Of a stretch of 64,000 nucleotides of DNA, positions 1 through 64,000 are shown piece after piece. Every line of letters begins with the position of its first letter. The first letter of the stretch is position 1. The position numbers and the translations under genes were made by a program. A model generated the notes under the pieces. It was not told the DNA's origin, ran no database searches, and worked only from the letters and a program-made list of their open reading frames with translations. Source of the stretch: Eubacterium sp. (lineage in GTDB: Bacteria; Bacillota; Clostridia; Lachnospirales; Lachnospiraceae); NCBI GenBank assembly GCA_016292095.1, contig JAEFAB010000053.1:62001-126000 (forward strand), read 5' to 3'.

Positions 1-762
1 AAGTTGTTGGCAGCAGCAGACAATGATGTGGAACGTGCAGAAACCGGTATTATTTTTATCGACGAAATCGATAAGATTGCAAAGAAGGATAGCGAGAGAC
101 GTCGTGATGTCAGTGGAGAATCCGTACAGCAGGGACTTTTGAAAATGCTGGAAGGTAGTGACGTGGAAGTACCGGTGGGAGCAACCAGCAAGAATGCTAT
201 GGTGCCATTGGCTACAGTGAATACAAGAAATATTCTCTTCATCTGCGGTGGTGCCTTCCCGGATTTGGAAGACATTATTAAAGAGCGTATGAATAAACAG
301 GCAGCAATCGGTTTCTTGGGAGATTTGTCCGATAAGTATGACAACGATCCGAATATTCTGGAAAACGTGACTCAGGATGATTTGCGTAAATTCGGAATGA
401 TTCCGGAATTTCTGGGAAGACTTCCAATGGTATTTACTTTGGAAGGACTGACAGAAGATATGTTGGTTCGTATTTTGACAGATCCGAAGAATGCTATTTT
501 GAAACAGTACCAGAAATTGCTGGAGTTGGACGAAGTGAAGCTGGAATTTACGGAAGATGCCCTTCGTCTCATTGCCAAGAAAGCGTTGGAGCGAAAGACG
601 GGAGCCAGAGCCCTTCGTGCCATTTTGGAAAAACATATGCTGGATATTATGTATGAAATTCCGAAAGATGAATTAATCGGAACGGTAAAAATCACAGCGG
701 ATTATCTGGAAGGAAAAGGGGCACCGTTGATTGGAATGCGGGGTCAGGAAATCACAAATTAG
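1..762 (+). CDS. clpX: ATP-dependent Clp protease ATP-binding subunit ClpX (C-terminal part)
   Basis: Only the last 253 residues are in the window; the reading frame is open to base 1. ClpX is the AAA+ hexameric unfoldase that feeds substrates to ClpP. Visible are the Walker B motif IIFIDEID (residues 17-24 of the visible part), a PEFLGRLP stretch with the arginine that acts on the neighbouring subunit's ATP, and the sensor-2 region GARALR near the C-terminus. The Walker A motif and N-terminal zinc finger lie outside. The gene ends at TAG 760-762 and is followed after 13 bases by a terminator. Family assignment is secure. Confidence 0.96.
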   Translation, partial: KLLAAADNDVERAETGIIFIDEIDKIAKKDSERRRDVSGESVQQGLLKMLEGSDVEVPVGATSKNAMVPLATVNTRNILFICGGAFPDLEDIIKERMNKQAAIGFLGDLSDKYDNDPNILENVTQDDLRKFGMIPEFLGRLPMVFTLEGLTEDMLVRILTDPKNAILKQYQKLLELDEVKLEFTEDALRLIAKKALERKTGARALRAILEKHMLDIMYEIPKDELIGTVKITADYLEGKGAPLIGMRGQEITN

Positions 763-775
763 ACTTTTATTGAAA

Positions 776-817
776 ACTTCTGAATATACTTTACAGAGTA
801 TGTTCAGGAGTTTTTTT
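776..817 (+). terminator. Terminator of clpX whose 3' arm contains the next gene's Shine-Dalgarno
   Basis: Arms 776-790 and 797-811 pair over 15 bases with two G-U pairs, around the loop TTACAG, and are followed by TTTTTTT. The AGGAG at 806-810, the best ribosome binding site for the protease gene starting at 818, lies inside the 3' arm. A TATACT hexamer at 785-790, with a TAGACT-like element at 760-765 (spacer 19), could be a promoter that starts transcription after the 5' arm. Confidence 0.8.
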
Positions 818-2512
818 ATGCCTGATTGCAGAGAATATATTACGTCGGAAGATGTTATGGATTTGATTGTGCGCCATAGTGTCAGTAACGTGGAGGTACA
901 AAATACATACGAGGGCTACTGCCCGCAGATTGTGAATGATAAGTATGTGATTTTGTATGTGGAGTCCAATCCGGAATCCATGAATTTCAAAAATTACACC
1001 TATGCCAATATACCGAAACTGTACGGATTGATGGATACCACTGCAGTGGCAGATACGGGAGCACTGCGGTTGCAGAATCAATCCAATCTGAATCTGACAG
1101 GACGGGATGTTATCCTGGGAATTATTGATACAGGCATCGATTATCAAAGACGGGAGTTCCGGACGACAACCGGGCAGACAAGGATTCTAGGCATTTGGGA
1201 TCAGACGGATGATTCCGGAAACTTGCCGGGCGGTTTTGACTTTGGCAGTGAGTATACCAGAGAAGACATCAATCGGGCATTGGAGAGTGAAAACCCTTAC
1301 GATATCGTGCCAAGCCGTGATGAAAACGGACATGGCACGTTTATGGCAAGTATTGCCTGTGGCACGGCGGTGGAACAGCAGGATTTCGAAGGAGCGGCAC
1401 CGGGAAGCTTAATTGCCATGGTAAAACTCAAGGAGGCAAAACAATATCTGAAGGACTATTACCTGATTTCCGGAGAAGAACCGGTGTATCAGGAAAATGA
1501 CATTATGCTGGCGTTGGCGTATCTTCGGAGCCTGCAGTTAAAATATAACAGACCCATTGTATATTTGCTGGGGCTTGGAACCGGTAGTGGATCCCGGCGT
1601 GGCGGAACCCCGTTGGATCAGGTACTTACCAATTTTGGAAGCTATGTGGGGAACTGCGCTGTGGCATGCATTGGCAATGAAGGCAATGTGCGGCTTCATT
1701 ACTCCGGTTTGCTTAGGAATGATGATATGGAAGATGTGGAACTGCGTGTAGGGGAGAATGAGAAGGGGTTTGTCCTGGAATTGTGGGGCAATGTTCCGGA
1801 CATCTATTCGGTAGCTTTTGTATCGCCACTAGGGGAGAGCACTGCACGGATTCCGGCGAAGAAAGGTGCTAGTGAGACATTGCGCTTTTTAATAGAAGAA
1901 ACGGTAATCCGGGTGGATTATGCTCTGGTGGAATCCGGAACCGGTGCAGAACTGATCCTGATGCGGTTCATCAATCCGTCGCCGGGAATCTGGACCATTC
2001 GTGTTTACGGAAACAATATCCTTTCCGGTCAATATAACATTTGGGGAAATCTGCGGGAGTTTACCAATGAGGGGGTCTATTTTCTAAAGCCAACACCGGA
2101 AATGACTTTGACAGAACCCTCGGCCACAGAGGATGTGATTACGGTGGGAGGATACAATCATCTGAATAATTCCATTTACCCGGCAACCGGTCGAGGGTTT
2201 TCTGCGGACGAGGAGGTGAAGCCCGATTTGGTGGCTCCGGCAGTGAATGTCTTTGGTGCAGATATTGGTGCAGACGGATATGTCCGAAGGACCGGGACTT
2301 CCGTGGCAGCAGCATTGACTGCAGGGTGCTGTGCACAAATGTTAGAGTGGGGGATTGTGAACGATAATGAACCGTACATGAAAACCAATGTCATCAAGAA
2401 TTACCTCATTCGGGGAGCACGAAGAGACCGGGATATTGTGTATCCCAGCACCCAGTGGGGATATGGAAAGCTGGATGTGTATAACAGTTTTCTGATATTG
2501 ACGACTGTTTAG
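818..2512 (+). CDS. Subtilisin-like S8 family peptidase, Csp-type
   Basis: A 564-residue serine protease of the subtilase family. The triad is intact: Asp104 in IIDTGID, His172 in NGHGTFMAS and Ser495 in GTSVAAA. There is no signal peptide. The architecture (short N-terminal segment, catalytic core split by a long insertion around residues 200-450 that ends in a jelly-roll-like part) resembles clostridial CspA/B/C proteins, which process the cortex hydrolase SleC during spore germination; that role is inferred from family resemblance only. The start at 818 was chosen because AGGAG at 806-810 has ideal spacing; the frame is open upstream into clpX, and ATG 800 is an alternative. Terminators on both sides make it a single-gene unit. 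Confidence 0.85.
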   Translation: MPDCREYITSEDVMDLIVRHSVSNVEVQNTYEGYCPQIVNDKYVILYVESNPESMNFKNYTYANIPKLYGLMDTTAVADTGALRLQNQSNLNLTGRDVILGIIDTGIDYQRREFRTTTGQTRILGIWDQTDDSGNLPGGFDFGSEYTREDINRALESENPYDIVPSRDENGHGTFMASIACGTAVEQQDFEGAAPGSLIAMVKLKEAKQYLKDYYLISGEEPVYQENDIMLALAYLRSLQLKYNRPIVYLLGLGTGSGSRRGGTPLDQVLTNFGSYVGNCAVACIGNEGNVRLHYSGLLRNDDMEDVELRVGENEKGFVLELWGNVPDIYSVAFVSPLGESTARIPAKKGASETLRFLIEETVIRVDYALVESGTGAELILMRFINPSPGIWTIRVYGNNILSGQYNIWGNLREFTNEGVYFLKPTPEMTLTEPSATEDVITVGGYNHLNNSIYPATGRGFSADEEVKPDLVAPAVNVFGADIGADGYVRRTGTSVAAALTAGCCAQMLEWGIVNDNEPYMKTNVIKNYLIRGARRDRDIVYPSTQWGYGKLDVYNSFLILTTV

Positions 2513-2563
2513 GAGATGCTAGGAAAAGGAATAATTGATTTTTAAAGGAAATTGTACTACACT

Positions 2564-2599
2564 ATTACTGTTCTGAAATTTTCAGGACAGTAATTTTTT
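2564..2599 (+). terminator. Rho-independent terminator after the S8 peptidase
   Basis: A nearly continuous inverted repeat (arms 2564-2577 and 2581-2594, tiny loop) is followed by TTTTTT. It lies just ahead of the proS ribosome binding site. Confidence 0.8.
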
Positions 2600-2617
2600 A
2601 TGCAAGGAGAAAGAGAA

Positions 2618-4354
2618 ATGAAATTATCAAAATTAGTGGGAGACAGATTTAAAGAAAGACCTGCCAATTGTTTGATTGACAGTCATGCATTAATGGTTCG
2701 AGGAGGATATATCAAAAACGTAGCAAATGGTATTTACTCTCAGTTCCCGCCGATGAAAAGAATTTCTCAGAAAATAGAAGCAATCATCCGTGATGAAATG
2801 GACAAGCTGGATGGACAGGAAGTATTGTTCCCTGTAGCGTTACCGGCTAGCCTTTGGGATGAATCCGGTCGTTATGAAAGCGTTGGTTCTGAACTTTTAA
2901 GATTCAGTGACAGAACCGGTTCTAAGATGGTACTTGGAATGACTCACGAAGAAGCATCTGTTCAGTTGATTCGTGAATATGCCAACAGCTATGCAAAGTA
3001 TCCGTTTATGATTTACCAGATTCAGACAAAGTTCCGTGACGAAGCAAGACCTCGTGCAGGTCTCATTCGTGTTCGTGAATTTACGATGAAGGATGCTTAT
3101 TCTTTCCATACATCACAGGAAGATTTGGAACAGTATTATCAGAAGTGTTATGATGCGTACAACCGTATCTTTGCCCGTTGCGGTATTCCGGAAGTTGTTG
3201 TAGTAGCTTCTGACTCCGGAATGATGGGTGGTAGCGTATCTCATGAATATATGTTGTTAACAGCAGCAGGAGAAGACTCCATTGCAATCTGTCCGGAATG
3301 TGGATACAGCGCAAACGTGGAAGCTGCTCCAAATATTATTGAAAATGAAAATACTCGCGGCGTAGAAGAATTAACAGAAGTAGATACTCCAAATGTTTCT
3401 ACCATTGAAGATTTGTGTGAATTCTTAAAGGTTGATCCAAAGAACACTGCAAAGGCTGTTGTATATCAGAGAAACGAAGATGACAGTTATGTAGTTGCAT
3501 TTATCCGTGGAGATTTGGATATTAACGAAACAAAACTTACCAATGCGGTAGGATGTGATATCCATCCGGGCGTTATTGAAGATGACAGCGTTTTGACAGC
3601 CGGATTTATCGGGCCTGTTGGAATCAATGAAAAAGTAACTGTATTATTTGATACATCCCTGAAGGGAATTGATTTCCTTGTAACAGGTGCAAACAAGGTG
3701 GATACCCATTATACAGGCTTCAATGTGGAAAGAGATTGTCCGGGTGTGGAATATCTTGATTTGGCAAAGATTACAGAAGGCGGAATTTGTCCTTGCTGTG
3801 GTAAGCCTGCAATCACAATTTCAAGAGGTATTGAAGTAGGTAACATCTTCCAGCTTGGAACAAAGTATTCCAAGACTATGGGGCTGACTTACTTAGATGA
3901 AAACGGAAAAGAACAGAATCCTATTATGGGATGTTATGGTATCGGTGTTGGCCGTATGGCTGCATCTATCTGTGAAGTGCGTCATGATGATTTCGGACCA
4001 ATCTGGCCAATTACCATCGCACCTTGGCAGGTACACCTTTGCTGCTTACGTTCTGATGATGCTGAATGTAAGGCAAAGGCGGATGAAATTTATGAAGCAT
4101 TGCAGAAGAAGGGCATCGAAGTAATCTACGATGACAGAAAGGCAAGACCTGGAGCAATGTTTGCAGATGCAGACTTACTTGGTGTCCCTGTCAGAGTTGT
4201 TGTGAGCCCTAGAAATCTTGCAGAAGATGCTGTTGAAATTTCAACCCGTGATAAGCAGATTGATAAACAGAAAACACCGGTTGGCGAAACAATCGAAGAA
4301 GTTGAAAGAATTATTAAAAAGTTAACTGACGATATTTACAGTCAGGTGAAATAG
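2618..4354 (+). CDS. proS: Prolyl-tRNA synthetase, bacterial type with editing insertion
   Basis: A 578-residue class II synthetase that charges tRNA-Pro. Motif 2 is visible as FRDEARPRAG...RVREF around residues 138-155 and motif 3 as GIGVGR near residue 446. The INS/YbaK editing domain that hydrolyses Ala-tRNA-Pro sits between them (about 235-410), and the anticodon-binding domain occupies the C-terminal ~110 residues. Two CxxC pairs (CPECG, CPCCG) flank the insertion. ATG 2618 was chosen because of AAGGAG at 2604-2609; an in-frame ATG at 2600 lies within the terminator T-run. The gene stands between two terminators. Confidence 0.97.
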   Translation: MKLSKLVGDRFKERPANCLIDSHALMVRGGYIKNVANGIYSQFPPMKRISQKIEAIIRDEMDKLDGQEVLFPVALPASLWDESGRYESVGSELLRFSDRTGSKMVLGMTHEEASVQLIREYANSYAKYPFMIYQIQTKFRDEARPRAGLIRVREFTMKDAYSFHTSQEDLEQYYQKCYDAYNRIFARCGIPEVVVVASDSGMMGGSVSHEYMLLTAAGEDSIAICPECGYSANVEAAPNIIENENTRGVEELTEVDTPNVSTIEDLCEFLKVDPKNTAKAVVYQRNEDDSYVVAFIRGDLDINETKLTNAVGCDIHPGVIEDDSVLTAGFIGPVGINEKVTVLFDTSLKGIDFLVTGANKVDTHYTGFNVERDCPGVEYLDLAKITEGGICPCCGKPAITISRGIEVGNIFQLGTKYSKTMGLTYLDENGKEQNPIMGCYGIGVGRMAASICEVRHDDFGPIWPITIAPWQVHLCCLRSDDAECKAKADEIYEALQKKGIEVIYDDRKARPGAMFADADLLGVPVRVVVSPRNLAEDAVEISTRDKQIDKQKTPVGETIEEVERIIKKLTDDIYSQVK

Positions 4355-4369
4355 TAAAAAGAGTTTCCA

Positions 4370-4400
4370 TAAGCCGTCACATTTGTGGCGGCTTGTTTTA
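4370..4400 (+). terminator. Terminator after proS
   Basis: Inverted repeat TAAGCCGTCAC / GTGGCGGCTT around ATTT, followed by GTTTTAT. One wobble pair. Confidence 0.7.
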
Positions 4401-4428
4401 TAAAAAGGACTTGCATTCAGGAGGGAAT

Positions 4429-5082
4429 ATGAAAACAATAGTATTTGATATGGATGGCGTAATTTTTGATTCGGAAAGAGTGATTTTTGATGAGTGGAAA
4501 GAACTGGCGGAAAAGTACGGTTTTGAAAATCTTGAAATTCCTTACTTTCAATGCATTGGCGTGAATGCGGCAACAAGCCGAAAAATTATGTTGGATTATT
4601 ATGGAGAAGACTTTCCTTATGATGCGTATTGCAGTGAACAGTCACAAATGTATCATGAAAATTTTGATGGTGGGCGGCTTCCGCTGAAAAAAGGTGTGGA
4701 AGAACTGTTGCAATATTTGAAAGAAGAGGGATTCTTTGTGGCAATTGCCTCCTCAACCCGTAGTGCATTGGTAGAACAGCAGATTATTGATGCGGGATTA
4801 CGCCCGTATTTTGACCGGATTATCGGTGGTGATATGGTAACCAAGAGCAAGCCGGAACCGGACATCTTCCTGAAAGCATTGGAAGGCTTGGACGCAACAC
4901 CGGGAGAGACGATTGTTATCGAAGATTCATTTAACGGAATTCGCGCAGCCTTTAATGCAGGCATGATTCCCGTAATGGTGCCGGATATGATTGCACCGGA
5001 TGATGAGATGAGAGAAAAGGCTGAAGTGATTCTGAAGGATCTGCTGGAAGTGAAAGAATACTTAATATTGGGGAATTACTAG
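4429..5082 (+). CDS. HAD superfamily hydrolase, beta-phosphoglucomutase-like
   Basis: A 217-residue cytosolic HAD phosphatase or phosphomutase. Motif I is DMDGVIFDS at residues 6-14 (nucleophile and acid/base Asp), motif II is the ASST stretch, the conserved Lys lies in KSKPEPD, and motif IV is IEDSFNG. A helical cap between motifs I and II, about residues 18-80, puts it in the PGMB-like subfamily, whose members act on sugar phosphates; the substrate cannot be read from sequence. The start at 4429 has AGGAGG at 4419-4424. An upstream in-frame ATG at 4393 lies inside the proS terminator and was discarded. Confidence 0.85.
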   Translation: MKTIVFDMDGVIFDSERVIFDEWKELAEKYGFENLEIPYFQCIGVNAATSRKIMLDYYGEDFPYDAYCSEQSQMYHENFDGGRLPLKKGVEELLQYLKEEGFFVAIASSTRSALVEQQIIDAGLRPYFDRIIGGDMVTKSKPEPDIFLKALEGLDATPGETIVIEDSFNGIRAAFNAGMIPVMVPDMIAPDDEMREKAEVILKDLLEVKEYLILGNY

Positions 5083-5143
5083 AGGATAATTAATCCCGGA
5101 AATGGTGCCGGTAAATTCCGGACGGGCATTAAGTAGAACCGAA

Positions 5144-5197
5144 AATCATAATGATTGACACTCCTATTTGCATGTAGTAAAATGAAAAAGATTTTCA
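5144..5197 (+). promoter_or_regulatory. Promoter of the Fur-family gene with flanking operator-like palindromes
   Basis: TTGACA at 5155-5160 and TAAAAT at 5178-5183 are separated by 17 bases. Two palindromes flank and touch the promoter: AATCAT-A-ATGATT (5144-5156, overlapping the -35) and TGAAAA-AGA-TTTTCA (5183-5197, just after the -10). The first resembles the A/T-rich 6-1-6 or 7-1-7 boxes of Fur-family regulators, so autoregulation is plausible. Confidence 0.7.
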
Positions 5198-5238
5198 AAT
5201 TCTATTATTGCATTGAAGAATGAATTTCGGAGGAAAAA

Positions 5239-5640
5239 ATGGCAGGAAAGTACAAGACCAGACAGAATGAAGTAATCAAGAAATGTCTGGAAGAAAATAA
5301 AGATGGATATGTTACAGTGCAGCAGGTAATGGACTACCTGAAAAACAGAGATATTTCCGTTGGATTGACGACGATTTACAGACAGTTGGATCGTTTGGTT
5401 GACGAAGGTTTTGTAACCAAAGTCAATGTAGAAGGAAAATCCGGAGCATGTTATCAGTGGATGCCGGAGCAGGAAGACCAGGATGTGATTTATATTCAGT
5501 GCGAAAAATGCGGTGAGGTTTCAACCATGGAATGTCATCATTTGGCGGAGCTGTATCATCACGTAGAAAGCGATCATCACTTTAAGGTAAACACAAAGAA
5601 GACGGTTTTATATGGAAGATGTGACAAGTGTAACAAGTAA
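5239..5640 (+). CDS. Fur-family metal-responsive transcriptional regulator
   Basis: A 133-residue repressor of the Fur/Zur/PerR family. The N-terminal winged helix (about residues 1-80) includes the recognition-helix stretch GLTTIYRQLDRL. The C-terminal dimer domain carries two CxxC pairs (CEKCG and CDKC), the usual structural zinc site, and a His-rich segment (ECHHLAELYHHVESDHH) suited to a regulatory metal site. The neighbouring metal ABC ATPase suggests a Zur-like zinc repressor, but Fur and PerR cannot be excluded. The promoter has palindromes suited to autoregulation. Good GGAGG ribosome binding site at 5229-5233. Confidence 0.88.
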   Translation: MAGKYKTRQNEVIKKCLEENKDGYVTVQQVMDYLKNRDISVGLTTIYRQLDRLVDEGFVTKVNVEGKSGACYQWMPEQEDQDVIYIQCEKCGEVSTMECHHLAELYHHVESDHHFKVNTKKTVLYGRCDKCNK

Positions 5641-5650
5641 GGTGCAGGAA

Positions 5651-6424
5651 ATGATTTTTGATTTTAAAGATGTAAGTTTAGGATATGACAATTTAGTGGT
5701 GGCAAAAGAGTTGAACTTTTGTGTCAATCAGGGGGATTATGTTTGTATCGTAGGAGAGAACGGTGCAGGAAAAAGTACCTTGATTAAGACATTGTTGGGA
5801 CTGATTAAGCCACTGCGCGGAACTATCAATAAAGATTTGAAAAAAGGGATTGGATATCTTCCGCAGCAGACTGTCGTACAAAGAGACTTTCCGGCAAGTG
5901 TGTGGGAAGTTGTGCTGTCAGGAACATTAAGTGGGAATCGAAAGCTTCCTTTCTATACAAAGAAGGATAAGAAACTGGCAGAAATGAACATGGAAAAAAT
6001 GCATATTATGCCGTTAAAGAAAAAGTGCTACCGGGAGTTGTCCGGTGGACAGCAGCAGAGAGTTCTTCTTGCCAGAGCATTGTGTGCTACAGATGGAGTA
6101 CTGATTCTGGATGAACCGATTACGGGATTGGATCCGGCAGCATCCATGGAATTTTATGAGCAGATTAAAGTCTTGAATGAGAAGGAACAGGTGACAGTCA
6201 TTATGGTTACCCATGACATTGAAAATGCCATGGACTATGCCACACATATTCTTCACCTGAAACAGGATGCTACGTTTTTTGGAACGGTAGAGGAATATAA
6301 GAGGTCCAATGTTTCCAATATGTTTTTAGGGGATACGGTGCTTCACCGTATTCATCAGGCAGACGAAAAATCCAACAAAGACGTGGCGGAAACCATTAAC
6401 CGATTGGTGGTAACAAAAAAATAA
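5651..6424 (+). CDS. Metal ABC transporter ATP-binding protein, ZnuC/MntB-like
   Basis: A 257-residue ABC ATPase: Walker A GENGAGKST, a YLPQQ Q-loop followed by the segment typical of zinc/manganese importers, signature LSGGQQQR, Walker B VLILDEP and switch His in VTHD. It follows the Fur-family gene by 10 bases, so the two are co-transcribed. ATG 5651 gives the expected N-terminus and has AAGGTG upstream; ATG 5612, which overlaps the fur gene, is the alternative. No permease or binding-protein gene follows, which is unusual for this family. Confidence 0.85.
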   Translation: MIFDFKDVSLGYDNLVVAKELNFCVNQGDYVCIVGENGAGKSTLIKTLLGLIKPLRGTINKDLKKGIGYLPQQTVVQRDFPASVWEVVLSGTLSGNRKLPFYTKKDKKLAEMNMEKMHIMPLKKKCYRELSGGQQQRVLLARALCATDGVLILDEPITGLDPAASMEFYEQIKVLNEKEQVTVIMVTHDIENAMDYATHILHLKQDATFFGTVEEYKRSNVSNMFLGDTVLHRIHQADEKSNKDVAETINRLVVTKK

Positions 6425-6455
6425 AAAATGAAGTATTGTTGGCGGGTTGATTTCG

Positions 6456-6484
6456 TTGACAAACAAATTCTATTAAGACATAAT
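6456..6484 (+). promoter_or_regulatory. Promoter of the YgiQ-family gene
   Basis: TTGACA 6456-6461 and CATAAT 6479-6484, spacer 17. The predicted start near 6491 would leave a leader of only about 14 bases carrying AGAAGGAG. Confidence 0.55.
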
Positions 6485-6504
6485 GTATTCAGAAGGAGTG
6501 CGTT

Positions 6505-8451
6505 ATGTCTTTTTTACCGATATCAAAACAGGATATGGAAGCGCAGGGAATTGAACAGTTGGATTTCGTGTATGTTATTGGAGATGCTTATGTTGACCAT
6601 CCATCTTTTGGACATGCAATTATTTCCAGAGTGTTGCAGGCGCATGGATATACTGTTGGAATCATTGCTCAGCCTGATTGGAAAGATGAGGAGAGCATTA
6701 ATATATTAGGAGAGCCGCGGTTGGCTTTTCTTGTAATGGGCGGAAATATGGATTCCATGGTGAATCACTATTATGTTTCAAAAAAACATCGAGATACAGA
6801 TGCCTATACCCCGGGCGGCGAAATTGGAAAACGTCCGGATCACGCGACGGTGGTTTATTGTAATTTAATCCGTCGTACATATAAGACAAAGCCGATTTTA
6901 ATCGGTGGAATTGAAGCCAGTCTTCGAAGAATGGCTCATTATGATTATTGGAGCAACAGTTTTAAACGCTCCATTTTGTTGGACAGTCAGGCAAATATGA
7001 TTACCTACGGAATGGGTGAGAAATCCATTGTTCAGGTGGCAGATGCTTTGGCAAGCGGAATGGATATCAGTGATATTACCTACATTCCGGGGACTGTTTT
7101 TAAAACAAAAAATCTGGATTTAGCTTACGATCCGATTGTACTTCCAAGTTATGATGAAATGAAAGAAAATAAACTGCGTTATGCAGACAGCTTCCGGGTA
7201 CAGTCAGAGAATACGGATCCTTTCAATGGAAAGACCTTAGTTGAGCCGTACCCGAACGGTGTTTACGTAGTGCAAAATCCACCTCAGGAACCAATGACCC
7301 AACAGGAAATGGATGACGTTTATGATCTTCCGTACGAAAGAACTTATCATCCAAGTTATGAAAGCAAAGGCGGAATTCCGGCAATTCAGGAAATCCAGTT
7401 TTCGCTGATTAGTTGCCGAGGGTGTTTTGGAGCCTGCAGTTTTTGTGCGTTGACGTTTCATCAGGGAAGAATTATTCAGACAAGAAGTCATCAATCCATT
7501 ATTGAGGAAGCAAAGAAAATTATCGAAATGCCAAACTTTAAGGGCTATATTCATGATGTGGGAGGTCCGACAGCGAACTTTTACCATCCTGCATGCAAGA
7601 AGCAGTTAAAGTATGGTGTTTGCAAACATAAACAATGCCTGTGGCCAAAACCATGTGAAAACTTGGATACAGATCACAGCGAATATTTGAAACTGTTAAG
7701 AAAACTGAGAGAACTGCCAAAAGTGAAAAAGGTATTCGTCCGTTCCGGAATTCGATTTGATTACATTATGGCGGATAAAGACAAGAACAGTACCTTCTTC
7801 AAAGAATTGGTAGACTATCATATCAGTGGTCAGTTGAAGGTTGCACCGGAACACATTTCCGACGTGGTGTTGTCCTATATGGGGAAACCGCAGAACTGTG
7901 TTTACGAAAAGTTTATCGAAAAGTACTATAAGCTGAACGAAAAAGCGGGAAAGAAACAGTTTGTTGTTCCGTACCTTATGAGTTCCCATCCGGGTTCCAC
8001 TATGAAGGAAGCGGTGAAACTGGCAGAGTACTTAAGAGATATTGGATACAATCCGCAGCAGGTGCAGGATTTCTATCCGACGCCGTCTACGATGTCCACG
8101 GTTATGTACTATACCGGTGTGGATCCGCGAACAATGAAAGAGGTTTACACGCCGAAAAATCCTCACGAGAAGGCAATGCAGCGAGCATTGATGCAGTACA
8201 GAAATCCGGCAAATTACGAACTGGTAAAGGAAGCACTGCATATCGCCGGCAGAGAGGATTTGATTGGATTTGACAAGAAGTGTCTGATTAAACCCCGACA
8301 GTTCAAGAAGGAAAAAGGAAATTATCAGGGAAAGAACTTTGATAAGAAGAAAAAGACACAATCAGGAAGAAATACAAAAGCAGGAAATGACAGAAATAAA
8401 GGAAGAAATCGTTCCGGGAAAAAATCAGCGAGAGGAAAGGGAAAAAGATGA
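6505..8451 (+). CDS. YgiQ family radical SAM protein
   Basis: A 648-residue radical SAM enzyme. The cluster-binding CX3CX2C motif is Cys307, Cys311 and Cys314 in the stretch [11 protein letters not shown]. The long N-terminal part (about 1-290) and the segment with additional cysteines (residues about 355-385, [15 protein letters not shown]) are typical of the YgiQ/UPF0313 family, whose reaction is not established. The last 50 residues are a Lys/Arg/Gly/Asn-rich basic tail that may bind nucleic acid (inference). AAGGAG lies 6 bases before the start. The stop codon overlaps the start of the next gene (ATGA), so the two are translationally coupled. Confidence 0.9.
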
Positions 8452-9092
8452 GAATAAAGAATATGATTATTGCAGGAGCATTGTCCCTGTGTATGGTTGT
8501 CAGTGGAATTGCAGTTCAGACACCGAAAGAAAATTGTGCAGCAGAAGATACGACTACGAAATCGGTTGATCTGGAAGGATATCAGATTAATACAAAGATT
8601 GGGACCCAACGAATTATTGCATCCGTGGAACCGGTCATTAACGGAAAATCAGTAGTTGATTACGGATTGATTTACGGGTTGGAGTCATTTAATAAATTTA
8701 CCACATCCTGGAAAGAAGAAGATATGGTGGCAGGCTCAGAAAATCGTTATGTTTATATGCAGAGTACAGAGGGAACCGGAGTTTTGACATATCAATTCGG
8801 AAAATCCGCAACTGCAACATATTTCCAGATGTCTATGACTTTTGGAAAATTTTCCAAAGTAGCTTATGAAGCAAATTATAAAGTGCGTGCGTATGCAAAG
8901 TTATCTGACGGAACTTATGTATACGGTTCTATTTATTCATATTCCATTTTCAAGGTTGCAAGTTATCTTTACCAGAAGCAGCGTATGAAAACGGAAGAAG
9001 AGCACGATTATCTGTATAACAATATTTTGACTGTTGTAGATCCGTCATACGGAAAGATTGATTTCGGATGGAGTGAAATCGTGACTTTATAG
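8448..9092 (+). CDS. Small exported protein, stand-alone copy of the GH5 C-terminal domain
   Basis: 214 residues with a signal peptide (about 1-32, ending near AAE). I recognise no named family. The mature part, from about residue 42 to the end, aligns over its whole length with the last ~160 residues of the GH5 glycanase at 48033-51173: shared VD-GYQI start, YGLIYGLE / KGLIFGLE, [13 protein letters not shown], then YLYQ...EH-YL--NIL and a C-terminal YGxIxF. The fold looks all-beta. Presence as a lone exported domain and as a terminal module suggests binding or surface retention rather than catalysis (inference). It overlaps the YgiQ gene by four bases, an unexpected partner for an exported protein. 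Confidence 0.8.
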
Positions 9093-9150
9093 AAGGAACA
9101 TCATGAGGGGAACCTCAAAAATATAACTTGAAAGCAGGAGGATTACAAAA

Positions 9151-9588
9151 ATGGATTTGAAAACATTACAGAAAGACATGGTTGCAGCAATGAAGGCAAA
9201 GGACAAGCCTAGAAAAGAATCAATCTCAGCATTGGTGCAGGCAGTAAAAAAAGCCGGAATCGATGCCGGATGTCGTGATGACATTCCGGAAGAAATGGTC
9301 AACAAAGTAATCTTAAAGGAATTAAAGTCTGTAAAGGAACAGATTGACGGATGTCCGGATTCCCGTGAAGATTTAAAGGCTGAATATCAGGCAAGATATG
9401 ATGTCTTCAATGAATATGCACCAAAGCTTATGAGTGAAGAAGAAGTGGAAGCTGAATTGAAAGAAAAATATGCAGATGTTCTTGCAACAGGAAATAAAGG
9501 ACAGATTATGAAAACCGTGATGCCTGCATTTAAAGGCAGAGCAGACGGAAAGGTCATTAACCAGTTGGTAGCAAAGCTTTGCTCATAA
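9151..9588 (+). CDS. GatB/YqeY domain protein
   Basis: A 145-residue cytosolic protein of the YqeY family, which resembles the helical tail of GatB, the tRNA-dependent amidotransferase subunit. The N-terminal helical bundle (MDLKTLQKDMVAAMKAKD..., to about residue 95) and the C-terminal YqeY tail (about 96-145, with MKTVMPAFKGRADGKVIN) are both complete. The role is unsettled in the family; a link to tRNA amidation is suggested only by homology. AGGAGG at 9137-9142 precedes the start. The next gene begins 20 bases downstream, so the two may be co-transcribed. Confidence 0.9.
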   Translation: MDLKTLQKDMVAAMKAKDKPRKESISALVQAVKKAGIDAGCRDDIPEEMVNKVILKELKSVKEQIDGCPDSREDLKAEYQARYDVFNEYAPKLMSEEEVEAELKEKYADVLATGNKGQIMKTVMPAFKGRADGKVINQLVAKLCS

Positions 9589-9608
9589 AAGAAAGAAGGT
9601 TGAAGAAA

Positions 9609-11351
9609 ATGAGAAACAAGAAAGTAGTATCATTGTTAATTGCAGCGACATTGTCAGCAACGACTGCATTGACAGCTTATACAACACATGACAGCGAAGT
9701 ACTGGCAAGAGGCGGAGAGGATGTTGTATACAACTTTGCCAATACCAAAGCAGGCTCGGCAGCAGGAACAATTACTGTTGCAACAGAAAAAGCAGGAACC
9801 TATGAATTGTATTGGGGAAACGGTGAAGGAGAAAAGTTAAAAAGCGGCGATGTAGAATTCACAGAGTTGGGAACCGTAACCACGACAGAAGCTGACTTGA
9901 CGGCAGAATATCGTTTTATTTCACCATATACTGTTATTCCGGAAGGAGCAAAGCAGGTTCTGGTGGAAGACAGTGAAGACCACATTGTAAGCACCTACGA
10001 TATTCCTGAAAACAAGTGGTTGGCAGAAGGTGAAAAGCTGTACCGGTTTGCTTTAATGAGTGATGTGCATTTCAACCGTTATGGAGATTTTAGCAAAGAT
10101 GATGCTGTGAAATCCTTTGATGACGCTTTAGCGTTTGTGAACAAGCAGGGAATTGACAAATTATTCCTGACAGGGGATTTGAGCAATCAGGGTGAAATTG
10201 ATTCCTACAACAAATTTAATAAGGCAATTGGAAAATATCCAAACATGACTGTTTATACTTGTATGGGAAATCATGATGTTTCCTGGACAAAAAAAGCAGA
10301 AGATGAAGTAAAACTTTTTGCAGCCAATGTAAACAAGAAAAGAACAACAGATAAAAATATTGTTGAGGTTTGCTCCAACGGTGTAGATTTTGTTTACAAG
10401 AGTGGTAATGACTATCATATCTTCTTGAGCCAGACAAAGGCAAAATATGGGAAGAACAAAGAGTTGTTGGCGAAAGAGCAGCTGAACTGGTTCCACAAAA
10501 CATTAAATAAGTATGCTGATAAAAAGGTTTATGTATACTTCCATACCTATTTGGCAGCTGAGGGTGGAGATGTTACAAAAGCAGTCGGAAACCTTAAGAC
10601 TCCACTGGGATATACATATGATTTGACTTATACTTATGGAAACAGTGATGAACAGAGATTAAGAAGCCTTTTGAAAAAATATGCCAATGTAACATTCTTC
10701 TCCGGACATTCTCATTGGGCTTATGAAGAACAGATTTATAATCCATATTTGAATATTGGAAATATTTCTTCTAATAACAGTGGAGCTACACTGATGCATC
10801 TGGCCAGTGTCAGCCAGCCAAGAACAGCTGTCTTGGATGAAGACCTTTACAACTCCGGAAAGTATCGTTATGAAAACAACGGTGTGAAATCAGAAGGTAC
10901 GATTGCAACAAGATATGCAAAGAGCACTGTATATTATTCTACAGATTTTGTAACCGGAAAATATATGGCTTCCGCATGTTATCTGGATCCGGACGGAAAG
11001 ACAAGTACACCGGAAAAGGCAATCACTACGGGAATGACAAAGATTAAAAAAGTCAGCAAAGCAAAGAAGATGAAAAAATCTTCCAAGAAGAAGCCAAAAT
11101 ATCAGGTGACAATTAAATTCAGTAAAGTAACACCGGTTTACAAATATCAGATTCAGTATTCAACGGATAAGAATTTTAAGAAGTCAAAGACTACAAGCAA
11201 GATTTCAGGAAAGACTTCCTACACTATTACAAAGTTGAAACCGGGTACAAAATATTACATTCGTGTCAGAGCTTATCGTTATCAGTTCGGTTATCAGATT
11301 TTCGGTAAGTGCAAAAAAATCAAAACTGTAAAAACACCAAAAAAGAAATAA
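9609..11351 (+). CDS. Exported metallophosphoesterase with C-terminal FN3-like domain
   Basis: 580 residues. A signal peptide (about 1-35) precedes a beta-rich N-terminal domain (to about 140). The calcineurin-like phosphoesterase domain follows (about 145-420) with all metal-binding blocks: SDVHFNRYGDF, FLTGDLSNQGE, MGNHDV, FHTYLAAE and SGHSHW. A lysine-rich stretch and an FN3-like domain (about 490-580; PVYKYQIQYSTDKNF, GTKYYIRVRAYR) end the protein. The same kind of basic FN3-like tail closes the GH16-like protein at 13885-17394. The likely role is an extracellular phosphodiesterase or phosphatase; the substrate is unknown. ATG 9609 has GAAGG upstream; an in-frame ATG at 9579 inside yqeY was rejected. 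Confidence 0.88.
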   Translation: MRNKKVVSLLIAATLSATTALTAYTTHDSEVLARGGEDVVYNFANTKAGSAAGTITVATEKAGTYELYWGNGEGEKLKSGDVEFTELGTVTTTEADLTAEYRFISPYTVIPEGAKQVLVEDSEDHIVSTYDIPENKWLAEGEKLYRFALMSDVHFNRYGDFSKDDAVKSFDDALAFVNKQGIDKLFLTGDLSNQGEIDSYNKFNKAIGKYPNMTVYTCMGNHDVSWTKKAEDEVKLFAANVNKKRTTDKNIVEVCSNGVDFVYKSGNDYHIFLSQTKAKYGKNKELLAKEQLNWFHKTLNKYADKKVYVYFHTYLAAEGGDVTKAVGNLKTPLGYTYDLTYTYGNSDEQRLRSLLKKYANVTFFSGHSHWAYEEQIYNPYLNIGNISSNNSGATLMHLASVSQPRTAVLDEDLYNSGKYRYENNGVKSEGTIATRYAKSTVYYSTDFVTGKYMASACYLDPDGKTSTPEKAITTGMTKIKKVSKAKKMKKSSKKKPKYQVTIKFSKVTPVYKYQIQYSTDKNFKKSKTTSKISGKTSYTITKLKPGTKYYIRVRAYRYQFGYQIFGKCKKIKTVKTPKKK

Positions 11352-11361
11352 AAACATTAAG

Positions 11362-11393
11362 ATGGAGAGTTCGTAAAGAACTCTCCATTCTTT
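11362..11393 (+). terminator. Terminator after the metallophosphoesterase
   Basis: Perfect 11-base arms (11362-11372 and 11378-11388) around GTAAA, followed by TCTTTG, a weak T-tract. Confidence 0.7.
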
Positions 11394-11413
11394 GATAAAA
11401 TCGAAGGGGGTTA

Positions 11414-11442
11414 ATGACAAATACAAGCAAGTCTGCTAAAAT
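11414..11442 (+). promoter_or_regulatory. Promoter of the M23 peptidase operon
   Basis: ATGACA 11414-11419, 17-base spacer, TAAAAT 11437-11442 with an extended -10 TG at 11434-11435. Confidence 0.6.
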
Positions 11443-11474
11443 GAAACGTGAATAATCAAAGAGGATTGATAAAA

Positions 11475-12590
11475 ATGAAAAGAAAGAAAACCACGAAAAT
11501 AATAATTAGTGTTTTGTTATGCTTTGCCATTTTCTTTACCACGAATCATTTCATTTATGGTGACGAAGCGGCAAACAAGCGTCAAAAGATTATAGATATT
11601 CAAAGACAGAATAATGACTTGCAGGAAAAAACTGATTCTGCAGAAAAGGAATTGGAACAGCTTAACAAAAAGTTGGACAAGATGGGAGAGAAACTCATTG
11701 AGACTACAGAAAAGTTAAGAGAGAAAAAGAAAGCAATCAAGAAGAATAAAAGAAAACTGAGTAAGGCTCAGAAAAAGGAAGAGCAGCAGTATGCGGACAT
11801 GAAACTTCGTATTCAATATATGTATGAAAACGGAGACATGCAGATGATTGACTTGATTTTCAATTCCGAAAGTATCAGCGATATGCTGAGCAAGGCTGAA
11901 TATATCAGCGATATTTCAACATACGACCGGGACATGTTCCAAAAACTTTCGGACACCAGAAAGAAAATTGAAGCAATCGGCGCACGGCTGCAGGCAGATA
12001 AAAAACAGTTGGTTCAGTTGAAGAAAAAGCAGAAAAAGTCTATTTCCAAAATGAAGACATTGTCCGAAAAGAAGGAAGCAGAAATTAAGCTTTACAAGGG
12101 TCAGATGGCTCAGAACCATGTGAATGAAACTGCACTGGCAAATGAAATTCGTGAACTGATCAAGAAAGAACAGGCAGAGCGAAAAGCCAATGGTGAAGAA
12201 TACGGAATGACGACTCCGCACTCATGGCCATTGCCGGGGCATACCTATATTTCGTCCAATTGGGGAGACCGCGCAGGAAGAAAAGCACCGCATAAAGGAA
12301 TTGATATTCCGGCACCGGTTGGAACACCGATTGTGGCATCCGGCGCAGGAACTGTTATTTGGGCTTACAACAGCTCTTCTGCAGGAATGTATGTGGGAAT
12401 TACTCATGGTGGAGGAGTCGTGACAGAGTATATGCATATGATGGCTTTTGTTGTGGCACCGGGAGATAAGGTGGATGCAGGACAGACCATTGGTTACGTT
12501 GGTTTAACAGGTCAGACAACCGGACCGCATTTACATTTTGGTATTAAGGTAAACGGAGTGAATGTAAACCCACACATTTATGTAGGATAA
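11475..12590 (+). CDS. Exported murein hydrolase: coiled coil plus M23 peptidase
   Basis: 371 residues. A signal peptide or membrane anchor (about 10-32) is followed by a long charged coiled coil (about 38-235; EKELEQLNKKLDKMGEKL and similar) and a zinc-dependent M23 LytM-type endopeptidase domain (about 255-371). The zinc ligands are visible as HKGID and the HLHFG motif, with HGGG in between. This is the PcsB/EnvC-like layout, in which the coiled coil restrains or positions the peptidase at the septum, often under FtsEX control; no ftsEX is nearby. ATG 11475 has AGAGGA upstream. The polyprenyl synthase gene follows after 27 bases. Confidence 0.9.
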   Translation: MKRKKTTKIIISVLLCFAIFFTTNHFIYGDEAANKRQKIIDIQRQNNDLQEKTDSAEKELEQLNKKLDKMGEKLIETTEKLREKKKAIKKNKRKLSKAQKKEEQQYADMKLRIQYMYENGDMQMIDLIFNSESISDMLSKAEYISDISTYDRDMFQKLSDTRKKIEAIGARLQADKKQLVQLKKKQKKSISKMKTLSEKKEAEIKLYKGQMAQNHVNETALANEIRELIKKEQAERKANGEEYGMTTPHSWPLPGHTYISSNWGDRAGRKAPHKGIDIPAPVGTPIVASGAGTVIWAYNSSSAGMYVGITHGGGVVTEYMHMMAFVVAPGDKVDAGQTIGYVGLTGQTTGPHLHFGIKVNGVNVNPHIYVG

Positions 12591-12617
12591 GACTAAAAAG
12601 AGAACTGGGAGAAATAC

Positions 12618-13613
12618 ATGTCGATAAACAAATATTTAGATACGCAGATCAAACAGGTCGATGAACAGATGGATCGCCTGATGTATGGAAAAAGCAATAT
12701 GGTAAACAAGATGCTCCGTTGGGTATTGGATGCCAAAGGAAAGCAGTTGCGTCCACGCTTCTTGCTGGCTTCGGCGTATTCTTTGGATGCAGAAAAAGAT
12801 GTGACGGAATTTGCTGCAATGATTGAGCTGGTTCACATGGCATCCCTGGTCCATGACGACGTCATTGACAACTCAGAAACGCGAAGAAACCGTCTTTCCG
12901 TTCAGAAGAAATTCGGAATCAAATCTGCAGTTTACTTAGGCGATTATATGATGTTTTCCATGCTCTACAATTTCCATTCCATGGAAAGCAACCTGAAAGA
13001 AAACTCAAAAATAATTTTTGATTGCTTTCAGGACCTTTGTTACGGAGAATTAAATCAGTACGAAAAACTGTATGATTTGTCCATTACAAAGGATGAGTAT
13101 CTGCAAAATATTAAAGGGAAAACAGCCTCCCTGTTTGAAATCGCAACAATGTCCGGTGCGCTTTTATGTGAGGCAGAAGAAGAAACCATCACAGAGTACA
13201 GCAAAATCGGAAGAAACTTTGGAATGTTGTTCCAAATCTATGATGATCTGCTGGACATCCTTTCCAAAGAAACGGTAATCGGAAAACCAACCTTCCAGGA
13301 CTTCTACAACGGCGTATACACGCTGCCAATCATCCTGGCCAAAGAAGAACGAAAGGATTACAAAGAAATCTCAAAACTGGCAAAGAACGTAAAGCAGGAT
13401 GGCATGACGAAAGAATATAAGGATGCTTTGCTGAAAAAATTAGAAGAGACAGACAGTTTCAAGAAGGTATGTGAAATCGCACAAGGCTACTATGATGAAG
13501 GTATGGAAGCGATAGGCATTATGCCAAAGGTAGAAGTGCAGGAGTACTTCAAAGAGAATTACCGGAAGCTGTTTGATAAAATTTGTGAGATGTGTGAAAG
13601 AAAGAGTAACTAG
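12618..13613 (+). CDS. Polyprenyl diphosphate synthase family protein
   Basis: 331 residues of the trans-isoprenyl diphosphate synthase family. The first aspartate-rich motif is DDVID, followed by the paired arginines of ETRR (about residues 80-88); the second is YDDLLD (about 211). The all-helical fold is complete. These enzymes extend allylic diphosphates with isopentenyl diphosphate to give quinone side chains or C15-C35 chains. In an anaerobe without evident quinone genes nearby the product is uncertain; HepT-like chain length is a guess. It is co-oriented with the M23 gene and ends in a terminator. Confidence 0.88.
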   Translation: MSINKYLDTQIKQVDEQMDRLMYGKSNMVNKMLRWVLDAKGKQLRPRFLLASAYSLDAEKDVTEFAAMIELVHMASLVHDDVIDNSETRRNRLSVQKKFGIKSAVYLGDYMMFSMLYNFHSMESNLKENSKIIFDCFQDLCYGELNQYEKLYDLSITKDEYLQNIKGKTASLFEIATMSGALLCEAEEETITEYSKIGRNFGMLFQIYDDLLDILSKETVIGKPTFQDFYNGVYTLPIILAKEERKDYKEISKLAKNVKQDGMTKEYKDALLKKLEETDSFKKVCEIAQGYYDEGMEAIGIMPKVEVQEYFKENYRKLFDKICEMCERKSN

Positions 13614-13637
13614 ATGTTAGGTCTGGTTACTCTTTTT
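13601..13637 (+). terminator. Terminator overlapping the end of the polyprenyl synthase gene
   Basis: Arms 13601-13614 and 13622-13635 pair over about 14 bases with one wobble; the loop is TGTTAGG and the T-tract TTTTTTT. The last codons of the synthase gene form the 5' arm. Confidence 0.75.
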
Positions 13638-13721
13638 TTCCGGAACATATTCTATTAAATCTGTGATATCACATTCTAGTGCATAACAAAGTCGAACGTA
13701 GCCATAATCAATGTCTTTCAT
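13617..13721 (-). pseudogene. Remnant of an XRE-type HTH regulator, or a 34-residue small ORF
   Basis: Read from 13721 on the minus strand, the ORF gives 34 residues starting MKDIDYGYVRLCYALECDIT and continuing DLIEYVPEKK. This matches the C-terminal end of short Cro/CI-type regulators (typically ...ICKALNCDIGDLIEYIPE). The DNA-binding helices are missing: the frame upstream closes at a stop about 50 bases before the ATG. It nonetheless has a good AAGAGGTG ribosome binding site before the ATG. It is most likely a decayed gene end; a functional microprotein is less likely. It ends inside the terminator of the opposing gene. Confidence 0.5.
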
Positions 13722-13777
13722 GATAAACACCTCTTTTGTAATCAATTCAATTATATGATAGTTAATCTAGGAATTTA

Positions 13778-13839
13778 TTGCTATGAGTGGCAATGAATAG
13801 TATAATTATATGAGTAGATATATACTCGCGAGAGTATAT
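13778..13839 (+). promoter_or_regulatory. Promoter and leader hairpin of the GH16-like gene
   Basis: TTGCTA 13778-13783 and a perfect TATAAT 13801-13806, 17-base spacer. Starting near 13813, the transcript would contain a perfect 8-base inverted repeat, ATATACTC 13820-13827 and GAGTATAT 13832-13839, closed by the tetraloop GCGA (GNRA type). No T-tract follows, so it is not a terminator. Confidence 0.6.
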
Positions 13840-13884
13840 GAGTGGTCGGATTAAAATTGAATACAAGAAGGGAGATAGAAAAGT

Positions 13885-16800
13885 ATGATGAGAAAAATTA
13901 TGGCAATTATGTTATCGCTTACATTGGTGATATGTAATTTTCCAAGCATTCAGAAGGAAATTAAGGCTGAGGAAACTCTGGTGGAATTATCGAAGTGGTC
14001 ATTTATGAGAGGCGGTATTGACCACGCCGGCGAGTATTTGAATGGAAATGAAGGGAAAATTAATTCAGTTACAATGAATACTACCGGAGAAGTAATTACC
14101 GGATGGAAACAAAATAATCCTGAACAACAGAGGCAAACAGCGAATACAATATCTGATGGATTTACTATTGATATTGGTGGGAATGGTTGGGATCGTGATT
14201 GGTCAAGTAGTCCTATGAGGATTAATCCGTGGCAAATTCAAGCTAGTATGGATGATATCAGAATCAAACCAGGACATATTTATACAGTTTCTTTTAATGC
14301 ATATGCTTCAAACAAAAAATATGCATATATCGAATTTAGAGGGAAAATTAACGATGAGTCTGTTGCGGTATGCGAAAAAAATGAATTAGAAGGAAGTAAA
14401 CAAGTTATTGCAATTACGCCAGATGAGAAACAATTTACATATCAGTTTACAAATTATAAAGAATTGAACTATTTTTCTACATTTATTTATCTTGGGAGTT
14501 TTGGTGTTGCAGAAGATAAAAAAGTATATGATTTTGACGGGAATGACATTTCAGACGTTGTTACAGAAGAAGAAAGTTGTTATGTGGGAATTGTATATAT
14601 AAAAGATTTTACAATAGTAGATAAAGGTTTAGATCCTAATTATGAAGAACAGCCATCGATTGCGCTGCAAAGTGGTGTGTGGGATAGCTTTTCTGTCCGT
14701 GATGATTTAAACGGATTTCCAGATACGGAATGGCATCAGGCACTTTTAGAGGAAATAAGTAAGGCAAAGAGCACAGCATGGGGAGATTATGAGTATGGTA
14801 GAATATCTGATGAAGAATATCAGAAAAAAATTGCTGAAGCAGAGAATTATGAAAGTTATACGCAGGGGTATTTCTCAGAAGAATCAACAGATTCCGGGTT
14901 TAAATTTTATGTAGTAGATTCCGGGAAAGACGGAGGTTACTATCAGGGACAGCTTATGAATGATAATCCGTATGGAATGAAAGTTTGGAGGGATGGAATC
15001 GGTATTGAAAAGGGATATCGGTATACAGTTTCTTTTAATGTTCGAAGCACTCTGAAAGGAAAAAATGAAAATGAAAGTGGAACATTTTCAAAACAAACGA
15101 TTAAGCACATAGGACTTAAAGTATATAATCCGGAAGGCGACGGAAATCCAAGTTTAAATTTTGATACAGTATCAGGCGGTGATAAGAAAGGGATTATATC
15201 TCTTGATTCAGCGGATGAAGCCCCAAAGACTGTTACAGCAGAGTTTGTTGTTCCGAATGATTTCTCCGGTACAACAGTAGGCGTGGAATTTGATCTTGGA
15301 GCAATGCTTAAAAGCTATCCTGACGAAGTTAATATGAAGGGATATATTTACGTTTCTGATTTTGAAATTGTTAAAGGAGATTATGAAGGAAATCCTGTAG
15401 TCATTGAAAAAGCAGACGTAGAGGGGATTAATCCTAATTTACAAAATCACACATTAATTTGGAGTGATGAGTTTGATGGAAATTCTCTCGGCATCTCAAA
15501 GTGGACATATGAAGGAGCAACAGGTGCGGGTGGATACGGAAATTGTGAACTTCAGGATTATGAGCCGGAATATTCGAAGGTTGAAAACGGAAACCTGATT
15601 ATTATGCCTGAGTTTAAACGCAATAAGTCTACAGGAGAAGTTTCATATTATTCCACAAAACTTTGGACAAAAAATATGGTCACCTTTAAATATGGAAGAA
15701 TTGACATTAAAGCAAAATTACCAAAAGGTCAGGGAACAAGCGCGATGGGTTGGCTGCTCGGAGAAAATAATCTATGGCCGGATTGTGGAGAGATTGATAT
15801 ATTTCAAACTCATTCTGGAAACTCTATGATTGGTCAATCCATTTATTGTAAGAAATTTAATGGAGGGGGGTTTAGTTCCGGACCAAAGTTTTACTCGAGA
15901 AAGGTTGAAAATCTTGATTCGGAGTATCATGTTTATGGAATTGAATGGAAAAAGGATAAAATTGATTTCTATATAGATAATCAGTATGTAGGGTCTTATA
16001 ATCCTCAAAAGTATTCACTCTCAGGAAATGCAACCGAAGACCAAGAAATATGGCCATTTAATTTACCATTTTATATGATTTTGAACTGTTCGATTGGAGG
16101 CAATATAGGTGGAAGGGTTAGCCCAACCGGTTGGACAAAAGTTGCAACGAATGGAGATATTGAGACCTATCGGGACTATATGTATATTGATTATGTAAGA
16201 GTCTATTCAGTCGATCAACCAGAAGAGCAGACAGAACATGAAGAAACAACAGAAGAGAATGTACTTAATAATGTGTGGGGAAGCTATTTTGGAGTGAATG
16301 ATTCAAATTGGTATGAAGGTGCAGAAGGAAATATGACAAGAAATGAAGATACAGCGTGGACAGCAAACCTTATTTCTGCAGGTTGGGGAGGAGTATGGGG
16401 TGCTAAAATCTTTAAAAGTGTAGAAATTGAAAAGGGAAAAGAGTATTCCTTGAAATTCAAAATGAAGTCAAGCAATGTTGATAAATATGTATATTTTAGA
16501 ATTTCGGATGGTCAAGATATTGCCTTTGCTGATTGGGTTTTCTTACCGGCTGGAAAAGAAATTGAATATAACAAAACGTTTACGGCAGCTTGCAATACCA
16601 ACAGTATATATTTTGGAATTGGTGGAGATTTTGGAGACCGTGACTCTGAAGATGCGTCATATCGTTATTCATTACTTGGAACAAATTATAAAGAATTATT
16701 AGAAAACGATATGGATGGAGATGCTACAGCTTGCACGTCTATTTCCTGTAGAGATTTTTCTCTATTAAAAAATGTTAATCCAGCAGATGCCAACCCAACA

Positions 16801-17394
16801 GATGTAAGCGGAATAGTCGTTGAGAAAAACGGTGGTAATCTTCAAATTTCGTGGATTGAAACGGCAGAACAGAAGGAGAGTGGACAAACATATAATATTT
16901 ATATTGATGGAATGCTCGCATATATGAATGTTGATTTATCGACATATGTTATTCCAAATTTATCAGTTGGAAAACATACAATTAAGATTGTCTCTGTGTT
17001 AAACGGAAAGGCTTCAAAGGGTGTTGAATTTGAAGTTGATTTGAATGATAAACAAGAAAAAAACACGAAGAGAGAAACAGTAACTTCTAGAAATATATCA
17101 GTTGGAAAAACTGTAGTAAAATCGGCTACAAAGAAAAAATCTGCAAAGAAGGCAAAAGTGATTTTAACAGGGGTTAAAAATGCAACAGGTTATGAAGTGC
17201 AGATTTCCGGAAGTAAGTCATTTAAGAAGATTTTGGTTCAGAAAAAAGTGAAAAAAGTATCTTTTGTGATTTCATCAAAGAAACTCAAGAAGGCCAAGAA
17301 GTTGTATGTTAGAGCAAGGGCTTACGTAATTAATTCACAAAAAGTTTATTTAGGACAATGGACAAAGGCAAAGAAAGTGAAAATCAAAAAATAG
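13885..17394 (+). CDS. Large exported GH16-like protein with CBM-like modules
   Basis: 1169 residues. Order: signal peptide (1-29); two CBM-like beta-sandwich modules (about 30-255 and 265-505); a GH16 laminarinase/lichenase-like domain (about 520-775); a third CBM-like module (about 790-965); an FN3-like module (about 975-1060); and a lysine-rich FN3-like tail (about 1075-1169). In the GH16 active-site motif the nucleophile Glu636 and Asp638 of GEIDIFQ are present, but the acid/base Glu is Gln641 (codon CAA 15805-15807), so ordinary hydrolysis is doubtful. It may bind beta-glucan rather than cleave it. The gene reads AT-richer than its neighbours, consistent with transfer. GGGAG at 13870-13874 supports ATG 13885; ATG 13888 is also possible. 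Confidence 0.85.
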   Translation: MMRKIMAIMLSLTLVICNFPSIQKEIKAEETLVELSKWSFMRGGIDHAGEYLNGNEGKINSVTMNTTGEVITGWKQNNPEQQRQTANTISDGFTIDIGGNGWDRDWSSSPMRINPWQIQASMDDIRIKPGHIYTVSFNAYASNKKYAYIEFRGKINDESVAVCEKNELEGSKQVIAITPDEKQFTYQFTNYKELNYFSTFIYLGSFGVAEDKKVYDFDGNDISDVVTEEESCYVGIVYIKDFTIVDKGLDPNYEEQPSIALQSGVWDSFSVRDDLNGFPDTEWHQALLEEISKAKSTAWGDYEYGRISDEEYQKKIAEAENYESYTQGYFSEESTDSGFKFYVVDSGKDGGYYQGQLMNDNPYGMKVWRDGIGIEKGYRYTVSFNVRSTLKGKNENESGTFSKQTIKHIGLKVYNPEGDGNPSLNFDTVSGGDKKGIISLDSADEAPKTVTAEFVVPNDFSGTTVGVEFDLGAMLKSYPDEVNMKGYIYVSDFEIVKGDYEGNPVVIEKADVEGINPNLQNHTLIWSDEFDGNSLGISKWTYEGATGAGGYGNCELQDYEPEYSKVENGNLIIMPEFKRNKSTGEVSYYSTKLWTKNMVTFKYGRIDIKAKLPKGQGTSAMGWLLGENNLWPDCGEIDIFQTHSGNSMIGQSIYCKKFNGGGFSSGPKFYSRKVENLDSEYHVYGIEWKKDKIDFYIDNQYVGSYNPQKYSLSGNATEDQEIWPFNLPFYMILNCSIGGNIGGRVSPTGWTKVATNGDIETYRDYMYIDYVRVYSVDQPEEQTEHEETTEENVLNNVWGSYFGVNDSNWYEGAEGNMTRNEDTAWTANLISAGWGGVWGAKIFKSVEIEKGKEYSLKFKMKSSNVDKYVYFRISDGQDIAFADWVFLPAGKEIEYNKTFTAACNTNSIYFGIGGDFGDRDSEDASYRYSLLGTNYKELLENDMDGDATACTSISCRDFSLLKNVNPADANPTDVSGIVVEKNGGNLQISWIETAEQKESGQTYNIYIDGMLAYMNVDLSTYVIPNLSVGKHTIKIVSVLNGKASKGVEFEVDLNDKQEKNTKRETVTSRNISVGKTVVKSATKKKSAKKAKVILTGVKNATGYEVQISGSKSFKKILVQKKVKKVSFVISSKKLKKAKKLYVRARAYVINSQKVYLGQWTKAKKVKIKK

Positions 17395-17408
17395 CAACTG
17401 CTAACATG

Positions 17409-17438
17409 AAGGAGAGTGCAATGGTCACTCTCCTTTTT
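17409..17438. terminator. Bidirectional terminator between convergent genes
   Basis: Arms AAGGAGAGTG (17409-17418) and CACTCTCCTT (17426-17435) with a T-tract on the plus side. It includes the stop codon of the minus-strand deacetylase. Confidence 0.7.
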
Positions 17439-18255
17439 TGGTACGCGATGAGGAAATTGAAGAAGGATTGCTTTCCTGCACCTGGCTTCCGTCCGCTTCG
17501 ATGTGATAATTATCCTGATAAATCAATTCCGAAATCGGCACAATCTCATAGCCTTTTTCCTGTAATCCGGTGATAACCTTCGGTAACGCCTTTGCCGTAT
17601 ACTTTCCACCATTGTGCATCAGGATGATGGCACCGTTCTTTAACGCTTTATGATTTAGAATGGTATCAACGATGCTGTCTACTCCGTAGTTTTTCCAGTC
17701 AAGACTATCCACAGACCATTGGATTGGGTAGTAGTTACATTCCCTTAATTGATAAATCAGCTGATTGTCGTAGTCGCCGTAAGGCGGGCGGAACAATCGC
17801 ATGGTTTCTCCCGTAAGTTTTTGGACTTTCTCGGTTACGTCATTAATTTCTGCTTGGACTTCATTATAGGTCAGTTCGCTCATATGCTTGTGGTGCTCAC
17901 TGTGATTGCCAAGGTCATGTCCGGCAGCGTGGATTGCTATTACATCTTTCGGATATTTTTCTACCCAACCGCCGGTCATAAAGAAGGTGGTTTTGATGTT
18001 GTACTTTTTTAGGGTTTTGAGGATTTTGGCAGTATCGTCATTCCCCCAAGCCGCATCAAAACTAATTGCAACCTGCGGCTTATCGGTTTTTACACAGTAA
18101 ATCGGTAGCTCTTTTTTCTGCGTTGAAGTGGTAATGGAATCCCAGCCATCTGAAATGAGAGTTTTATCGTAATGGTATGTAAGTCCCACTACGGCAATAA
18201 GTACACAGAGCCAAAAGATGCTTCGACGAAGCATGGAAGTTTTGGAAGTCGACAT
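17425..18255 (-). CDS. Polysaccharide deacetylase, PdaB-like
   Basis: 276 residues: an N-terminal membrane anchor (about 8-27) and a CE4 NodB-homology domain. Motif 1 is SFDAAWGNDD, with the catalytic base and metal-binding Asp; motif 2 is NHSEHH, with the metal-binding histidines; RPPYGDYD is motif 3 and ILMHNGG motif 5. The AAWGN form of motif 1 is typical of the sporulation proteins PdaB/YlxY, which act on peptidoglycan in the spore. A sigma-E-like promoter sits upstream (18282-18311). The C-terminal tail is Ser-rich. AGGAG precedes the ATG. Cortex or cell-wall deacetylation is inferred from the family. Confidence 0.87.
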   Translation of the reverse strand: MSTSKTSMLRRSIFWLCVLIAVVGLTYHYDKTLISDGWDSITTSTQKKELPIYCVKTDKPQVAISFDAAWGNDDTAKILKTLKKYNIKTTFFMTGGWVEKYPKDVIAIHAAGHDLGNHSEHHKHMSELTYNEVQAEINDVTEKVQKLTGETMRLFRPPYGDYDNQLIYQLRECNYYPIQWSVDSLDWKNYGVDSIVDTILNHKALKNGAIILMHNGGKYTAKALPKVITGLQEKGYEIVPISELIYQDNYHIEADGSQVQESNPSSISSSRTKKGE

Positions 18256-18281
18256 AGGAACTCCTAAGAGAGTTTTCTAAT

Positions 18282-18311
18282 AGTGTATGCGGTGGATGCG
18301 GTAAAAATGAA
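18282..18311 (-). promoter_or_regulatory. Candidate sigma-E-type sporulation promoter of the deacetylase gene
   Basis: On the minus strand, TTCATTTT (18304-18311) and CATACACT (18282-18289) are 14 bases apart. The -10 fits the Bacillus mother-cell sigma-E pattern CATACANT and the -35 resembles KTCATATT. No good sigma-A promoter was seen in this interval. Confidence 0.5.
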
Positions 18312-18359
18312 TAAGGAAAACATTGCAGAAACGGAATATATGTTTGAAAAATATGAATG

Positions 18360-18368
18360 TGGTATAAT
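18360..18368 (+). promoter_or_regulatory. Extended -10 promoter of the leucine-rich-repeat gene
   Basis: TGGTATAAT, an extended -10 with a perfect TATAAT at 18363-18368; no convincing -35 at the usual spacing. Confidence 0.45.
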
Positions 18369-18450
18369 GAAAATAAATCAAGGAAACTTCTGGAATTCAA
18401 TTATTTTATAAAATATCAATAATTGAGAAATAGTATGTGGGAGAAATGAT

Positions 18451-19992
18451 ATGTCAGAGTTCAAGATAAAAGATAGAATATTGTTTGAATATAATGGAAA
18501 AGATGAAGTGGTAAAAATACCGGATGATGTTGAAGTAATTGATGAAATGGTATTTCAAGGAAATACAAAAGTGAAAACAGTAATCTTACCAACAACAATG
18601 AAACGTATTCGGACAAAGGCTTTTTTTGCCTGTAAAAAGCTGGAAAACATTAATCTTCCGGATGGAATTGAACTTGAAAAGAGAGCTTTTGACTCTTGCA
18701 TCAAACTGAGTAAAATATCAGATAATGAGGAAGTTGTTATAAAGAAAATAGAATATGGTGCATTTAGCTATTGCAAGAAATTAAGCACGAAGATTAGATT
18801 TGACTTGGAATCCAAAAAAATAGGTGACTTTGCATTCGGTTTTTGCGAACAATTAAAGACTGTAATAATTCAAGAGGATACTTGGATAGGGAGCAGTGCA
18901 TTTAGTTGTTGTACTCGTTTGGAAACAATCTCAGATGCTAAACAGATTCATCTGAAAAAAGTATGTAGAGATGCTTTCCTTTATTGCGATAAATTAAAAA
19001 CAATAATCACCACGCCGGATATATTAGAGAAAGAAAAGAAACAAGCAGAGCAGGTTAAGAAAACGGATACGAGTATGAAAAAAACTGATAGAAAAGAATC
19101 AAATTTGAGTCAAAAGGATGAAATATTTGAGATACATAATGGTGTGTTGAAAAAATACAATAGTAAATTAAGTGTAGTGCATGTACCGGAAGAGGTCACC
19201 GAAATTGGACGGGAGGCATTTGCATGGAATGAATATATAACAGATGTTTATTTTAAGGGGAAGATTGAAAAAATAGATAAAGGAGCATTTTTACAGTGTG
19301 AAAATCTTAAAACAATAGAATTACCGGACGATATTATAATCGAGGAGCATGCATTTGAGAACTGTTTTCAACTAAAAAAAATAACAAAAAGAGATACCTA
19401 TGTTTTAGGAACAATAGGCATGTATGCATTTGATTATTGTGAGGAATTATCAAATCATATAAAGATAGCAGAGGGTACGGTTGAATTGAAAGAGGGAACA
19501 TTTAATGGTTGTATGAATATTGGCACAGTATATATTCCGGATTCACTGGAGAAAATTGGAGAAAATTGTTTTGGAGATGTTGAGCGGTTTATATTTAACA
19601 ATAATGCCAATATGTATATTCATCTAAAAGATTACGGATATGAATGTAAAATAGTAGGGGAAATAGGAAAACAACTCGTAGAACAAATAGAAGAAAATAC
19701 CGTAAAATGTCTTTCATGCGGCAAGAGAATAGGAAGATGGAAAGAAAGATGTGCATATTGTGGAGAAAGAAATACATTTTATGTTGACAATAAGAAAATT
19801 AAGAAATTTGAAAAGATGATTATGAAACAGATAGAGAACGATCAGTTGCCAGAGTGGGAAACCATTTTTCCGGAGTGGATGTTTACCATAGAAGAACAAT
19901 GGTTATTTGGTGTTTATCCGGATGATGAATTGTATAAATGGTTTTTAAGACATGAAGTCATAAGAAAGCATAGTAGGAAGTGGAGAAAATAA
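18451..19992 (+). CDS. BspA-type leucine-rich-repeat protein with zinc ribbon, probably cytosolic
   Basis: 513 residues, without a signal peptide or anchor. Two blocks of BspA-type (LRR_5) repeats, residues about 4-195 and 227-415, are parallel copies: each opens with a short header (KDRILFEYNGKDEVVKIP / HNGVLKKYNSKLSVVHVP) and continues through matching repeats (AFFACKKLENINLPDGIELE / AFLQCENLKTIELPDDIIIE). A charged linker rich in Lys/Glu/Ser joins them. After the second block comes a zinc ribbon with CLSCG and CAYCG (about 418-440) and a helical C-terminal region (about 445-513) with several Trp. BspA repeats are usually exported, so the cytosolic location is odd. Function unknown. The gene is AT-rich like the GH16-like gene. 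Confidence 0.8.
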   Translation: MSEFKIKDRILFEYNGKDEVVKIPDDVEVIDEMVFQGNTKVKTVILPTTMKRIRTKAFFACKKLENINLPDGIELEKRAFDSCIKLSKISDNEEVVIKKIEYGAFSYCKKLSTKIRFDLESKKIGDFAFGFCEQLKTVIIQEDTWIGSSAFSCCTRLETISDAKQIHLKKVCRDAFLYCDKLKTIITTPDILEKEKKQAEQVKKTDTSMKKTDRKESNLSQKDEIFEIHNGVLKKYNSKLSVVHVPEEVTEIGREAFAWNEYITDVYFKGKIEKIDKGAFLQCENLKTIELPDDIIIEEHAFENCFQLKKITKRDTYVLGTIGMYAFDYCEELSNHIKIAEGTVELKEGTFNGCMNIGTVYIPDSLEKIGENCFGDVERFIFNNNANMYIHLKDYGYECKIVGEIGKQLVEQIEENTVKCLSCGKRIGRWKERCAYCGERNTFYVDNKKIKKFEKMIMKQIENDQLPEWETIFPEWMFTIEEQWLFGVYPDDELYKWFLRHEVIRKHSRKWRK

Positions 19993-20014
19993 TTGTGGAG
20001 AATTCGCCATAATT

Positions 20015-20055
20015 AAAAAAAGACTGTTAATCACTTCTAGTCAACAGTCTTTTTT
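20015..20055. terminator. Bidirectional terminator
   Basis: AAAAAAGACTGTT and AACAGTCTTTTTT arms around a 14-base loop, with T-tracts in both directions, serving the convergent genes at 18451 and 20058. Confidence 0.75.
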
Positions 20056-20057
20056 CT

Positions 20058-20654
20058 TTACTTCAACTCTTTACCAATATGTGGCTTAATGAAATTTTCT
20101 TCTGCAAACTCCCATAATGTTTCAGAGCCTTTGGCAGTTGTTTGGTTTCGATGATAAACCTGCTGATGGTGAATTCCGTGTTCTACCCAGGATTTTCCGC
20201 CGGTGGAATGATTCAGCATCAGTGGCTGGATTTTGTCCATAGTATTGGCAAAGCGGGCTTCCGGTGTTTCGCCGCTTTCGAATTCTTCCCAAAGGTCACG
20301 CATCATAGTGCCCTGATCATGGGGGAGCATTGCAAAGAGACGGTCGGCAGCTGCTACTTCGCGCTCACGCTTATCGGCGTTTCCTTTCTGATCGTAGGCA
20401 TAGGTATCGCCTGCGTAGATTTCAATTAGGTCATGAATTAGGCAAAGCTTCATAGTCTTTAGTACATCAATTTCTTCATTGGAGTATTCAGAAAGAAGCA
20501 TAACCATTACGGCCATGTGCCATGCGTGCTCTGCATCGGTTTCCTGTCGGCTGGCATCCCTTAAATAGGTTTGTCGAATGATTTCTTTTTCCTTATCAAT
20601 TTCTAAAATAAAATCAAATTGTTGTTTTAATCGTTCCGGTTTTTCTAAGTTCAT
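20058..20654 (-). CDS. HD domain phosphohydrolase, YfbR/HDDC2-like
   Basis: 198 residues, an all-helical HD-domain protein. Metal ligands are visible: His in AEHAWHMA (about residue 43), the HD pair in IHDLIEIYAGD (about 74) and a distal Asp in NTMDKIQP. This pattern matches the YfbR/HDDC2 5'-deoxynucleotidases, which dephosphorylate deoxynucleoside monophosphates; the exact substrate is inferred. Ribosome binding site AGGAGG lies shortly upstream of the ATG. It shares a bidirectional terminator with the convergent LRR gene and is otherwise monocistronic. Confidence 0.85.
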   Translation of the reverse strand: MNLEKPERLKQQFDFILEIDKEKEIIRQTYLRDASRQETDAEHAWHMAVMVMLLSEYSNEEIDVLKTMKLCLIHDLIEIYAGDTYAYDQKGNADKREREVAAADRLFAMLPHDQGTMMRDLWEEFESGETPEARFANTMDKIQPLMLNHSTGGKSWVEHGIHHQQVYHRNQTTAKGSETLWEFAEENFIKPHIGKELK

Positions 20655-20726
20655 AGTTCAATCCTCCTAAGGAAATTAAAGCACGAAATAGAAAATTATT
20701 CAATTTTGAAGGTAAAAACGAAACAC

Positions 20727-20755
20727 TTGACCGAAACTTAGGGGACCGATATAAT
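20727..20755 (+). promoter_or_regulatory. Promoter of the C-type lectin gene
   Basis: TTGACC 20727-20732, 17-base spacer, TATAAT 20750-20755. Confidence 0.75.
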
Positions 20756-20789
20756 AAACTTTGGAAAAACTTGAAAGGAAAAGGATAAA

Positions 20790-21689
20790 ATGAGAATGAA
20801 AAAATTAGTAGGAACTGTATTGGCTTGCGCAATGGTTATGGGATCATTTGCTGTGACACAGACAAAGACTGAGGCTGCTCTTGCAGGAAGTAAAGTGTCT
20901 AAGATTTTTGAAAATCATACATATGCGCTGTTTGAACAGGAAATCGGTTGGAAGGATGCGAAAGCATATTGCGAGAAACTTGGTGGACATCTTGTAACGA
21001 TTACATCCAAGGAAGAAAATGATTTTCTTGTAGAGACATTTTTGAAAAACTATGATGACGGTGTTTCAATTGGATTTTCTGATGAAAAAACAGAAGGAAC
21101 CTGGGCATGGGTTACCGGAGAAAAAGCAACGTATACAAATTGGTCAGAAAGGGAACCAAACAATCAATTAAACGAAGATTTTGCTTTAATTACACCAGAG
21201 GGAACATGGAATGACGGTCATTTAGATCGCGAAAAATGGGCGTTTATTTGTGAATGGGATTGTGTTGTAAGCACGATTAAGCCTTCTACTACTTATGTAA
21301 TGAGCAAGCAGCTTAGCGTAAAGGAAGCAGGAAATGCTACTTACACTTCTTTAAATCCGAAAGTTGCTACTGTAGATAAAAACGGAAACGTTAAGGCAGT
21401 TAAGAACGGAAAAGCTACAATTCTTGTTAATTCAAATGGCAAAGTGAAAATTTACATTGTTCAGGTTAAAAAGCCAAAACTGAACAAAAAGAAAGTAAAA
21501 TTGAAAGTTGGAAAATCATTCAAATTAAAGATTACCGGAAAGGTTGGAAAGGCAAAATTTTCATCTTCTAAGAAGAAAGTTGCTAAGGTTAATTCCAAAG
21601 GGGTAATCGTTGCAAAGAAAAAAGGCAAAGCCGTAATTAAAGTGAAAGTAAACGGCGTTGTTCTGAAATGTAAAGTAAAAGTAAAATAA
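20790..21689 (+). CDS. Exported C-type lectin-like protein with Ig-like tail
   Basis: 299 residues: a signal peptide (1-30), a C-type lectin domain (about 35-155), then two lysine-rich Ig-like (BIG2-type) repeats (about 160-228 and 233-299). The lectin domain shows the WKDAKAYCEKLGGHLVTI opening, an EPN triplet (REPNN), the WND motif and the final Cys in FICEW. In animal lectins EPN marks mannose-type calcium-dependent binding; transfer of that specificity to this protein is inference. The basic tail resembles the repeats in the amidase at 46033. It is transcribed alone from a consensus promoter and ends in a strong terminator. Confidence 0.87.
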   Translation: MRMKKLVGTVLACAMVMGSFAVTQTKTEAALAGSKVSKIFENHTYALFEQEIGWKDAKAYCEKLGGHLVTITSKEENDFLVETFLKNYDDGVSIGFSDEKTEGTWAWVTGEKATYTNWSEREPNNQLNEDFALITPEGTWNDGHLDREKWAFICEWDCVVSTIKPSTTYVMSKQLSVKEAGNATYTSLNPKVATVDKNGNVKAVKNGKATILVNSNGKVKIYIVQVKKPKLNKKKVKLKVGKSFKLKITGKVGKAKFSSSKKKVAKVNSKGVIVAKKKGKAVIKVKVNGVVLKCKVKVK

Positions 21690-21700
21690 TGATATTGAAA

Positions 21701-21736
21701 GGACTGTAAATCAGAAATGATTTGCAGTCTTTTTTT
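21701..21736 (+). terminator. Terminator after the lectin gene
   Basis: 13-base arms (21701-21713 and 21718-21730) closed by a GAAA tetraloop, followed by TTTTTT. Confidence 0.85.
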
Positions 21737-21749
21737 GCACGAACCTGCA

Positions 21750-21778
21750 ATGAAATAAAGAGGCTTTTATGATATAAT
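21750..21778 (+). promoter_or_regulatory. Promoter of the aldo/keto reductase gene
   Basis: TATAAT 21773-21778 with TG at 21770-21771 (extended -10) and a weak ATGAAA -35 at 21750-21755. Confidence 0.55.
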
Positions 21779-21816
21779 CGATATAGTTGTTTTAGAGAAA
21801 AGTAAAGGAGAGTATT

Positions 21817-22740
21817 ATGAAACAGGTAACAATTAGAAACGTGGAAAAGAATACACCGGCTGTGATTGCAGGGTGCATGAGATTTGCTGAAAAGAGCGTA
21901 GCGGAAGTAGCAGAGTTTGTGGACGGAGCCATGGAACTTGGCATTGATTACTTTGACCATGCGGACATTTACGGAAACGGAAAGTGTGAAGAATTGTTCG
22001 GAAAAGTGTTAAAGGAAAACTCCAATATTGACCGTGAGAAAATTGTAATCCAGTCCAAGTGCGGTGTTCGTTTGGGCATTGATTATGATTTGTCTAAGGA
22101 ACATATTTTAGGTTCCGTAGATGGAATTTTGGATAGATTGCAGACAGACTATCTGGATATTCTGTTATTGCACAGACCGGACGCTTTGTTTGAACCGGAA
22201 GAAATTGCAGAAGCATTGGACCGGTTGGAAGCCGGCGGAAAAGTAAAAACTTTTGGGGTTTCAAACTTTAAGCCATTGCAGATTGAATTATTAAAGAAGT
22301 ATGTGAAGCAGGATTTGGTGATTAATCAGTTGCAGTTTTCCCTTCCTGTTTCCAATATGATTGCAGGCAGTATGGAAATGAATATGGAATCTCCGGGTTC
22401 TGTAGATCATGATGGTGGTGTTTTGGATTATTGCCGTTTGAATGAAATGACTATTCAGGCATGGTCACCGTTCCAAATGCCGGCTTGGCAGGGCGTTTTC
22501 CTTGGAAATGACAGATACGCTGAGTTAAACAAAGAAATTGATATTTTGGCGGAAAAATACGGCGTAACACCGACAACAATTGCATCTGCATGGATTCTCA
22601 GACATCCGGCAAAGATGCAGATTGTATCAGGGACTACAAGTATCAGCCGTATGAAAGAAATTGCTGATGCGTGCAGCTTCGAGTTGACTAGAGAAGAATG
22701 GTACAAGTTGTACTTATCAGCAGGTCATCTGCTTCCATAA
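21817..22740 (+). CDS. Aldo/keto reductase, YdhF-like
   Basis: 307 residues forming an (alpha/beta)8 barrel NADPH-dependent oxidoreductase. The catalytic tetrad can be placed: Asp in DYFDHADIYG, Tyr in the same stretch, Lys in IQSKCG and His in LLLHRPD. The C-terminal cofactor-binding part includes VSGTTSISRM. The variant order and length match the YdhF branch; the physiological carbonyl substrate is unknown. Ribosome binding site AAGGAG. The DNA alkylation repair-like gene follows after 12 bases, probably in one transcript. Confidence 0.9.
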   Translation: MKQVTIRNVEKNTPAVIAGCMRFAEKSVAEVAEFVDGAMELGIDYFDHADIYGNGKCEELFGKVLKENSNIDREKIVIQSKCGVRLGIDYDLSKEHILGSVDGILDRLQTDYLDILLLHRPDALFEPEEIAEALDRLEAGGKVKTFGVSNFKPLQIELLKKYVKQDLVINQLQFSLPVSNMIAGSMEMNMESPGSVDHDGGVLDYCRLNEMTIQAWSPFQMPAWQGVFLGNDRYAELNKEIDILAEKYGVTPTTIASAWILRHPAKMQIVSGTTSISRMKEIADACSFELTREEWYKLYLSAGHLLP

Positions 22741-22752
22741 AGGAGAAGAAGG

Positions 22753-23448
22753 GTGATTAAAGAGGAAATTAAGCAGGAACTTTTGAAACGACAGGATGTG
22801 GCCTATCGCGATTTCCAGTCGAAACTGATTCCAAACGTGAGCAAAGATTTCTTTGTAGGTGTGCGGACACCGGAACTTCGAAAGTTTGCCAAAGAACTTT
22901 TGAAACGCGATGATGTGGGGGAATTCCTTCAGGAAAAGCCACATCAGTACTTTGATGAAAATCAGTTGCATGCTTTTATTCTTTCGGGTATGAAGGACTA
23001 TGATTTGTGTATGAAGGAATTGAAAGAATTCCTCCCGTATGTGGACAATTGGGCCACCTGTGATCAGATGTCACCGAAGATTTTTAAGAAGCACAAAGAG
23101 GAACTTTTGAAGGAAATCAAAGGTTGGCTGAAATCAAAGGAAACTTACACGGTACGATTTGCCGTTGGGATGTTGATGGAACACTTTCTGGATGAGGACT
23201 TCAAAGTGGAGTATCCTGAGATGGTTTCTAAAATCCGTTCTGACGAGTATTATGTCAATATGATGATTGCCTGGTATTTTGCCACAGCACTTGCAAAACA
23301 GTATGAGGCGGTGCTACCGTTTATTGAGGAGAAGCAGTTGGCTGAATGGACACATAATAAGGCAATTCAAAAATCTATTGAAAGTAACCGGATTGCTCCG
23401 GAACAGAAAGAATATTTGAGAAGTTTAAAAATTCCAAAAAAGAAATAA
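22753..23448 (+). CDS. DNA alkylation repair enzyme, AlkD-like
   Basis: 231 residues of HEAT-like helical repeats typical of AlkC/AlkD glycosylases, which excise N3- and N7-alkylated purines by flexing around DNA. Recognisable segments are YRDFQSKLIP, VRTPELRKFAKEL, VDNWATCDQMSPK and the C-terminal NKAIQKSIESNRI. The start is GTG 22753 with the strong AAAGGAG upstream; no ATG fits. It follows the aldo/keto reductase gene closely, and the shared transcript ends at the bidirectional terminator immediately downstream. Confidence 0.88.
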   Translation: MIKEEIKQELLKRQDVAYRDFQSKLIPNVSKDFFVGVRTPELRKFAKELLKRDDVGEFLQEKPHQYFDENQLHAFILSGMKDYDLCMKELKEFLPYVDNWATCDQMSPKIFKKHKEELLKEIKGWLKSKETYTVRFAVGMLMEHFLDEDFKVEYPEMVSKIRSDEYYVNMMIAWYFATALAKQYEAVLPFIEEKQLAEWTHNKAIQKSIESNRIAPEQKEYLRSLKIPKKK

Positions 23449-23489
23449 AAAAGACGCTGTATTGGTTAATGTACCAATGCAGCGTTTTT
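23449..23489. terminator. Bidirectional terminator
   Basis: Long stem AAGACGCTGTATTGGT / ACCAATGCAGCGTTTTT around a four-base loop, between the convergent AlkD-like and response-regulator genes. Confidence 0.8.
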
Positions 23490-23490
23490 C

Positions 23491-24144
23491 TTACAGACCG
23501 TGCTTTACGGCGTATACAGCCAGTTGCGTTCGGTCCTTTAAATTGAGTTTCTCCAAAATTTTGGAAATTATATTTCGTACTGTGCCATCACTTAAGAAAA
23601 GTTCTTTGGCAATTTCCTTATTATCATACCCTTCGGCTACAAGCTTTACGACATCCAGTTCTCTCTCTGTCAGCTTTTGTTTCAGTTCTTCATTCCCCTC
23701 ATCAGTATTCCCTGTGGAAACCTGATTGTAACTGTTAAACATAACTTTATAAACGCCCTGACCAAAGACATTAATTCCGTTGTAAACACTTTTTACGCTG
23801 GCAATAATTTTATCGTCTTCCATTTCCTTTAAGATATAGCCGTCAGCCCCGTTGCGAATGGCTTTATCAATGGTTTCCTTATCATCGAAAGTGGTAAGAA
23901 CTAATGCTTTCACGTTTGGACATTCTTTTTTGATGGCTGCAATTCCGAAGGAACCGTCGTACTCCGGCATTCGCATATCCATCAGAACCACATCCGGTTT
24001 GTATTTCAGTGACATTTCATAAGCTTCTTTTCCGTTCTTTGCCAATGATAGCACTTCGATGTCCGGATCCTGTTCTAAAATAACTTTAAGTCCCTGTCTC
24101 AAAATCTTTATGTCATCTGCGATAATAACTTTTATCTTACTCAT
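23491..24144 (-). CDS. NarL/LuxR-family response regulator
   Basis: 217 residues. The receiver domain (1-120) has the acidic pair ADD at 9-11, phospho-acceptor Asp56 in VLMDMRMP and conserved Thr/Lys positions in VLTTFDDKET. The LuxR-type HTH output domain lies at about 148-212 (LTERELDVVKLVAEGYDNKEIA). It is the last gene of a three-gene operon with the sensor kinase and a membrane protein. ATG 24144 has AGAGGA at the right spacing; a TTG start five codons upstream was rejected. It probably acts on the ATGTCA repeats before the operon. Confidence 0.92.
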   Translation of the reverse strand: MSKIKVIIADDIKILRQGLKVILEQDPDIEVLSLAKNGKEAYEMSLKYKPDVVLMDMRMPEYDGSFGIAAIKKECPNVKALVLTTFDDKETIDKAIRNGADGYILKEMEDDKIIASVKSVYNGINVFGQGVYKVMFNSYNQVSTGNTDEGNEELKQKLTERELDVVKLVAEGYDNKEIAKELFLSDGTVRNIISKILEKLNLKDRTQLAVYAVKHGL

Positions 24145-24159
24145 AAAATCCTCTTTCAA

Positions 24160-25452
24160 TTATATTGGAAGTTCAATTCTTGTCAGAAAGCCCTGATTCG
24201 GTGCAGTGACAAATCGAATTGTTCCCTTGGATTTTTCTACTCGTTCTTTAATCCCCCGGATGCCGTTGCTTTCTTCAATGGATTGACAGCCCACGCCGTT
24301 GTCCACGATTAAAAGCTGAACGGACTTTTCTTTAAAGGTCAGAATAATGTCTATCTTATCTGCCTTCGAATGCTTTATTGAATTAGTAATGGATTCCCGC
24401 AAGGTGTCGTAAATAATTTTTGTGAGATGGGAATACTTTTCGGAATCCTCGCCTTTCACAGTGACTTCCACATTCATATTTTTCACCTGGTTTGCCAGAT
24501 GCATAACCCCCTGTGTGATCAGCTCGTATTCACTTTCTTCACGAAGCATATTGATTGATTCTCTTAATTCTCTAATACCCTTGGCAGTTAATTCTCTCGC
24601 CCCCTGAATATACTCCAACGCATCGTCTTTGTTGTCATTGCCTACAGAAGTCTGTGCCAACTTCATATAAGACTGAATCATTGTCAAAGTGTGCCCGGTT
24701 GTATCATGTACCTGCTGTGCAATTCTGTTTCGCTCGGTCTCCAGCAAAAGTTTTTCATTGGTAATTTGCAGTTCCCTTTCCACATTTAAAAACTGATATC
24801 TAAATGTAGCCAGAAAGACTAAAAAGATTGCGATGGCGAAACCGATTGGATTGGTATCATACGGAATCGGTGACCATTGGAACAAATTCATCAGACTGAT
24901 TACTGTTGGAATAAATACTGATAATACAATCAGTGCCTGTGCCTTGTTTCGCTGGTGTTTATCGTCAGACTCTTTATGGGAAGCGTCCCGGAAAAGAATG
25001 ACTGCGCCAATTACCACATAGATATAAATAAAGATGAAATTGCTTTTAAAAAGAATATCATGTTTAATATCCGGCACAGTGAAATATCTATAATATTTAT
25101 GATGAAGTGGATTTGTCAAAATACTGAAAAAATGAAAGAGTGGAATCGCCGACGTCAATGCGATGATCTTCCATGTCAGCTTCCTTTCGGAATACAGTAT
25201 TGCAAACCACATCCAAATCATTCCGATAAAACAAATACCCAGGTCTCCGATAGAATAGCTCAGAGCTATGGTAAATACGGTGTGAGACATTGCAACCAAT
25301 AATTGGGAACTGCACCAGATTGCTACGATTCCCAAACATACAATGCACATCTTGGTAGATGGTGTATTTCGCCCTCGGAAAAAGAGCGCAGACATACTGA
25401 CAATTACAGCCAGCGTCACGATTAAATCTATAAACAGAATTGTGAAAGCCAT
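24160..25452 (-). CDS. Sensor histidine kinase, HisKA_3 type with multi-span membrane domain
   Basis: 430 residues. The N-terminal half (about 1-220) has about seven hydrophobic membrane segments, like the 7TM sensor domains of Firmicute kinases. A short linker leads to the dimerisation/phosphoacceptor helix with His249 in RIAQQVHDTTGHTL, then an HATPase_c domain with N-box RESITNSIKHS and G-boxes DNGVGC and GIRGIKERV. This type partners NarL-family regulators. The signal is not known. It lies 15 bases before the regulator and 3 bases after the membrane-protein gene, so all three are co-expressed. Confidence 0.92.
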   Translation of the reverse strand: MAFTILFIDLIVTLAVIVSMSALFFRGRNTPSTKMCIVCLGIVAIWCSSQLLVAMSHTVFTIALSYSIGDLGICFIGMIWMWFAILYSERKLTWKIIALTSAIPLFHFFSILTNPLHHKYYRYFTVPDIKHDILFKSNFIFIYIYVVIGAVILFRDASHKESDDKHQRNKAQALIVLSVFIPTVISLMNLFQWSPIPYDTNPIGFAIAIFLVFLATFRYQFLNVERELQITNEKLLLETERNRIAQQVHDTTGHTLTMIQSYMKLAQTSVGNDNKDDALEYIQGARELTAKGIRELRESINMLREESEYELITQGVMHLANQVKNMNVEVTVKGEDSEKYSHLTKIIYDTLRESITNSIKHSKADKIDIILTFKEKSVQLLIVDNGVGCQSIEESNGIRGIKERVEKSKGTIRFVTAPNQGFLTRIELPI

Positions 25453-25455
25453 AAA

Positions 25456-26436
25456 TTAAAATTCCTCTTTTTTCTCTTTCTTCTCGAAGAAGACAGCGAT
25501 TGTAATAAAGATAATCCCGACCAGGATGAAAAAGCCCCACCAAGGAACCTGCTCCCAGAACGTTCCGCTAATCTTGAGTAAGTTCAGCCCAAGAGCAATC
25601 AAACTAATCATCCAGTACTGTTTTTGATTCTTAAGAACGCCGCCTATAATGGCAACGAAAGAATAGATTAAAAAGATTACAGAGCAAATAGGTTCTGCCT
25701 CATCTCCAAGATTATGAAGCAGAAGAATTGCAGTAATCAGGTAATAACCGATTGTCAGAGTCATCTTTTGCGCATCAGTATTATCATACCAAATAAGACT
25801 TGTAATCACAATTGCAATCAGAAGACCCAGTGCAACCCACTCTTCAAAGAGATAGAGTGCAAAATTGAGATAAAATCCCCGAAGGAATATAAAGGCAAAG
25901 AAAAGCACTGCGGTTCCCACAGTCTTTACAATGCGTTGGTCCGTTTGTCCCTTGTAAACAAGAGACAGCATAAAAAACGTCATACCCACAAAGCTTGCGA
26001 ATGGTACAAAATCAAAGATGCGTTGGAAAAGATCGGTAGTCGGTCTGCAAAGTGCAAAGTAGAGAATAAATGCTTGCATCACTAATTGATATGTACCTGC
26101 AAAAAAGAATTTCTTTTCGTTTTTCAATCCCCCCAGTACAGCAAAAATCATGGCACAAACGGCGCCGTAAGGCAAAATAGTTGTTAAGTCATTGATAGTT
26201 CCTCGGAAGAATTGGGATGCTTCTGCCACAATAGCGAGGACGCCGAGAAGTGCCAATGTCATTTTGTTATACATAAAAAACTGCAATAATAGCAGAATTG
26301 TAAATGCGATAAATAATCCCACTGCATCATTGAGATGCAAAATATGGCTCATTTCGTAAACAGTGATTCCAATAAGACCGTATACCAGAACATTCTTTAC
26401 GGTTTTTTGAATCTGTTCCGATGTTTTTTCGTTCAT
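25456..26436 (-). CDS. Polytopic membrane protein, first gene of the two-component operon
   Basis: 326 residues, strongly hydrophobic with about ten predicted membrane spans and short loops; the C-terminus is a charged tail (FFEKKEKKEEF). I recognise no family. Its position as first gene of the operon, three bases before the kinase, suggests it senses the same signal, assists the kinase, or is a co-regulated effector. ATG 26436 with AGAGG was preferred; upstream in-frame codons lie in the promoter region. Confidence 0.75.
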   Translation of the reverse strand: MNEKTSEQIQKTVKNVLVYGLIGITVYEMSHILHLNDAVGLFIAFTILLLLQFFMYNKMTLALLGVLAIVAEASQFFRGTINDLTTILPYGAVCAMIFAVLGGLKNEKKFFFAGTYQLVMQAFILYFALCRPTTDLFQRIFDFVPFASFVGMTFFMLSLVYKGQTDQRIVKTVGTAVLFFAFIFLRGFYLNFALYLFEEWVALGLLIAIVITSLIWYDNTDAQKMTLTIGYYLITAILLLHNLGDEAEPICSVIFLIYSFVAIIGGVLKNQKQYWMISLIALGLNLLKISGTFWEQVPWWGFFILVGIIFITIAVFFEKKEKKEEF

Positions 26437-26742
26437 AATGTATACCTCTAAAAAAATCCTTGTACGACAGTTTACAGGCATATTGTAGCAATGTGTAAAA
26501 AAGGTTGATAGATGTCATATGTCATAAATGTCAAAATTTGGATATGACAAATGTCATTTTTTTAGAGAAAAAATCGGAATTTGTATGATATATTGAGAGT
26601 GTGGAGTGGAATCGAGTGATTTTTGATGAAAAAACACAAGTAGTATTGAATACAATTTGACCTAGACAAATATGAAAAAATGATTACAATAATAGTATAG
26701 TGAATCAATAGAGGATTGTTATTTTGAAAGGAGATCCACTGT
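26437..26742. promoter_or_regulatory. Divergent intergenic region with ATGTCA operator cluster
   Basis: A 306-base region between divergent units. Five ATGTCA/TGACAT sites lie in 46 bases: ATGTCAT 26512-26518 and 26519-26525 (head to tail), ATGTCAA 26528-26534, ATGACA 26544-26549 (opposite strand) and ATGTCAT 26551-26557. For the minus-strand operon, TACAAT reads at 26482-26487 with only a poor -35 near 26505-26510, which places the repeats at about -37 to -82, as for an activator. On the plus strand, TAGACA 26663-26668 and TACAAT 26685-26690 (spacer 16) form the DegV promoter. Nothing else is evident. Confidence 0.65.
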
Positions 26743-27579
26743 ATGGATTGGAAAATTATTGCAGACTCAAGCTGTGATTTTTATGAATTAGAGGAGAAAA
26801 ACGAAAAAGTTGGCTTTGCCAGTGTTCCGTTTGTGATTTCAATTGACGGAGTCGATTTTATTGATAATGATAAACTGCAGACGGAAAAGGTGGTTGAAGC
26901 CATTGATAACTGTAAGGAGACCAGCTTTACATCTTGTCCGTCACCGGCGGAATGGATTAAAGCTTTTGGTGATGCGAAGTATTGTTTTGTTGTTACCATT
27001 TCTTCCAGCTTGTCAGGAAGCTTTAACAGTGCCAGTGTTGCAAAGAAGATGGTTTTGGAAGAAGATCCGAATCGACAGATTGAAATTTTGGATTCTTTGT
27101 CTACAGGCCCTACTCTTTGTTTGATTGTCAGAAAACTTCAGGAATTGATTTCAAAGAATGATGATTTTGAAGTTGTGAAAAAGGAAATACATGCTTATAT
27201 GAAAACAATGCATGTTGTTTTTGCACTTTCTTCATTTAATAATCTGGTACGTAATGGAAGAATGTCAAAGATTGCCGGAATGGTTGCCAGCAAATTAAGC
27301 TTGACCGGCGTAGGAGTCGGAAGTGCGGAAGGTACGATTGAAGTTAAGAAAATTGCCCGCGGACGAAAGAAGGTCATTGATGTCATTATTAATGATATTA
27401 AAGAACGAGGAGAAAATTGTCGTTCGATTATTATTTCACATTGCCAGAATGAGGAACTTGCCAAATCTTTAAAAGAGGCAATTGATAAGGTATTTGAAAG
27501 TATTGACATTAAGATTATTCCAACAAGAGGGTTGGATAGTTATTATGCGGAAAAGCATGGAATTATTGTTGGATATTAA
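26743..27579 (+). CDS. DegV family fatty-acid-binding protein
   Basis: 278 residues, DegV/FakB family. These proteins hold a fatty acid and present it to the kinase FakA, for incorporation into phospholipid. The N-terminal IIADSSCDF, the FTSCPSPAEW loop, ISSSLSGSFNSA and the domain-2 arginine-containing NGRMSKIAG stretch are all family hallmarks. No fakA is in this window. GAAAGGAG before the start; the transcript ends in a terminator just downstream. Monocistronic. Confidence 0.92.
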   Translation: MDWKIIADSSCDFYELEEKNEKVGFASVPFVISIDGVDFIDNDKLQTEKVVEAIDNCKETSFTSCPSPAEWIKAFGDAKYCFVVTISSSLSGSFNSASVAKKMVLEEDPNRQIEILDSLSTGPTLCLIVRKLQELISKNDDFEVVKKEIHAYMKTMHVVFALSSFNNLVRNGRMSKIAGMVASKLSLTGVGVGSAEGTIEVKKIARGRKKVIDVIINDIKERGENCRSIIISHCQNEELAKSLKEAIDKVFESIDIKIIPTRGLDSYYAEKHGIIVGY

Positions 27580-27585
27580 AAATGT

Positions 27586-27617
27586 AAGGCCTGACACCTG
27601 AAGAGTGTCAGGCTTTT
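27586..27617 (+). terminator. Terminator after degV
   Basis: AAG(G)CCTGACAC and GTGTCAGGCTT arms with one bulged G, followed by TTT. Confidence 0.75.
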
Positions 27618-27682
27618 TGTATTATTTGACGGAAAATATGTTACAATAAAGGTATGTTTATTGGACGGACGAGGAGGATATT

Positions 27683-28537
27683 ATGAAAAAAGGATTAGTA
27701 ATGGAAGGTGGCGCGATGCGTGGGATGTTTACCGCCGGCGTCATCGATGTATTTATGGAAAATAACATTGAATTTGATGGGGCAATCGGTGTTAGTGCGG
27801 GAGCGGTTTTTGGCTGTAATTACAAATCAAAACAGCCGGGAAGAACAATTCGTTTCAATACGAAGTATTGTAATGACCCGAACTATGTAGGAATCAAACC
27901 ATTTATTAAAACAGGGAATCTGTACAGCGTGGATTTTGGATATCATGATATTCCGGAACGACTGGATCCTTTTGATGTGGAAACTTTTGAGAAGAATCCA
28001 ATGGAGTTTTACGCGGTATGTACAGATGTTGTCAGCGGACAGCCGATTTACCGGAAACTGAAGACGGCAACCGGTGACGATCTCCTCTATTTGCAGGGGT
28101 CTGCTTCCTTGCCGCTGGTTTCAAAAGTGGTGGAAGTACAGGGACGAAAACTTTTGGATGGAGCGGTCAGTGATTCGGTTCCGCTAAAATATTTTGAAAG
28201 TATTGGATATGATCGGAACGTTGTCATTTTGACCCAACCAAAGGGTTATGAAAAAGGACCGAGCAGGGCAATTAGTGCCATCAAGGTACAGTTAAAACAA
28301 TATCCGCATTTTATCCGTGCGGCAGAAAACCGACACATTATGTATAATGAACAAATGCATTATATCAGAAAACAGGAAATTCACGATAAAGCGCTGGTAA
28401 TTCGACCAAAGGAAAAATTGCCGGTGAATCATGTGGAAAAAAATCCGGATAAACTTTGGGAAACCTATTATCTCGGACGGGAACAGGGAGAAAAATATCT
28501 GGATAAAGTTCGTGAATTTTTAGCAAAGGAAGATTAA
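27683..28537 (+). CDS. Patatin-like phospholipase
   Basis: 284 residues of the patatin/RssA-like serine lipase family. The oxyanion-hole glycine-rich stretch is MEGGAMRGMFTAG, the nucleophile elbow is GVSAG (Ser about residue 39) and the catalytic Asp is in LLDGAVSDS (about 159). No signal peptide, so it acts inside or at the inner membrane face. Likely a lipid acyl hydrolase; the substrate is unknown. GAGGAGG precedes the start. The SulP transporter gene begins 6 bases after its stop, so they form an operon. Confidence 0.9.
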   Translation: MKKGLVMEGGAMRGMFTAGVIDVFMENNIEFDGAIGVSAGAVFGCNYKSKQPGRTIRFNTKYCNDPNYVGIKPFIKTGNLYSVDFGYHDIPERLDPFDVETFEKNPMEFYAVCTDVVSGQPIYRKLKTATGDDLLYLQGSASLPLVSKVVEVQGRKLLDGAVSDSVPLKYFESIGYDRNVVILTQPKGYEKGPSRAISAIKVQLKQYPHFIRAAENRHIMYNEQMHYIRKQEIHDKALVIRPKEKLPVNHVEKNPDKLWETYYLGREQGEKYLDKVREFLAKED

Positions 28538-28543
28538 CGGAAA

Positions 28544-30748
28544 ATGGTTACAAAGCAGAACTCACAAAAAAAACAGAAAACATCGGCGCCATGGATTGCC
28601 GGAAAAGTGAACCTGAAACAGGATGTCTTATCCGGCATCATTGTTGCGCTTGTTTCCATTCCGATTTCCATGGGATATGCACAGATCGCCGGACTTCCGG
28701 TGATTTACGGATTGTATGGCTCGCTGTTACCGATTCTGGTTTTTGCTTTCCTGACCACATCTCCACAGTTTGTAGTCGGGGTGGATGCCATGCCGGCAGC
28801 AATGGTTGGAGGTCTCCTGGCTTCGATGGGGATTCAGGCAGAATCAGAGGAAGCACTAAAACTGGTTCCGGTGATTTCTATTTTGGTTGCAATCTGGTTT
28901 GTGATTTTTTATCTGTTTAGAGCGGGAAGGATTGTAAAATATATTTCCACACCGGTTATGGGAGGATTTATTTCCGGTGTAGGAGCTTCGATTATCTTAA
29001 TGCAGGTTCCGAAACTATGGGGTGGCAGCGCCGGTACCGGAGAACTGTTCCGGTTGGCGCGTCATATGGCAAAGGAACGGCATTCATTTCAGTTATTATC
29101 ATTTGGACTTGGAATCGGAACGGTTCTCATCATTCTCTTATGCAGAAAATGGCTTCCGAAGATTCCAATGTTAGTAATTATGATGCTGGTAGGCGTAATA
29201 TTGCAGCTTGTCTTTCACTTAGATGAACATGGCGTTAAACTGCTGCCGGAAGTGGCAGGAGGCTTGCCGCATCTTGTATTGCCGGATTTTAGGGTGCTGA
29301 AATATGAGACTGTGGATATTTTGGTTCAGTCTTTGAGTATTGCAGCGGTAATTATGACACAGACCTTGCTTGCAACAGGAAACTATGCAATGAAATATCA
29401 GGATCAGGTTGATAACAATCAGGAATTGCTTGCTTATGCAGGAATGAATCTCGCCGGAGGACTGGTAGGATGTTGTCCAATCAATGGCTCCGTTTCCCGA
29501 AGCGGTGTGGCAGATTCTTTTAAGTGCAGGTCTCAAGTGATGTCAATAACTGCTTCGGCAACAATGCTTGTCATTTTACTGTTTGGAACACCGTTATTAA
29601 AGTTTTTGCCAATCCCGGTTTTGACAGGAATTGTTATGACAGCACTCATTGGAATTATTGAATTCTCCATGGCAGAACGGTTACGCAAGTCAAGTAAGAA
29701 TGAATGGACCGTCTTTATGATTTCTTTTGGCGGAGTGCTTTTACTGGGCACCGTTTACGGCGTAATGATTGGTTGTATTCTTTCCTTTGCAGTTGTAGCT
29801 GTAAAGGCGGTTGTGCCAACGGCTGTCTTTTTAGGAAGAATTCCGGGAGAAGGTAATTTTTATCCTTTGAACAGAAACACCTCTGCAAGACCAATCAAGA
29901 ATACATTGATTTATCGCTTTAACGGAAATTTGTTCTTTGCTAATATTGACCGGTTTGAAAATGATATTAAGAATGCAATAAAAGAGGATACAAAACAAAT
30001 TGTGGTGGATGCCAGAGGAATTGACAATATCGACATTACCGCAGTGGATCGATTGATGGTCTTCCGAAAGTATTTGTTGGATCAGGGCATTCATTTCTAT
30101 ATAACAGAGCATGAAGGAATCCTGAATGATCGAATCCGTTTTCTGGGAGGCGGAAGTCTCATTGACGAAGGGGTGATGCGTCGTACCATTACCTTGGCAC
30201 TTCGTGATGCCGGACTTCGCAAGCCATATGAATTGGAGGAACCGGAAGAAGACGGAAAAGGAAAGAATTTTATAGAATCGGAAGAACGTCTGGCAGAATT
30301 CCAGTGGGCTTTCGGAGAGGAAGCGGAAAATCGGTTTGAGAAGATGGCATGGGAGACGGCAGAACAGCTGGTGGCTGCCATGGCAGGAGAGGGCGTTCAG
30401 AAAGATATTTTTGGATCCTATCAGTTGAAAACCACTTGGGGACTAATTGGTCGATATGATGAAGATGAGTTCTGGGATTATCTGGAAATTGCATTGGAAC
30501 AGTTGGCAAATCAGGGAAGGATAACAAAAGAAGATGCTTCGAATTTGGAACAGTTAATCGAGGAACGTCGTGAACGGGGTGTTGTAAGATTGCAGGAATT
30601 AAATCCGAAAGCGATGGATATTTTGTTAAAGCACCGAAGGGAAATCCGAGACCAGCTGAAAGCACAGCTTCCCGAAGAATATGCCCGGGTACATAATTTA
30701 AGAAAAGAAAGAAGATTAAAACAGGAAAAAGAAAGACCAACGCAGTAA
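28544..30748 (+). CDS. SulP family anion transporter with STAS domain and C-terminal extension
   Basis: 734 residues. The membrane core (about 25-430; LSGIIVALVSIPISMGYAQI opening) has the SLC26/SulP fold with about 12-14 spans, and a STAS domain follows (about 449-563; VVDARGIDNIDITAVDRL). The final ~170 residues (565-734) form an acidic-then-basic helical extension not typical of the family, including EEAENRFEKMAWETAEQL and a Lys/Arg/Glu-rich end. Such transporters move sulfate, bicarbonate or dicarboxylates; the substrate is unassigned. It is the second gene of an operon with the patatin and faces a second SulP gene. Confidence 0.9.
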   Translation: MVTKQNSQKKQKTSAPWIAGKVNLKQDVLSGIIVALVSIPISMGYAQIAGLPVIYGLYGSLLPILVFAFLTTSPQFVVGVDAMPAAMVGGLLASMGIQAESEEALKLVPVISILVAIWFVIFYLFRAGRIVKYISTPVMGGFISGVGASIILMQVPKLWGGSAGTGELFRLARHMAKERHSFQLLSFGLGIGTVLIILLCRKWLPKIPMLVIMMLVGVILQLVFHLDEHGVKLLPEVAGGLPHLVLPDFRVLKYETVDILVQSLSIAAVIMTQTLLATGNYAMKYQDQVDNNQELLAYAGMNLAGGLVGCCPINGSVSRSGVADSFKCRSQVMSITASATMLVILLFGTPLLKFLPIPVLTGIVMTALIGIIEFSMAERLRKSSKNEWTVFMISFGGVLLLGTVYGVMIGCILSFAVVAVKAVVPTAVFLGRIPGEGNFYPLNRNTSARPIKNTLIYRFNGNLFFANIDRFENDIKNAIKEDTKQIVVDARGIDNIDITAVDRLMVFRKYLLDQGIHFYITEHEGILNDRIRFLGGGSLIDEGVMRRTITLALRDAGLRKPYELEEPEEDGKGKNFIESEERLAEFQWAFGEEAENRFEKMAWETAEQLVAAMAGEGVQKDIFGSYQLKTTWGLIGRYDEDEFWDYLEIALEQLANQGRITKEDASNLEQLIEERRERGVVRLQELNPKAMDILLKHRREIRDQLKAQLPEEYARVHNLRKERRLKQEKERPTQ

Positions 30749-30765
30749 GATGCGTTGGTCCTTTT
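30735..30765. terminator. Bidirectional terminator between the two SulP genes
   Basis: AGACCAACGCA / TGCGTTGGTCC arms; the stop codon of the plus-strand SulP gene lies in the loop. T-tracts on both sides. Confidence 0.75.
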
Positions 30766-30766
30766 A

Positions 30767-32419
30767 TTATTCTTCACAAAGTTTAGTTGCCCATGCAATG
30801 GCATCATCAATATGAGGCTGGAAGTTTTCGCGCCCAACCTTTTCAATAAAGCCTGCCTTTTCCATAGTGTTCATCGGCTGCTCGTTAACATGGGAGAATA
30901 CTAAAGTAATTCCCTGTTTCTGACAACGTTCGAAACAAAGTCTTAAGGAACGCATTGCTGTTGCATCAATTGCAGGCACACCACGCATTCGGATAATAAT
31001 GACCTTGGTGAAATCCTTAAAGTCAATTGCAGCTAACTGTTCTGCATCACCAAAGAACATTGGTCCGGAGATTTCAAAAACACGAACCTGTTTTGGAATC
31101 GGCTTTAAGTCCATTCCGTCCGGATCTTCTTCCGGATCGTAATATTTCCAGCCTTTGACCTGAGATTCTTCACTCATTCGTTTAAGGAATAACAGGACTG
31201 CCAGAACCATTCCGATTTCGATGGCAACAACCAAATCAAAGACAACAGTCAATCCAAAGGTTGCAACCAAAACGAGAATGTCGCTTTTTGGAGCTGCTTT
31301 ACAAAGCAATACAAAAGTTCTCCACTGGCACATATTGTAAGCAACAATAAACAAGATTGCTGCGATTGTTGGCATTGGAATCAATGCAGCATATGGCATT
31401 AAAATCACTAAGACCAGAACTAACACAATGGCGTGAACGATACCGGCAATCGGTGTACGTCCACCGTTTTTGATGTTGGCTGCAGTTCTTGCAATGGCTC
31501 CGGTGGCAGGTATTCCGCCGAACAGTGCGGAACCGATATTACCGCATCCCTGAGCAATCAGTTCCATATTGGAACGATGATGCGAGTTGATCATACTGTC
31601 TGCCACAACACAGGACAGCAGAGATTCGATGGATGCAAGAATTGCAATGGTAAATCCGTCTGAAAGAACGGAACGGATTGTTCCCATGGAAAAATCCGGT
31701 GTATGGAATTTTGGAAGACTGTTGCTGATGGTGTATAAGTCTCCAATGGTATTAACGTTCATATGGGAAAACTTCACAATGAGAATTCCGACAATAACGG
31801 CAATTAATGAGCCCGGGATTTTTTCGTTGATTTTTGGCCACACAATTAAAATAAGAAGACTAATACCACCGATCAGTAAAGCGTAAGGATTTACAGTCTT
31901 AAGATTGTGGGCAAATGCTTCCACTTTTTCTGTTGTTTCAATGGTAACTGTTCCCTTCGGATAAACCAGTCCGAAGAAGTCTTTCAACTGTCCGATTAAA
32001 ATAGTTACCGCAATTCCGGCAGTAAATCCGGTAGTAATGGTAAAGGGAATATATTTGATTAAGGTACCTAATCGGCAAAGCCCCATAACAATCAAAATGA
32101 TACCGGCAATAATCGTTGCCATCATTAATCCGCTCATTCCGTTTTTTGCAACAATCCCCGCCACAATTGTAGCAAAGGCAGCAGTTGGTCCGGCAATCTG
32201 CACACGGCTTCCGCCTAAGAACGAAATGATAAAGCCGGCAATAATAGCAGTGTAAAGACCTTCTTCCGGTCCCACACCGGAAGCCAGAGCCAGGGCAATG
32301 GATAACGGTAAGGCGATAACTGCCACAATAATTCCTGATATAATATCTGTTGTAAGCTGTTTTCCTGAGTAGTTTTTTAAAGTGCTGAACAGCATTGGTT
32401 TAATCTTGTCTTTATGCAT
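30767..32419 (-). CDS. SulP family inorganic anion transporter with STAS domain
   Basis: 550 residues. The membrane core (about 15-420; TDIISGIIVAVIALPLSIAL) carries the SulP signature and the C-terminal STAS domain (about 445-545; VIIRMRGVPAIDATAMRSL) is of normal length. It resembles the BicA/YchM-type subfamily more than the neighbouring copy, so the pair are diverged paralogues rather than a recent duplication. ATG 32419 has TGGAG 6 bases upstream; an ATG four codons earlier has no site. The leader includes a GTCC-TTCG-GGAC hairpin. Confidence 0.92.
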   Translation of the reverse strand: MHKDKIKPMLFSTLKNYSGKQLTTDIISGIIVAVIALPLSIALALASGVGPEEGLYTAIIAGFIISFLGGSRVQIAGPTAAFATIVAGIVAKNGMSGLMMATIIAGIILIVMGLCRLGTLIKYIPFTITTGFTAGIAVTILIGQLKDFFGLVYPKGTVTIETTEKVEAFAHNLKTVNPYALLIGGISLLILIVWPKINEKIPGSLIAVIVGILIVKFSHMNVNTIGDLYTISNSLPKFHTPDFSMGTIRSVLSDGFTIAILASIESLLSCVVADSMINSHHRSNMELIAQGCGNIGSALFGGIPATGAIARTAANIKNGGRTPIAGIVHAIVLVLVLVILMPYAALIPMPTIAAILFIVAYNMCQWRTFVLLCKAAPKSDILVLVATFGLTVVFDLVVAIEIGMVLAVLLFLKRMSEESQVKGWKYYDPEEDPDGMDLKPIPKQVRVFEISGPMFFGDAEQLAAIDFKDFTKVIIIRMRGVPAIDATAMRSLRLCFERCQKQGITLVFSHVNEQPMNTMEKAGFIEKVGRENFQPHIDDAIAWATKLCEE

Positions 32420-32493
32420 GATAAACTCCATTCTTTTGCCTGAAACGGCGAGATTTAAAAAATAAGAAAGTCCCGAAGGACAAGAACTTTTCG

Positions 32494-32521
32494 ATTATAG
32501 CACAGAGGTGGAAAAAATCAA
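32494..32521 (-). promoter_or_regulatory. Promoter of the minus-strand SulP gene
   Basis: Minus strand TTGATT (32516-32521), 16-base spacer, extended TGCTATAAT (-10 at 32494-32499). It is divergent from the aspS promoter 8 bases away. Confidence 0.65.
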
Positions 32522-32528
32522 GATGTAT

Positions 32529-32557
32529 TTGACATTCATTATTTCTTATAATATAAT
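32529..32557 (+). promoter_or_regulatory. Consensus promoter of the aspS T-box leader
   Basis: Perfect TTGACA 32529-32534 and TATAAT 32552-32557 with a 17-base spacer; start near 32564. Confidence 0.85.
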
Positions 32558-32563
32558 CAGAAA

Positions 32564-32856
32564 CGATAGCGACGACGAAGAGAAGTAACCGTACTTATCG
32601 CTGACAGAGAGCAGGCGTTGGTGGAAGTCCTGTAGAATGAATTACGGCGAATAACACTTCAGAGCTGTGAACTGAACGAGAGTTTTCTTCAGTAGGGGAT
32701 CCGTCCTCTGCACGATACGCAGAAGGTCTTTCAAAATGCGAAGACCGTGAGGGGCTGCATTGGCAGTAAATCAGGTGGTACCGCGGACTTTTATGAAATT
32801 GATATAAATAAAGAGTTCGTCCTGAAAGAGTGAATCTTTTAGGATGAACTCTTTTT
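32564..32856 (+). promoter_or_regulatory. T-box riboswitch controlling aspS, candidate AAC (Asn) specifier
   Basis: A complete T-box leader. Stem I: GAAG 32577-32580 pairs with CTTC 32657-32660, and CCGTA 32589-32593 with TACGG 32643-32647. The internal loop between them has the 5' strand AGAAGTAA (AGTA motif) and the 3' strand CGAATAACA (32648-32656), in which AAC followed by A sits at the specifier position; no GAC is present there. The conserved T-box AGGTGGTACCGCG is at 32773-32785, with TGGT for the tRNA acceptor end. The terminator hairpin is 32810-32855 with a T5 run. An uncharged tRNA matching the specifier would stabilise the antiterminator and switch aspS on. Confidence 0.92.
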
Positions 32857-32888
32857 ACATTTATAAAATTAGTAAAGGAGAGAAAACA

Positions 32889-34646
32889 ATGGACGTTAAC
32901 ACAAACAACATTTATCGTGATGTAACAATGGATCAGCTTTCAGAAGCTAACGTTGGTCAGACTGTGAAGATTTCCGGTTGGATTGAAAACATCCGCGACC
33001 ACGGTGGAGTTTCATTTATTGACTTAAGAGATATGTACGGCGTAATGCAGGTCGTTATGCGAGACACTACTTTATTGGAAGGATTAAATAAGGAAGATTG
33101 TATTTCTGTGGAAGGACCAATTGAACACAGAGACGAAGAAACATACAATCCAAAGATTCCTACAGGAACAATTGAATTAGAAGCAAAATCTGTAAAGATT
33201 TTAGGAAAAGTATACAGACAGCTTCCGTTTGAAATCATGACTTCCAAGGAAACAAGAGAAGATGTTCGATTAAAATATCGTTATTTAGATCTTAGAAATA
33301 CAAAGGTTCGTGATAATATGATTTTCCGTTCCAACGTAATTTCTTATCTTCGTCAGAAGATGACAGACTTGGGATTCTTAGAAATCCAGACACCAATTCT
33401 TTGTGCTTCTTCTCCGGAAGGTGCCAGAGACTACATTGTACCAAGCAGAAAAATCAAAGGAAAATTCTATGCATTGCCACAGGCACCACAGCAGTATAAG
33501 CAGTTACTGATGGTTTCCGGCTTTGACAAGTATTTCCAGATTGCTCCTTGTTTCAGAGACGAAGATGCAAGAGCAGATCGTTCACCGGGAGAATTTTATC
33601 AGTTAGACTTTGAAATGAGCTTTGCTACACAGGAAGATGTTTTCCGTGTAGGAGAAGAAGTTTTAGCAGATACATTTAACAAGTTTGCTCCGGAAGGCTA
33701 TGAAGTAACACAGGCACCATTCCCTGTAATCAGCTTTAAGGAAGCAATGTTAAAATACGGTACAGATAAGCCGGACCTTAGAAACCCATTGGAAATTATC
33801 GATGTAACTGATTTCTTCCAGAGATGTACATTCAAGCCTTTCCACGGAAAGACAGTTCGTGCCATCGTGGTTAATCAGAAGTTATCTAAGGGTCAGCATG
33901 AAAAATTATTGAAGTTTGCACAGAGCATCGGCATGGGCGGACTTGGATATTTGGAAGTGTTAGAAGACGGTTCTTACAAGGGACCTATCGATAAATTCAT
34001 TCCGGATGATATGAAGGATGAAATCAGAAGTCAGGCAAACTTAAAGCCAATTGACACTATTTTCTTTATTGCGGACAATGAAAAGAATGCATCTCTTTAT
34101 GCAGGACAGATTCGTACCGCTCTTGGCGAAAGACTTGATTTAATTCAGAAGAACCAGTATAAGTTCTGTTATATCAACGACTTCCCAATGTACGAATATG
34201 ATAATGAAACAAAGCAGATGATCTTTACACACAATCCGTTCTCAATGCCACAGGGGGGATTGGAAGCATTGGAAACAAAGAACCCGGAAGAAATTTTAGC
34301 ATACCAGTACGATATCGTATGTAACGGTGTTGAATTATCTTCAGGTGCCGTAAGAAACCATGATATGGAAATTATGGTGAAGGCATTTGAAATCGCAGGA
34401 TACACAGAAGAAGACTTGAAAGAAAAATTTGGCGCACTCTATAATGCGTTCCAGTTTGGTGCACCACCTCACGCAGGTATGGCACCGGGAGTAGACCGAA
34501 TGATTATGCTTCTTCGCGATGAAGAAAACATTCGTGAAGTAATTCCATTCCCAATGAATGGTAATGCACAGGACTTAATGTGTGGTGCTCCGGGAGAAGT
34601 TACAGAACAGCAGCTCCGCGAAGTACACATTAAAGTAAGACAGTAA
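32889..34646 (+). CDS. aspS: Aspartyl-tRNA synthetase, bacterial type, probably non-discriminating
   Basis: 585 residues: an N-terminal OB-fold anticodon domain (1-110), class II catalytic core with motif 2 FRDEDARADRSPGEFYQLD and motif 3 GVDRMIMLL, and the bacterial GAD insertion (about 285-415). The anticodon domain reads IRDHGGVSFIDLRD; His38 corresponds to the position that is Leu in discriminating bacterial AspRS (RDLG in E. coli) and His in non-discriminating ones. That would make it charge both tRNA-Asp and tRNA-Asn, in line with gatCAB in this window and the AAC-type T-box leader. AAAGGAG lies upstream of ATG 32889; an earlier in-frame ATG is inside the T-box terminator. Confidence 0.95.
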   Translation: MDVNTNNIYRDVTMDQLSEANVGQTVKISGWIENIRDHGGVSFIDLRDMYGVMQVVMRDTTLLEGLNKEDCISVEGPIEHRDEETYNPKIPTGTIELEAKSVKILGKVYRQLPFEIMTSKETREDVRLKYRYLDLRNTKVRDNMIFRSNVISYLRQKMTDLGFLEIQTPILCASSPEGARDYIVPSRKIKGKFYALPQAPQQYKQLLMVSGFDKYFQIAPCFRDEDARADRSPGEFYQLDFEMSFATQEDVFRVGEEVLADTFNKFAPEGYEVTQAPFPVISFKEAMLKYGTDKPDLRNPLEIIDVTDFFQRCTFKPFHGKTVRAIVVNQKLSKGQHEKLLKFAQSIGMGGLGYLEVLEDGSYKGPIDKFIPDDMKDEIRSQANLKPIDTIFFIADNEKNASLYAGQIRTALGERLDLIQKNQYKFCYINDFPMYEYDNETKQMIFTHNPFSMPQGGLEALETKNPEEILAYQYDIVCNGVELSSGAVRNHDMEIMVKAFEIAGYTEEDLKEKFGALYNAFQFGAPPHAGMAPGVDRMIMLLRDEENIREVIPFPMNGNAQDLMCGAPGEVTEQQLREVHIKVRQ

Positions 34647-34685
34647 TACTGTCGATAAAATCTTACAAGAAATGAGGAAAGAAAA

Positions 34686-35321
34686 ATGAAAAAGACTATC
34701 AAAGTAGCAGCATTGGCAATCGTTATGACAGCAATTGCTTTTGCAACACCAAAGCAGGCATCTGCAGCACAGAAGTTTGAAGTTAGTTACATTCCAACAA
34801 CAGGAACTTCAGTAACAATTAATTTGAAAAAATCACCAAAATACTATACTGAAGTAGAACTTTCAAAGGCTAACGGAAAAGTTGTTGACACAAAGACATA
34901 TTACAAAGGTGCAACAGCAGCAAACTTCCTGGGCTTAAAGAAGAACACTGCATATTGCGCACGTTACAGAGCTGTTGAAGCAGACGGAACACCGGTATCA
35001 AGCTGGTCAAAGAAGATTGGATTTGTTTCTTTAAAGAATGTAGAACCAAAGCAGGTTGGAAAGTCTATGAAGGTATACTACAAACTTCCAAAAGTAAAGG
35101 GTGTTAAGAAATTTAAAGTTACAATTTCCAAGAAGCAGAAGAGTGGATACAAGACAGTCGGAACAGTAAAGCCGGGAAAGAAAATTATAATCAGCAAGTG
35201 TTACGGAAAGGCATTATCATACACATCTTACTATGTAAGAATTCAGCCGGTATTCGCTAAGAAGGTTAAAAATACATATAAACACAGTTCAGGATTCTAT
35301 TTTAGAAGAGGATATTTCTAG
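34686..35321 (+). CDS. Small exported protein with two FN3-like domains
   Basis: 211 residues: a signal peptide (1-28, cleavage after ASA) and two FN3-like beta-sandwich repeats (about 30-118 and 120-211). Marks include KKNTAYCARYRAVEADGTPV SSW in the first and SYTSYYVRIQPVF in the second. It is very rich in Lys and Tyr, with no catalytic motif. It resembles the basic FN3-like tails of the phosphoesterase and GH16-like proteins, here without an enzyme; a role in binding the wall or a ligand is inferred. It follows aspS after 39 bases and may receive read-through. Confidence 0.75.
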   Translation: MKKTIKVAALAIVMTAIAFATPKQASAAQKFEVSYIPTTGTSVTINLKKSPKYYTEVELSKANGKVVDTKTYYKGATAANFLGLKKNTAYCARYRAVEADGTPVSSWSKKIGFVSLKNVEPKQVGKSMKVYYKLPKVKGVKKFKVTISKKQKSGYKTVGTVKPGKKIIISKCYGKALSYTSYYVRIQPVFAKKVKNTYKHSSGFYFRRGYF

Positions 35322-35343
35322 AAACTGAGTTCATAGGATAAGG

Positions 35344-35378
35344 AAAAGGTCTTGCAGGTTTTGCAAGATCTTTTTTTT
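35344..35378 (+). terminator. Terminator after the FN3-like gene
   Basis: AAAAGGTCTTGCA / TGCAAGATCTTTT arms around GGTTT, then a run of eight T. Confidence 0.85.
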
Positions 35379-35416
35379 GCCCAAAATGTAAAAAACATAG
35401 GAAAAATCGGCATTTG

Positions 35417-35564
35417 CAACCGTCGGTTGACAAATTGATAAGTCAACTTGGTGGTGCGCAACCGCTAAAAATGCTATATTTTCACCATCAGCTGAAGCAT
35501 TGTCGTTGAAAAGTATTCGACTTCAATGAAGAACTTGCAGGTTTCGCATTTGCACAGTTATAAT
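35417..35564 (+). promoter_or_regulatory. Promoter and palindromes upstream of the XRE gene
   Basis: CAACCG-T-CGGTTG (35417-35429) is a perfect 13-base palindrome, overlapped by GTTGAC-N10-GTCAAC (35426-35447); a further CAACCG half-site is at 35459-35464. The likely promoter is TTGCAG 35535-35540, spacer 18, TATAAT 35559-35564. The palindromes lie about 90-150 bases upstream of the start of transcription. Confidence 0.5.
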
Positions 35565-35584
35565 ATAAGAATGGAGGATTTGTT

Positions 35585-36565
35585 ATGAATTTAGCGGATA
35601 AAATTATTTCATTGAGAAAACAAAAAGGTTGGTCTCAGGAAGAACTGGCAGCACAGATGGATGTATCAAGACAATCGGTTTCAAAATGGGAAAGCGGAGC
35701 CAGCACCCCGGATCTTGATAAAATTCTTCTGTTAAGTAAAATTTTTGGAATCTCCACAGATTACTTATTAAAAGATGATGAAGAAATCAGTTCCGATACA
35801 GGAGCATCAACAGAAAAAGAAACACCGAAGCGTTTCGTATCCAAGGAAGAGGCAAGAAACTTTATTTCCACCCAAAAGCAGGCAGCTAAGAAAATTGCCC
35901 TTGGGGTATGGCTTTGTATTATGTCCCCGGTTACACTTTTGGTTTTATTGGGATTATCTCAGAAGCCATATCAATATCTCAGTGAAAACATGGCAGTGTT
36001 AGGTGGGCTTTGTGTACTCTTTGTTTTAGTAACGATTGCAGTAGCCTGTTTCATTGTTACCGGTATGACTCTTAGTAAATATGAATATTTGAAAAAGGAA
36101 GAAATTCTGTTAGATGCGGAAATGGAAAAAGAAGTTCTCGAAGAAAGCGAGTTCTTCCTTCCGGGATTTGCAAGAAATATTGCCATCGGCGTAGGGATGT
36201 GTATCATTTCTGTGATTCCGGTAGTCACATGTGGGGTACTGGAAAAGGAAGTGTTATCAGTGATGGCTGTGGGACTTTTGTTAGTGATCGTTGCATGTGC
36301 GGTATTTCTCTTTGTTTCCAGTGGCATGAAAAAGAGTGCTTATGACCAGTTGCTTCAGAGGGAAAATTACACGGTAGAGCGCAAAGAAGCAAATCAGGAA
36401 GTTGAAAAATGGGCAGGCGTTTACTGGTGTATTGTTACTGCAATATATCTGGGAGTCAGTTTTGTGTTCAACTGCTGGAGAATCAGCTGGGCAATCTGGC
36501 CGGTTACCGGCGTATTATACGGAGCAGTGACAATCATTGCAGAAAATAAATTACGGAAGAAATAA
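35585..36565 (+). CDS. Membrane-anchored XRE-family regulator
   Basis: 326 residues. A Cro/CI helix-turn-helix (about 1-65; QEELAAQMDVSRQSVSKWE) is followed by an acidic/polar linker (65-95) and a membrane part with about six spans, arranged as two similar pairs (about 100-155 and 195-245) and a final pair (275-318). The two middle segments each end in a CFIVTGM/LFVSSGM and Y(E/D)xL stretch, suggesting an internal repeat. It may sense a membrane or envelope signal and bind the palindromes upstream of its own gene (inference). Monocistronic; GGAGG ribosome binding site. Confidence 0.85.
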   Translation: MNLADKIISLRKQKGWSQEELAAQMDVSRQSVSKWESGASTPDLDKILLLSKIFGISTDYLLKDDEEISSDTGASTEKETPKRFVSKEEARNFISTQKQAAKKIALGVWLCIMSPVTLLVLLGLSQKPYQYLSENMAVLGGLCVLFVLVTIAVACFIVTGMTLSKYEYLKKEEILLDAEMEKEVLEESEFFLPGFARNIAIGVGMCIISVIPVVTCGVLEKEVLSVMAVGLLLVIVACAVFLFVSSGMKKSAYDQLLQRENYTVERKEANQEVEKWAGVYWCIVTAIYLGVSFVFNCWRISWAIWPVTGVLYGAVTIIAENKLRKK

Positions 36566-36576
36566 TGAGAATTTTG

Positions 36577-36606
36577 AAAGGTCAGGAAATTTTTCCTGAC
36601 CTTTTG
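36577..36606 (+). terminator. Terminator after the XRE gene
   Basis: AAAGGTCAGGAAA / TTTCCTGACCTTTT, nearly perfect, with a very short loop. Confidence 0.8.
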
Positions 36607-36633
36607 TATTTTGAAAAAACTATGTGGTATAAT
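36604..36633 (+). promoter_or_regulatory. Promoter of the Y-family polymerase operon
   Basis: Extended -10 TGGTATAAT with TATAAT at 36628-36633 and a TTGTAT -35 at 36604-36609 (spacer 18). No LexA-like GAAC-N4-GTTC site was seen. Confidence 0.5.
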
Positions 36634-36663
36634 AACAACATTCACGAAAAAAAGGAGGTTTCA

Positions 36664-38034
36664 ATGAAAGAAAAAACGTATATTGCAATTGACTTAAAAT
36701 CATTTTATGCCTCCGTGGAATGTGTGGAACGGGGGCTGAATCCCCTAACGACCAATCTGGTGGTGGCAGACGCCTCCAGAACTTCTAAAACCATTTGTCT
36801 GGCGGTTACACCGTCTTTAAAGAAGTATGGGCTGTCCGGCAGAAGCAGATTGTTTGAAGTGGAACAAAAGGTGAAAGAAATTAAGAGGGCAACAGGACAG
36901 ACTATTGAATATATTACGGCTACACCCCGTATGGCTCTGTATATTAAATATTCCGCAGCAATCTACAGTATCTATTTGAAATATGTCAGCTCGGAAGACA
37001 TTCATGTTTACAGTATTGATGAGGTCTTTATGGATGTTACCCATTATCTGTCGTTGTATCAAATGAGTGCCAAAGAACTGGCAAAAAAGATTGTGCTGGA
37101 TGTTTATCAAACTACGGGAATTACTGCGACGGTAGGTCTTGGAACCAATCTGTACCTTTGCAAGATTGCCATGGATATCGGAGCGAAACATATTTTGCCG
37201 GACGAAGACGGCGTGCGCATTGCGGAACTGGATGAAATCAGTTTTCGAAAAGAAATGTGGAACCATCGTCCGTTGACGGATTTTTGGAGAACCGGCCCCG
37301 GTATTACAAGAAAATTGGAGCAGCACGGAATGTATACTATGGGAGACGTGGCACGTATGTCCCTGCAAAATGAGGAGTGGCTTTACAAAATTTTTGGGGT
37401 GGATGCTGAAATTTTAGTAGATCATGCCTGGGGATATGAACCTTGTACCATTGCTGATATTAAACGATATAAACCGAAAAGTAACAGTATCACTTCCGGG
37501 CAGGTATTGCAGGAACCGTACAAGAACAGCATGGCAAAGATGATTGTTCGGGAAATGACGGAATTGCTGGTGTTGGATTTGGTGGACAAGGATTTGGTGA
37601 CAGAGTCTTTGACATTGCACATTGGCTACGACCGGGTAAATGTGGATGAGGGAAACTATAATCGGGAAGTTAAAACCGATTATTATGGAAGGACTGTTCC
37701 GAAACCGACCCATGGAACCGCTAATCTGGGAGCACCGACATCTTCCACAGCAGAGATTGTGGAGGCGGTGATGCGATTGTTTGAGGAAATAACCGATGCA
37801 TCGTTGTATATCCGAAGAATCAATATTTCTGCAAATAACGTGACTCCGAGGGGATTTGAACAGTTGAATATTTTCTCTAACCCGGAGCAGTTGGAGAAGG
37901 AGCGAAAGATGCAGAAGGCAATGCTCAACATCCACAAACGGTTTGGAAAGAATGCAATTCTGAAAGGAACAGATTTGCAGGAAGGCGCAATGACCGTTGA
38001 ACGAAATAAGCAGATAGGAGGACATAAGGCATGA
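36664..38034 (+). CDS. Y-family DNA polymerase, UvrX/UmuC-like
   Basis: 456 residues. The fingers/palm region begins with YIAIDLKSFYASVECVERG, which includes the first catalytic Asp; SIDEVFMDVTHY (about residues 117-128) carries the acidic pair of the active site. A helix-hairpin-helix-like segment (DFWRTGPGITRKLEQHGMYTMGD) and the little-finger domain follow. It is the translesion polymerase type encoded near YolD-like genes in Firmicutes. ATG 36664 has AAAAGGAGG; the frame is open further upstream through a terminator, which rules out an earlier start. Its stop overlaps the next start (ATGA). Confidence 0.92.
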   Translation: MKEKTYIAIDLKSFYASVECVERGLNPLTTNLVVADASRTSKTICLAVTPSLKKYGLSGRSRLFEVEQKVKEIKRATGQTIEYITATPRMALYIKYSAAIYSIYLKYVSSEDIHVYSIDEVFMDVTHYLSLYQMSAKELAKKIVLDVYQTTGITATVGLGTNLYLCKIAMDIGAKHILPDEDGVRIAELDEISFRKEMWNHRPLTDFWRTGPGITRKLEQHGMYTMGDVARMSLQNEEWLYKIFGVDAEILVDHAWGYEPCTIADIKRYKPKSNSITSGQVLQEPYKNSMAKMIVREMTELLVLDLVDKDLVTESLTLHIGYDRVNVDEGNYNREVKTDYYGRTVPKPTHGTANLGAPTSSTAEIVEAVMRLFEEITDASLYIRRINISANNVTPRGFEQLNIFSNPEQLEKERKMQKAMLNIHKRFGKNAILKGTDLQEGAMTVERNKQIGGHKA

Positions 38035-38444
38035 TTGAAGAATATCAGGATATCATTCATACGACTTGGACCGGAACGAAAAAGCGACGTTCCATGGCGA
38101 TGGTGGATCGTGCTAAAATTTTTCTCCCCTTTGCAGCATTGAATGGTTATGAAGAAGCGATTGAAGAGCAGAAGCGGGTTACCGTGGAAAAAGTAGAATT
38201 GTCGGAAGATATGATGGAAGCATTGGATGAACAGTTTCAGAAAATAAAATATCATTTGGAAAACAAAGAACATCCGATTGCCACGGCAATTTACTTTGAA
38301 AAGGATAAAAATAGCGGAGAAGAAGGAGTTTATCTGAAGGCAACGGGAATGGTTGGTAAATTGGATGTAAACTCCGGATTCATCCAGATTGTTAATAAAA
38401 AAATAGACTTTAATAATATTCGCAGTTTGCAGTTGGAGGAGTAA
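38031..38444 (+). CDS. YolD-like protein coupled to the Y-family polymerase
   Basis: 137 residues. The KRRSMAMVDRAKIFLPFAALNGYEEAI stretch is the part most like YolD-family proteins, which regularly accompany UvrX-type polymerases; the rest (about 60-137) is a small alpha/beta region ending in RSLQLEE. It overlaps the polymerase gene by four bases, so it is translationally coupled. The function is unknown; a polymerase partner or regulator is inferred from context. Family assignment is moderately sure because YolD proteins diverge strongly. Confidence 0.7.
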   Translation: MIEEYQDIIHTTWTGTKKRRSMAMVDRAKIFLPFAALNGYEEAIEEQKRVTVEKVELSEDMMEALDEQFQKIKYHLENKEHPIATAIYFEKDKNSGEEGVYLKATGMVGKLDVNSGFIQIVNKKIDFNNIRSLQLEE

Positions 38445-38445
38445 C

Positions 38446-39093
38446 ATGTATCAGGCAGTTATTTTTGATTTAGACGGAACATTACTGAATACGATTGATG
38501 ATTTGGCAAATGCGGTACGCTATGTACAGCGCAAGTTTGGCTGGGAGGAAGATTCCACAGAAGTCGTAAAACAGCATGTGGGAAATGGAATTCGCAATTT
38601 AATCATTCGTTCTATCCCGGAGGGAGAAAGCAATCCCTTGTTGGAGGAGGCCTTTTTGACTTTCAAAACATATTATCAGGAACATTGTGAGGAACTGACA
38701 GATTTGTATCCGGGAATAAGGGAACTTCTGGCAGCATTAAAAGAAAAGCAGATTAAAATGGCTATTGTTTCAAACAAAGCACATCCCGCAGTGTTGAAAC
38801 TTTACGATACATATTTTAAAGAGTACATGGATGTGGTCTATGGTGAAAATGAAGAAGCGGGGATCAAGAAGAAACCGGCACCGGACATGGTACATCTTGC
38901 AATGGAACGATTAGGTGTCTCGCCGGAAGATACAGTTTACGTAGGAGATTCTGATGTGGATAAGGCCACTGCAGATAACTCCGGTCTGGATTGTGTGCTA
39001 TGTGAATGGGGATTTCGGAAATTAGACTTGCTGAAAAGTCTGGAGCCGAAGGCGATTATTTCAGAACCGATGGAACTTGTTGAGTTCATCTAA
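38446..39093 (+). CDS. HAD family hydrolase, phosphoglycolate phosphatase-like
   Basis: 215 residues. HAD motif I FDLDGTLLNT (8-17), motif II IVSNK (about 109), motif III Lys in KKKPAPD and motif IV VGDSDVDKATA. A four-helix cap between motifs I and II matches the Gph/PpaX group. The substrate could be 2-phosphoglycolate, produced during 3'-phosphoglycolate end repair, or pyrophosphate; position behind a DNA polymerase favours the former only weakly. It starts one base after the stop of the YolD-like gene, with GGAGGAG inside that gene, so it is in the same operon. Confidence 0.88.
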   Translation: MYQAVIFDLDGTLLNTIDDLANAVRYVQRKFGWEEDSTEVVKQHVGNGIRNLIIRSIPEGESNPLLEEAFLTFKTYYQEHCEELTDLYPGIRELLAALKEKQIKMAIVSNKAHPAVLKLYDTYFKEYMDVVYGENEEAGIKKKPAPDMVHLAMERLGVSPEDTVYVGDSDVDKATADNSGLDCVLCEWGFRKLDLLKSLEPKAIISEPMELVEFI

Positions 39094-39120
39094 AAAACGG
39101 TTTTGGTTCTAGTAGGTGAA

Positions 39121-39154
39121 AAAAGCCGTGGACTTCAAGTCCGCGGCTTTTATT
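39121..39154. terminator. Bidirectional terminator
   Basis: AAAAGCCGTGGACTT and AAGTCCGCGGCTTTT, separated by one base, one wobble; T/A runs on both sides. Serves the HAD gene and the convergent ABC exporter. Confidence 0.85.
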
Positions 39155-40972
39155 TTATTCTGACTGTAATTGTCTCATGTGATAGAATTCACCCTGCAAT
39201 TCCATTAACTCATCATAGGTACCAAATTCAGTACAGCCACCGTTTCCAATCACTGCAATCTTGTCAGCGTTGCGAATAGTTGACAGGCGGTGAGCTACAA
39301 TAAAGGTGGTTCGGGTGTTTGTCATATTTTCGATAGCAAGCTGAATTTCGTGCTCTGATGTACTGTCCAGGGCAGAAGTTGCTTCGTCGAAAATAATGAT
39401 TTTCGGGTCACGGACCAGAGCTCTGGCAATGGCAAGACGCTGACGCTGTCCGCCGGAAAGTTTGCCACCGTTTTCTCCAATCATAGTGTCCAAGCCCTTT
39501 GGCAATTCAGAGATGAACTTTTTCAGATTGGCTGATTCAATGGCAGCCCAAAGCTGTTCGTCTGTGACGTCCGGCATACCGTAGGTAATATTGTCACGGA
39601 TGCTGCCGGAGAACAAAATAGTATTTTGCGGTACTACCGAAATAAAGTCACGGTAAGTACGCAAGTTCAAATTTTCTAAATCTTTTCCGTCCAAAAAGAT
39701 CTTTCCGGAAGTTGGGCGGATAAAGCCGATTAACAAATTAAGAATGGTTGTTTTTCCGGCACCGGATTCGCCAACCAAGGCGATGGTCTCTCCGGCGTTA
39801 ACATCCAGATTGAATTTATAAAGAATATCCTTTTCTACAGCATCTGCGTAGTGGAAGGTAACATCTTTAAATTTGAAGTCGCCACGGATGGTAGTGAGCT
39901 TTTCTTTTCCGGTGTAATCTTCCACATCGTCGGAAAGAAGGACTTCCCCGATACTGTTGATTGATTCGGTACCTTTGGCAATGCTTGGCAACATCATAAT
40001 CAATCCGGCAACCTGATTTACAATGGTTGTAAAGTAACTTTGATACATGGCAATTTCACCCACGGAAATTTTGGATTTAAATGCCATATAACCGGTAAAC
40101 GCCAAACAGACTACTTGGAACGTCTGGAACATACACCAACTGATGGCACCAAAATTGGCATGAATAATATCCAGTTTATAACCACGATAGGCAACACCGT
40201 TTAAGAAATCGCCCATCTTTTTGATTTCTTCGTTTTCCAAAGCGTGAGCACGGGTAACCGGAATCAAGTCCACCATTTCCACAACACGGGTGGATGTTTC
40301 TTCCATTTGTTTACGGAAAGCACGGTTGCTTCGACGAATACCTTTTCGGAACATTCCGATGGTAGCACCGGCAATCGGTACGGTAACAAGGAAGAAGACA
40401 AAGACGATTAAACTTCTGGTAACGGTAACAGCCAGGGCAACAAAAATATTCAAAAAGATTGTCAACATTTGAGTGAAAATCTGTGATGAAAGTGCCTGAA
40501 TGGCTTCTACGTCACGAATAATCTTTGACTGGAGTCTTCCGGACTCGGTTTCCTTATGAAAGGAAATAGATAACTGCTGCAATTTTCTTACCAAAGAACT
40601 GCGCAGGTGCGCTTCAACGGCACGGGTTGCAGTACTCTGACATACATTGAATAAGTAGTTCAGCGGGAAGTTAAAGGCAATCAATGTAATGATTACAGCG
40701 ATATTCAATACAATTTCGCTGGTTGAATGGTCCGCCGGCTTGGTGGCAATATTAATAATATTGGATGTAACCACCGGCAATACCCATACCGGACTGTTTT
40801 TCAAAATGAAAAGAAAACCGGCAAGTAAAAAGCGCCAATAAGTTCCTTTGTACAATCTGAAAAACGTGCGAACCGGATGACCTTTTCCTTTCCCGAAAAT
40901 CTCTACGTATTCGTCGTCGTTTTCTACCGGGTTGTCTTCAACCCATTCGGTTTCTTTGTAAAAAAGACCCAT
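39155..40972 (-). CDS. ABC exporter, fused permease and ATPase
   Basis: 605 residues. A six-span type IV transmembrane domain (about 40-335) is fused to an ATPase (about 365-600): Walker A GESGAGKTT, VPQNTILFSGSIRDNI around the Q-loop, signature LSGGQRQR, Walker B IIIFDEATSALD and switch His in IVAHRLS. It is a half-transporter of the MsbA/BmrA type and works as a dimer; lipids or drugs are the usual cargo. It is the last gene of a minus-strand operon behind an RNase H gene (14-base gap). AGAGGAG before the ATG. Confidence 0.92.
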   Translation of the reverse strand: MGLFYKETEWVEDNPVENDDEYVEIFGKGKGHPVRTFFRLYKGTYWRFLLAGFLFILKNSPVWVLPVVTSNIINIATKPADHSTSEIVLNIAVIITLIAFNFPLNYLFNVCQSTATRAVEAHLRSSLVRKLQQLSISFHKETESGRLQSKIIRDVEAIQALSSQIFTQMLTIFLNIFVALAVTVTRSLIVFVFFLVTVPIAGATIGMFRKGIRRSNRAFRKQMEETSTRVVEMVDLIPVTRAHALENEEIKKMGDFLNGVAYRGYKLDIIHANFGAISWCMFQTFQVVCLAFTGYMAFKSKISVGEIAMYQSYFTTIVNQVAGLIMMLPSIAKGTESINSIGEVLLSDDVEDYTGKEKLTTIRGDFKFKDVTFHYADAVEKDILYKFNLDVNAGETIALVGESGAGKTTILNLLIGFIRPTSGKIFLDGKDLENLNLRTYRDFISVVPQNTILFSGSIRDNITYGMPDVTDEQLWAAIESANLKKFISELPKGLDTMIGENGGKLSGGQRQRLAIARALVRDPKIIIFDEATSALDSTSEHEIQLAIENMTNTRTTFIVAHRLSTIRNADKIAVIGNGGCTEFGTYDELMELQGEFYHMRQLQSE

Positions 40973-40986
40973 AGTAAATTCTCCTC

Positions 40987-41676
40987 TTATTCTATTCCAC
41001 AGGCTTCCTTTGCCAATTTGTCAGCAAGGTCATTATATGTATCTCCCGAATGACCTTTCACTTTTTCAAAGGAAATATGAACTTTCTTTTTCGCCTGATC
41101 ATAATACTTTTTATAAGCAATGGTTCCTTTTTTATTCGTCTTCCATTCGCCCAGACACCATTTTGAGATGCCCATATAGTCGTAATAAATAGTAAGGTTT
41201 TTGATATTGTGCTGAATGGCATATTCCATTGCCGCCATGGAACCATAGATTTCTCCGGCAACATTTCGCATAGATGCCATTTCTTCGTCACTGAAGGAAT
41301 CGTTTAAATGATATTCCTGACCGTTGTAAAACATTACAACACCATATCCGAAAACTCCGGTAGAAGCATTGAAACTTCCGTCTACATAGGCTACTGCCGT
41401 TAATGAATTGGAAAATGGTTTTTCTGTTGGGGTAGCCTCATTTTGTTCCGGCGTATAATCAATTTTTTCGTTTGCAAGGTCTTCCATCGTACCGGCCATG
41501 TCGAAAAGATTTAACTGCTGACCGTCCCAACCCATATAGGCATGTGCTTCCGCAAGGGTTTTGAAGCTCTTGTAAAGTGCTCCGGGATAACCGTCTACAC
41601 TGGCTTTGCATTCTTCCCATGTTTCAAAAATGCCGGTAGTCTGTCCGACTTTTACTGCATAATATTTCTTAGCCAT
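40987..41676 (-). CDS. Ribonuclease HI with N-terminal viroplasmin-type domain
   Basis: 229 residues. The N-terminal ~50 residues (KKYYAVKVGQTTGIFETWEE ... AHAYM) are a viroplasmin/RNase H N-terminal domain that binds RNA-DNA hybrid. An acidic linker is followed by RNase HI (about 90-229). Catalytic residues are visible: Asp in YVDGSFN, Glu in AGEIYGSMAAMEYA, Asp in YYDYMGISKW, His in VKGHSGD and Asp in YNDLADKLA. It cleaves the RNA of hybrids. ATG 41676 has AAAGGGA. It lies between an L,D-transpeptidase and an ABC exporter, an odd grouping with short gaps. Confidence 0.92.
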   Translation of the reverse strand: MAKKYYAVKVGQTTGIFETWEECKASVDGYPGALYKSFKTLAEAHAYMGWDGQQLNLFDMAGTMEDLANEKIDYTPEQNEATPTEKPFSNSLTAVAYVDGSFNASTGVFGYGVVMFYNGQEYHLNDSFSDEEMASMRNVAGEIYGSMAAMEYAIQHNIKNLTIYYDYMGISKWCLGEWKTNKKGTIAYKKYYDQAKKKVHISFEKVKGHSGDTYNDLADKLAKEACGIE

Positions 41677-41690
41677 ACAATTCCCTTTCT

Positions 41691-42461
41691 TTATTCTTCG
41701 TCCTTCCAAGGATTTCGTTTGTCAGAATCGGTAGGGTCCCATCCCTTTCTGGAATCTTTTTTGGATATTTTCTCAATGGTCTCCAATGGGAGTTCCGGTT
41801 TTTCATTCGGGTCGCAATAAATTTCCACGTTGGTTCCTTCCGGACAGTTTTCAAAAATCCATTTTACATCTTTCACCTGGAAACGGACACATCCATGAGA
41901 TGCAGCTGTTCCCAATTTATTATATTCCTTGTAAAGCATAGAGTCTTTGGACATATACTTGTAAGGAATGGAATGTAACATGATTTGTCCGTAAATACGA
42001 ATTGCGTATTGGGTATATGTACCGTCTACCATGTAATTCCAACGAAGCTTTTCGGAAATTTCAAAAGTTCCTAACGGAGTATCCTCCGGCTCTTTGGCTG
42101 TGGAACAGACAAAAACCTTATAAGGAATCGAATATTTGCCTTCATAATCCATACCGTAAACCGTGGCGAAATGTTCATCGCGGTTTACCTTAATAAAGAA
42201 AGGATAATCAGCATCATAATCAATCAAGGCATCATAATCCTGAGTTGTAAATTCCTCTGTGGTTTCCTCCGGTTCGGTAGTTTCTTCAATGGTAGTTTCT
42301 TTTTCAGGAAGAGCAGTTTGTTCTTCCGCGGTAGTTTCTGAGTTGTTCTTTGTTGTTTCCTGTTTACCACAGGACATGATTATAACAGAAAAAGTCAAAA
42401 CAGGGATTAACACGCAAAGTAAGATGCGCACCCAAGACTTTAATTTTCTTCTTTTTTTCAT
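41691..42461 (-). CDS. L,D-transpeptidase lipoprotein (YkuD family)
   Basis: 256 residues. A signal sequence ends in a lipobox-like IMSC (about residue 31), then a Thr/Glu-rich linker (ETTIEETTEPEETTEEF; about 40-75) and a YkuD domain (about 85-235). The active-site motif is SHGCVRF with His189 and Cys191; an upstream MLHSIPY holds the second conserved His. It cross-links peptidoglycan by 3-3 bonds or attaches proteins to the wall. ATG 42461 has GGAG 7 bases upstream and was preferred over ATG 42473, which has no site. First gene of the operon to 39155. Confidence 0.9.
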   Translation of the reverse strand: MKKRRKLKSWVRILLCVLIPVLTFSVIIMSCGKQETTKNNSETTAEEQTALPEKETTIEETTEPEETTEEFTTQDYDALIDYDADYPFFIKVNRDEHFATVYGMDYEGKYSIPYKVFVCSTAKEPEDTPLGTFEISEKLRWNYMVDGTYTQYAIRIYGQIMLHSIPYKYMSKDSMLYKEYNKLGTAASHGCVRFQVKDVKWIFENCPEGTNVEIYCDPNEKPELPLETIEKISKKDSRKGWDPTDSDKRNPWKDEE

Positions 42462-42592
42462 TTGTTTCTCCATTTTTTTTGTCGCTATCTTATTCTATAT
42501 TTTTATGGGAAGATTTGCAATAGATAGATAACATTTATAATAGGAAGTTTTATAAAGCCCAGAAAGGAAAAAATGGGCAAAAATGGGTTTTG

Positions 42593-42654
42593 ACTTAATT
42601 TTATTAAGTATAACCCTATCAATAATTGACGTAATGGGTGTGATTTGTTATTAT
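42593..42654 (+). promoter_or_regulatory. glnA promoter with an upstream perfect palindrome
   Basis: TTGACG 42626-42631, spacer 17, TATTAT 42649-42654. Upstream, ACTTAAT-TTT-ATTAAGT (42593-42609) is a perfect 17-base palindrome, about -52 to -68 from the expected start near 42661. The untranslated leader is only about 33 bases, too short for a riboswitch or two-hairpin ANTAR target. Confidence 0.6.
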
Positions 42655-42693
42655 TTGTAATGGAAAATGTGTACATATCGAAAGGAGATTAAT

Positions 42694-44025
42694 ATGGGAT
42701 ACACAAAACAGGAAATTTTAAACATTGCAGAACAGGAAGATGTAGAGTTTATTCGTCTTCAGTTCACAGACCTTTTTGGTACATTGAAAAATGTAGCTAT
42801 TACAAAAAGTCAGTTAGGCAAAGCTCTGGACAATAAGATTATGTTTGACGGTTCATCTATTGATGGATTTGCAAGAATTGAAGAATCAGACATGTACTTA
42901 TATCCGGATTACGATACATTTGAAATTTTACCATTCAGACCACATCAGGGAAAAGTTGCCAGAATGATTTGTGATGTATACAAACCGGATGGCACACAGT
43001 TGGAAAACGATCCACGTTGTATTCTGAAGAAAGTATTGAAGGAAGCAGAAGATATGGGATACAAATTTAATGTTGGTCCTGAATGTGAATTCTTCTTATT
43101 CCACACAGATGATAATGGTTGCCCTACAACCACAACACATGAAAAAGGAAGCTACTTTGATTTAGGACCAATTGATTTGGGAGAAAACGCTCGTAGAGAT
43201 ATTGTCTTAAATCTGGAAAAGATGGGATTCATTGTGGAAGCATCTCACCATGAAGTAGCACCGGCACAGCACGAAATTGATTTCAAGTACTGTGAAGCTT
43301 TAGAAGCAGCAGACAAAATTATGACATATAAGTTAACAGTAAAGACTATTGCAAAGCGTCACGGATTATATGCATCCTTTATGCCAAAGCCAAAATACGG
43401 TGTTTGCGGTTCCGGTATGCATATCAACATTTCTATGGCAGATATGGATGGAAACAACTTATTTGCGAAGGAAGATGACGAAAGAGGTCTTTCTGCACCG
43501 GCATACAGCTTTGTTGCAGGTTTAATGGAACATATGCGTTCCATCACAGCAATTACCAATCCAATCGTAAACTCTTACAAGAGATTGGTACCGGGATTTG
43601 AAGCACCAACATATATTGCATGGTCTGCAACAAACAGAAGTCCGTTAATCCGTATTCCGGCAGCAAGAGGTGCAGGTACAAGAGTAGAGCTTCGTTGCCC
43701 TGACTGTGCATGTAACCCATATCTTGCAATTGCAGTAACAATTGCAGCAGGTCTTGACGGAATTAAGAGAGGACTTACACCGGTTGAAAGTGTACAGAAG
43801 GACATTTTCGAAATGACCGAAGAAGAAAGAGAAGAAGCTAAGATTGAAAATCTTCCAAAGAATCTTTATGAAGCAATTGAAGAAATGAAAAAATCTCAGT
43901 TTGTCAAAGATGTTCTTGGAAAAGATGTATTCAAGAAGTATATTCGTGCAAAATCCGAAGAATGGATGGAATACACTTCTCAGGTTACAGATTGGGAAAT
44001 TGACAGATATTTAGATAATATTTAA
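42694..44025 (+). CDS. glnA: Glutamine synthetase, type I alpha (GSI)
   Basis: 443 residues, the length of Firmicute GSI-alpha dodecamer subunits. It makes glutamine from glutamate, ammonia and ATP. Seen are MFDGSSIDGFARIEESDMYL near residues 49-68, the metal-binding GPECEFFLF, the NPIVNSYKRLVPG loop bearing the flap Glu nearby, and the RSPLIRIPAARG ATP-binding block. The adenylylation Tyr segment of GSI-beta is absent, so control is probably feedback and transcriptional. AAAGGAG before ATG 42694. An ANTAR-type gene follows after 29 bases. Confidence 0.97.
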   Translation: MGYTKQEILNIAEQEDVEFIRLQFTDLFGTLKNVAITKSQLGKALDNKIMFDGSSIDGFARIEESDMYLYPDYDTFEILPFRPHQGKVARMICDVYKPDGTQLENDPRCILKKVLKEAEDMGYKFNVGPECEFFLFHTDDNGCPTTTTHEKGSYFDLGPIDLGENARRDIVLNLEKMGFIVEASHHEVAPAQHEIDFKYCEALEAADKIMTYKLTVKTIAKRHGLYASFMPKPKYGVCGSGMHINISMADMDGNNLFAKEDDERGLSAPAYSFVAGLMEHMRSITAITNPIVNSYKRLVPGFEAPTYIAWSATNRSPLIRIPAARGAGTRVELRCPDCACNPYLAIAVTIAAGLDGIKRGLTPVESVQKDIFEMTEEEREEAKIENLPKNLYEAIEEMKKSQFVKDVLGKDVFKKYIRAKSEEWMEYTSQVTDWEIDRYLDNI

Positions 44026-44054
44026 TTCAGTATCATTGATTCGGAGGAACAGGG

Positions 44055-44606
44055 TTGTCAGGTATTATTGTAGTGTTCCCGAAATTGGAAGATGCTCAGT
44101 CGATTAAACATTTGCTCATACGAAATGGATACAGTAATGTTACTTGTTGTACCAGCGGAGCGAAAGCAATCAATATGGCAGACAATTTAGGGGAAGGAAT
44201 TATTGTAAGTGGATATAAACTTCCGGATATGCCGTATCGTGAGATTTATGAGAATGTGGGTAGCCAGTTCGAAATGCTGTTAATCACATCCATGAGCAAA
44301 GAAAGTCTGGATGAAGAGCCTGGAATTGCGATGCTCGAAATGCCATTAAAAGTGAGGGATTTCTTAAATTCCGTGGAAATGATGGATACGAACATCTATG
44401 AAAGGCTTCATAAAAAGAAAAGAAAACCGGGACAGCGTTCGCCGGAAGAACAGCAGATTATTGATGAGGCTAAAAAAATACTGATGGAAATGAACCAGAT
44501 GTCCGAACAGGATGCACATCGGTATATTCAAAAGTCCGCGATGGACAGTGGAAGAAATATGGTGGAAACAGCAAGTATGATTCTTACCATTATGGATCAG
44601 GATTAA
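44055..44606 (+). CDS. ANTAR-domain protein with degenerate receiver
   Basis: 183 residues. The N-terminal ~115 residues have the receiver fold, but the phospho-acceptor position reads IIVSGYKLPDM (Ser in place of Asp) and the usual Lys-Pro reads MLEMPLK, so phosphorylation is unlikely. The C-terminal ~55 residues (about 128-183; SPEEQQIIDEAKKILMEM then MSEQDAHRYIQKSAM) are an ANTAR RNA-binding domain, which prevents termination at two-hairpin RNA targets. Start is TTG 44055 with GGAGG upstream. In clostridia ANTAR genes often sit next to glnA; nitrogen control by transcription antitermination is inferred. Confidence 0.85.
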   Translation: MSGIIVVFPKLEDAQSIKHLLIRNGYSNVTCCTSGAKAINMADNLGEGIIVSGYKLPDMPYREIYENVGSQFEMLLITSMSKESLDEEPGIAMLEMPLKVRDFLNSVEMMDTNIYERLHKKKRKPGQRSPEEQQIIDEAKKILMEMNQMSEQDAHRYIQKSAMDSGRNMVETASMILTIMDQD

Positions 44607-44607
44607 A

Positions 44608-44657
44608 AATCATGTCGGAAAATTCAAAAAAGAGTTTTCCGGCATGATTCTTTTTTT
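44608..44657 (+). terminator. Terminator of the glnA operon
   Basis: 15-base arms (44608-44622 and 44635-44649) with one wobble, then eight T. Confidence 0.85.
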
Positions 44658-44667
44658 ATAAAAGAGG

Positions 44668-44696
44668 TGGAAATTCTCAGACAAGGAATATATAAT
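44668..44696 (+). promoter_or_regulatory. Promoter of dapL
   Basis: TGGAAA 44668-44673, spacer 17, TATAAT 44691-44696. No lysine riboswitch fits in the 54-base leader. Confidence 0.55.
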
Positions 44697-44750
44697 AAGA
44701 AAGTGTGAAAAAATGTTAGATTAATTTTTAGGTACAAGGAGGACTGAAAA

Positions 44751-45965
44751 ATGTACAAAATTAATGAAAACTATTTGAAATTGCAGGGAAGTTATTTATT
44801 TTCCAATATTGCGAAAAAGGTTGCTGCTTATAAAGAAGCAAATCCGGAAAGAGAAGTGATTAGTCTCGGAATCGGTGACGTAACACAGCCTCTTTGCCCG
44901 GCTGTTATCGAAGCACTTCATAAGGCTGTAGATGAAATGGCAGTGGCAGAAACTTTCAGAGGTTATGCACCGGACTTGGGATATGAATTTTTACGTTCCG
45001 CAATTCGCAAAAATGATTATCAGGCAAGAGGTGTTGAACTGGATTTAGATGAAATTTTCATTAGCGACGGAGCAAAGTCTGACTCCGGAAACATTGGTGA
45101 CATCTTTGGAGAAAACAATCGTATCGCTGTTTGTGATCCGGTTTATCCTGTTTATGTAGACACCAACGTTATGGCAGGAAGAACAGGAGAATTCCTGAAG
45201 GAAAGCGAAAGCTGGAGCAATGTAATTTATATGCCATGTACAAAGGAAACAAACTTTGCACCGGAATTACCGAAGGAAACACCGGATATTATTTATCTTT
45301 GCTTCCCGAATAATCCGACAGGTTCTACAATTACAAAAGCTCAGTTACAGGAATGGGTAGACTATGCAAATAAAGTGGGCGCCGTGATTATTTATGATGC
45401 TGCCTATGAAGCATATATTTCAGAGGATGATGTTCCTCATACAATCTATGAATGTGATGGCGCAAAGACTTGTGCAATCGAACTTCGCAGCTTCTCAAAG
45501 AATGCCGGATTTACAGGAACACGTCTTGGATTTACTGTAATTCCAAAAGAATTGGAAGCAAACGGAACAAAATTGAATGCACTTTGGGCAAGAAGACAGG
45601 GAACCAAATTCAATGGTGCTCCATATATTATTCAGAGAGCCGGAGAAGCTGTTTACTCTGAAGCCGGAAAGGCACAGACAAAGGAACAGGTTGCTTACTA
45701 CATGAACAATGCTAAGACAATTATTGAAGGATTAAAGGCAGCCGGTTATTCTGTAAGTGGTGGTGTGAATGCACCATACGTTTGGTTACAGACTCCAAAC
45801 GGAATGACATCCTGGGAATTCTTTGATCACCTGCTTACTAATGCAAACATTGTTGGTACTCCGGGTTCCGGATTCGGACCAAGCGGTGAAGGATACTTCC
45901 GACTGACTGCATTCGGTACTTATGAAAATACATTAAAGGCAATTGAAAGAATCAAAAACTTATAA
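44751..45965 (+). CDS. dapL: LL-diaminopimelate aminotransferase
   Basis: 404 residues, a PLP-dependent class I/II aminotransferase that converts tetrahydrodipicolinate directly to LL-diaminopimelate for lysine and peptidoglycan. Diagnostic segments: ISLGIGDVTQPLCP (about 38-51), FRGYAPDLGYEFLR, FISDGAKSD, the FPNNPTG loop and the PLP-lysine in SFSKNAGFTGTRLG. These blocks separate DapL from ordinary aspartate aminotransferases. It is monocistronic, with a terminator after it. Ribosome binding site AAGGAGG. Confidence 0.96.
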   Translation: MYKINENYLKLQGSYLFSNIAKKVAAYKEANPEREVISLGIGDVTQPLCPAVIEALHKAVDEMAVAETFRGYAPDLGYEFLRSAIRKNDYQARGVELDLDEIFISDGAKSDSGNIGDIFGENNRIAVCDPVYPVYVDTNVMAGRTGEFLKESESWSNVIYMPCTKETNFAPELPKETPDIIYLCFPNNPTGSTITKAQLQEWVDYANKVGAVIIYDAAYEAYISEDDVPHTIYECDGAKTCAIELRSFSKNAGFTGTRLGFTVIPKELEANGTKLNALWARRQGTKFNGAPYIIQRAGEAVYSEAGKAQTKEQVAYYMNNAKTIIEGLKAAGYSVSGGVNAPYVWLQTPNGMTSWEFFDHLLTNANIVGTPGSGFGPSGEGYFRLTAFGTYENTLKAIERIKNL

Positions 45966-45972
45966 TATGATT

Positions 45973-46005
45973 AAAGAGGAGTCATTTATGATTCCTCTTT
46001 TTAAA
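45973..46005 (+). terminator. Terminator after dapL
   Basis: AAAGAGGA(G) / (A)TTCCTCTTT arms around CATTTATG, followed by TT runs. Confidence 0.7.
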
Positions 46006-46032
46006 TGATTATTGATAGGGAGATTAAGAATT

Positions 46033-47052
46033 ATGAAACGAATGACGACGCTCATGATTGGTGCAACATTTATGGCAATGGCAGTTGCACTGACAGGAAA
46101 TATGAAGGGAAAGGTATTCGGAGCGGAAACACAGACAACAAGTGTTCAGACAACCGTGGAAACAACAACTGTAACTCCGGAAACTACAACCAAAAAAGAA
46201 AAGAAGAAAGAGGTACCGTTGGTTTTCAAAAAGAAATACAAGACGATTACTGCGGGAAAATCAAAGAAATTCAAGGTGAATTTAAAAGGAGTGAAGTGGA
46301 CTTCTTCCAATAAAAAAATCGCCGGCGTTTCTAAAAAAGGCGTAGTGAAAGCAAAGCGTTACGGGAAAGTTTGGATTTCCGCAAAAGTCGGGAAAAAGGT
46401 TGTGAAGGCGAAGGTAAAAGTATTACCGAAGAAAGTTATCGGTATTGATGCCGGCCATCAGAGACAGGGAAACAATGGCTTAGAAGCAATCGGACCGGGA
46501 GCAAGTACGAAAAAACCAAAGGTATCCGGCGGCACAGCTGGGGTATTTACCAAAAAGCCGGAGTTTGTTTTGACTTTGGAAATCGCAACAAAACTAAAGA
46601 AAAAACTGATAAATCAAGGTTATAAAGTGGTTATGACCAGGACAAGCCATGATGTGAATATTACCAATATTCAAAGAGCACAGAAACTGAATAAGAAGTG
46701 TAATATTGCAATTCGACTTCATGCAGACGGCGGACCGGCTTCTGCCCAGGGAGCAAGCGCATTATATGCACCGGCCTCTAATCCTTACGTTGGAAAACTG
46801 GCACCAAAAAGCAAACGATTATCTGAGTGCGTATTGAATGCATATTGTGAAGCAACGGGAATCCGTAGTCGTGGACTTTCTGCAAGAAATGATTTGTCCG
46901 GAACTAATTGGAGTACCATTCCGGTGACCTTGTTAGAAATGGGATTTATGACAAATGCGTCCGATGACCGTTATATGTCATCGGCAGAAGGACAAAAGAA
47001 AATGGTAGATGGAATTGCCAAGGGGATTGAAAAATACTTTGGATATCAATAA
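46033..47052 (+). CDS. Exported N-acetylmuramoyl-L-alanine amidase with Ig-like domain
   Basis: 339 residues: signal peptide (about 1-30), Thr-rich linker (TTSVQTTVETTTVTPETTT), a lysine-rich BIG2-like domain (about 60-138), then an Amidase_3 zinc amidase (about 140-339). Zinc and catalytic residues are visible: His in GIDAGHQ, Glu in KPEFVLTLEIA, His in IRLHADGG and Glu in LLEMGFMTN. It cuts the bond between N-acetylmuramic acid and L-Ala. ATG 46033 was chosen with GGGAG at 46018-46022; a codon seven residues earlier has no site. It ends in a strong terminator. Confidence 0.92.
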   Translation: MKRMTTLMIGATFMAMAVALTGNMKGKVFGAETQTTSVQTTVETTTVTPETTTKKEKKKEVPLVFKKKYKTITAGKSKKFKVNLKGVKWTSSNKKIAGVSKKGVVKAKRYGKVWISAKVGKKVVKAKVKVLPKKVIGIDAGHQRQGNNGLEAIGPGASTKKPKVSGGTAGVFTKKPEFVLTLEIATKLKKKLINQGYKVVMTRTSHDVNITNIQRAQKLNKKCNIAIRLHADGGPASAQGASALYAPASNPYVGKLAPKSKRLSECVLNAYCEATGIRSRGLSARNDLSGTNWSTIPVTLLEMGFMTNASDDRYMSSAEGQKKMVDGIAKGIEKYFGYQ

Positions 47053-47071
47053 ACGTCTTGAAAGTTATAAT

Positions 47072-47112
47072 AAAAAACTGTTGTTGGTTTTTTCACCAAC
47101 AACAGTTTTTTT
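47072..47112. terminator. Strong bidirectional terminator
   Basis: AAAAAACTGTTGTTGGT / ACCAACAACAGTTTTTTT around TTTTTC; serves the amidase gene and the convergent phosphoribosyltransferase-like gene. Confidence 0.88.
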
Positions 47113-47113
47113 A

Positions 47114-47764
47114 TTATAATTCACTATAGCCATAACCGTTTACTAAAGCTTCAATCTTTTCACCGGCTTTGCACAGTGGACAGTCATGATGGTCATAAGC
47201 CTCATAATGTGGAATATCATCTGCACGGAACAGTGCGTCCACACGATGACCGTCGATGGAATCTACGGCACTGAAGATTGCTGAAATTCCCTGTAAAATA
47301 CCGCCATAATATTCAACACATTCGATGCTGTTTCGAATAGTTTTTCCGGTAGTGGCAGAAGCCAAAAGTAATAAAACATTTCTGTTCTTTACTTCATGTT
47401 TCAGATTATCTCTGAAGAACATCTGACCATTGGAATCATATTCCGGTGTAACTACATAGATGGTCTTATGTGCATTCATAGATAATACACCGGCACGGCT
47501 GAGTTCGCTGGCTAGAAATGCACCAATGACTTCACAACCCTCCAGGCATACAATGGTGTCAATTGGTTTGCCCATTACATTATAGTAATCTTTCATAGCA
47601 ATGGCGATACGTTCTGCTTCGTTCTGACGTGTCTTCATTGTGGTCATGTCAAGGTACTGATTCAAGTGCGAGTTTCTCGTAACAAAATGTCCGGGTATTG
47701 TTTTGATTGCAATATTCGGGTCCTTTCGGGAATAATATTTGATGATTCTGTTTTCGGCTAGCAT
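47114..47764 (-). CDS. Orotate phosphoribosyltransferase-like protein with degenerate PRPP loop
   Basis: 216 residues with the type I phosphoribosyltransferase fold. The region where the PRPP motif should be, usually a hydrophobic strand followed by two acids and TTG, reads VLLLLASATTGKTI: the TTGKT loop is there but the acidic pair is missing. An early DTIVCLEGCEVIGAFLASEL helix-turn resembles the family. The C-terminus has a CPLC pair with nearby HH, a possible metal site. It may be a PRTase-derived regulator or an enzyme with altered chemistry. AAAGGAGGG precedes the ATG. No other pyrimidine gene is adjacent. Confidence 0.75.
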   Translation of the reverse strand: MLAENRIIKYYSRKDPNIAIKTIPGHFVTRNSHLNQYLDMTTMKTRQNEAERIAIAMKDYYNVMGKPIDTIVCLEGCEVIGAFLASELSRAGVLSMNAHKTIYVVTPEYDSNGQMFFRDNLKHEVKNRNVLLLLASATTGKTIRNSIECVEYYGGILQGISAIFSAVDSIDGHRVDALFRADDIPHYEAYDHHDCPLCKAGEKIEALVNGYGYSEL

Positions 47765-48032
47765 AAAAATCCCTCCTTTAAGTAATATTTAGTTGTGTTA
47801 CCCTACTATGTAGGCGCACCAAAAGGCGCATTTTATCCGTTCACTGTAATAAAATTATTATACAACAAAAAAATGAGATTTAAAACTAAAAAATGAGAAG
47901 TTTAAATAAATGAAACATTTTTTTATACTAAAAAAGGCGGTCTGAGAAATGCTTTCCAAAAGAACATGGGAGAAATGAGAAATCAGGCAGGAATAGACCA
48001 GAAATAAAGGGAAAGTTGAAAGGAAAAGAACA
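47765..48032. promoter_or_regulatory. Divergent intergenic region with two leaders
   Basis: Minus strand: TATAAT at 47857-47862 gives a leader of about 85 bases for the PRTase-like gene, with two adjacent hairpins, GCGCC-TTTT-GGTGCGC and CCTAC-AT-AGTAGG (about 47803-47832). Plus strand: TTTAAA 47901-47906, spacer 17, TATACT 47924-47929 is a possible promoter of the GH5 gene; its leader of about 97 bases contains GGTCT (47939-47943) and AGACC (47997-48001), which could close a long stem. No known riboswitch was recognised. Confidence 0.45.
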
Positions 48033-51000
48033 ATGAAAAAACAAATTGCACTGTTATTGGTTTTGTCTATGGTGTTATCCGGATTGATGTTTCAGGGAAA
48101 GGGAACACAATCGGTATCTGCGGCTTCTGCAGGCATTGATTCCACAGGATTTTTAAAAGCCAATGGAAAAAATGTAAGGAACAACTACGGAAACGGTGAA
48201 GTTGTTTATTTGCGAGGGACGAATGCGGGTAGCTTAAGTGTACAGGAAAACTGGATGTGTACATTTAAGTGGAGCAATAACGTGAAGGATCAGTGGGATA
48301 TCTGGCGTGTTTTGACACAACGCTTCGGAGAAGAGAACGCACGAAAACTGATTCGTCGCTATATGGAATGCTATTTTACCACGGAGGATTTTGATCACTG
48401 TGCACAGATGGGATTGAACGTAATTCGATTACCATTGTGGTACCGGGATTTTGTAGATTCCAATGGAAACTGGCTCAGTGACTGTTGGGATTATGTAGAC
48501 TGGTTTGTTTCTGAAGCGGGAAAACGGGGAATCTATGTCATTATTGATATGCATGGTGCTTACGGTTCCCAGAACGGTAGCGACCATTCCGGTGTTGATG
48601 GATTAGATGCAAAAGAAGCGGCATCTCAGTTTTTCTTTGGAAACAACGCCGCATCGAATCAGGAAAAGTACTATCAGATGTGGGAAAAGATTGCAGCACA
48701 TTTCAAAGGAAATCCGGCTGTAGCAGGATACGATTTGTTGAACGAACCGTTTTGTACATACCGCTATAGTTCCGGTGTGGGGGAATCACAGTTACACTCT
48801 ATTTTGTGGAATGTTTATGATATTGCCTACGACAGAATCCGTGCAATTGATCCGGATCATATGATTATTATGGAAGCAACCTGGGATTCCTGGGATTTAC
48901 CAAACCCATCGGATTACGGTTGGTCTAATGTGATGTATGAATATCATCAGTACGAATACAGTCATTATTCTAACGAAGACAATGTACAGATTTCCAGTCT
49001 TCAGAATAAGATTAACAATATTTTTGCAATGAATCACAATGTTCCAAGTTATTTGGGAGAGTTCAATCTCTTTAATAGCGATGGAGCCTGGGATACCGGA
49101 TTACAGATGCTTCGGGACAACGGACTTCATTGGACTACATGGACCTACAAAGCAAAGGTATCCAATGATAACTGGGGACTTTACAAATATTCCGCAAGTG
49201 AAGTGGATTTGGAAAACGACTCTTATGATACCATTTACGCAAAGTGGAGCGAAGTAGGGTCTGATTATGAAAATACCTATATTACAAATGTTTTGAAAAA
49301 ATATACACCGGGAACGGTTCAGACAGTAAATTATGCAAACATTGCCGGCGGGAACTATTATCTTTCTGCCACAGGCAGTGACGGAACCAAAGTGGTTTGT
49401 GCGGAAAATTCCGGAGAAGAACCGTTAGTAGCAAACAGAACTTCCTGTGATGGTGCATGGGAAACTCTTCAGGTGATTAACAATGCAGACGGAACAATTT
49501 CTTTTAAATCGGTTATTAACGGAAAATATGTCTGTGCTGTGATTGATGAAAATAATCAGCTTCTCGCAAGAAGCAATGCAATTAATGATTGGGAAAAATT
49601 TAAACTGGTTCAGATATCGGGAAATCAGTATGGTATTTATTGCTGTGCAAACGGTAAGTATGTAAAAGCAGACTTTGGATATACAGACAATATGGGAGAA
49701 CTGCGTGCTTCCAGTGATTCCATAGCAGGTGCTTGGGAAGCGTTTACCTTTACAAAGCTAAGCGGAGAAACAGAAACACAGAAAGAGCCGATAACGGAAC
49801 CGCCAACAACGGTTTCAAATAACCTGCCGGCAGGATTTCAGGCAAGTGCAGACGGACTTTGGACGGAATCCGGAAACTGGGGAAGTTATTTTGGCAATTG
49901 GTCCGGTTCCACTACAGGTGGATATAAACTTAATAGTGATAATTCTTATGAAGTTTATGTAAAAACAGCGAATACCGGTGTGGATTGGCTGATTCAGGCA
50001 AAATATGAAACAGCTGTTACAGCAGGAAAGAAATATCAGGTATCCGTGGATGTACATTCAGACAAGGCAGCTTCTGTAGGAATCAAGGAAGATATTTCCA
50101 ATGGAGGAAGCAGTCAGGTTTACACGAATATCAGTGCCGGAAGTACTGTTACTTTGACAGGAACCTATACCATGGATCAGAACTCCATGAAGGTTATGTT
50201 TGAACTAGGAAGAGGTGTTCAACCGGGAACCACATTGAAATTCAGCAATATGAGAATTCAGGAAGTGGTGGAAGCAACGACACAGGAACAGACAACGAAG
50301 AAAGTAGAACAGACTACGAAACAGGCAGAACAAACAACACAGCAGCAGGAACCGGTGGATACGGTTTGGTATCAGGTGGGAAATACTCCTTATTATGTAG
50401 CGGCACAAAACAACGAATTTGAATTCCAGACATTAGAAGACCAACAGACACAGATGTTGATTATTCCAAAGGTGGCAGAAGGAAAAAAACCAATTTGGCC
50501 GGATTTTTCTGAAACCAAATTAAACGGTCAAAACTTTAATCAGCAGGCAGGAGCAGGAATTTACATTTCATACAGTGCACTGAAACAGGGCGAAAATGTA
50601 TTTCAGGCAAATAGTGCTGTGGATGGACACACCTTCCGTATTTTGATTAGAAGTGATAAGATAGAAGAAACAACAACAGAAAAGAAATATGCCCGGGTTG
50701 ATATTAAAGGATATCAAATTAGCACAAATAAGGAAGGACATCGTGTTGTGTACACCGTTGATGACCCAAATGCCGAAATCGTCGAAAAAGGGCTGATTTT
50801 TGGTTTGGAGGGCTATGCAAAGGCTACAGATTTGACTGTAAACAGCCGTGCGAATACAGTGTACACGGTAGCGGCGACAGAAAACGGAGTCGTGAAGGAT
50901 AGTTCTTTTAACAAAGGAACCATTCAGACTTATGCCATTACTGTGAAGTTTATAAAAAACAGCACATACTATAAAACGGGAATTATGACACGAGCTTATG

Positions 51001-51173
51001 CAAAATTAGCGGATGGAAGTTATGTTTACAGTGAGGTACAGACAAAAAGTATTTACAGCATTGCAGATGCTTTATATCAGAACAAGATGATGAATACCGC
51101 AATGGAGCATAACTATTTGTTTGATAATATCCTGAAAAAATGTAATCCGGATTATGGCAGTATTTCTTTTTAG
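48033..51173 (+). CDS. Multidomain exported GH5 family glycanase
   Basis: 1046 residues. Signal peptide (1-31); GH5 (beta/alpha)8 barrel (about 35-425) with VIIDMHGAYG, acid/base Glu238 in LLNEPF and nucleophile Glu343 in YLGEFN; a beta-trefoil-like module (about 432-580); a CBM-like beta-sandwich (about 595-735); a Thr/Gln linker (TTQEQTTKKVEQTTKQ); a further beta module (about 760-870); and a C-terminal domain (885-1046) that is also encoded alone at 8448-9092. Beta-glucanase or cellulase activity is likely; whether beta-1,3 or beta-1,4 cannot be told. AAAGG precedes the start. A flavodoxin gene follows after 28 bases. Confidence 0.92.
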   Translation: MKKQIALLLVLSMVLSGLMFQGKGTQSVSAASAGIDSTGFLKANGKNVRNNYGNGEVVYLRGTNAGSLSVQENWMCTFKWSNNVKDQWDIWRVLTQRFGEENARKLIRRYMECYFTTEDFDHCAQMGLNVIRLPLWYRDFVDSNGNWLSDCWDYVDWFVSEAGKRGIYVIIDMHGAYGSQNGSDHSGVDGLDAKEAASQFFFGNNAASNQEKYYQMWEKIAAHFKGNPAVAGYDLLNEPFCTYRYSSGVGESQLHSILWNVYDIAYDRIRAIDPDHMIIMEATWDSWDLPNPSDYGWSNVMYEYHQYEYSHYSNEDNVQISSLQNKINNIFAMNHNVPSYLGEFNLFNSDGAWDTGLQMLRDNGLHWTTWTYKAKVSNDNWGLYKYSASEVDLENDSYDTIYAKWSEVGSDYENTYITNVLKKYTPGTVQTVNYANIAGGNYYLSATGSDGTKVVCAENSGEEPLVANRTSCDGAWETLQVINNADGTISFKSVINGKYVCAVIDENNQLLARSNAINDWEKFKLVQISGNQYGIYCCANGKYVKADFGYTDNMGELRASSDSIAGAWEAFTFTKLSGETETQKEPITEPPTTVSNNLPAGFQASADGLWTESGNWGSYFGNWSGSTTGGYKLNSDNSYEVYVKTANTGVDWLIQAKYETAVTAGKKYQVSVDVHSDKAASVGIKEDISNGGSSQVYTNISAGSTVTLTGTYTMDQNSMKVMFELGRGVQPGTTLKFSNMRIQEVVEATTQEQTTKKVEQTTKQAEQTTQQQEPVDTVWYQVGNTPYYVAAQNNEFEFQTLEDQQTQMLIIPKVAEGKKPIWPDFSETKLNGQNFNQQAGAGIYISYSALKQGENVFQANSAVDGHTFRILIRSDKIEETTTEKKYARVDIKGYQISTNKEGHRVVYTVDDPNAEIVEKGLIFGLEGYAKATDLTVNSRANTVYTVAATENGVVKDSSFNKGTIQTYAITVKFIKNSTYYKTGIMTRAYAKLADGSYVYSEVQTKSIYSIADALYQNKMMNTAMEHNYLFDNILKKCNPDYGSISF

Positions 51174-51201
51174 CAGGAAACTTTTAAAGGAGGTTTACAA
51201 G

Positions 51202-51678
51202 ATGGGAAAAACGTTAGTAACTTACTTCAGTGCCACAGGAGTTACAAAGAAAGTGGCAGAAAAACTGGCAGCAGTAGCGGAAGCGGATTTGTTCGAAATT
51301 GTACCGGAAGTGCCTTATACAAAGGCGGACATTACATGGATGAATCCGGTGGCAAGATGTAACAAGGAAAAGATGGGAAAGAAAGATGTCCCTGTGGTTG
51401 GCAAAGTAGAGAATATGGAAGAATATGATTTAATTTGTATTGGATTCCCGATTTGGTATTTTGCAGCACCGAACATTATCAATACCTTTGTGAAAGGATA
51501 TGATTTCTCAGGAAAGAAAATTGCTTTATTTGCCACATCCGGTGGAAGCGATATTTCAAAATCAGCAGACCGGTTGCAACCGTTCTTAAGCGAAGGTGCA
51601 GAAATTATTAGCTCCAAGTTGTTCAAACCGGGAGATGATGAGGTTGTTATGAAGACCTGGATTGAGAACTTAAAGTAA
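51202..51678 (+). CDS. Flavodoxin-like protein
   Basis: 158 residues of the short-chain flavodoxin family. The FMN phosphate-binding loop is TYFSATGVTKKVA near the N-terminus, and the aromatic loop region is FPIWYFAAPNIINTFV (about 76-92). It serves as an electron carrier or FMN-dependent quinone-type reductase. ATG 51202 is placed by AAAGGAGG at 51187-51194; the open frame starts earlier inside the GH5 gene without a site. Its stop overlaps the next start (TAATG), giving translational coupling with a chitosanase, a combination that looks incidental. Confidence 0.92.
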   Translation: MGKTLVTYFSATGVTKKVAEKLAAVAEADLFEIVPEVPYTKADITWMNPVARCNKEKMGKKDVPVVGKVENMEEYDLICIGFPIWYFAAPNIINTFVKGYDFSGKKIALFATSGGSDISKSADRLQPFLSEGAEIISSKLFKPGDDEVVMKTWIENLK

Positions 51679-52466
51679 TGCTTCGAAGAAAAATATTTAT
51701 TGGATTAGTTTTTTGTTTAATTGTTTTGACCAGTTGTGGAAAAGAACAGGAAACTGCTGAAAAAACAAAGCAGAAAGATTTGCGGAGTGTAATGTATTCC
51801 TTGGTGTCTAGTGCGGAAAATTCCTCTTTAGATTATAAGGCACAATATGGATACATTGAAGATATCGGTGATGGTCGCGGATATACGGCAGGCTTGGTAG
51901 GATTTACTTCAGGCACCGGTGATTTGCTGGAAGTCGTGGAACGGTATGTGGAATTAAAACCGGACAACAATCCTTTGGAAAAATATCTTCCGGCATTGAG
52001 AACAGTGAATGGTACGGATTCTCATACAGGTCTTGGGGATAATTTTGTTTCAGATTGGATTGCGGTTTCTTCGGATAAAGCAATGGTTCAGGCGCAAAAT
52101 GATATTGTGGATGAAATGTATTATCTTCCGGCGGAACAGTATGCAAAGGAAGATGGATTAAGCTCTTTAGGACAGTTTATTTATTATGATGCGTTGGTAA
52201 TGCATGGTCCCGGAGAAGATGAGGAAAGCTTTGGAGGAATTCGAAAGGCTGCAATTACTGAAGTAAAGGTACCGGCAAAAGGTGGCGATGAAAGTGCCTA
52301 CCTGCTGAAGTTCATTGAAAAAAGAGAACAAATTATGCTTCGAGAAGAAGCACATTCTGATTTATCAAGAACGGAGGCTCAAAGAAAGTTTATTCGAGAG
52401 AAAAACTTTTCTTTAGAACCTCCGTTAACTTGGATAATGTATGGAGACCGCTTTGAATTAGAATAA
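51678..52466 (+). CDS. GH46 chitosanase, lipoprotein
   Basis: 262 residues. A lipoprotein signal peptide ends in LTSC (about residue 20). The rest is a GH46 domain that hydrolyses chitosan with inversion. Glu47 in SSAENSS and Asp65 in IGDGRGYT lie 18 residues apart, the spacing of the catalytic acid and base in characterised GH46 enzymes (Glu22/Asp40 in Streptomyces N174). GLVGFTSGTGDLLEVVERY is another family block. The surface anchoring suggests digestion of chitosan-like fungal or partially deacetylated polymers outside the cell. It overlaps the flavodoxin gene by one base. Confidence 0.92.
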   Translation: MLRRKIFIGLVFCLIVLTSCGKEQETAEKTKQKDLRSVMYSLVSSAENSSLDYKAQYGYIEDIGDGRGYTAGLVGFTSGTGDLLEVVERYVELKPDNNPLEKYLPALRTVNGTDSHTGLGDNFVSDWIAVSSDKAMVQAQNDIVDEMYYLPAEQYAKEDGLSSLGQFIYYDALVMHGPGEDEESFGGIRKAAITEVKVPAKGGDESAYLLKFIEKREQIMLREEAHSDLSRTEAQRKFIREKNFSLEPPLTWIMYGDRFELE

Positions 52467-52480
52467 GCGGTCTTTTTTTT
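52445..52480 (+). terminator. Terminator overlapping the chitosanase 3' end
   Basis: AGACCGCTT (52445-52453) and AAGCGGTCT (52465-52473), followed by seven T. The stop codon lies in the loop. Confidence 0.8.
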
Positions 52481-52488
52481 ATGAGTTT

Positions 52489-53328
52489 TTATCTTTTTTT
52501 GAAAAAATAATCGTATTTATCATCTTCGACAGAATCTTCATTGTAATTAAAATACTTGTTGTAGGCATCCTGCAATTCTTCTAAATCCGTTCCGTAGTCA
52601 TTTGGGTTATAATTTTTCAGTGGGTCAACGGTTTGTTCCGGTTCCGGAGAAGGATTGTTATAGATTTTATCATAAGTTCCTAAGACCGTTTCCGGTGGCT
52701 CGTAAGAGAAAGGTTCCTTTTCTTCAACCGGTTCTTTCGGAGTATCTGGAATTATTTGTTCTTGTTCGGTTGCAGCATTTGCTGCAGAATCCGGCTTCGT
52801 ATTGACCTGTGGTTCCTCATGGTAGAATAAATAATCATCTACAGCACCATAATTCACGGGGGAATTATAAATGCTTTCCGGTTCGTTGTAATCATAATAA
52901 AAATCATCATCGTCGGAATCCGTTGAGGCTTCCACTTTTTTGTTTTTGTCGGAAACCATCAATATTGAGAATCCTACGGCCAAAATGGTAACGATGCTGA
53001 AAGCAGTCGGAAACAGAGTAATTGCTTTCATGGTATAACAGAGTCTCGGATTTGCACGAAGAACTCTGACAGAAACCAAAGAGCCATTTGTTACGTTACC
53101 GGGAAGCATAATGACATTAACATTATCATAAGTAACGCCCTTATATTGATAACAAAGTGTCGGTCGCACCTCCCCTTGATGAGGCGAAGAGTATGTATAA
53201 TAAGTTTGCATTTTTACCTGTGCAATAACTTCATCCGAACAAGTATATCGGAAGATGCTTACTCCTATTAGGAAGGTTGTAAAGCCTATTAGTAAACTGC
53301 AAGGAATAAAATATTTTAGTTTTTTCAT
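52489..53328 (-). CDS. Two-span membrane protein with long acidic cytoplasmic tail
   Basis: 279 residues. One membrane span at about 7-26, an extracytoplasmic domain (27-103) that resembles DUF3592-like small beta domains, and a second span at about 104-126. The remaining 150 residues are acidic and Pro/Asn/Tyr-rich, e.g. DSDDDDFYYDYNEPE and KYDYFFKKR at the end, and look disordered. No enzymatic motif. The function is unknown. It follows no operon partner closely: the flippase gene starts upstream and ends 35 bases before it, so read-through from the glycan cluster is possible. Confidence 0.65.
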   Translation of the reverse strand: MKKLKYFIPCSLLIGFTTFLIGVSIFRYTCSDEVIAQVKMQTYYTYSSPHQGEVRPTLCYQYKGVTYDNVNVIMLPGNVTNGSLVSVRVLRANPRLCYTMKAITLFPTAFSIVTILAVGFSILMVSDKNKKVEASTDSDDDDFYYDYNEPESIYNSPVNYGAVDDYLFYHEEPQVNTKPDSAANAATEQEQIIPDTPKEPVEEKEPFSYEPPETVLGTYDKIYNNPSPEPEQTVDPLKNYNPNDYGTDLEELQDAYNKYFNYNEDSVEDDKYDYFFKKR

Positions 53329-53363
53329 TTTTCATAACTCCTGTGTATTTTAATCAATTTACT

Positions 53364-54371
53364 CTAATCTGTTTTTTCCAGTTTTTTCTCACGTAGATTA
53401 GTAATCTGTGTAAAGAGGAAGGCGATGAAGATTAAAATCAGTTCTGCAACAGTAGCCCAAAGTCTGGAAATAACAGAAATAATTACTATGGTTGGTTCAC
53501 TAGGAATAATTAAAGCAAGACCAACACCAATAATTCCTTCTCGAACACCTAATCCGGAAACTGTAAAAACGGCTAAAATACCAATAATTGCGGAAATGCC
53601 GTAAATACCCGCACAGTACAATGATTCACTTAAAGGAACCGGGTAAATGGACCTTACAAGCAGATAGAAACCTGCACCGACAATGATCCAGTTTGCAATA
53701 AACAGTAATACAACCTTAATCATCTGTGGATAAGTAATCGGTATTTCCATATCCTGTTTTTTAATCAGCTTTCCAAAAGTTCTTAGGAAGAAATTGATAA
53801 TCTTTGGATTGATGCAGATAAAGAATGCTACAATCAAAAGAATCAGCAAACCAATAAAGATATATAATGCTGTTTCATTGGAAGCATTTGGAACTACTTT
53901 GTGTGCCAAATCCATCAACGCTTTTCTTGGGAAGAAGAACAACGAAATCAGGAACAGGAACGCTGCACCCAGCAGAGTACAGATGTTTTCCAAAAAGAAA
54001 CAGATGGTCACTTTACTAAGTTTTACACCTTCCTTTTCATAAGCCGGAAATCTTGCAGCCAGCATAAATACTTTTCCGGGAATGTATTTTCCAAGAATTG
54101 AATATAGGTAGCAAACAACGGCATTCTTGTAAGTAATGGATGAATCATTTAAGTAAGTGATATAGTGCCATAAGGATGCCAGTGTGATTTTGTAAGCAAA
54201 GTAGAGCAGCATGGAACCGGCAAAGATTCCCCAGTTTGGTTTGAAGTTAAGTTCTTTGATTTCATTTATGTTTTTCTTAAAATATCGAACTAAAAAGTAA
54301 ACAACAAGCACAAGAAACAGAATTTTTAACCATTTCATAATTGTAGCTTTGTTTAATTGCATCTTTTTCAT
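53364..54371 (-). CDS. Flippase-like integral membrane protein (LPG synthase TM / UPF0104 type)
   Basis: 335 residues with about eight membrane spans, of the family that includes the flippase domain of MprF and archaeal AglD. Recognisable are the YSILGKYIPGKVFMLAAR segment (about 93-110) and the VSGLGVREGIIG loop (about 268-279). Members move or modify lipid-linked substrates. It is the last gene of a glycan cluster, 94 bases behind the pyruvyltransferase-fusion gene; a hairpin in that gap may reduce transcription into it. AGGAGG lies upstream of ATG 54371. Substrate unknown. Confidence 0.85.
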   Translation of the reverse strand: MKKMQLNKATIMKWLKILFLVLVVYFLVRYFKKNINEIKELNFKPNWGIFAGSMLLYFAYKITLASLWHYITYLNDSSITYKNAVVCYLYSILGKYIPGKVFMLAARFPAYEKEGVKLSKVTICFFLENICTLLGAAFLFLISLFFFPRKALMDLAHKVVPNASNETALYIFIGLLILLIVAFFICINPKIINFFLRTFGKLIKKQDMEIPITYPQMIKVVLLFIANWIIVGAGFYLLVRSIYPVPLSESLYCAGIYGISAIIGILAVFTVSGLGVREGIIGVGLALIIPSEPTIVIISVISRLWATVAELILIFIAFLFTQITNLREKKLEKTD

Positions 54372-54412
54372 TTCTTAATCCTCCTAGGTTGGATAAAAGT
54401 TCTTATCCGTAT

Positions 54413-54446
54413 AAAACACTTGGACACCAAAGATGCCCAAGTGTAA
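54413..54446 (-). terminator. Probable terminator after the pyruvyltransferase-fusion gene
   Basis: Minus-strand arms ACACTTGG and CCAAGTGT (+ strand 54437-54444 and 54416-54423), followed by TTTTAT. The T-tract is short, so it may be leaky. A second perfect hairpin, GGATAA/TTATCC, is at 54391-54408. Confidence 0.55.
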
Positions 54447-54465
54447 TTCTAAGTCTGTATTAAAT

Positions 54466-56775
54466 TTAGAAACTCAGCAATACTCTGATAAAGCACATGT
54501 AGTAGTAAATAAACCAGGTTGGTTTCTTTGCTAATTTATCATACTTTTCTTCAGAATATTTTTTGTTGCGTTCCGCCAAGCGATAAGCCAGTTTGTGATT
54601 CCATTTACATTTTGAAGTAGTATCCAAAGTCTGGTTTCCTTTGGCACCTGCCGCATTAAATTTAAATACCAAAGCACGCTTCTGGCTTCTCACCATATCG
54701 CGGCTGCTTAAATGAGTTGCATGAATGTCGCCTTCGGCAATGGCGCGGTTCATAAAGTCATAAGCTTTCTGAGAGCGGATTACACAGCTGGTGTGTTTAA
54801 TTGTTTCACTCTTCATTTCTTTCAGCCATACATCGCCGAAACTGATATCACTGGCACGACCATACTGATCCTGACAGTACATACAACTACCGTTTTCAAA
54901 GTAGTAGGCGTTCTTGTAAGCACAAATTGTTTTGGAATAAGAGAAATTCTTTTCGGATTTATCTTTGTAAATCACGCTGGAAGTTCCTCTCCAGTGACCG
55001 CGTCTGTAGTAAAGACGTTCAGCATTTTCACTAGGAATTCCGGATTTTTCCATGGAAAGGGTTGTGGCTTTTACGGAATGAGTACCGCTGCAGTAAAGTC
55101 CAAGCTTTAAGACAACCTTTTCTCTTAATTCTTCGTCTTTTGCTAAAATTGCATCTAATCCGCGAAGCATACAAGGAACCATAACAACGGCAACCTTGCC
55201 ATCAAAGTTCTTAATCACATCAATGTGCTTCAAAATCGGAATGTTCATATAGATACTGGAAGAAGCATTGCGAATTTCTTCTTCGGTAGTAGCTACATAA
55301 GTTTTGTAAGTTAATTCGCCGTTTTCAAAGGCTGTTTTGGAAACCCAGGCACCGTCAATATCTCCATGTCGTAACATATTGCAGAGAAGGGCAGTCACCA
55401 TACCACCGGAAGCGGCATTCTGACGAATGGTTTCATCCAAAGCGTATCCTTTTTTACAACCAATGTGTTCCCCGATGTATTTGTCCGGATTTTTAAAATC
55501 TAACAGCCTGGGACGCTTATAAGGTTTTTCCATAATGTCATCGATGATTTCGCTGATATAACGAATATTATCTCTGGAACTTTCCAAAACCTTATCCAAA
55601 TTCTTATCCAGTTTTTCGCGGATATCTGCTTCATTAGAAACAAATTCCTGGAAACTCTTCTCTAATTCATTTAATTCGAGCTTTGAAAAGTCAATGGCAT
55701 ACTGACCCAATTCAAACATATCAAGAACTTCCTGATATTTGTGGCTCCAGCCAATCAGCAGTACAGGAACTTTCTGTTCCAGGGAACCAATCATAGCGTG
55801 GAAACGGGAAGCGATTAAGAAACGACATTTTCCGATAAATGCACGAATCTGTTCTGCATCCATTTCTTCATGATACCAGCGAACCTTGTCTTTGTTCTTG
55901 ACTGCATCATAAATCGCATCGCCTACCATTAAGTCATTATTTCTGGACTTTTCACTGTTAATACGGGCTGCGTTTGCAATAAGCATTACGTTGTAACCCT
56001 GTTCGTTTAAGTAATCTACAAAAGAAACCATAGTATCTTTGTAGTTGATTTTCATCTTATTACATTTCTTTTCTACAACGGAACTAATGGATAAACCGAT
56101 GACATTGTCGTTATAGAAAGAATCGCCGGCACAAAGCTCATCTACCTTCCGGTTCCAGGAAGGGCTGTCTTCCATGGAGAAAGCACCGTCGGCACAAAGC
56201 TTTACATTGTCCTTGATGCCAATGCCCATCAGGTTATCGTAAGTTCCCTGACCTCTGGCACAAATCAATTTCAATTTTGGAAGAATCCATTTTGCAAGGA
56301 ACTTGTTATATGGATTTTTGAATGTTCCCAGTGCCTGAGAATACTTTACGACCGGTGTGCCTACCAAAAGCGGAACAGCAGCACAGATGAAAGCATAGGT
56401 ATTCATTACAAAACCACGGCTGTCTACGAAGGAAATTCCTGCTTCGTCGACTACCAAATCGGTTTTTAAATAAGTCTTGATAATTTTATTTTTTGCAATC
56501 AACTTTTTAATTGGCGGACACCATTTAAAAAGTTTGTAAAGGATTGCAAGTGGGAAAGCAACAAACATCAGCTGTTCCGGTTTTGTACTTGTAATATTAA
56601 TAAAGTCAAACGGAAGCTGTTTCTTGTCTTCTCCCGGGTACACAGACATAAGATTGATATTCAGTCTGTCACCGTATTTCTGATGTAACTGAGTAATAGA
56701 GCTTTGAAGCATTGCAGCCGCACCCTTGTTACCGCTGTAGCTGGCAGCTGTAATACCGATATAAATATCTCGCAT
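54466..56775 (-). CDS. Fusion of polysaccharide pyruvyltransferase and FrhB-like flavin/Fe-S domain
   Basis: 769 residues. The N-terminal part (1-~425) is a polysaccharide pyruvyltransferase/WcaK-type domain: ITAASYSGNKGAAAML opening and SRFHAMIGSLEQKVPVLLIGW near 330. The second part (about 430-720) is like the F420 hydrogenase/dehydrogenase beta subunit (FrhB): IGCKKGYAL, NAASGGMVTAL, MVPCMLRGLDAI, and SCMYCQDQYGRASDISFGDVWL near the end, with the CxxC. In other organisms the two are usually separate. Acceptor and redox role are unknown; reductive or ketal modification of a surface glycan is inferred from the adjacent glycosyltransferases. Confidence 0.85.
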   Translation of the reverse strand: MRDIYIGITAASYSGNKGAAAMLQSSITQLHQKYGDRLNINLMSVYPGEDKKQLPFDFINITSTKPEQLMFVAFPLAILYKLFKWCPPIKKLIAKNKIIKTYLKTDLVVDEAGISFVDSRGFVMNTYAFICAAVPLLVGTPVVKYSQALGTFKNPYNKFLAKWILPKLKLICARGQGTYDNLMGIGIKDNVKLCADGAFSMEDSPSWNRKVDELCAGDSFYNDNVIGLSISSVVEKKCNKMKINYKDTMVSFVDYLNEQGYNVMLIANAARINSEKSRNNDLMVGDAIYDAVKNKDKVRWYHEEMDAEQIRAFIGKCRFLIASRFHAMIGSLEQKVPVLLIGWSHKYQEVLDMFELGQYAIDFSKLELNELEKSFQEFVSNEADIREKLDKNLDKVLESSRDNIRYISEIIDDIMEKPYKRPRLLDFKNPDKYIGEHIGCKKGYALDETIRQNAASGGMVTALLCNMLRHGDIDGAWVSKTAFENGELTYKTYVATTEEEIRNASSSIYMNIPILKHIDVIKNFDGKVAVVMVPCMLRGLDAILAKDEELREKVVLKLGLYCSGTHSVKATTLSMEKSGIPSENAERLYYRRGHWRGTSSVIYKDKSEKNFSYSKTICAYKNAYYFENGSCMYCQDQYGRASDISFGDVWLKEMKSETIKHTSCVIRSQKAYDFMNRAIAEGDIHATHLSSRDMVRSQKRALVFKFNAAGAKGNQTLDTTSKCKWNHKLAYRLAERNKKYSEEKYDKLAKKPTWFIYYYMCFIRVLLSF

Positions 56776-56781
56776 TCTTAA

Positions 56782-57744
56782 TTATTCTCCTTTTTTATCC
56801 TCTGTTTTATCATAATCAATTTTACGAACATGATACTGAACATCTTCTAAAATCTTTCTGCTGGAAGCAATAACATCAGCTAATAAAGCAATAATGTAAG
56901 TCTGAACACCCATCAGAATGAATGTGCTGGATAAAATAAGTGACTGTACGTGTCCGGAACCATGTCCCATTCCTAAATATACAAGGAAACGTACGCCGAT
57001 TCCGATACCAATGAGGAATAAAAGAATTCCGATGGTGCCGAAGAAACGAAGTGGCTTGTACATAATAAAGGAACGAACAATTGTTACCATAGAACGTTTT
57101 ACATAACCAAACATACTGCTGAAAAGTCTGGATTTACGAAGCTCCGGATTGGTTCTGATTGGAACAGATTCCATAGCAATCTTCTGACGACCTGCCTGGA
57201 TGATTGTTTCCAAAGTATAAGTATATTCGTTGGTAACATTTAAACGCATTGCAGCATCTCTGCTGTATGCTCTGAATCCACTTGGAGCATCCGGAATATC
57301 GGATTTCGAAGCTACACGAACAGTCCAGCTTCCCAAGTGCTGTAATTTTTTCTTTAATGGTGAGAAATGTTCTGTTTGATCAATTGGTCTTTCGCCGATT
57401 ACAATATCAGCCTTTTCATCGATAATTGGGCGAACCAATTTTTCAATGTCATCACCGTTGTACTGATTGTCTGCATCTGTGTTAACAATAATGTCAGCAC
57501 CGTTTCTGAGGCAGGCATCAAGACCAGCCATAAATCCTTTTGCTAATCCTTTATTTTTCTTGAAGTTAACTACATAGTGAACTCCCCATTTTTTTGCTAC
57601 TTCTACAGTTGCATCCTGACTACCGTCATTAATAATCAAATATTCAATGGTATCAATGCCATCAATATGTTTTGGCAAATCATTTAATGCAATTTCCAAT
57701 GTTTCTGCCTCGTTATAACAAGGAACCTGAATGATAAGTTTCAT
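56782..57744 (-). CDS. Family 2 glycosyltransferase, DPM1-like with two C-terminal membrane spans
   Basis: 320 residues. A GT-A fold glycosyltransferase (1-~225) opening with IQVPCYNEAETL; NDGSQDATVEV and the metal-binding NTDADNQYNG block follow. Two or more hydrophobic segments (about 232-258 and 265-295) anchor it in the membrane. It is of the type that makes polyprenyl-phosphate-linked sugars or extends glycans on the cytosolic face. It lies 6 bases before the pyruvyltransferase-fusion gene and 11 bases after the large membrane protein gene. AGGAGG at the start. Confidence 0.92.
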   Translation of the reverse strand: MKLIIQVPCYNEAETLEIALNDLPKHIDGIDTIEYLIINDGSQDATVEVAKKWGVHYVVNFKKNKGLAKGFMAGLDACLRNGADIIVNTDADNQYNGDDIEKLVRPIIDEKADIVIGERPIDQTEHFSPLKKKLQHLGSWTVRVASKSDIPDAPSGFRAYSRDAAMRLNVTNEYTYTLETIIQAGRQKIAMESVPIRTNPELRKSRLFSSMFGYVKRSMVTIVRSFIMYKPLRFFGTIGILLFLIGIGIGVRFLVYLGMGHGSGHVQSLILSSTFILMGVQTYIIALLADVIASSRKILEDVQYHVRKIDYDKTEDKKGE

Positions 57745-57755
57745 TTGTATGCCTC

Positions 57756-59747
57756 CTATAATTCAATTTTTTTATAATTAAAAGGTGTTACGCTGAAACC
57801 AGCGGCTTCAACCTCTTTTGCCAGGTTTTTACCCTGAATAAATACAACATCGCGGGCAGCGTTCTTGTAATCGAAGTTATCGATTGTATAGAATTCTGCA
57901 TCAGGATATTGTTCTTTTACATAATTTGCTGCGTTGTGAATAGCAGATCTTCTGCAGATAATAAAGAATTCTTTCTGGTCCTTTGTATCCTGCAGGAACG
58001 GTAATCTACTGAAATCAAATCTCGGAAGTAAAAGCTGATAGTGTTTTACGTCCTTTGAAGTGTTCTTAAATGGTTTTCCGTTGCTGTCAATCTGATAGTA
58101 CTTCACGCTACCTTCGGAAGCAACATAAACACCGTTGTACTTTGTAGAGACATGAGCCTTATGGTTAATGTCTGAAATCTGCGTAACAACTTCATTAACA
58201 CTGCCATAGATATATCTGTCATGAGCAATACGAACGTTGGAAAATACATAAGTGTAGTTTACAACGGAAATCGTAAAGACAATACCGGCAATGGTTAATA
58301 ACAATTTCTTTTTCTTAGCACAGGAGAGTGCAAGAATTACAAGGAAAATACACAATGATACGATGGCGGTAAATACCAACGTGTCGTTCAAATCCGGGAA
58401 CGACGCAGAAGTATGGCCGTCTTCGATTTTCAAAAATGCAGTTAATGAAAGGAAATAACGTGCATTGGTTCTTCCAACATCATCCAGGGATGGTCCGACA
58501 AAGAACTTGAATCCCACAATAATCGTGATGAAGAAAAGAATACTGAGAATCTTTGTTTTCCAACGGATCAGTGTATCTTTTTTCTCAATCAGGAAGTAAA
58601 GTGCAAGGAAACAAATCGGTCCTACGGCACTTACGGTATAACGTCCGAAGACTGCTCTGTCAGCACGGGTAACTTTAATTCCGTAGAATAAGTTGTAAAC
58701 ACTTGGGTAGAAGAATAAAGATCCCATGAAAAATACACCAAGTAATACCACTAATGCAAATACAGAAAGAATTGTTGCCTGTGTTGAGAATTCGTTTTTC
58801 TGTTTCTTCTTAAAAATCAAACGAAGTGTCAGATACAGTGTTGCTGCAAATCCAAGGATTACAAGACCCATAGTGGAAGCACAAAGATTGAAAATCCAAC
58901 CGGTTGCAAGCTTTCCGTAAATCAAGAATCCTTTGAATGTAAAGATGTTTACAAATGTATCGACATCGAAACTGTCAAAACCACCGTGACGCGGTTCGTA
59001 ATTAGCGAATGTTGCATGTTTGAAATAACGGGTTAACATTTTATCAATCAACAGGAATAATGCTGTAGATGGAATATAAAACCAGTAATTTACAATATGC
59101 TTCTTTACAAAAACAGAAATGAAAAAGACTGTCATTACTGTTGCAATTACAAGAACAATTCCTCTGGAATGTGCCATGTATGCGTAAACAGAAACAAGCG
59201 ATAACAGAACAGAGTAAATCTTGCGCTGTTTGCTGTCTGTTTCATCTTCTAAAGTGGATAATTTTAAAAAGAGTAAGCTTAATACCCATGGAAGGAAAAT
59301 CAACATAAATTCCCCTCTGGTGTATTCTGCATATAACCAAATTGAAGAAATACCACTGCCGCCTAAAGCAATCAATAAAGCACTGACTTTAGAATCAATT
59401 TTTAAATAAACGCGTGCAATGTGGTAAGCGATAACCGGAATGAAGCTGACAAATACCATCTGAACGGAAACCAGCACCGGATAAATTAAATAAGGGTCAT
59501 CTCTTAAAAGAATATAGAATGGATAGTAGAAAATAACCTGTCCGTATTTATAGTAAAAACCGCCCATACTCTGAATACATCGAATCCAATCATCTCCTGC
59601 AAGGTGTGCAGTATTTGAAATTGTTCCGATTTCATCTAAAACGCCCGGAACGAGCAACTGCATGGACGAATAAATCGTTGCGGCTGCAAATAATACATAC
59701 AAAATAATCTTAATCGTTTTATCGCTCATTTTGGATATAAAATTCAT
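57756..59747 (-). CDS. Large polytopic membrane protein, GT-C glycosyltransferase-like
   Basis: 663 residues. About a dozen membrane spans (about 14-510) precede an extracytoplasmic domain (about 515-663). The first external loop, with VLDEIGTISNTAHLAGDDW, has acidic residues placed like those of GT-C enzymes that take sugars from polyprenyl phosphates; no exact family was recognised. Together with the GT2 gene next to it, it would transfer lipid-linked sugars to a surface glycan. First gene of the cluster. The ATG has only a weak AAGAG upstream; a strong AGGAGG lies 44 bases upstream of it without any start codon. Confidence 0.75.
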   Translation of the reverse strand: MNFISKMSDKTIKIILYVLFAAATIYSSMQLLVPGVLDEIGTISNTAHLAGDDWIRCIQSMGGFYYKYGQVIFYYPFYILLRDDPYLIYPVLVSVQMVFVSFIPVIAYHIARVYLKIDSKVSALLIALGGSGISSIWLYAEYTRGEFMLIFLPWVLSLLFLKLSTLEDETDSKQRKIYSVLLSLVSVYAYMAHSRGIVLVIATVMTVFFISVFVKKHIVNYWFYIPSTALFLLIDKMLTRYFKHATFANYEPRHGGFDSFDVDTFVNIFTFKGFLIYGKLATGWIFNLCASTMGLVILGFAATLYLTLRLIFKKKQKNEFSTQATILSVFALVVLLGVFFMGSLFFYPSVYNLFYGIKVTRADRAVFGRYTVSAVGPICFLALYFLIEKKDTLIRWKTKILSILFFITIIVGFKFFVGPSLDDVGRTNARYFLSLTAFLKIEDGHTSASFPDLNDTLVFTAIVSLCIFLVILALSCAKKKKLLLTIAGIVFTISVVNYTYVFSNVRIAHDRYIYGSVNEVVTQISDINHKAHVSTKYNGVYVASEGSVKYYQIDSNGKPFKNTSKDVKHYQLLLPRFDFSRLPFLQDTKDQKEFFIICRRSAIHNAANYVKEQYPDAEFYTIDNFDYKNAARDVVFIQGKNLAKEVEAAGFSVTPFNYKKIEL

Positions 59748-59841
59748 GACATCTGTTTTTTCTCTTTATAATAAGAAAATAAAAAGAAAATCCTCCTGAT
59801 ATTTTTTTGAATTGTGCATCAAAACGCACAGCAACAAGAAT

Positions 59842-59870
59842 ATCTTATTCCGACAACGCTAAAAAGTCAA
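59842..59870 (-). promoter_or_regulatory. Promoter of the glycan cluster
   Basis: Minus strand TTGACT (59865-59870), spacer 17, TAAGAT (59842-59847). The same hexamers and spacing occur in the gatCAB promoter. The leader is about 88 bases. Confidence 0.65.
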
Positions 59871-59917
59871 TAAAATATTCGGGGGCTTTTTGACATAATA
59901 TGTAAATAGGAAGAAAA

Positions 59918-59954
59918 AAATCCCCTGTCTTTCTGAATGAAAGACAAGGGATTT
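59918..59954 (-). terminator. Terminator after the SH3/lysozyme-like gene
   Basis: 16-base arms, with one wobble (59918-59933 and 59939-59954), followed on the minus strand by TTTT-rich sequence. Confidence 0.85.
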
Positions 59955-59960
59955 GTAATC

Positions 59961-61448
59961 TTATAAACCTTTACAATAAGAATAGGTGTAGTTTCTTCGC
60001 TGGGAATATTTCCCAAGAACACCATTCTTCAAAGCTGTTTTATGTAAGTACTTTAATGCATCTTCATCTTCACAGAATTTCTTTGCACTTCCGAAGTGGT
60101 CGATACATTCATTAATAATGGCTCTTGCATTTTGTGGGTTTTGCCAGAACAAATCGCAGAAGTAAGCGGTCAGTCCGTCATCGCTTAGTTTGTAGGTACT
60201 GATAGCAACGCGGATTTTTGCCTGAATATCTGAACGGATTCTTGAGTTCTGCACCTGAAGTCCCTGATTACTTCCTAACAATGCTTTAATTGCAATCAAT
60301 TCCGGATTGGTAAAAAGCCGTTTGGACTGTTCCCAGTTATCACCTCCAACAATGTCTTTGTACAAATCGGTGGCTTTTTCCTCCCCTTTCTTTCCGTGGA
60401 AAGAATCTTTGAGGATGGATTTTGCTTTGTCGGTATTGGCTGCCACAATCATTTTTAAAATGCCGTGAGCGTTTTCACCGTACCACTGCCATGCTCCGAC
60501 GGTAATGGTCTTTTCCCCGGAAGTCTTTGGATTTCTTGCTGCCATATAGTTTCCGGATTCGTTATGTGCAATCAATTTAATGATTTTATCCTGTAAAGGA
60601 TTTCCGGTAGAACCAATGGATAAATTCAAATAACTGTTCAGTGCCTGTTCTTCCTCGTAGGCAAGCTCTTCCTGATACTCATCATATTCTTCTTTTGTCA
60701 TAGCCTTTGGTGCGGTAATCTTGATGTCGATATCGGAAATCGGAACCCATCCGGAAATTGTATCGGTTCGTTCAATTAACGCATACTTTTCGTTCTTGCT
60801 AAGGTCGAGAATCGGATATTCGCCGTTCTTATAACCCATACCAACGACAGAACTGCTTTTCTGAGTTTTGCTTCGAACCGGAACACTCTTTTCCGTAATC
60901 ACGGCAGAGACGTTCTTGTTTTCCATCATGGATGTTTCCACTTTTTTGTTCTTAACTACATATTTTTTGGAAACATAACCGTTAATCTTACCGGACTTAA
61001 TGCGATACCATTTTTTGTCCTGTTCCACAATGGTCATCACGGCACCATCAGCCAGATATCCGGTTACTTTTGATTTCTTATTTGCTTTTTTATGAATTTC
61101 CAAAGCTTCGTCATCGCTTTCCCCTAAATCGGTCACTGCCATACGGGAAATCTGATTTTTGTACTTTTCGACTTTGGTCAGTTTCTTTTTCTTTGGTTTT
61201 TCCTTTTTGACGGAAACTTCCGTAGGTTGAGATTTGAACACCTGTAACTGCTTTGCAGAAAACGGGGAATCATTGAAAGAATCAATGATGCTGTCCTGTG
61301 CAACGGCCATATTCAATGAAGCCAATGCAGGATCCAGGTGAGAGACCGGCTTTTCCGATAAAGACAGTCTGTAAGATAAAGCAGCAGAACCGAATAACAC
61401 GAAAGCGGAACTGGCTGTAAATAGTATTTTTTTCGTTCTAAGTTTCAT
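59961..61448 (-). CDS. Exported protein with two SH3 domains and a lysozyme-like domain
   Basis: 495 residues. A signal peptide or anchor (1-27), Lys-rich linker (about 75-100), two bacterial SH3 domains (about 103-168, KSKVTGYLADGAVM; and 180-245, VPVRSKTQKSSSVVG), an acidic coiled segment (about 250-275), and a C-terminal domain (about 285-495) whose KLIAHNESGNYMAARNPK and VGAWQWYGENAHGI look like a goose-lysozyme or phage-muramidase fold with a candidate catalytic Glu. A peptidoglycan hydrolase is inferred. The start codon is fixed by a stop two codons before it, while the AAAGGAA site is 22 bases away with a hairpin in between. Confidence 0.82.
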   Translation of the reverse strand: MKLRTKKILFTASSAFVLFGSAALSYRLSLSEKPVSHLDPALASLNMAVAQDSIIDSFNDSPFSAKQLQVFKSQPTEVSVKKEKPKKKKLTKVEKYKNQISRMAVTDLGESDDEALEIHKKANKKSKVTGYLADGAVMTIVEQDKKWYRIKSGKINGYVSKKYVVKNKKVETSMMENKNVSAVITEKSVPVRSKTQKSSSVVGMGYKNGEYPILDLSKNEKYALIERTDTISGWVPISDIDIKITAPKAMTKEEYDEYQEELAYEEEQALNSYLNLSIGSTGNPLQDKIIKLIAHNESGNYMAARNPKTSGEKTITVGAWQWYGENAHGILKMIVAANTDKAKSILKDSFHGKKGEEKATDLYKDIVGGDNWEQSKRLFTNPELIAIKALLGSNQGLQVQNSRIRSDIQAKIRVAISTYKLSDDGLTAYFCDLFWQNPQNARAIINECIDHFGSAKKFCEDEDALKYLHKTALKNGVLGKYSQRRNYTYSYCKGL

Positions 61449-61595
61449 ATTCTAATCGACGAAATCGATATTCCTTTCTTAATTTAATATGTTTCACGCT
61501 CTTTTATCACAATCTACCCATTATTATAACACAAAAAGGGAATTAAACAACACGGTTCCGGCAGAAATGTTATAGGGGAGAAATCGCCGATTTAG

Positions 61596-61624
61596 TTGAC
61601 TTTTCCGCCTATTATTTATAAGAT
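61596..61624 (+). promoter_or_regulatory. Promoter of gatCAB
   Basis: TTGACT 61596-61601, spacer 17, TAAGAT 61619-61624. The short leader contains an A/T hairpin (about 61643-61664) but no T-box. Confidence 0.6.
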
Positions 61625-61701
61625 ATTGATTAAGTGTGTTAATTATATATGTTTCTTATATATAAGGTAAAAATCCATCACAGAAAATGGAGGAGGTTAT
61701 A

Positions 61702-61995
61702 ATGGCTAACATTATTTCGGATGAAACAATCGAATACGTTGGAATTCTGGCAAAACTGGAATTATCTGACGAAGAAAAAGAAAAAGCAAAAAAAGATATG
61801 GGCGAGATGCTTGACTATATTGATAAGTTAAACGAGTTGGACACCGGTGCGGTGGAACCAATGAGTCATGTATTCCCGGTTCATAATGTATTTCGCGAAG
61901 ATGTTGTTACCAATGGAGATGACAGGGAAAACATCCTTAAGAATGCACCGGAACACAATGAAGAATCCTTCATTGTTCCAAAGACATTTGATTAA
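61702..61995 (+). CDS. gatC: Asp/Glu-tRNA amidotransferase subunit C
   Basis: 97 residues, the small belt subunit that stabilises GatA and GatB. The N-terminal helical part ([20 protein letters not shown]) and the extended stretch [24 protein letters not shown] are typical. ATG 61702 follows GGAGGAGG closely; an upstream ATG five codons earlier has no site. First gene of the gatCAB operon, transcribed from a TTGACT/TAAGAT promoter. The enzyme converts Glu-tRNA-Gln and/or Asp-tRNA-Asn to the amidated forms. Confidence 0.95.
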
Positions 61996-62038
61996 GAAAA
62001 CCATTTGCGAAGCGCATGAGAGATAAGGAGATAATACA

Positions 62039-63508
62039 ATGAATTTGATGAGTTTAACAGCAGTGGAACTGGGAAAGAAAATCAAATCCGGTGAAGTAAA
62101 AGTAGTTGATGCCGTAAATGATGCTTTCGCACAGATTGAAGCTGTGGAAAAAGATATGAACAGTTATGTAACTGTATATGAAAAAGAAAGAGTGCTGAAA
62201 AATGCAGAAGAAATTCAGCAGAAGATTGATCAGGGTGAATTGACCGGACCGTTAGCCGGAGTTCCTGTGGCAATCAAAGATAATATGTGTACCAAAGGAA
62301 ATCTGACAACATGTAGTTCTAAGATTTTAGGAAACTTTTATCCGACTTATTCTGCAGAGGCAGTTGTAAATCTGGAAAAAGCCGGTGCTGTAATTATCGG
62401 AAAGACAAATATGGACGAATTTGCCATGGGAAGTACTACAGAAACTTCTCATTTCGGACCAACAAAGAACCCATGGAATCTTGAACATGTTCCGGGCGGA
62501 TCTTCCGGAGGAAGCTGTGCGGCAGTTGCAGCGGAAGAATGTTCTTATGCATTAGGTTCTGATACCGGTGGGTCAATCAGACAGCCTAGTTCATTCTGTG
62601 GTGTTACAGGAATTAAGCCGACTTACGGAACAGTGTCCCGTTACGGACTGATTGCTTATGGTTCTTCTTTAGACCAGATCGGACCGGTAGCAAAGGACGT
62701 TACAGACTGTGCTACAATCCTTGAAGCAATTGCAAGCTATGATGAAAAAGACTCTACTTCCGTAAAAAGAGAGGATTACAATTTTACATCAGCTTTAGTG
62801 GATGATGTAAAAGGATTGAAAATCGGTATTCCAAAAGGATACTTTGGAGACGGTTTAAATAAAGAAGTAAAAGATGCGGTTTTAAACGCAGTAAAAGTTT
62901 TAGAAGAAAAAGGTGCTATTGTAGAAGAGTTTGATTTGAGTTTGGTGGAATATGCCATTCCGGCTTATTACGTTATTGCAGATGCGGAAGCAAGCTCCAA
63001 CCTTGCACGTTTTGATGGTGTGAAGTACGGATACCGTACAGAGGATTATCGCGGACTTCACAATATGTATAAGAAATCCCGTTCTGAAGGATTTGGGGAA
63101 GAAGTAAAGCGTCGAATCATGCTTGGTTCTTTCGTTCTCAGTTCAGGATACTATGATGCTTACTATTTGAAAGCACTTCGTACAAAGGCATTAATTAAGA
63201 AAGCTTTTGATGAAGCGTTTGCTAAGTATGATGTGATTATCGGACCTGCTGCTCCGACAACAGCACCAAAGCTTGGTTCCAGTCTGGCAGATCCAATCAA
63301 GATGTACTTAGGCGACATTTATACCATTTCAGTAAACTTAGCAGGTCTTCCGGGAATTTCCGTTCCATGTGGTATGGACTCTGAAGGACTTCCAATCGGA
63401 ATGCAGATTATTGGAGACTGCTTTAAAGAAAACAATATTATCAGAGCAGCGTATGCTTATGAGCAGACAAGAGAATATGCTCACAGCACAGCAGCACAGA
63501 GAGATTAG
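62039..63508 (+). CDS. gatA: Asp/Glu-tRNA amidotransferase subunit A
   Basis: 489 residues, the glutaminase subunit of the amidase-signature family. The catalytic Ser-cis-Ser-Lys triad can be placed: Lys in PVAIKDNMCTKG, and the two Ser in PGGSSGGSCAAVA and SDTGGSIRQPSS. It releases ammonia from glutamine or asparagine and channels it to GatB. The start has AAGGAG at a good distance. 43 bases after gatC and 12 bases before gatB. Confidence 0.97.
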   Translation: MNLMSLTAVELGKKIKSGEVKVVDAVNDAFAQIEAVEKDMNSYVTVYEKERVLKNAEEIQQKIDQGELTGPLAGVPVAIKDNMCTKGNLTTCSSKILGNFYPTYSAEAVVNLEKAGAVIIGKTNMDEFAMGSTTETSHFGPTKNPWNLEHVPGGSSGGSCAAVAAEECSYALGSDTGGSIRQPSSFCGVTGIKPTYGTVSRYGLIAYGSSLDQIGPVAKDVTDCATILEAIASYDEKDSTSVKREDYNFTSALVDDVKGLKIGIPKGYFGDGLNKEVKDAVLNAVKVLEEKGAIVEEFDLSLVEYAIPAYYVIADAEASSNLARFDGVKYGYRTEDYRGLHNMYKKSRSEGFGEEVKRRIMLGSFVLSSGYYDAYYLKALRTKALIKKAFDEAFAKYDVIIGPAAPTTAPKLGSSLADPIKMYLGDIYTISVNLAGLPGISVPCGMDSEGLPIGMQIIGDCFKENNIIRAAYAYEQTREYAHSTAAQRD

Positions 63509-63520
63509 GAGGGAACAGCA

Positions 63521-64000
63521 ATGAAACAGTACGAAACAGTCATTGGACTTGAAGTTCACGTAGAACTTGCGACAAAAACAAAGATTTTCTGTTCCTGTTC
63601 TACAGAGTTTGGTGGAGCGCCAAACACACATACATGCCCGGTTTGTACAGGTATGCCGGGATCACTTCCTGTATTGAATAAGCAGGTTGTAGAATATGCC
63701 ATGGCAGTAGGTATGGCAACAAACTGTAACATTACACAGAATTGTAAGTTTGACAGAAAGAATTATTTCTATCCGGATAATCCGCAGAACTATCAGATTT
63801 CTCAGTTGTATAAACCAATCTGTACCGATGGTTATGTGGAAATCAAAGATGCAGACGGAAATCCGAAGAAAGTCAGAATTCATGAAATTCATATGGAAGA
63901 AGATGCGGGAAAACTGGTACATGATGATTGGAATGACTGCTCACTGGTAGATTTAAACCGTTCCGGTGTACCATTGATTGAAATTGTATCCGAACCGGAT
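63521..64000 (+). CDS. gatB: Asp/Glu-tRNA amidotransferase subunit B (N-terminal part)
   Basis: 160 codons are visible before the window ends. GatB activates the carboxylate of the misacylated tRNA and adds ammonia. The opening [20 protein letters not shown], the zinc-binding cysteines (CSC and CPVC), the [15 protein letters not shown] block and HMEEDAGKL with acidic metal ligands are conserved. AGGAGG at 63508-63513 precedes the ATG. Third gene of the operon. Confidence 0.96.

Follow-up and report, generated by a model that had tools for sequence, protein, structure and literature searches.

An asparagine-codon T-box leader before a stand-alone second aspartyl-tRNA synthetase gene, predicted to be non-discriminating, in Lachnospiraceae

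In C. acetobutylicum a tRNA-Asn T-box is said to precede an operon of AspRS plus GatCAB, a system attributed to Saad 2012 JBC and Saad 2013 PNAS. The initial annotation of the locus described here had mentioned a clostridial tRNA-Asn T-box before an amidation operon, and the reported AspRS-GatCAB case of C. acetobutylicum is such a system. For this T-box a dual reading of overlapping Glu and Asn codons was reported in PMC4052509. Moreover, a non-discriminating AspRS2 beside AspRS1 and AsnRS was described for Thermus and Deinococcus (PMC4206432, PMC6523644), and the former source calls a second AspRS rare in bacteria. In T-boxes before tRNA ligase genes the specifier always matched the ligase, according to PMC2494555.

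The locus analyzed in our study lies in a stretch of 64,000 nucleotides (the window) from a genome of 2.30 Mb, whose assembly is about 91% complete. Positions 32563-32854 are a complete transcriptional T-box leader. The T-box that had been proposed before aspS was recovered by cmscan as a match to RF00230 at 32563-32827 (+), from stem I through the antiterminator, over the full model (1-219 of 219) with 89.6 bits and an E-value of 3.3e-20; the Rfam gathering score of this family is 93, so that the leader lies 3.4 bits under it and is unlisted at the gathering threshold. Besides the full-model covariance match, we found a stem I with an AGUA box and a specifier loop as well as an antiterminator and a mutually exclusive terminator. 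The T-box sequence GGTGGTACCGCG with the antiterminator bulge UGGU (32774-32785, +) is the sole exact pattern match in the window. Folding revealed an intrinsic terminator at 32810-32854 (+), a 20-bp stem followed by T's, and GTTCGTCCT is common to terminator and antiterminator; the region 32806-32858 folds with -28.6 kcal/mol (z -10.1). Upstream, a sigma-70-type promoter (TTGACA-17-TATAAT; 32529-32557, +) is predicted from a consensus match at 12 of 12 positions.

Stem I was not seen in the single-sequence MFE fold, and stem I alone gave a z of 0.07. Therefore, we used covariation for this domain and aligned 34 stand-alone stem I sequences, namely the window's and those of 33 relatives (all of the 36 stand-alone named loci except three, which lack a T-box motif). 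The 5' strand of the specifier loop region (32577-32593, +) consists of GAAG (lower helix, 32577-32580), the AGTA box (32584-32587) and CCGTA (upper helix, 32589-32593). The 3' strand (32643-32660, +) reads TACGG, C, GAA, U, AAC, A, CTTC, in which TACGG (32643-32647) pairs with CCGTA and CTTC (32657-32660) with GAAG, just as the initial annotation had placed them. In the resulting frame of 14 pairs, 88.4% of the cells were paired compared to 76.1% in shuffled and at most 43.4% in slid alignments, and 77 cells carried a double change compared to 24.3 after shuffling, a value reached by none of 500 shuffles. The helices framing the specifier covary, with two weaker measures giving a less distinct result: the number of pairs showing a double change (8 vs 6.8 shuffled; 110 of 500 shuffles as high) and further pair types (27 vs 24.0; 16 of 500).

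The register of the specifier was calibrated on the other T-boxes of the genome. The listing contained ten RF00230 matches, seven of them with an E-value below 1e-16; the three others, with E above 1, were left out. In the covariance-model alignments of the seven strong T-boxes the specifier triplet follows a conserved GAA with a spacer of 0-1 base. Six of these T-boxes carry UUC, UGG, CUC, GUA, ACU and AUC before pheS, trpE, leuA, valS, thrS and ileS, respectively, and the codon fits the gene behind it in 6/6 cases. The same register in the aspS2 leader gives GAA-U-AAC-A with the Asn codon AAC at 32653-32655 (+), and AAC is found in 34/34 of the aligned stem I sequences. A GAC reading was rejected because GAC is absent and AAC is invariant in the aligned relatives. 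Accordingly, the covariance-model alignment, which the initial annotation had suggested as a check, agrees with its reading of AAC instead of GAC, and the adjoining register is indeed a stop, since frame -1 reads UAA (frame +1 reads ACA).

The leader is followed by aspS2 (IRDHGGVSFIDLRD; 32889-34646, +), an intact frame of 585 aa that matches the NCBIfam aspartate--tRNA ligase NF001750 with 755 bits and contains the OB, class II core and GAD domains of bacterial AspRSs (Pfam PF01336, PF00152, PF02938). Its closest named relative, 94% identical, stems from a MAG of an uncultured Lachnospiraceae bacterium (L209). The gene had been annotated simply as that of an AspRS, which is right except that it is a second one: another aspS, encoding AspRS1, lies behind hisS in this genome, and the two proteins are 43% identical. 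In a tree of 87 AspRSs from a sample of the bacterial family, three types formed one group each: type A with 46 rows, to which the window's enzyme belongs, type B with 20, and the hisS-type C with 21 (support 96, 99 and 100, respectively). As neighbours, aspS2 has a SulP-type transporter gene in divergent orientation and an ORF that matched no family; therefore, aspS2 is not part of an amidation operon, in agreement with its initial description as stand-alone. Directly upstream of the leader, two convergent SulP-type transporter genes, at 28544-30748 (+) and 30767-32431 (-), adjoin each other. The window also contains the amidotransferase genes, at a distance of 27 kb downstream from aspS2 (which ends at 34646): gatC (61687-61995, +; TIGR00135, 90.6 bits), gatA (62039-63508, +; TIGR00132, 624.9 bits), both over the cut-off, and gatB (63521-64000, +), which runs past the window end (TIGR00133 at G000:C72:125521-126948, 581 bits). 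A motif pattern search and an Rfam scan detected no T-box before this gatCAB, and around gatCAB, hisS-aspS or asnS the genome gave no Rfam match.

AspRS2 is predicted to be non-discriminating, as it belongs to a separate clade and carries a His marker. The motif RDHGG containing this His was present in 50/50 window-type AspRSs among the matches listed in a sample of 150 genomes of the family and in 0/41 fetched B- and C-type enzymes; the other AspRS copy of the window's genome has Leu at this place. The T-box motif was found upstream of 41/50 window-type AspRSs among the matches listed and of 0/41 others, where the about 750 bases covered upstream of B- and C-type aspS genes would not reach a leader located before hisS, the window's genome (L047) being the exception. 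RDHGG is present in four PDB chains that carry the name tRNA(Asp/Asn) ligase (4wj3, 5gro, 4rmf, 5w25), and both 6hhv, named tRNA(Asp) ligase, and 1c0a have Leu; 6wom (Lys) and 4o2d (RDHGG), both named only aspartate--tRNA ligase, were not counted. The chain 1c0a is that of the E. coli AspRS. The His of RDHGG in the anticodon domain corresponds to P. aeruginosa H31, which is reported to affect tRNA-Asn recognition. Three distant relatives with AAC leaders (L313, L318, L320) have Phe or Leu instead, and the His is an imperfect marker of non-discriminating AspRSs.

The gene content of the 150 family genomes points in the same direction. Among the matches listed, AspRS2 occurred in 26/33 asnS-lacking but only in 24/117 asnS-bearing genomes (p 1e-9, phylogeny ignored), and gatB in 49/50 AspRS2 carriers compared to 57/100 others (p 1e-8, phylogeny ignored). 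For these counts the AspRS, asnS and gatB searches were taken to cover the same 150 genomes, as handles and sizes agree; genomes without a listing were assigned by elimination as asnS-lacking (8) or gatB-lacking (24). Two genomes with asnS in two pieces (G103, G119) were scored as asnS-bearing and five with sub-cut-off matches only as lacking. Seven asnS-lacking genomes had no window type among the matches listed, and four of them had a sub-cut-off asnS match like that of archaeal-type enzymes. In AsnRS-lacking genomes AspRS2 together with GatCAB is the likely source of Asn-tRNA(Asn). The window type was present in at least 50/150 genomes, with a 55% partial match (G097) not classed, compared to the "rare" of PMC4206432. 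In the window's genome, bacterial AspRS domains, the RDHGG His and GatCAB occur together, as expected for a non-discriminating AspRS.

We propose that the leader is a T-box for uncharged tRNA-Asn controlling a predicted non-discriminating AspRS2, which with GatCAB would form a second, starvation-induced route to Asn-tRNA(Asn) beside AsnRS, and we give this reading a probability of roughly 0.8. The AAC codon stands before an AspRS gene most likely because AspRS2 loads Asp onto tRNA-Asn, the first step of Asn synthesis on the tRNA. When Asn-tRNA(Asn) is low, the GUU anticodon of uncharged tRNA-Asn would pair with AAC, and the 3' end of this tRNA with the UGGU bulge; binding would allow the antiterminator to form and aspS2 to be transcribed. 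AspRS2 would then put Asp on tRNA-Asn and GatCAB would amidate Asp-tRNA(Asn) to Asn-tRNA(Asn), while the hisS-linked AspRS1 would charge tRNA-Asp.

The initial annotation had explained the leader by the formation of Asn-tRNA through Asp-tRNA-Asn and GatCAB. This holds insofar as gatC, gatA and gatB are all present in the genome; the route is not obligatory, as the genome also has an AsnRS gene (G000:C27, 638 bits vs a cut-off of 342.6) and three asnB-type matches. With the AsnRS present, we dropped the idea that Asn-tRNA depends on AspRS2. Moreover, GlnRS was not found in this assembly of about 91% completeness; therefore, GatCAB would be needed for Gln-tRNA and by itself is uninformative on Asn. 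Since AsnRS and asnB-type genes are present, the AspRS2 route may be redundant or silent. Going further, the T-box and aspS2 could be a relic of an AsnRS-less ancestor, with AsnRS and AsnB supplying Asn-tRNA(Asn), to which the three asnB-type genes and an unlinked gatCAB that would be required for Gln anyway would be well suited. However, the 585-aa frame, the promoter, the terminator, the T-box and the stem I frame are all intact, and among the matches listed in the 150-genome sample AspRS2 has been kept in 23 other AsnRS-bearing genomes, which makes such a vestigial unit unlikely. The same coexistence, seen in the window's genome and these 23 others, means for the proposed second route that two ways to Asn-tRNA(Asn) could run in one cell.

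The Asn leader is not an isolated case, as AAC is the rule in the AspRS2 clade: the T-box motif lies upstream of 99/117 distinct AspRS2 proteins of known context, and AAC stands at the specifier place in 96/99, a count that leans to AAC since the specifier search in these leader surveys was keyed on AAC-like triplets. The remaining 18/117 genes have no T-box motif upstream. The 117 proteins comprise 54 stand-alone ones and 63 adjoining gat genes, after identical proteins as well as rows that were short, broken or of unknown context had been removed from starting sets of 50 and 80 loci, in which duplicates across sets were at first kept. Nine loci went through a table made by hand, by which six were assigned (L227, L263, L265, L226, L230, L125) and three stayed without a call (L249, L275, L127). 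Outside the family, 18/19 leaders of 76-82% identical AspRS2 proteins carry the motif, all 18 with AAC, 17 of them as UAAC; this set comes from 40 fetched class-level matches among those listed, taken regardless of gat linkage. Among 21 more distant AspRS2 leaders the motif occurred in 11, with AAC seen by eye and without structural placement. A search of the window's genome for additional Asn T-boxes with a short pattern yielded 12 matches compared to 4 in the reversed control, and its results were set aside.

Similar leaders were found before a different enzyme. Other genomes of the family carry an archaeal-type enzyme beside gatCAB, and 3/3 tested were over the cut-offs of NF003483 and TIGR00458 (aspartate--tRNA(Asn) ligase). 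Of the sub-cut-off asnS matches that were fetched (L189-L208), 13/20 have the T-box motif upstream, all 13 within about 5 kb of gatB, and AAC is present in 12/13 of these leaders (11 GAAC, 1 CAAC; L189 without a call). Therefore, two AspRSs that both serve the amidation pathway but are only distantly related are preceded by this type of Asn leader. The T-box upstream of the archaeal-type AspRS(Asn) genes beside gatCAB has an alternative stem I.

The base before the Asn codon differs with the context of the gene. In 48 stand-alone leaders it is U in 41, G in 5, A in 1 and C in 1, whereas in 51 operon leaders it is G in 43, U in 4 and C in 1, with 3 lacking a call. GAAC holds the overlapping codons GAA (Glu) and AAC (Asn); UAAC cannot read Glu. 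In two genomes (G123 and G043) UAAC stands before the stand-alone aspS2 and GAAC before a gatCAB operon without aspS2 (L173:2253 and, on the minus strand, L181 1924, respectively). These came from 17 gat regions fetched from genomes with an unlinked aspS2, and in 15 of these gatCAB is not preceded by a T-box motif; a third match to the motif (L186) falls within gatA. One may tentatively suppose, although we consider it rather doubtful, that the target of the T-box sets the preceding base, so that GAAC before gatCAB would sense tRNA-Glu and tRNA-Asn, because GatCAB also serves Gln-tRNA made from Glu, and UAAC before aspS2 alone, with a stop triplet in place of the Glu codon, would sense tRNA-Asn only. 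The claim loses strength because leader architecture can hardly be separated from context, the stem I of operon leaders differing from that of stand-alone leaders, with one operon leader of the standard type (L122) keeping U. In a quick FastTree of AspRS2, 6 changes are required for context and 12 for the base; 3 and 7 of these, respectively, are enforced by well-supported branches. Leaders of aspS2-gatCAB operons, e.g. L025, L032 and L039, seemingly have no AGUA box, and a motif similar to CACCGACTGAGAGC is common to them; in structure, they may form a T-box type of their own.

With respect to the window's leader, a second tRNA might also be read in an overlapping frame, as reported for C. 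acetobutylicum in PMC4052509 and as the GAAC of 43/51 T-box-bearing operon rows of the AspRS2 clade would permit. However, the U before AAC turns frame -1 into UAA, which no normal tRNA reads, and ACA in frame +1 would call for Thr, for which a tRNA-Thr UGU gene exists but which is unfit for aspS2. Reading of two codons by this leader is accordingly quite improbable. Sensing of tRNA-Asp by a leader whose first specifier base forms a weakened A-C pair, with AspRS2 as an ordinary stress copy, would suit the name aspartate--tRNA ligase and the G73 shared by tRNA-Asn and tRNA-Asp, but is very improbable given the exact codon-gene fit in 6/6 other T-boxes of the genome, the invariant AAC in 34/34 aligned relatives, and the association of AspRS2 with AsnRS absence and its His marker.

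Neither tRNA-Asn nor tRNA-Asp was found in the window's assembly, in which 30 loci were scanned, given for 32 tRNA places. In 12/13 genomes searched tRNA-Asn has A72 and G73, and U1 where the 5' end is visible (the thirteenth, the window's, gave no match); U1-A72 of tRNA-Asn was taken as a sign of amidation in PMC4206432. As tRNA-Asp in 7 genomes also has G73, with which the UGGU bulge only wobble-pairs, the discriminator base was useless as evidence for Asn over Asp and was discarded.

The proposed control by tRNA-Asn would have several consequences. A specifier at odds with the annotated amino acid can serve as a genomic reporter of misacylating enzymes: in the AspRS2 clade, an AAC specifier upstream of aspS is indicative of a non-discriminating AspRS, for which the NCBIfam name is just aspartate--tRNA ligase. 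Our results suggest that the indirect synthesis of Asn-tRNA is widespread in this bacterial family and under regulation of its own, even beside AsnRS. In addition, the UAAC/GAAC split offers natural pairs for one-base control of single- versus dual-tRNA sensing.

A stand-alone aspS under an Asn T-box was not described in the literature searched, which lay outside most subscription papers and the TBDB tables. The Asn T-box before an AspRS is known from C. acetobutylicum; new are the stand-alone form, its spread and the UAAC/GAAC pattern. With standard T-boxes, e.g. the six others of the genome, the leader shares its anatomy and specifier register; however, those before ligase genes always matched the ligase according to PMC2494555, whereas here AAC precedes an AspRS. 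As in Thermus and Deinococcus, two AspRSs, GatCAB and AsnRS occur in one genome, but the AspRS2 of those bacteria is reported as archaeal-type, and the one described here is of the bacterial type, with a GAD domain and 585 aa, and lies behind a T-box. Closest is C. acetobutylicum, where an Asn-codon T-box is likewise reported to precede an additional AspRS that serves the amidation pathway. There, a single aspS-gatCAB operon and overlapping Asn/Glu codons, which we take as GAAC, are reported; here aspS2 stands alone, gatCAB lies 27 kb off without a detected T-box, UAAC reads Asn only, and AsnRS is also present.
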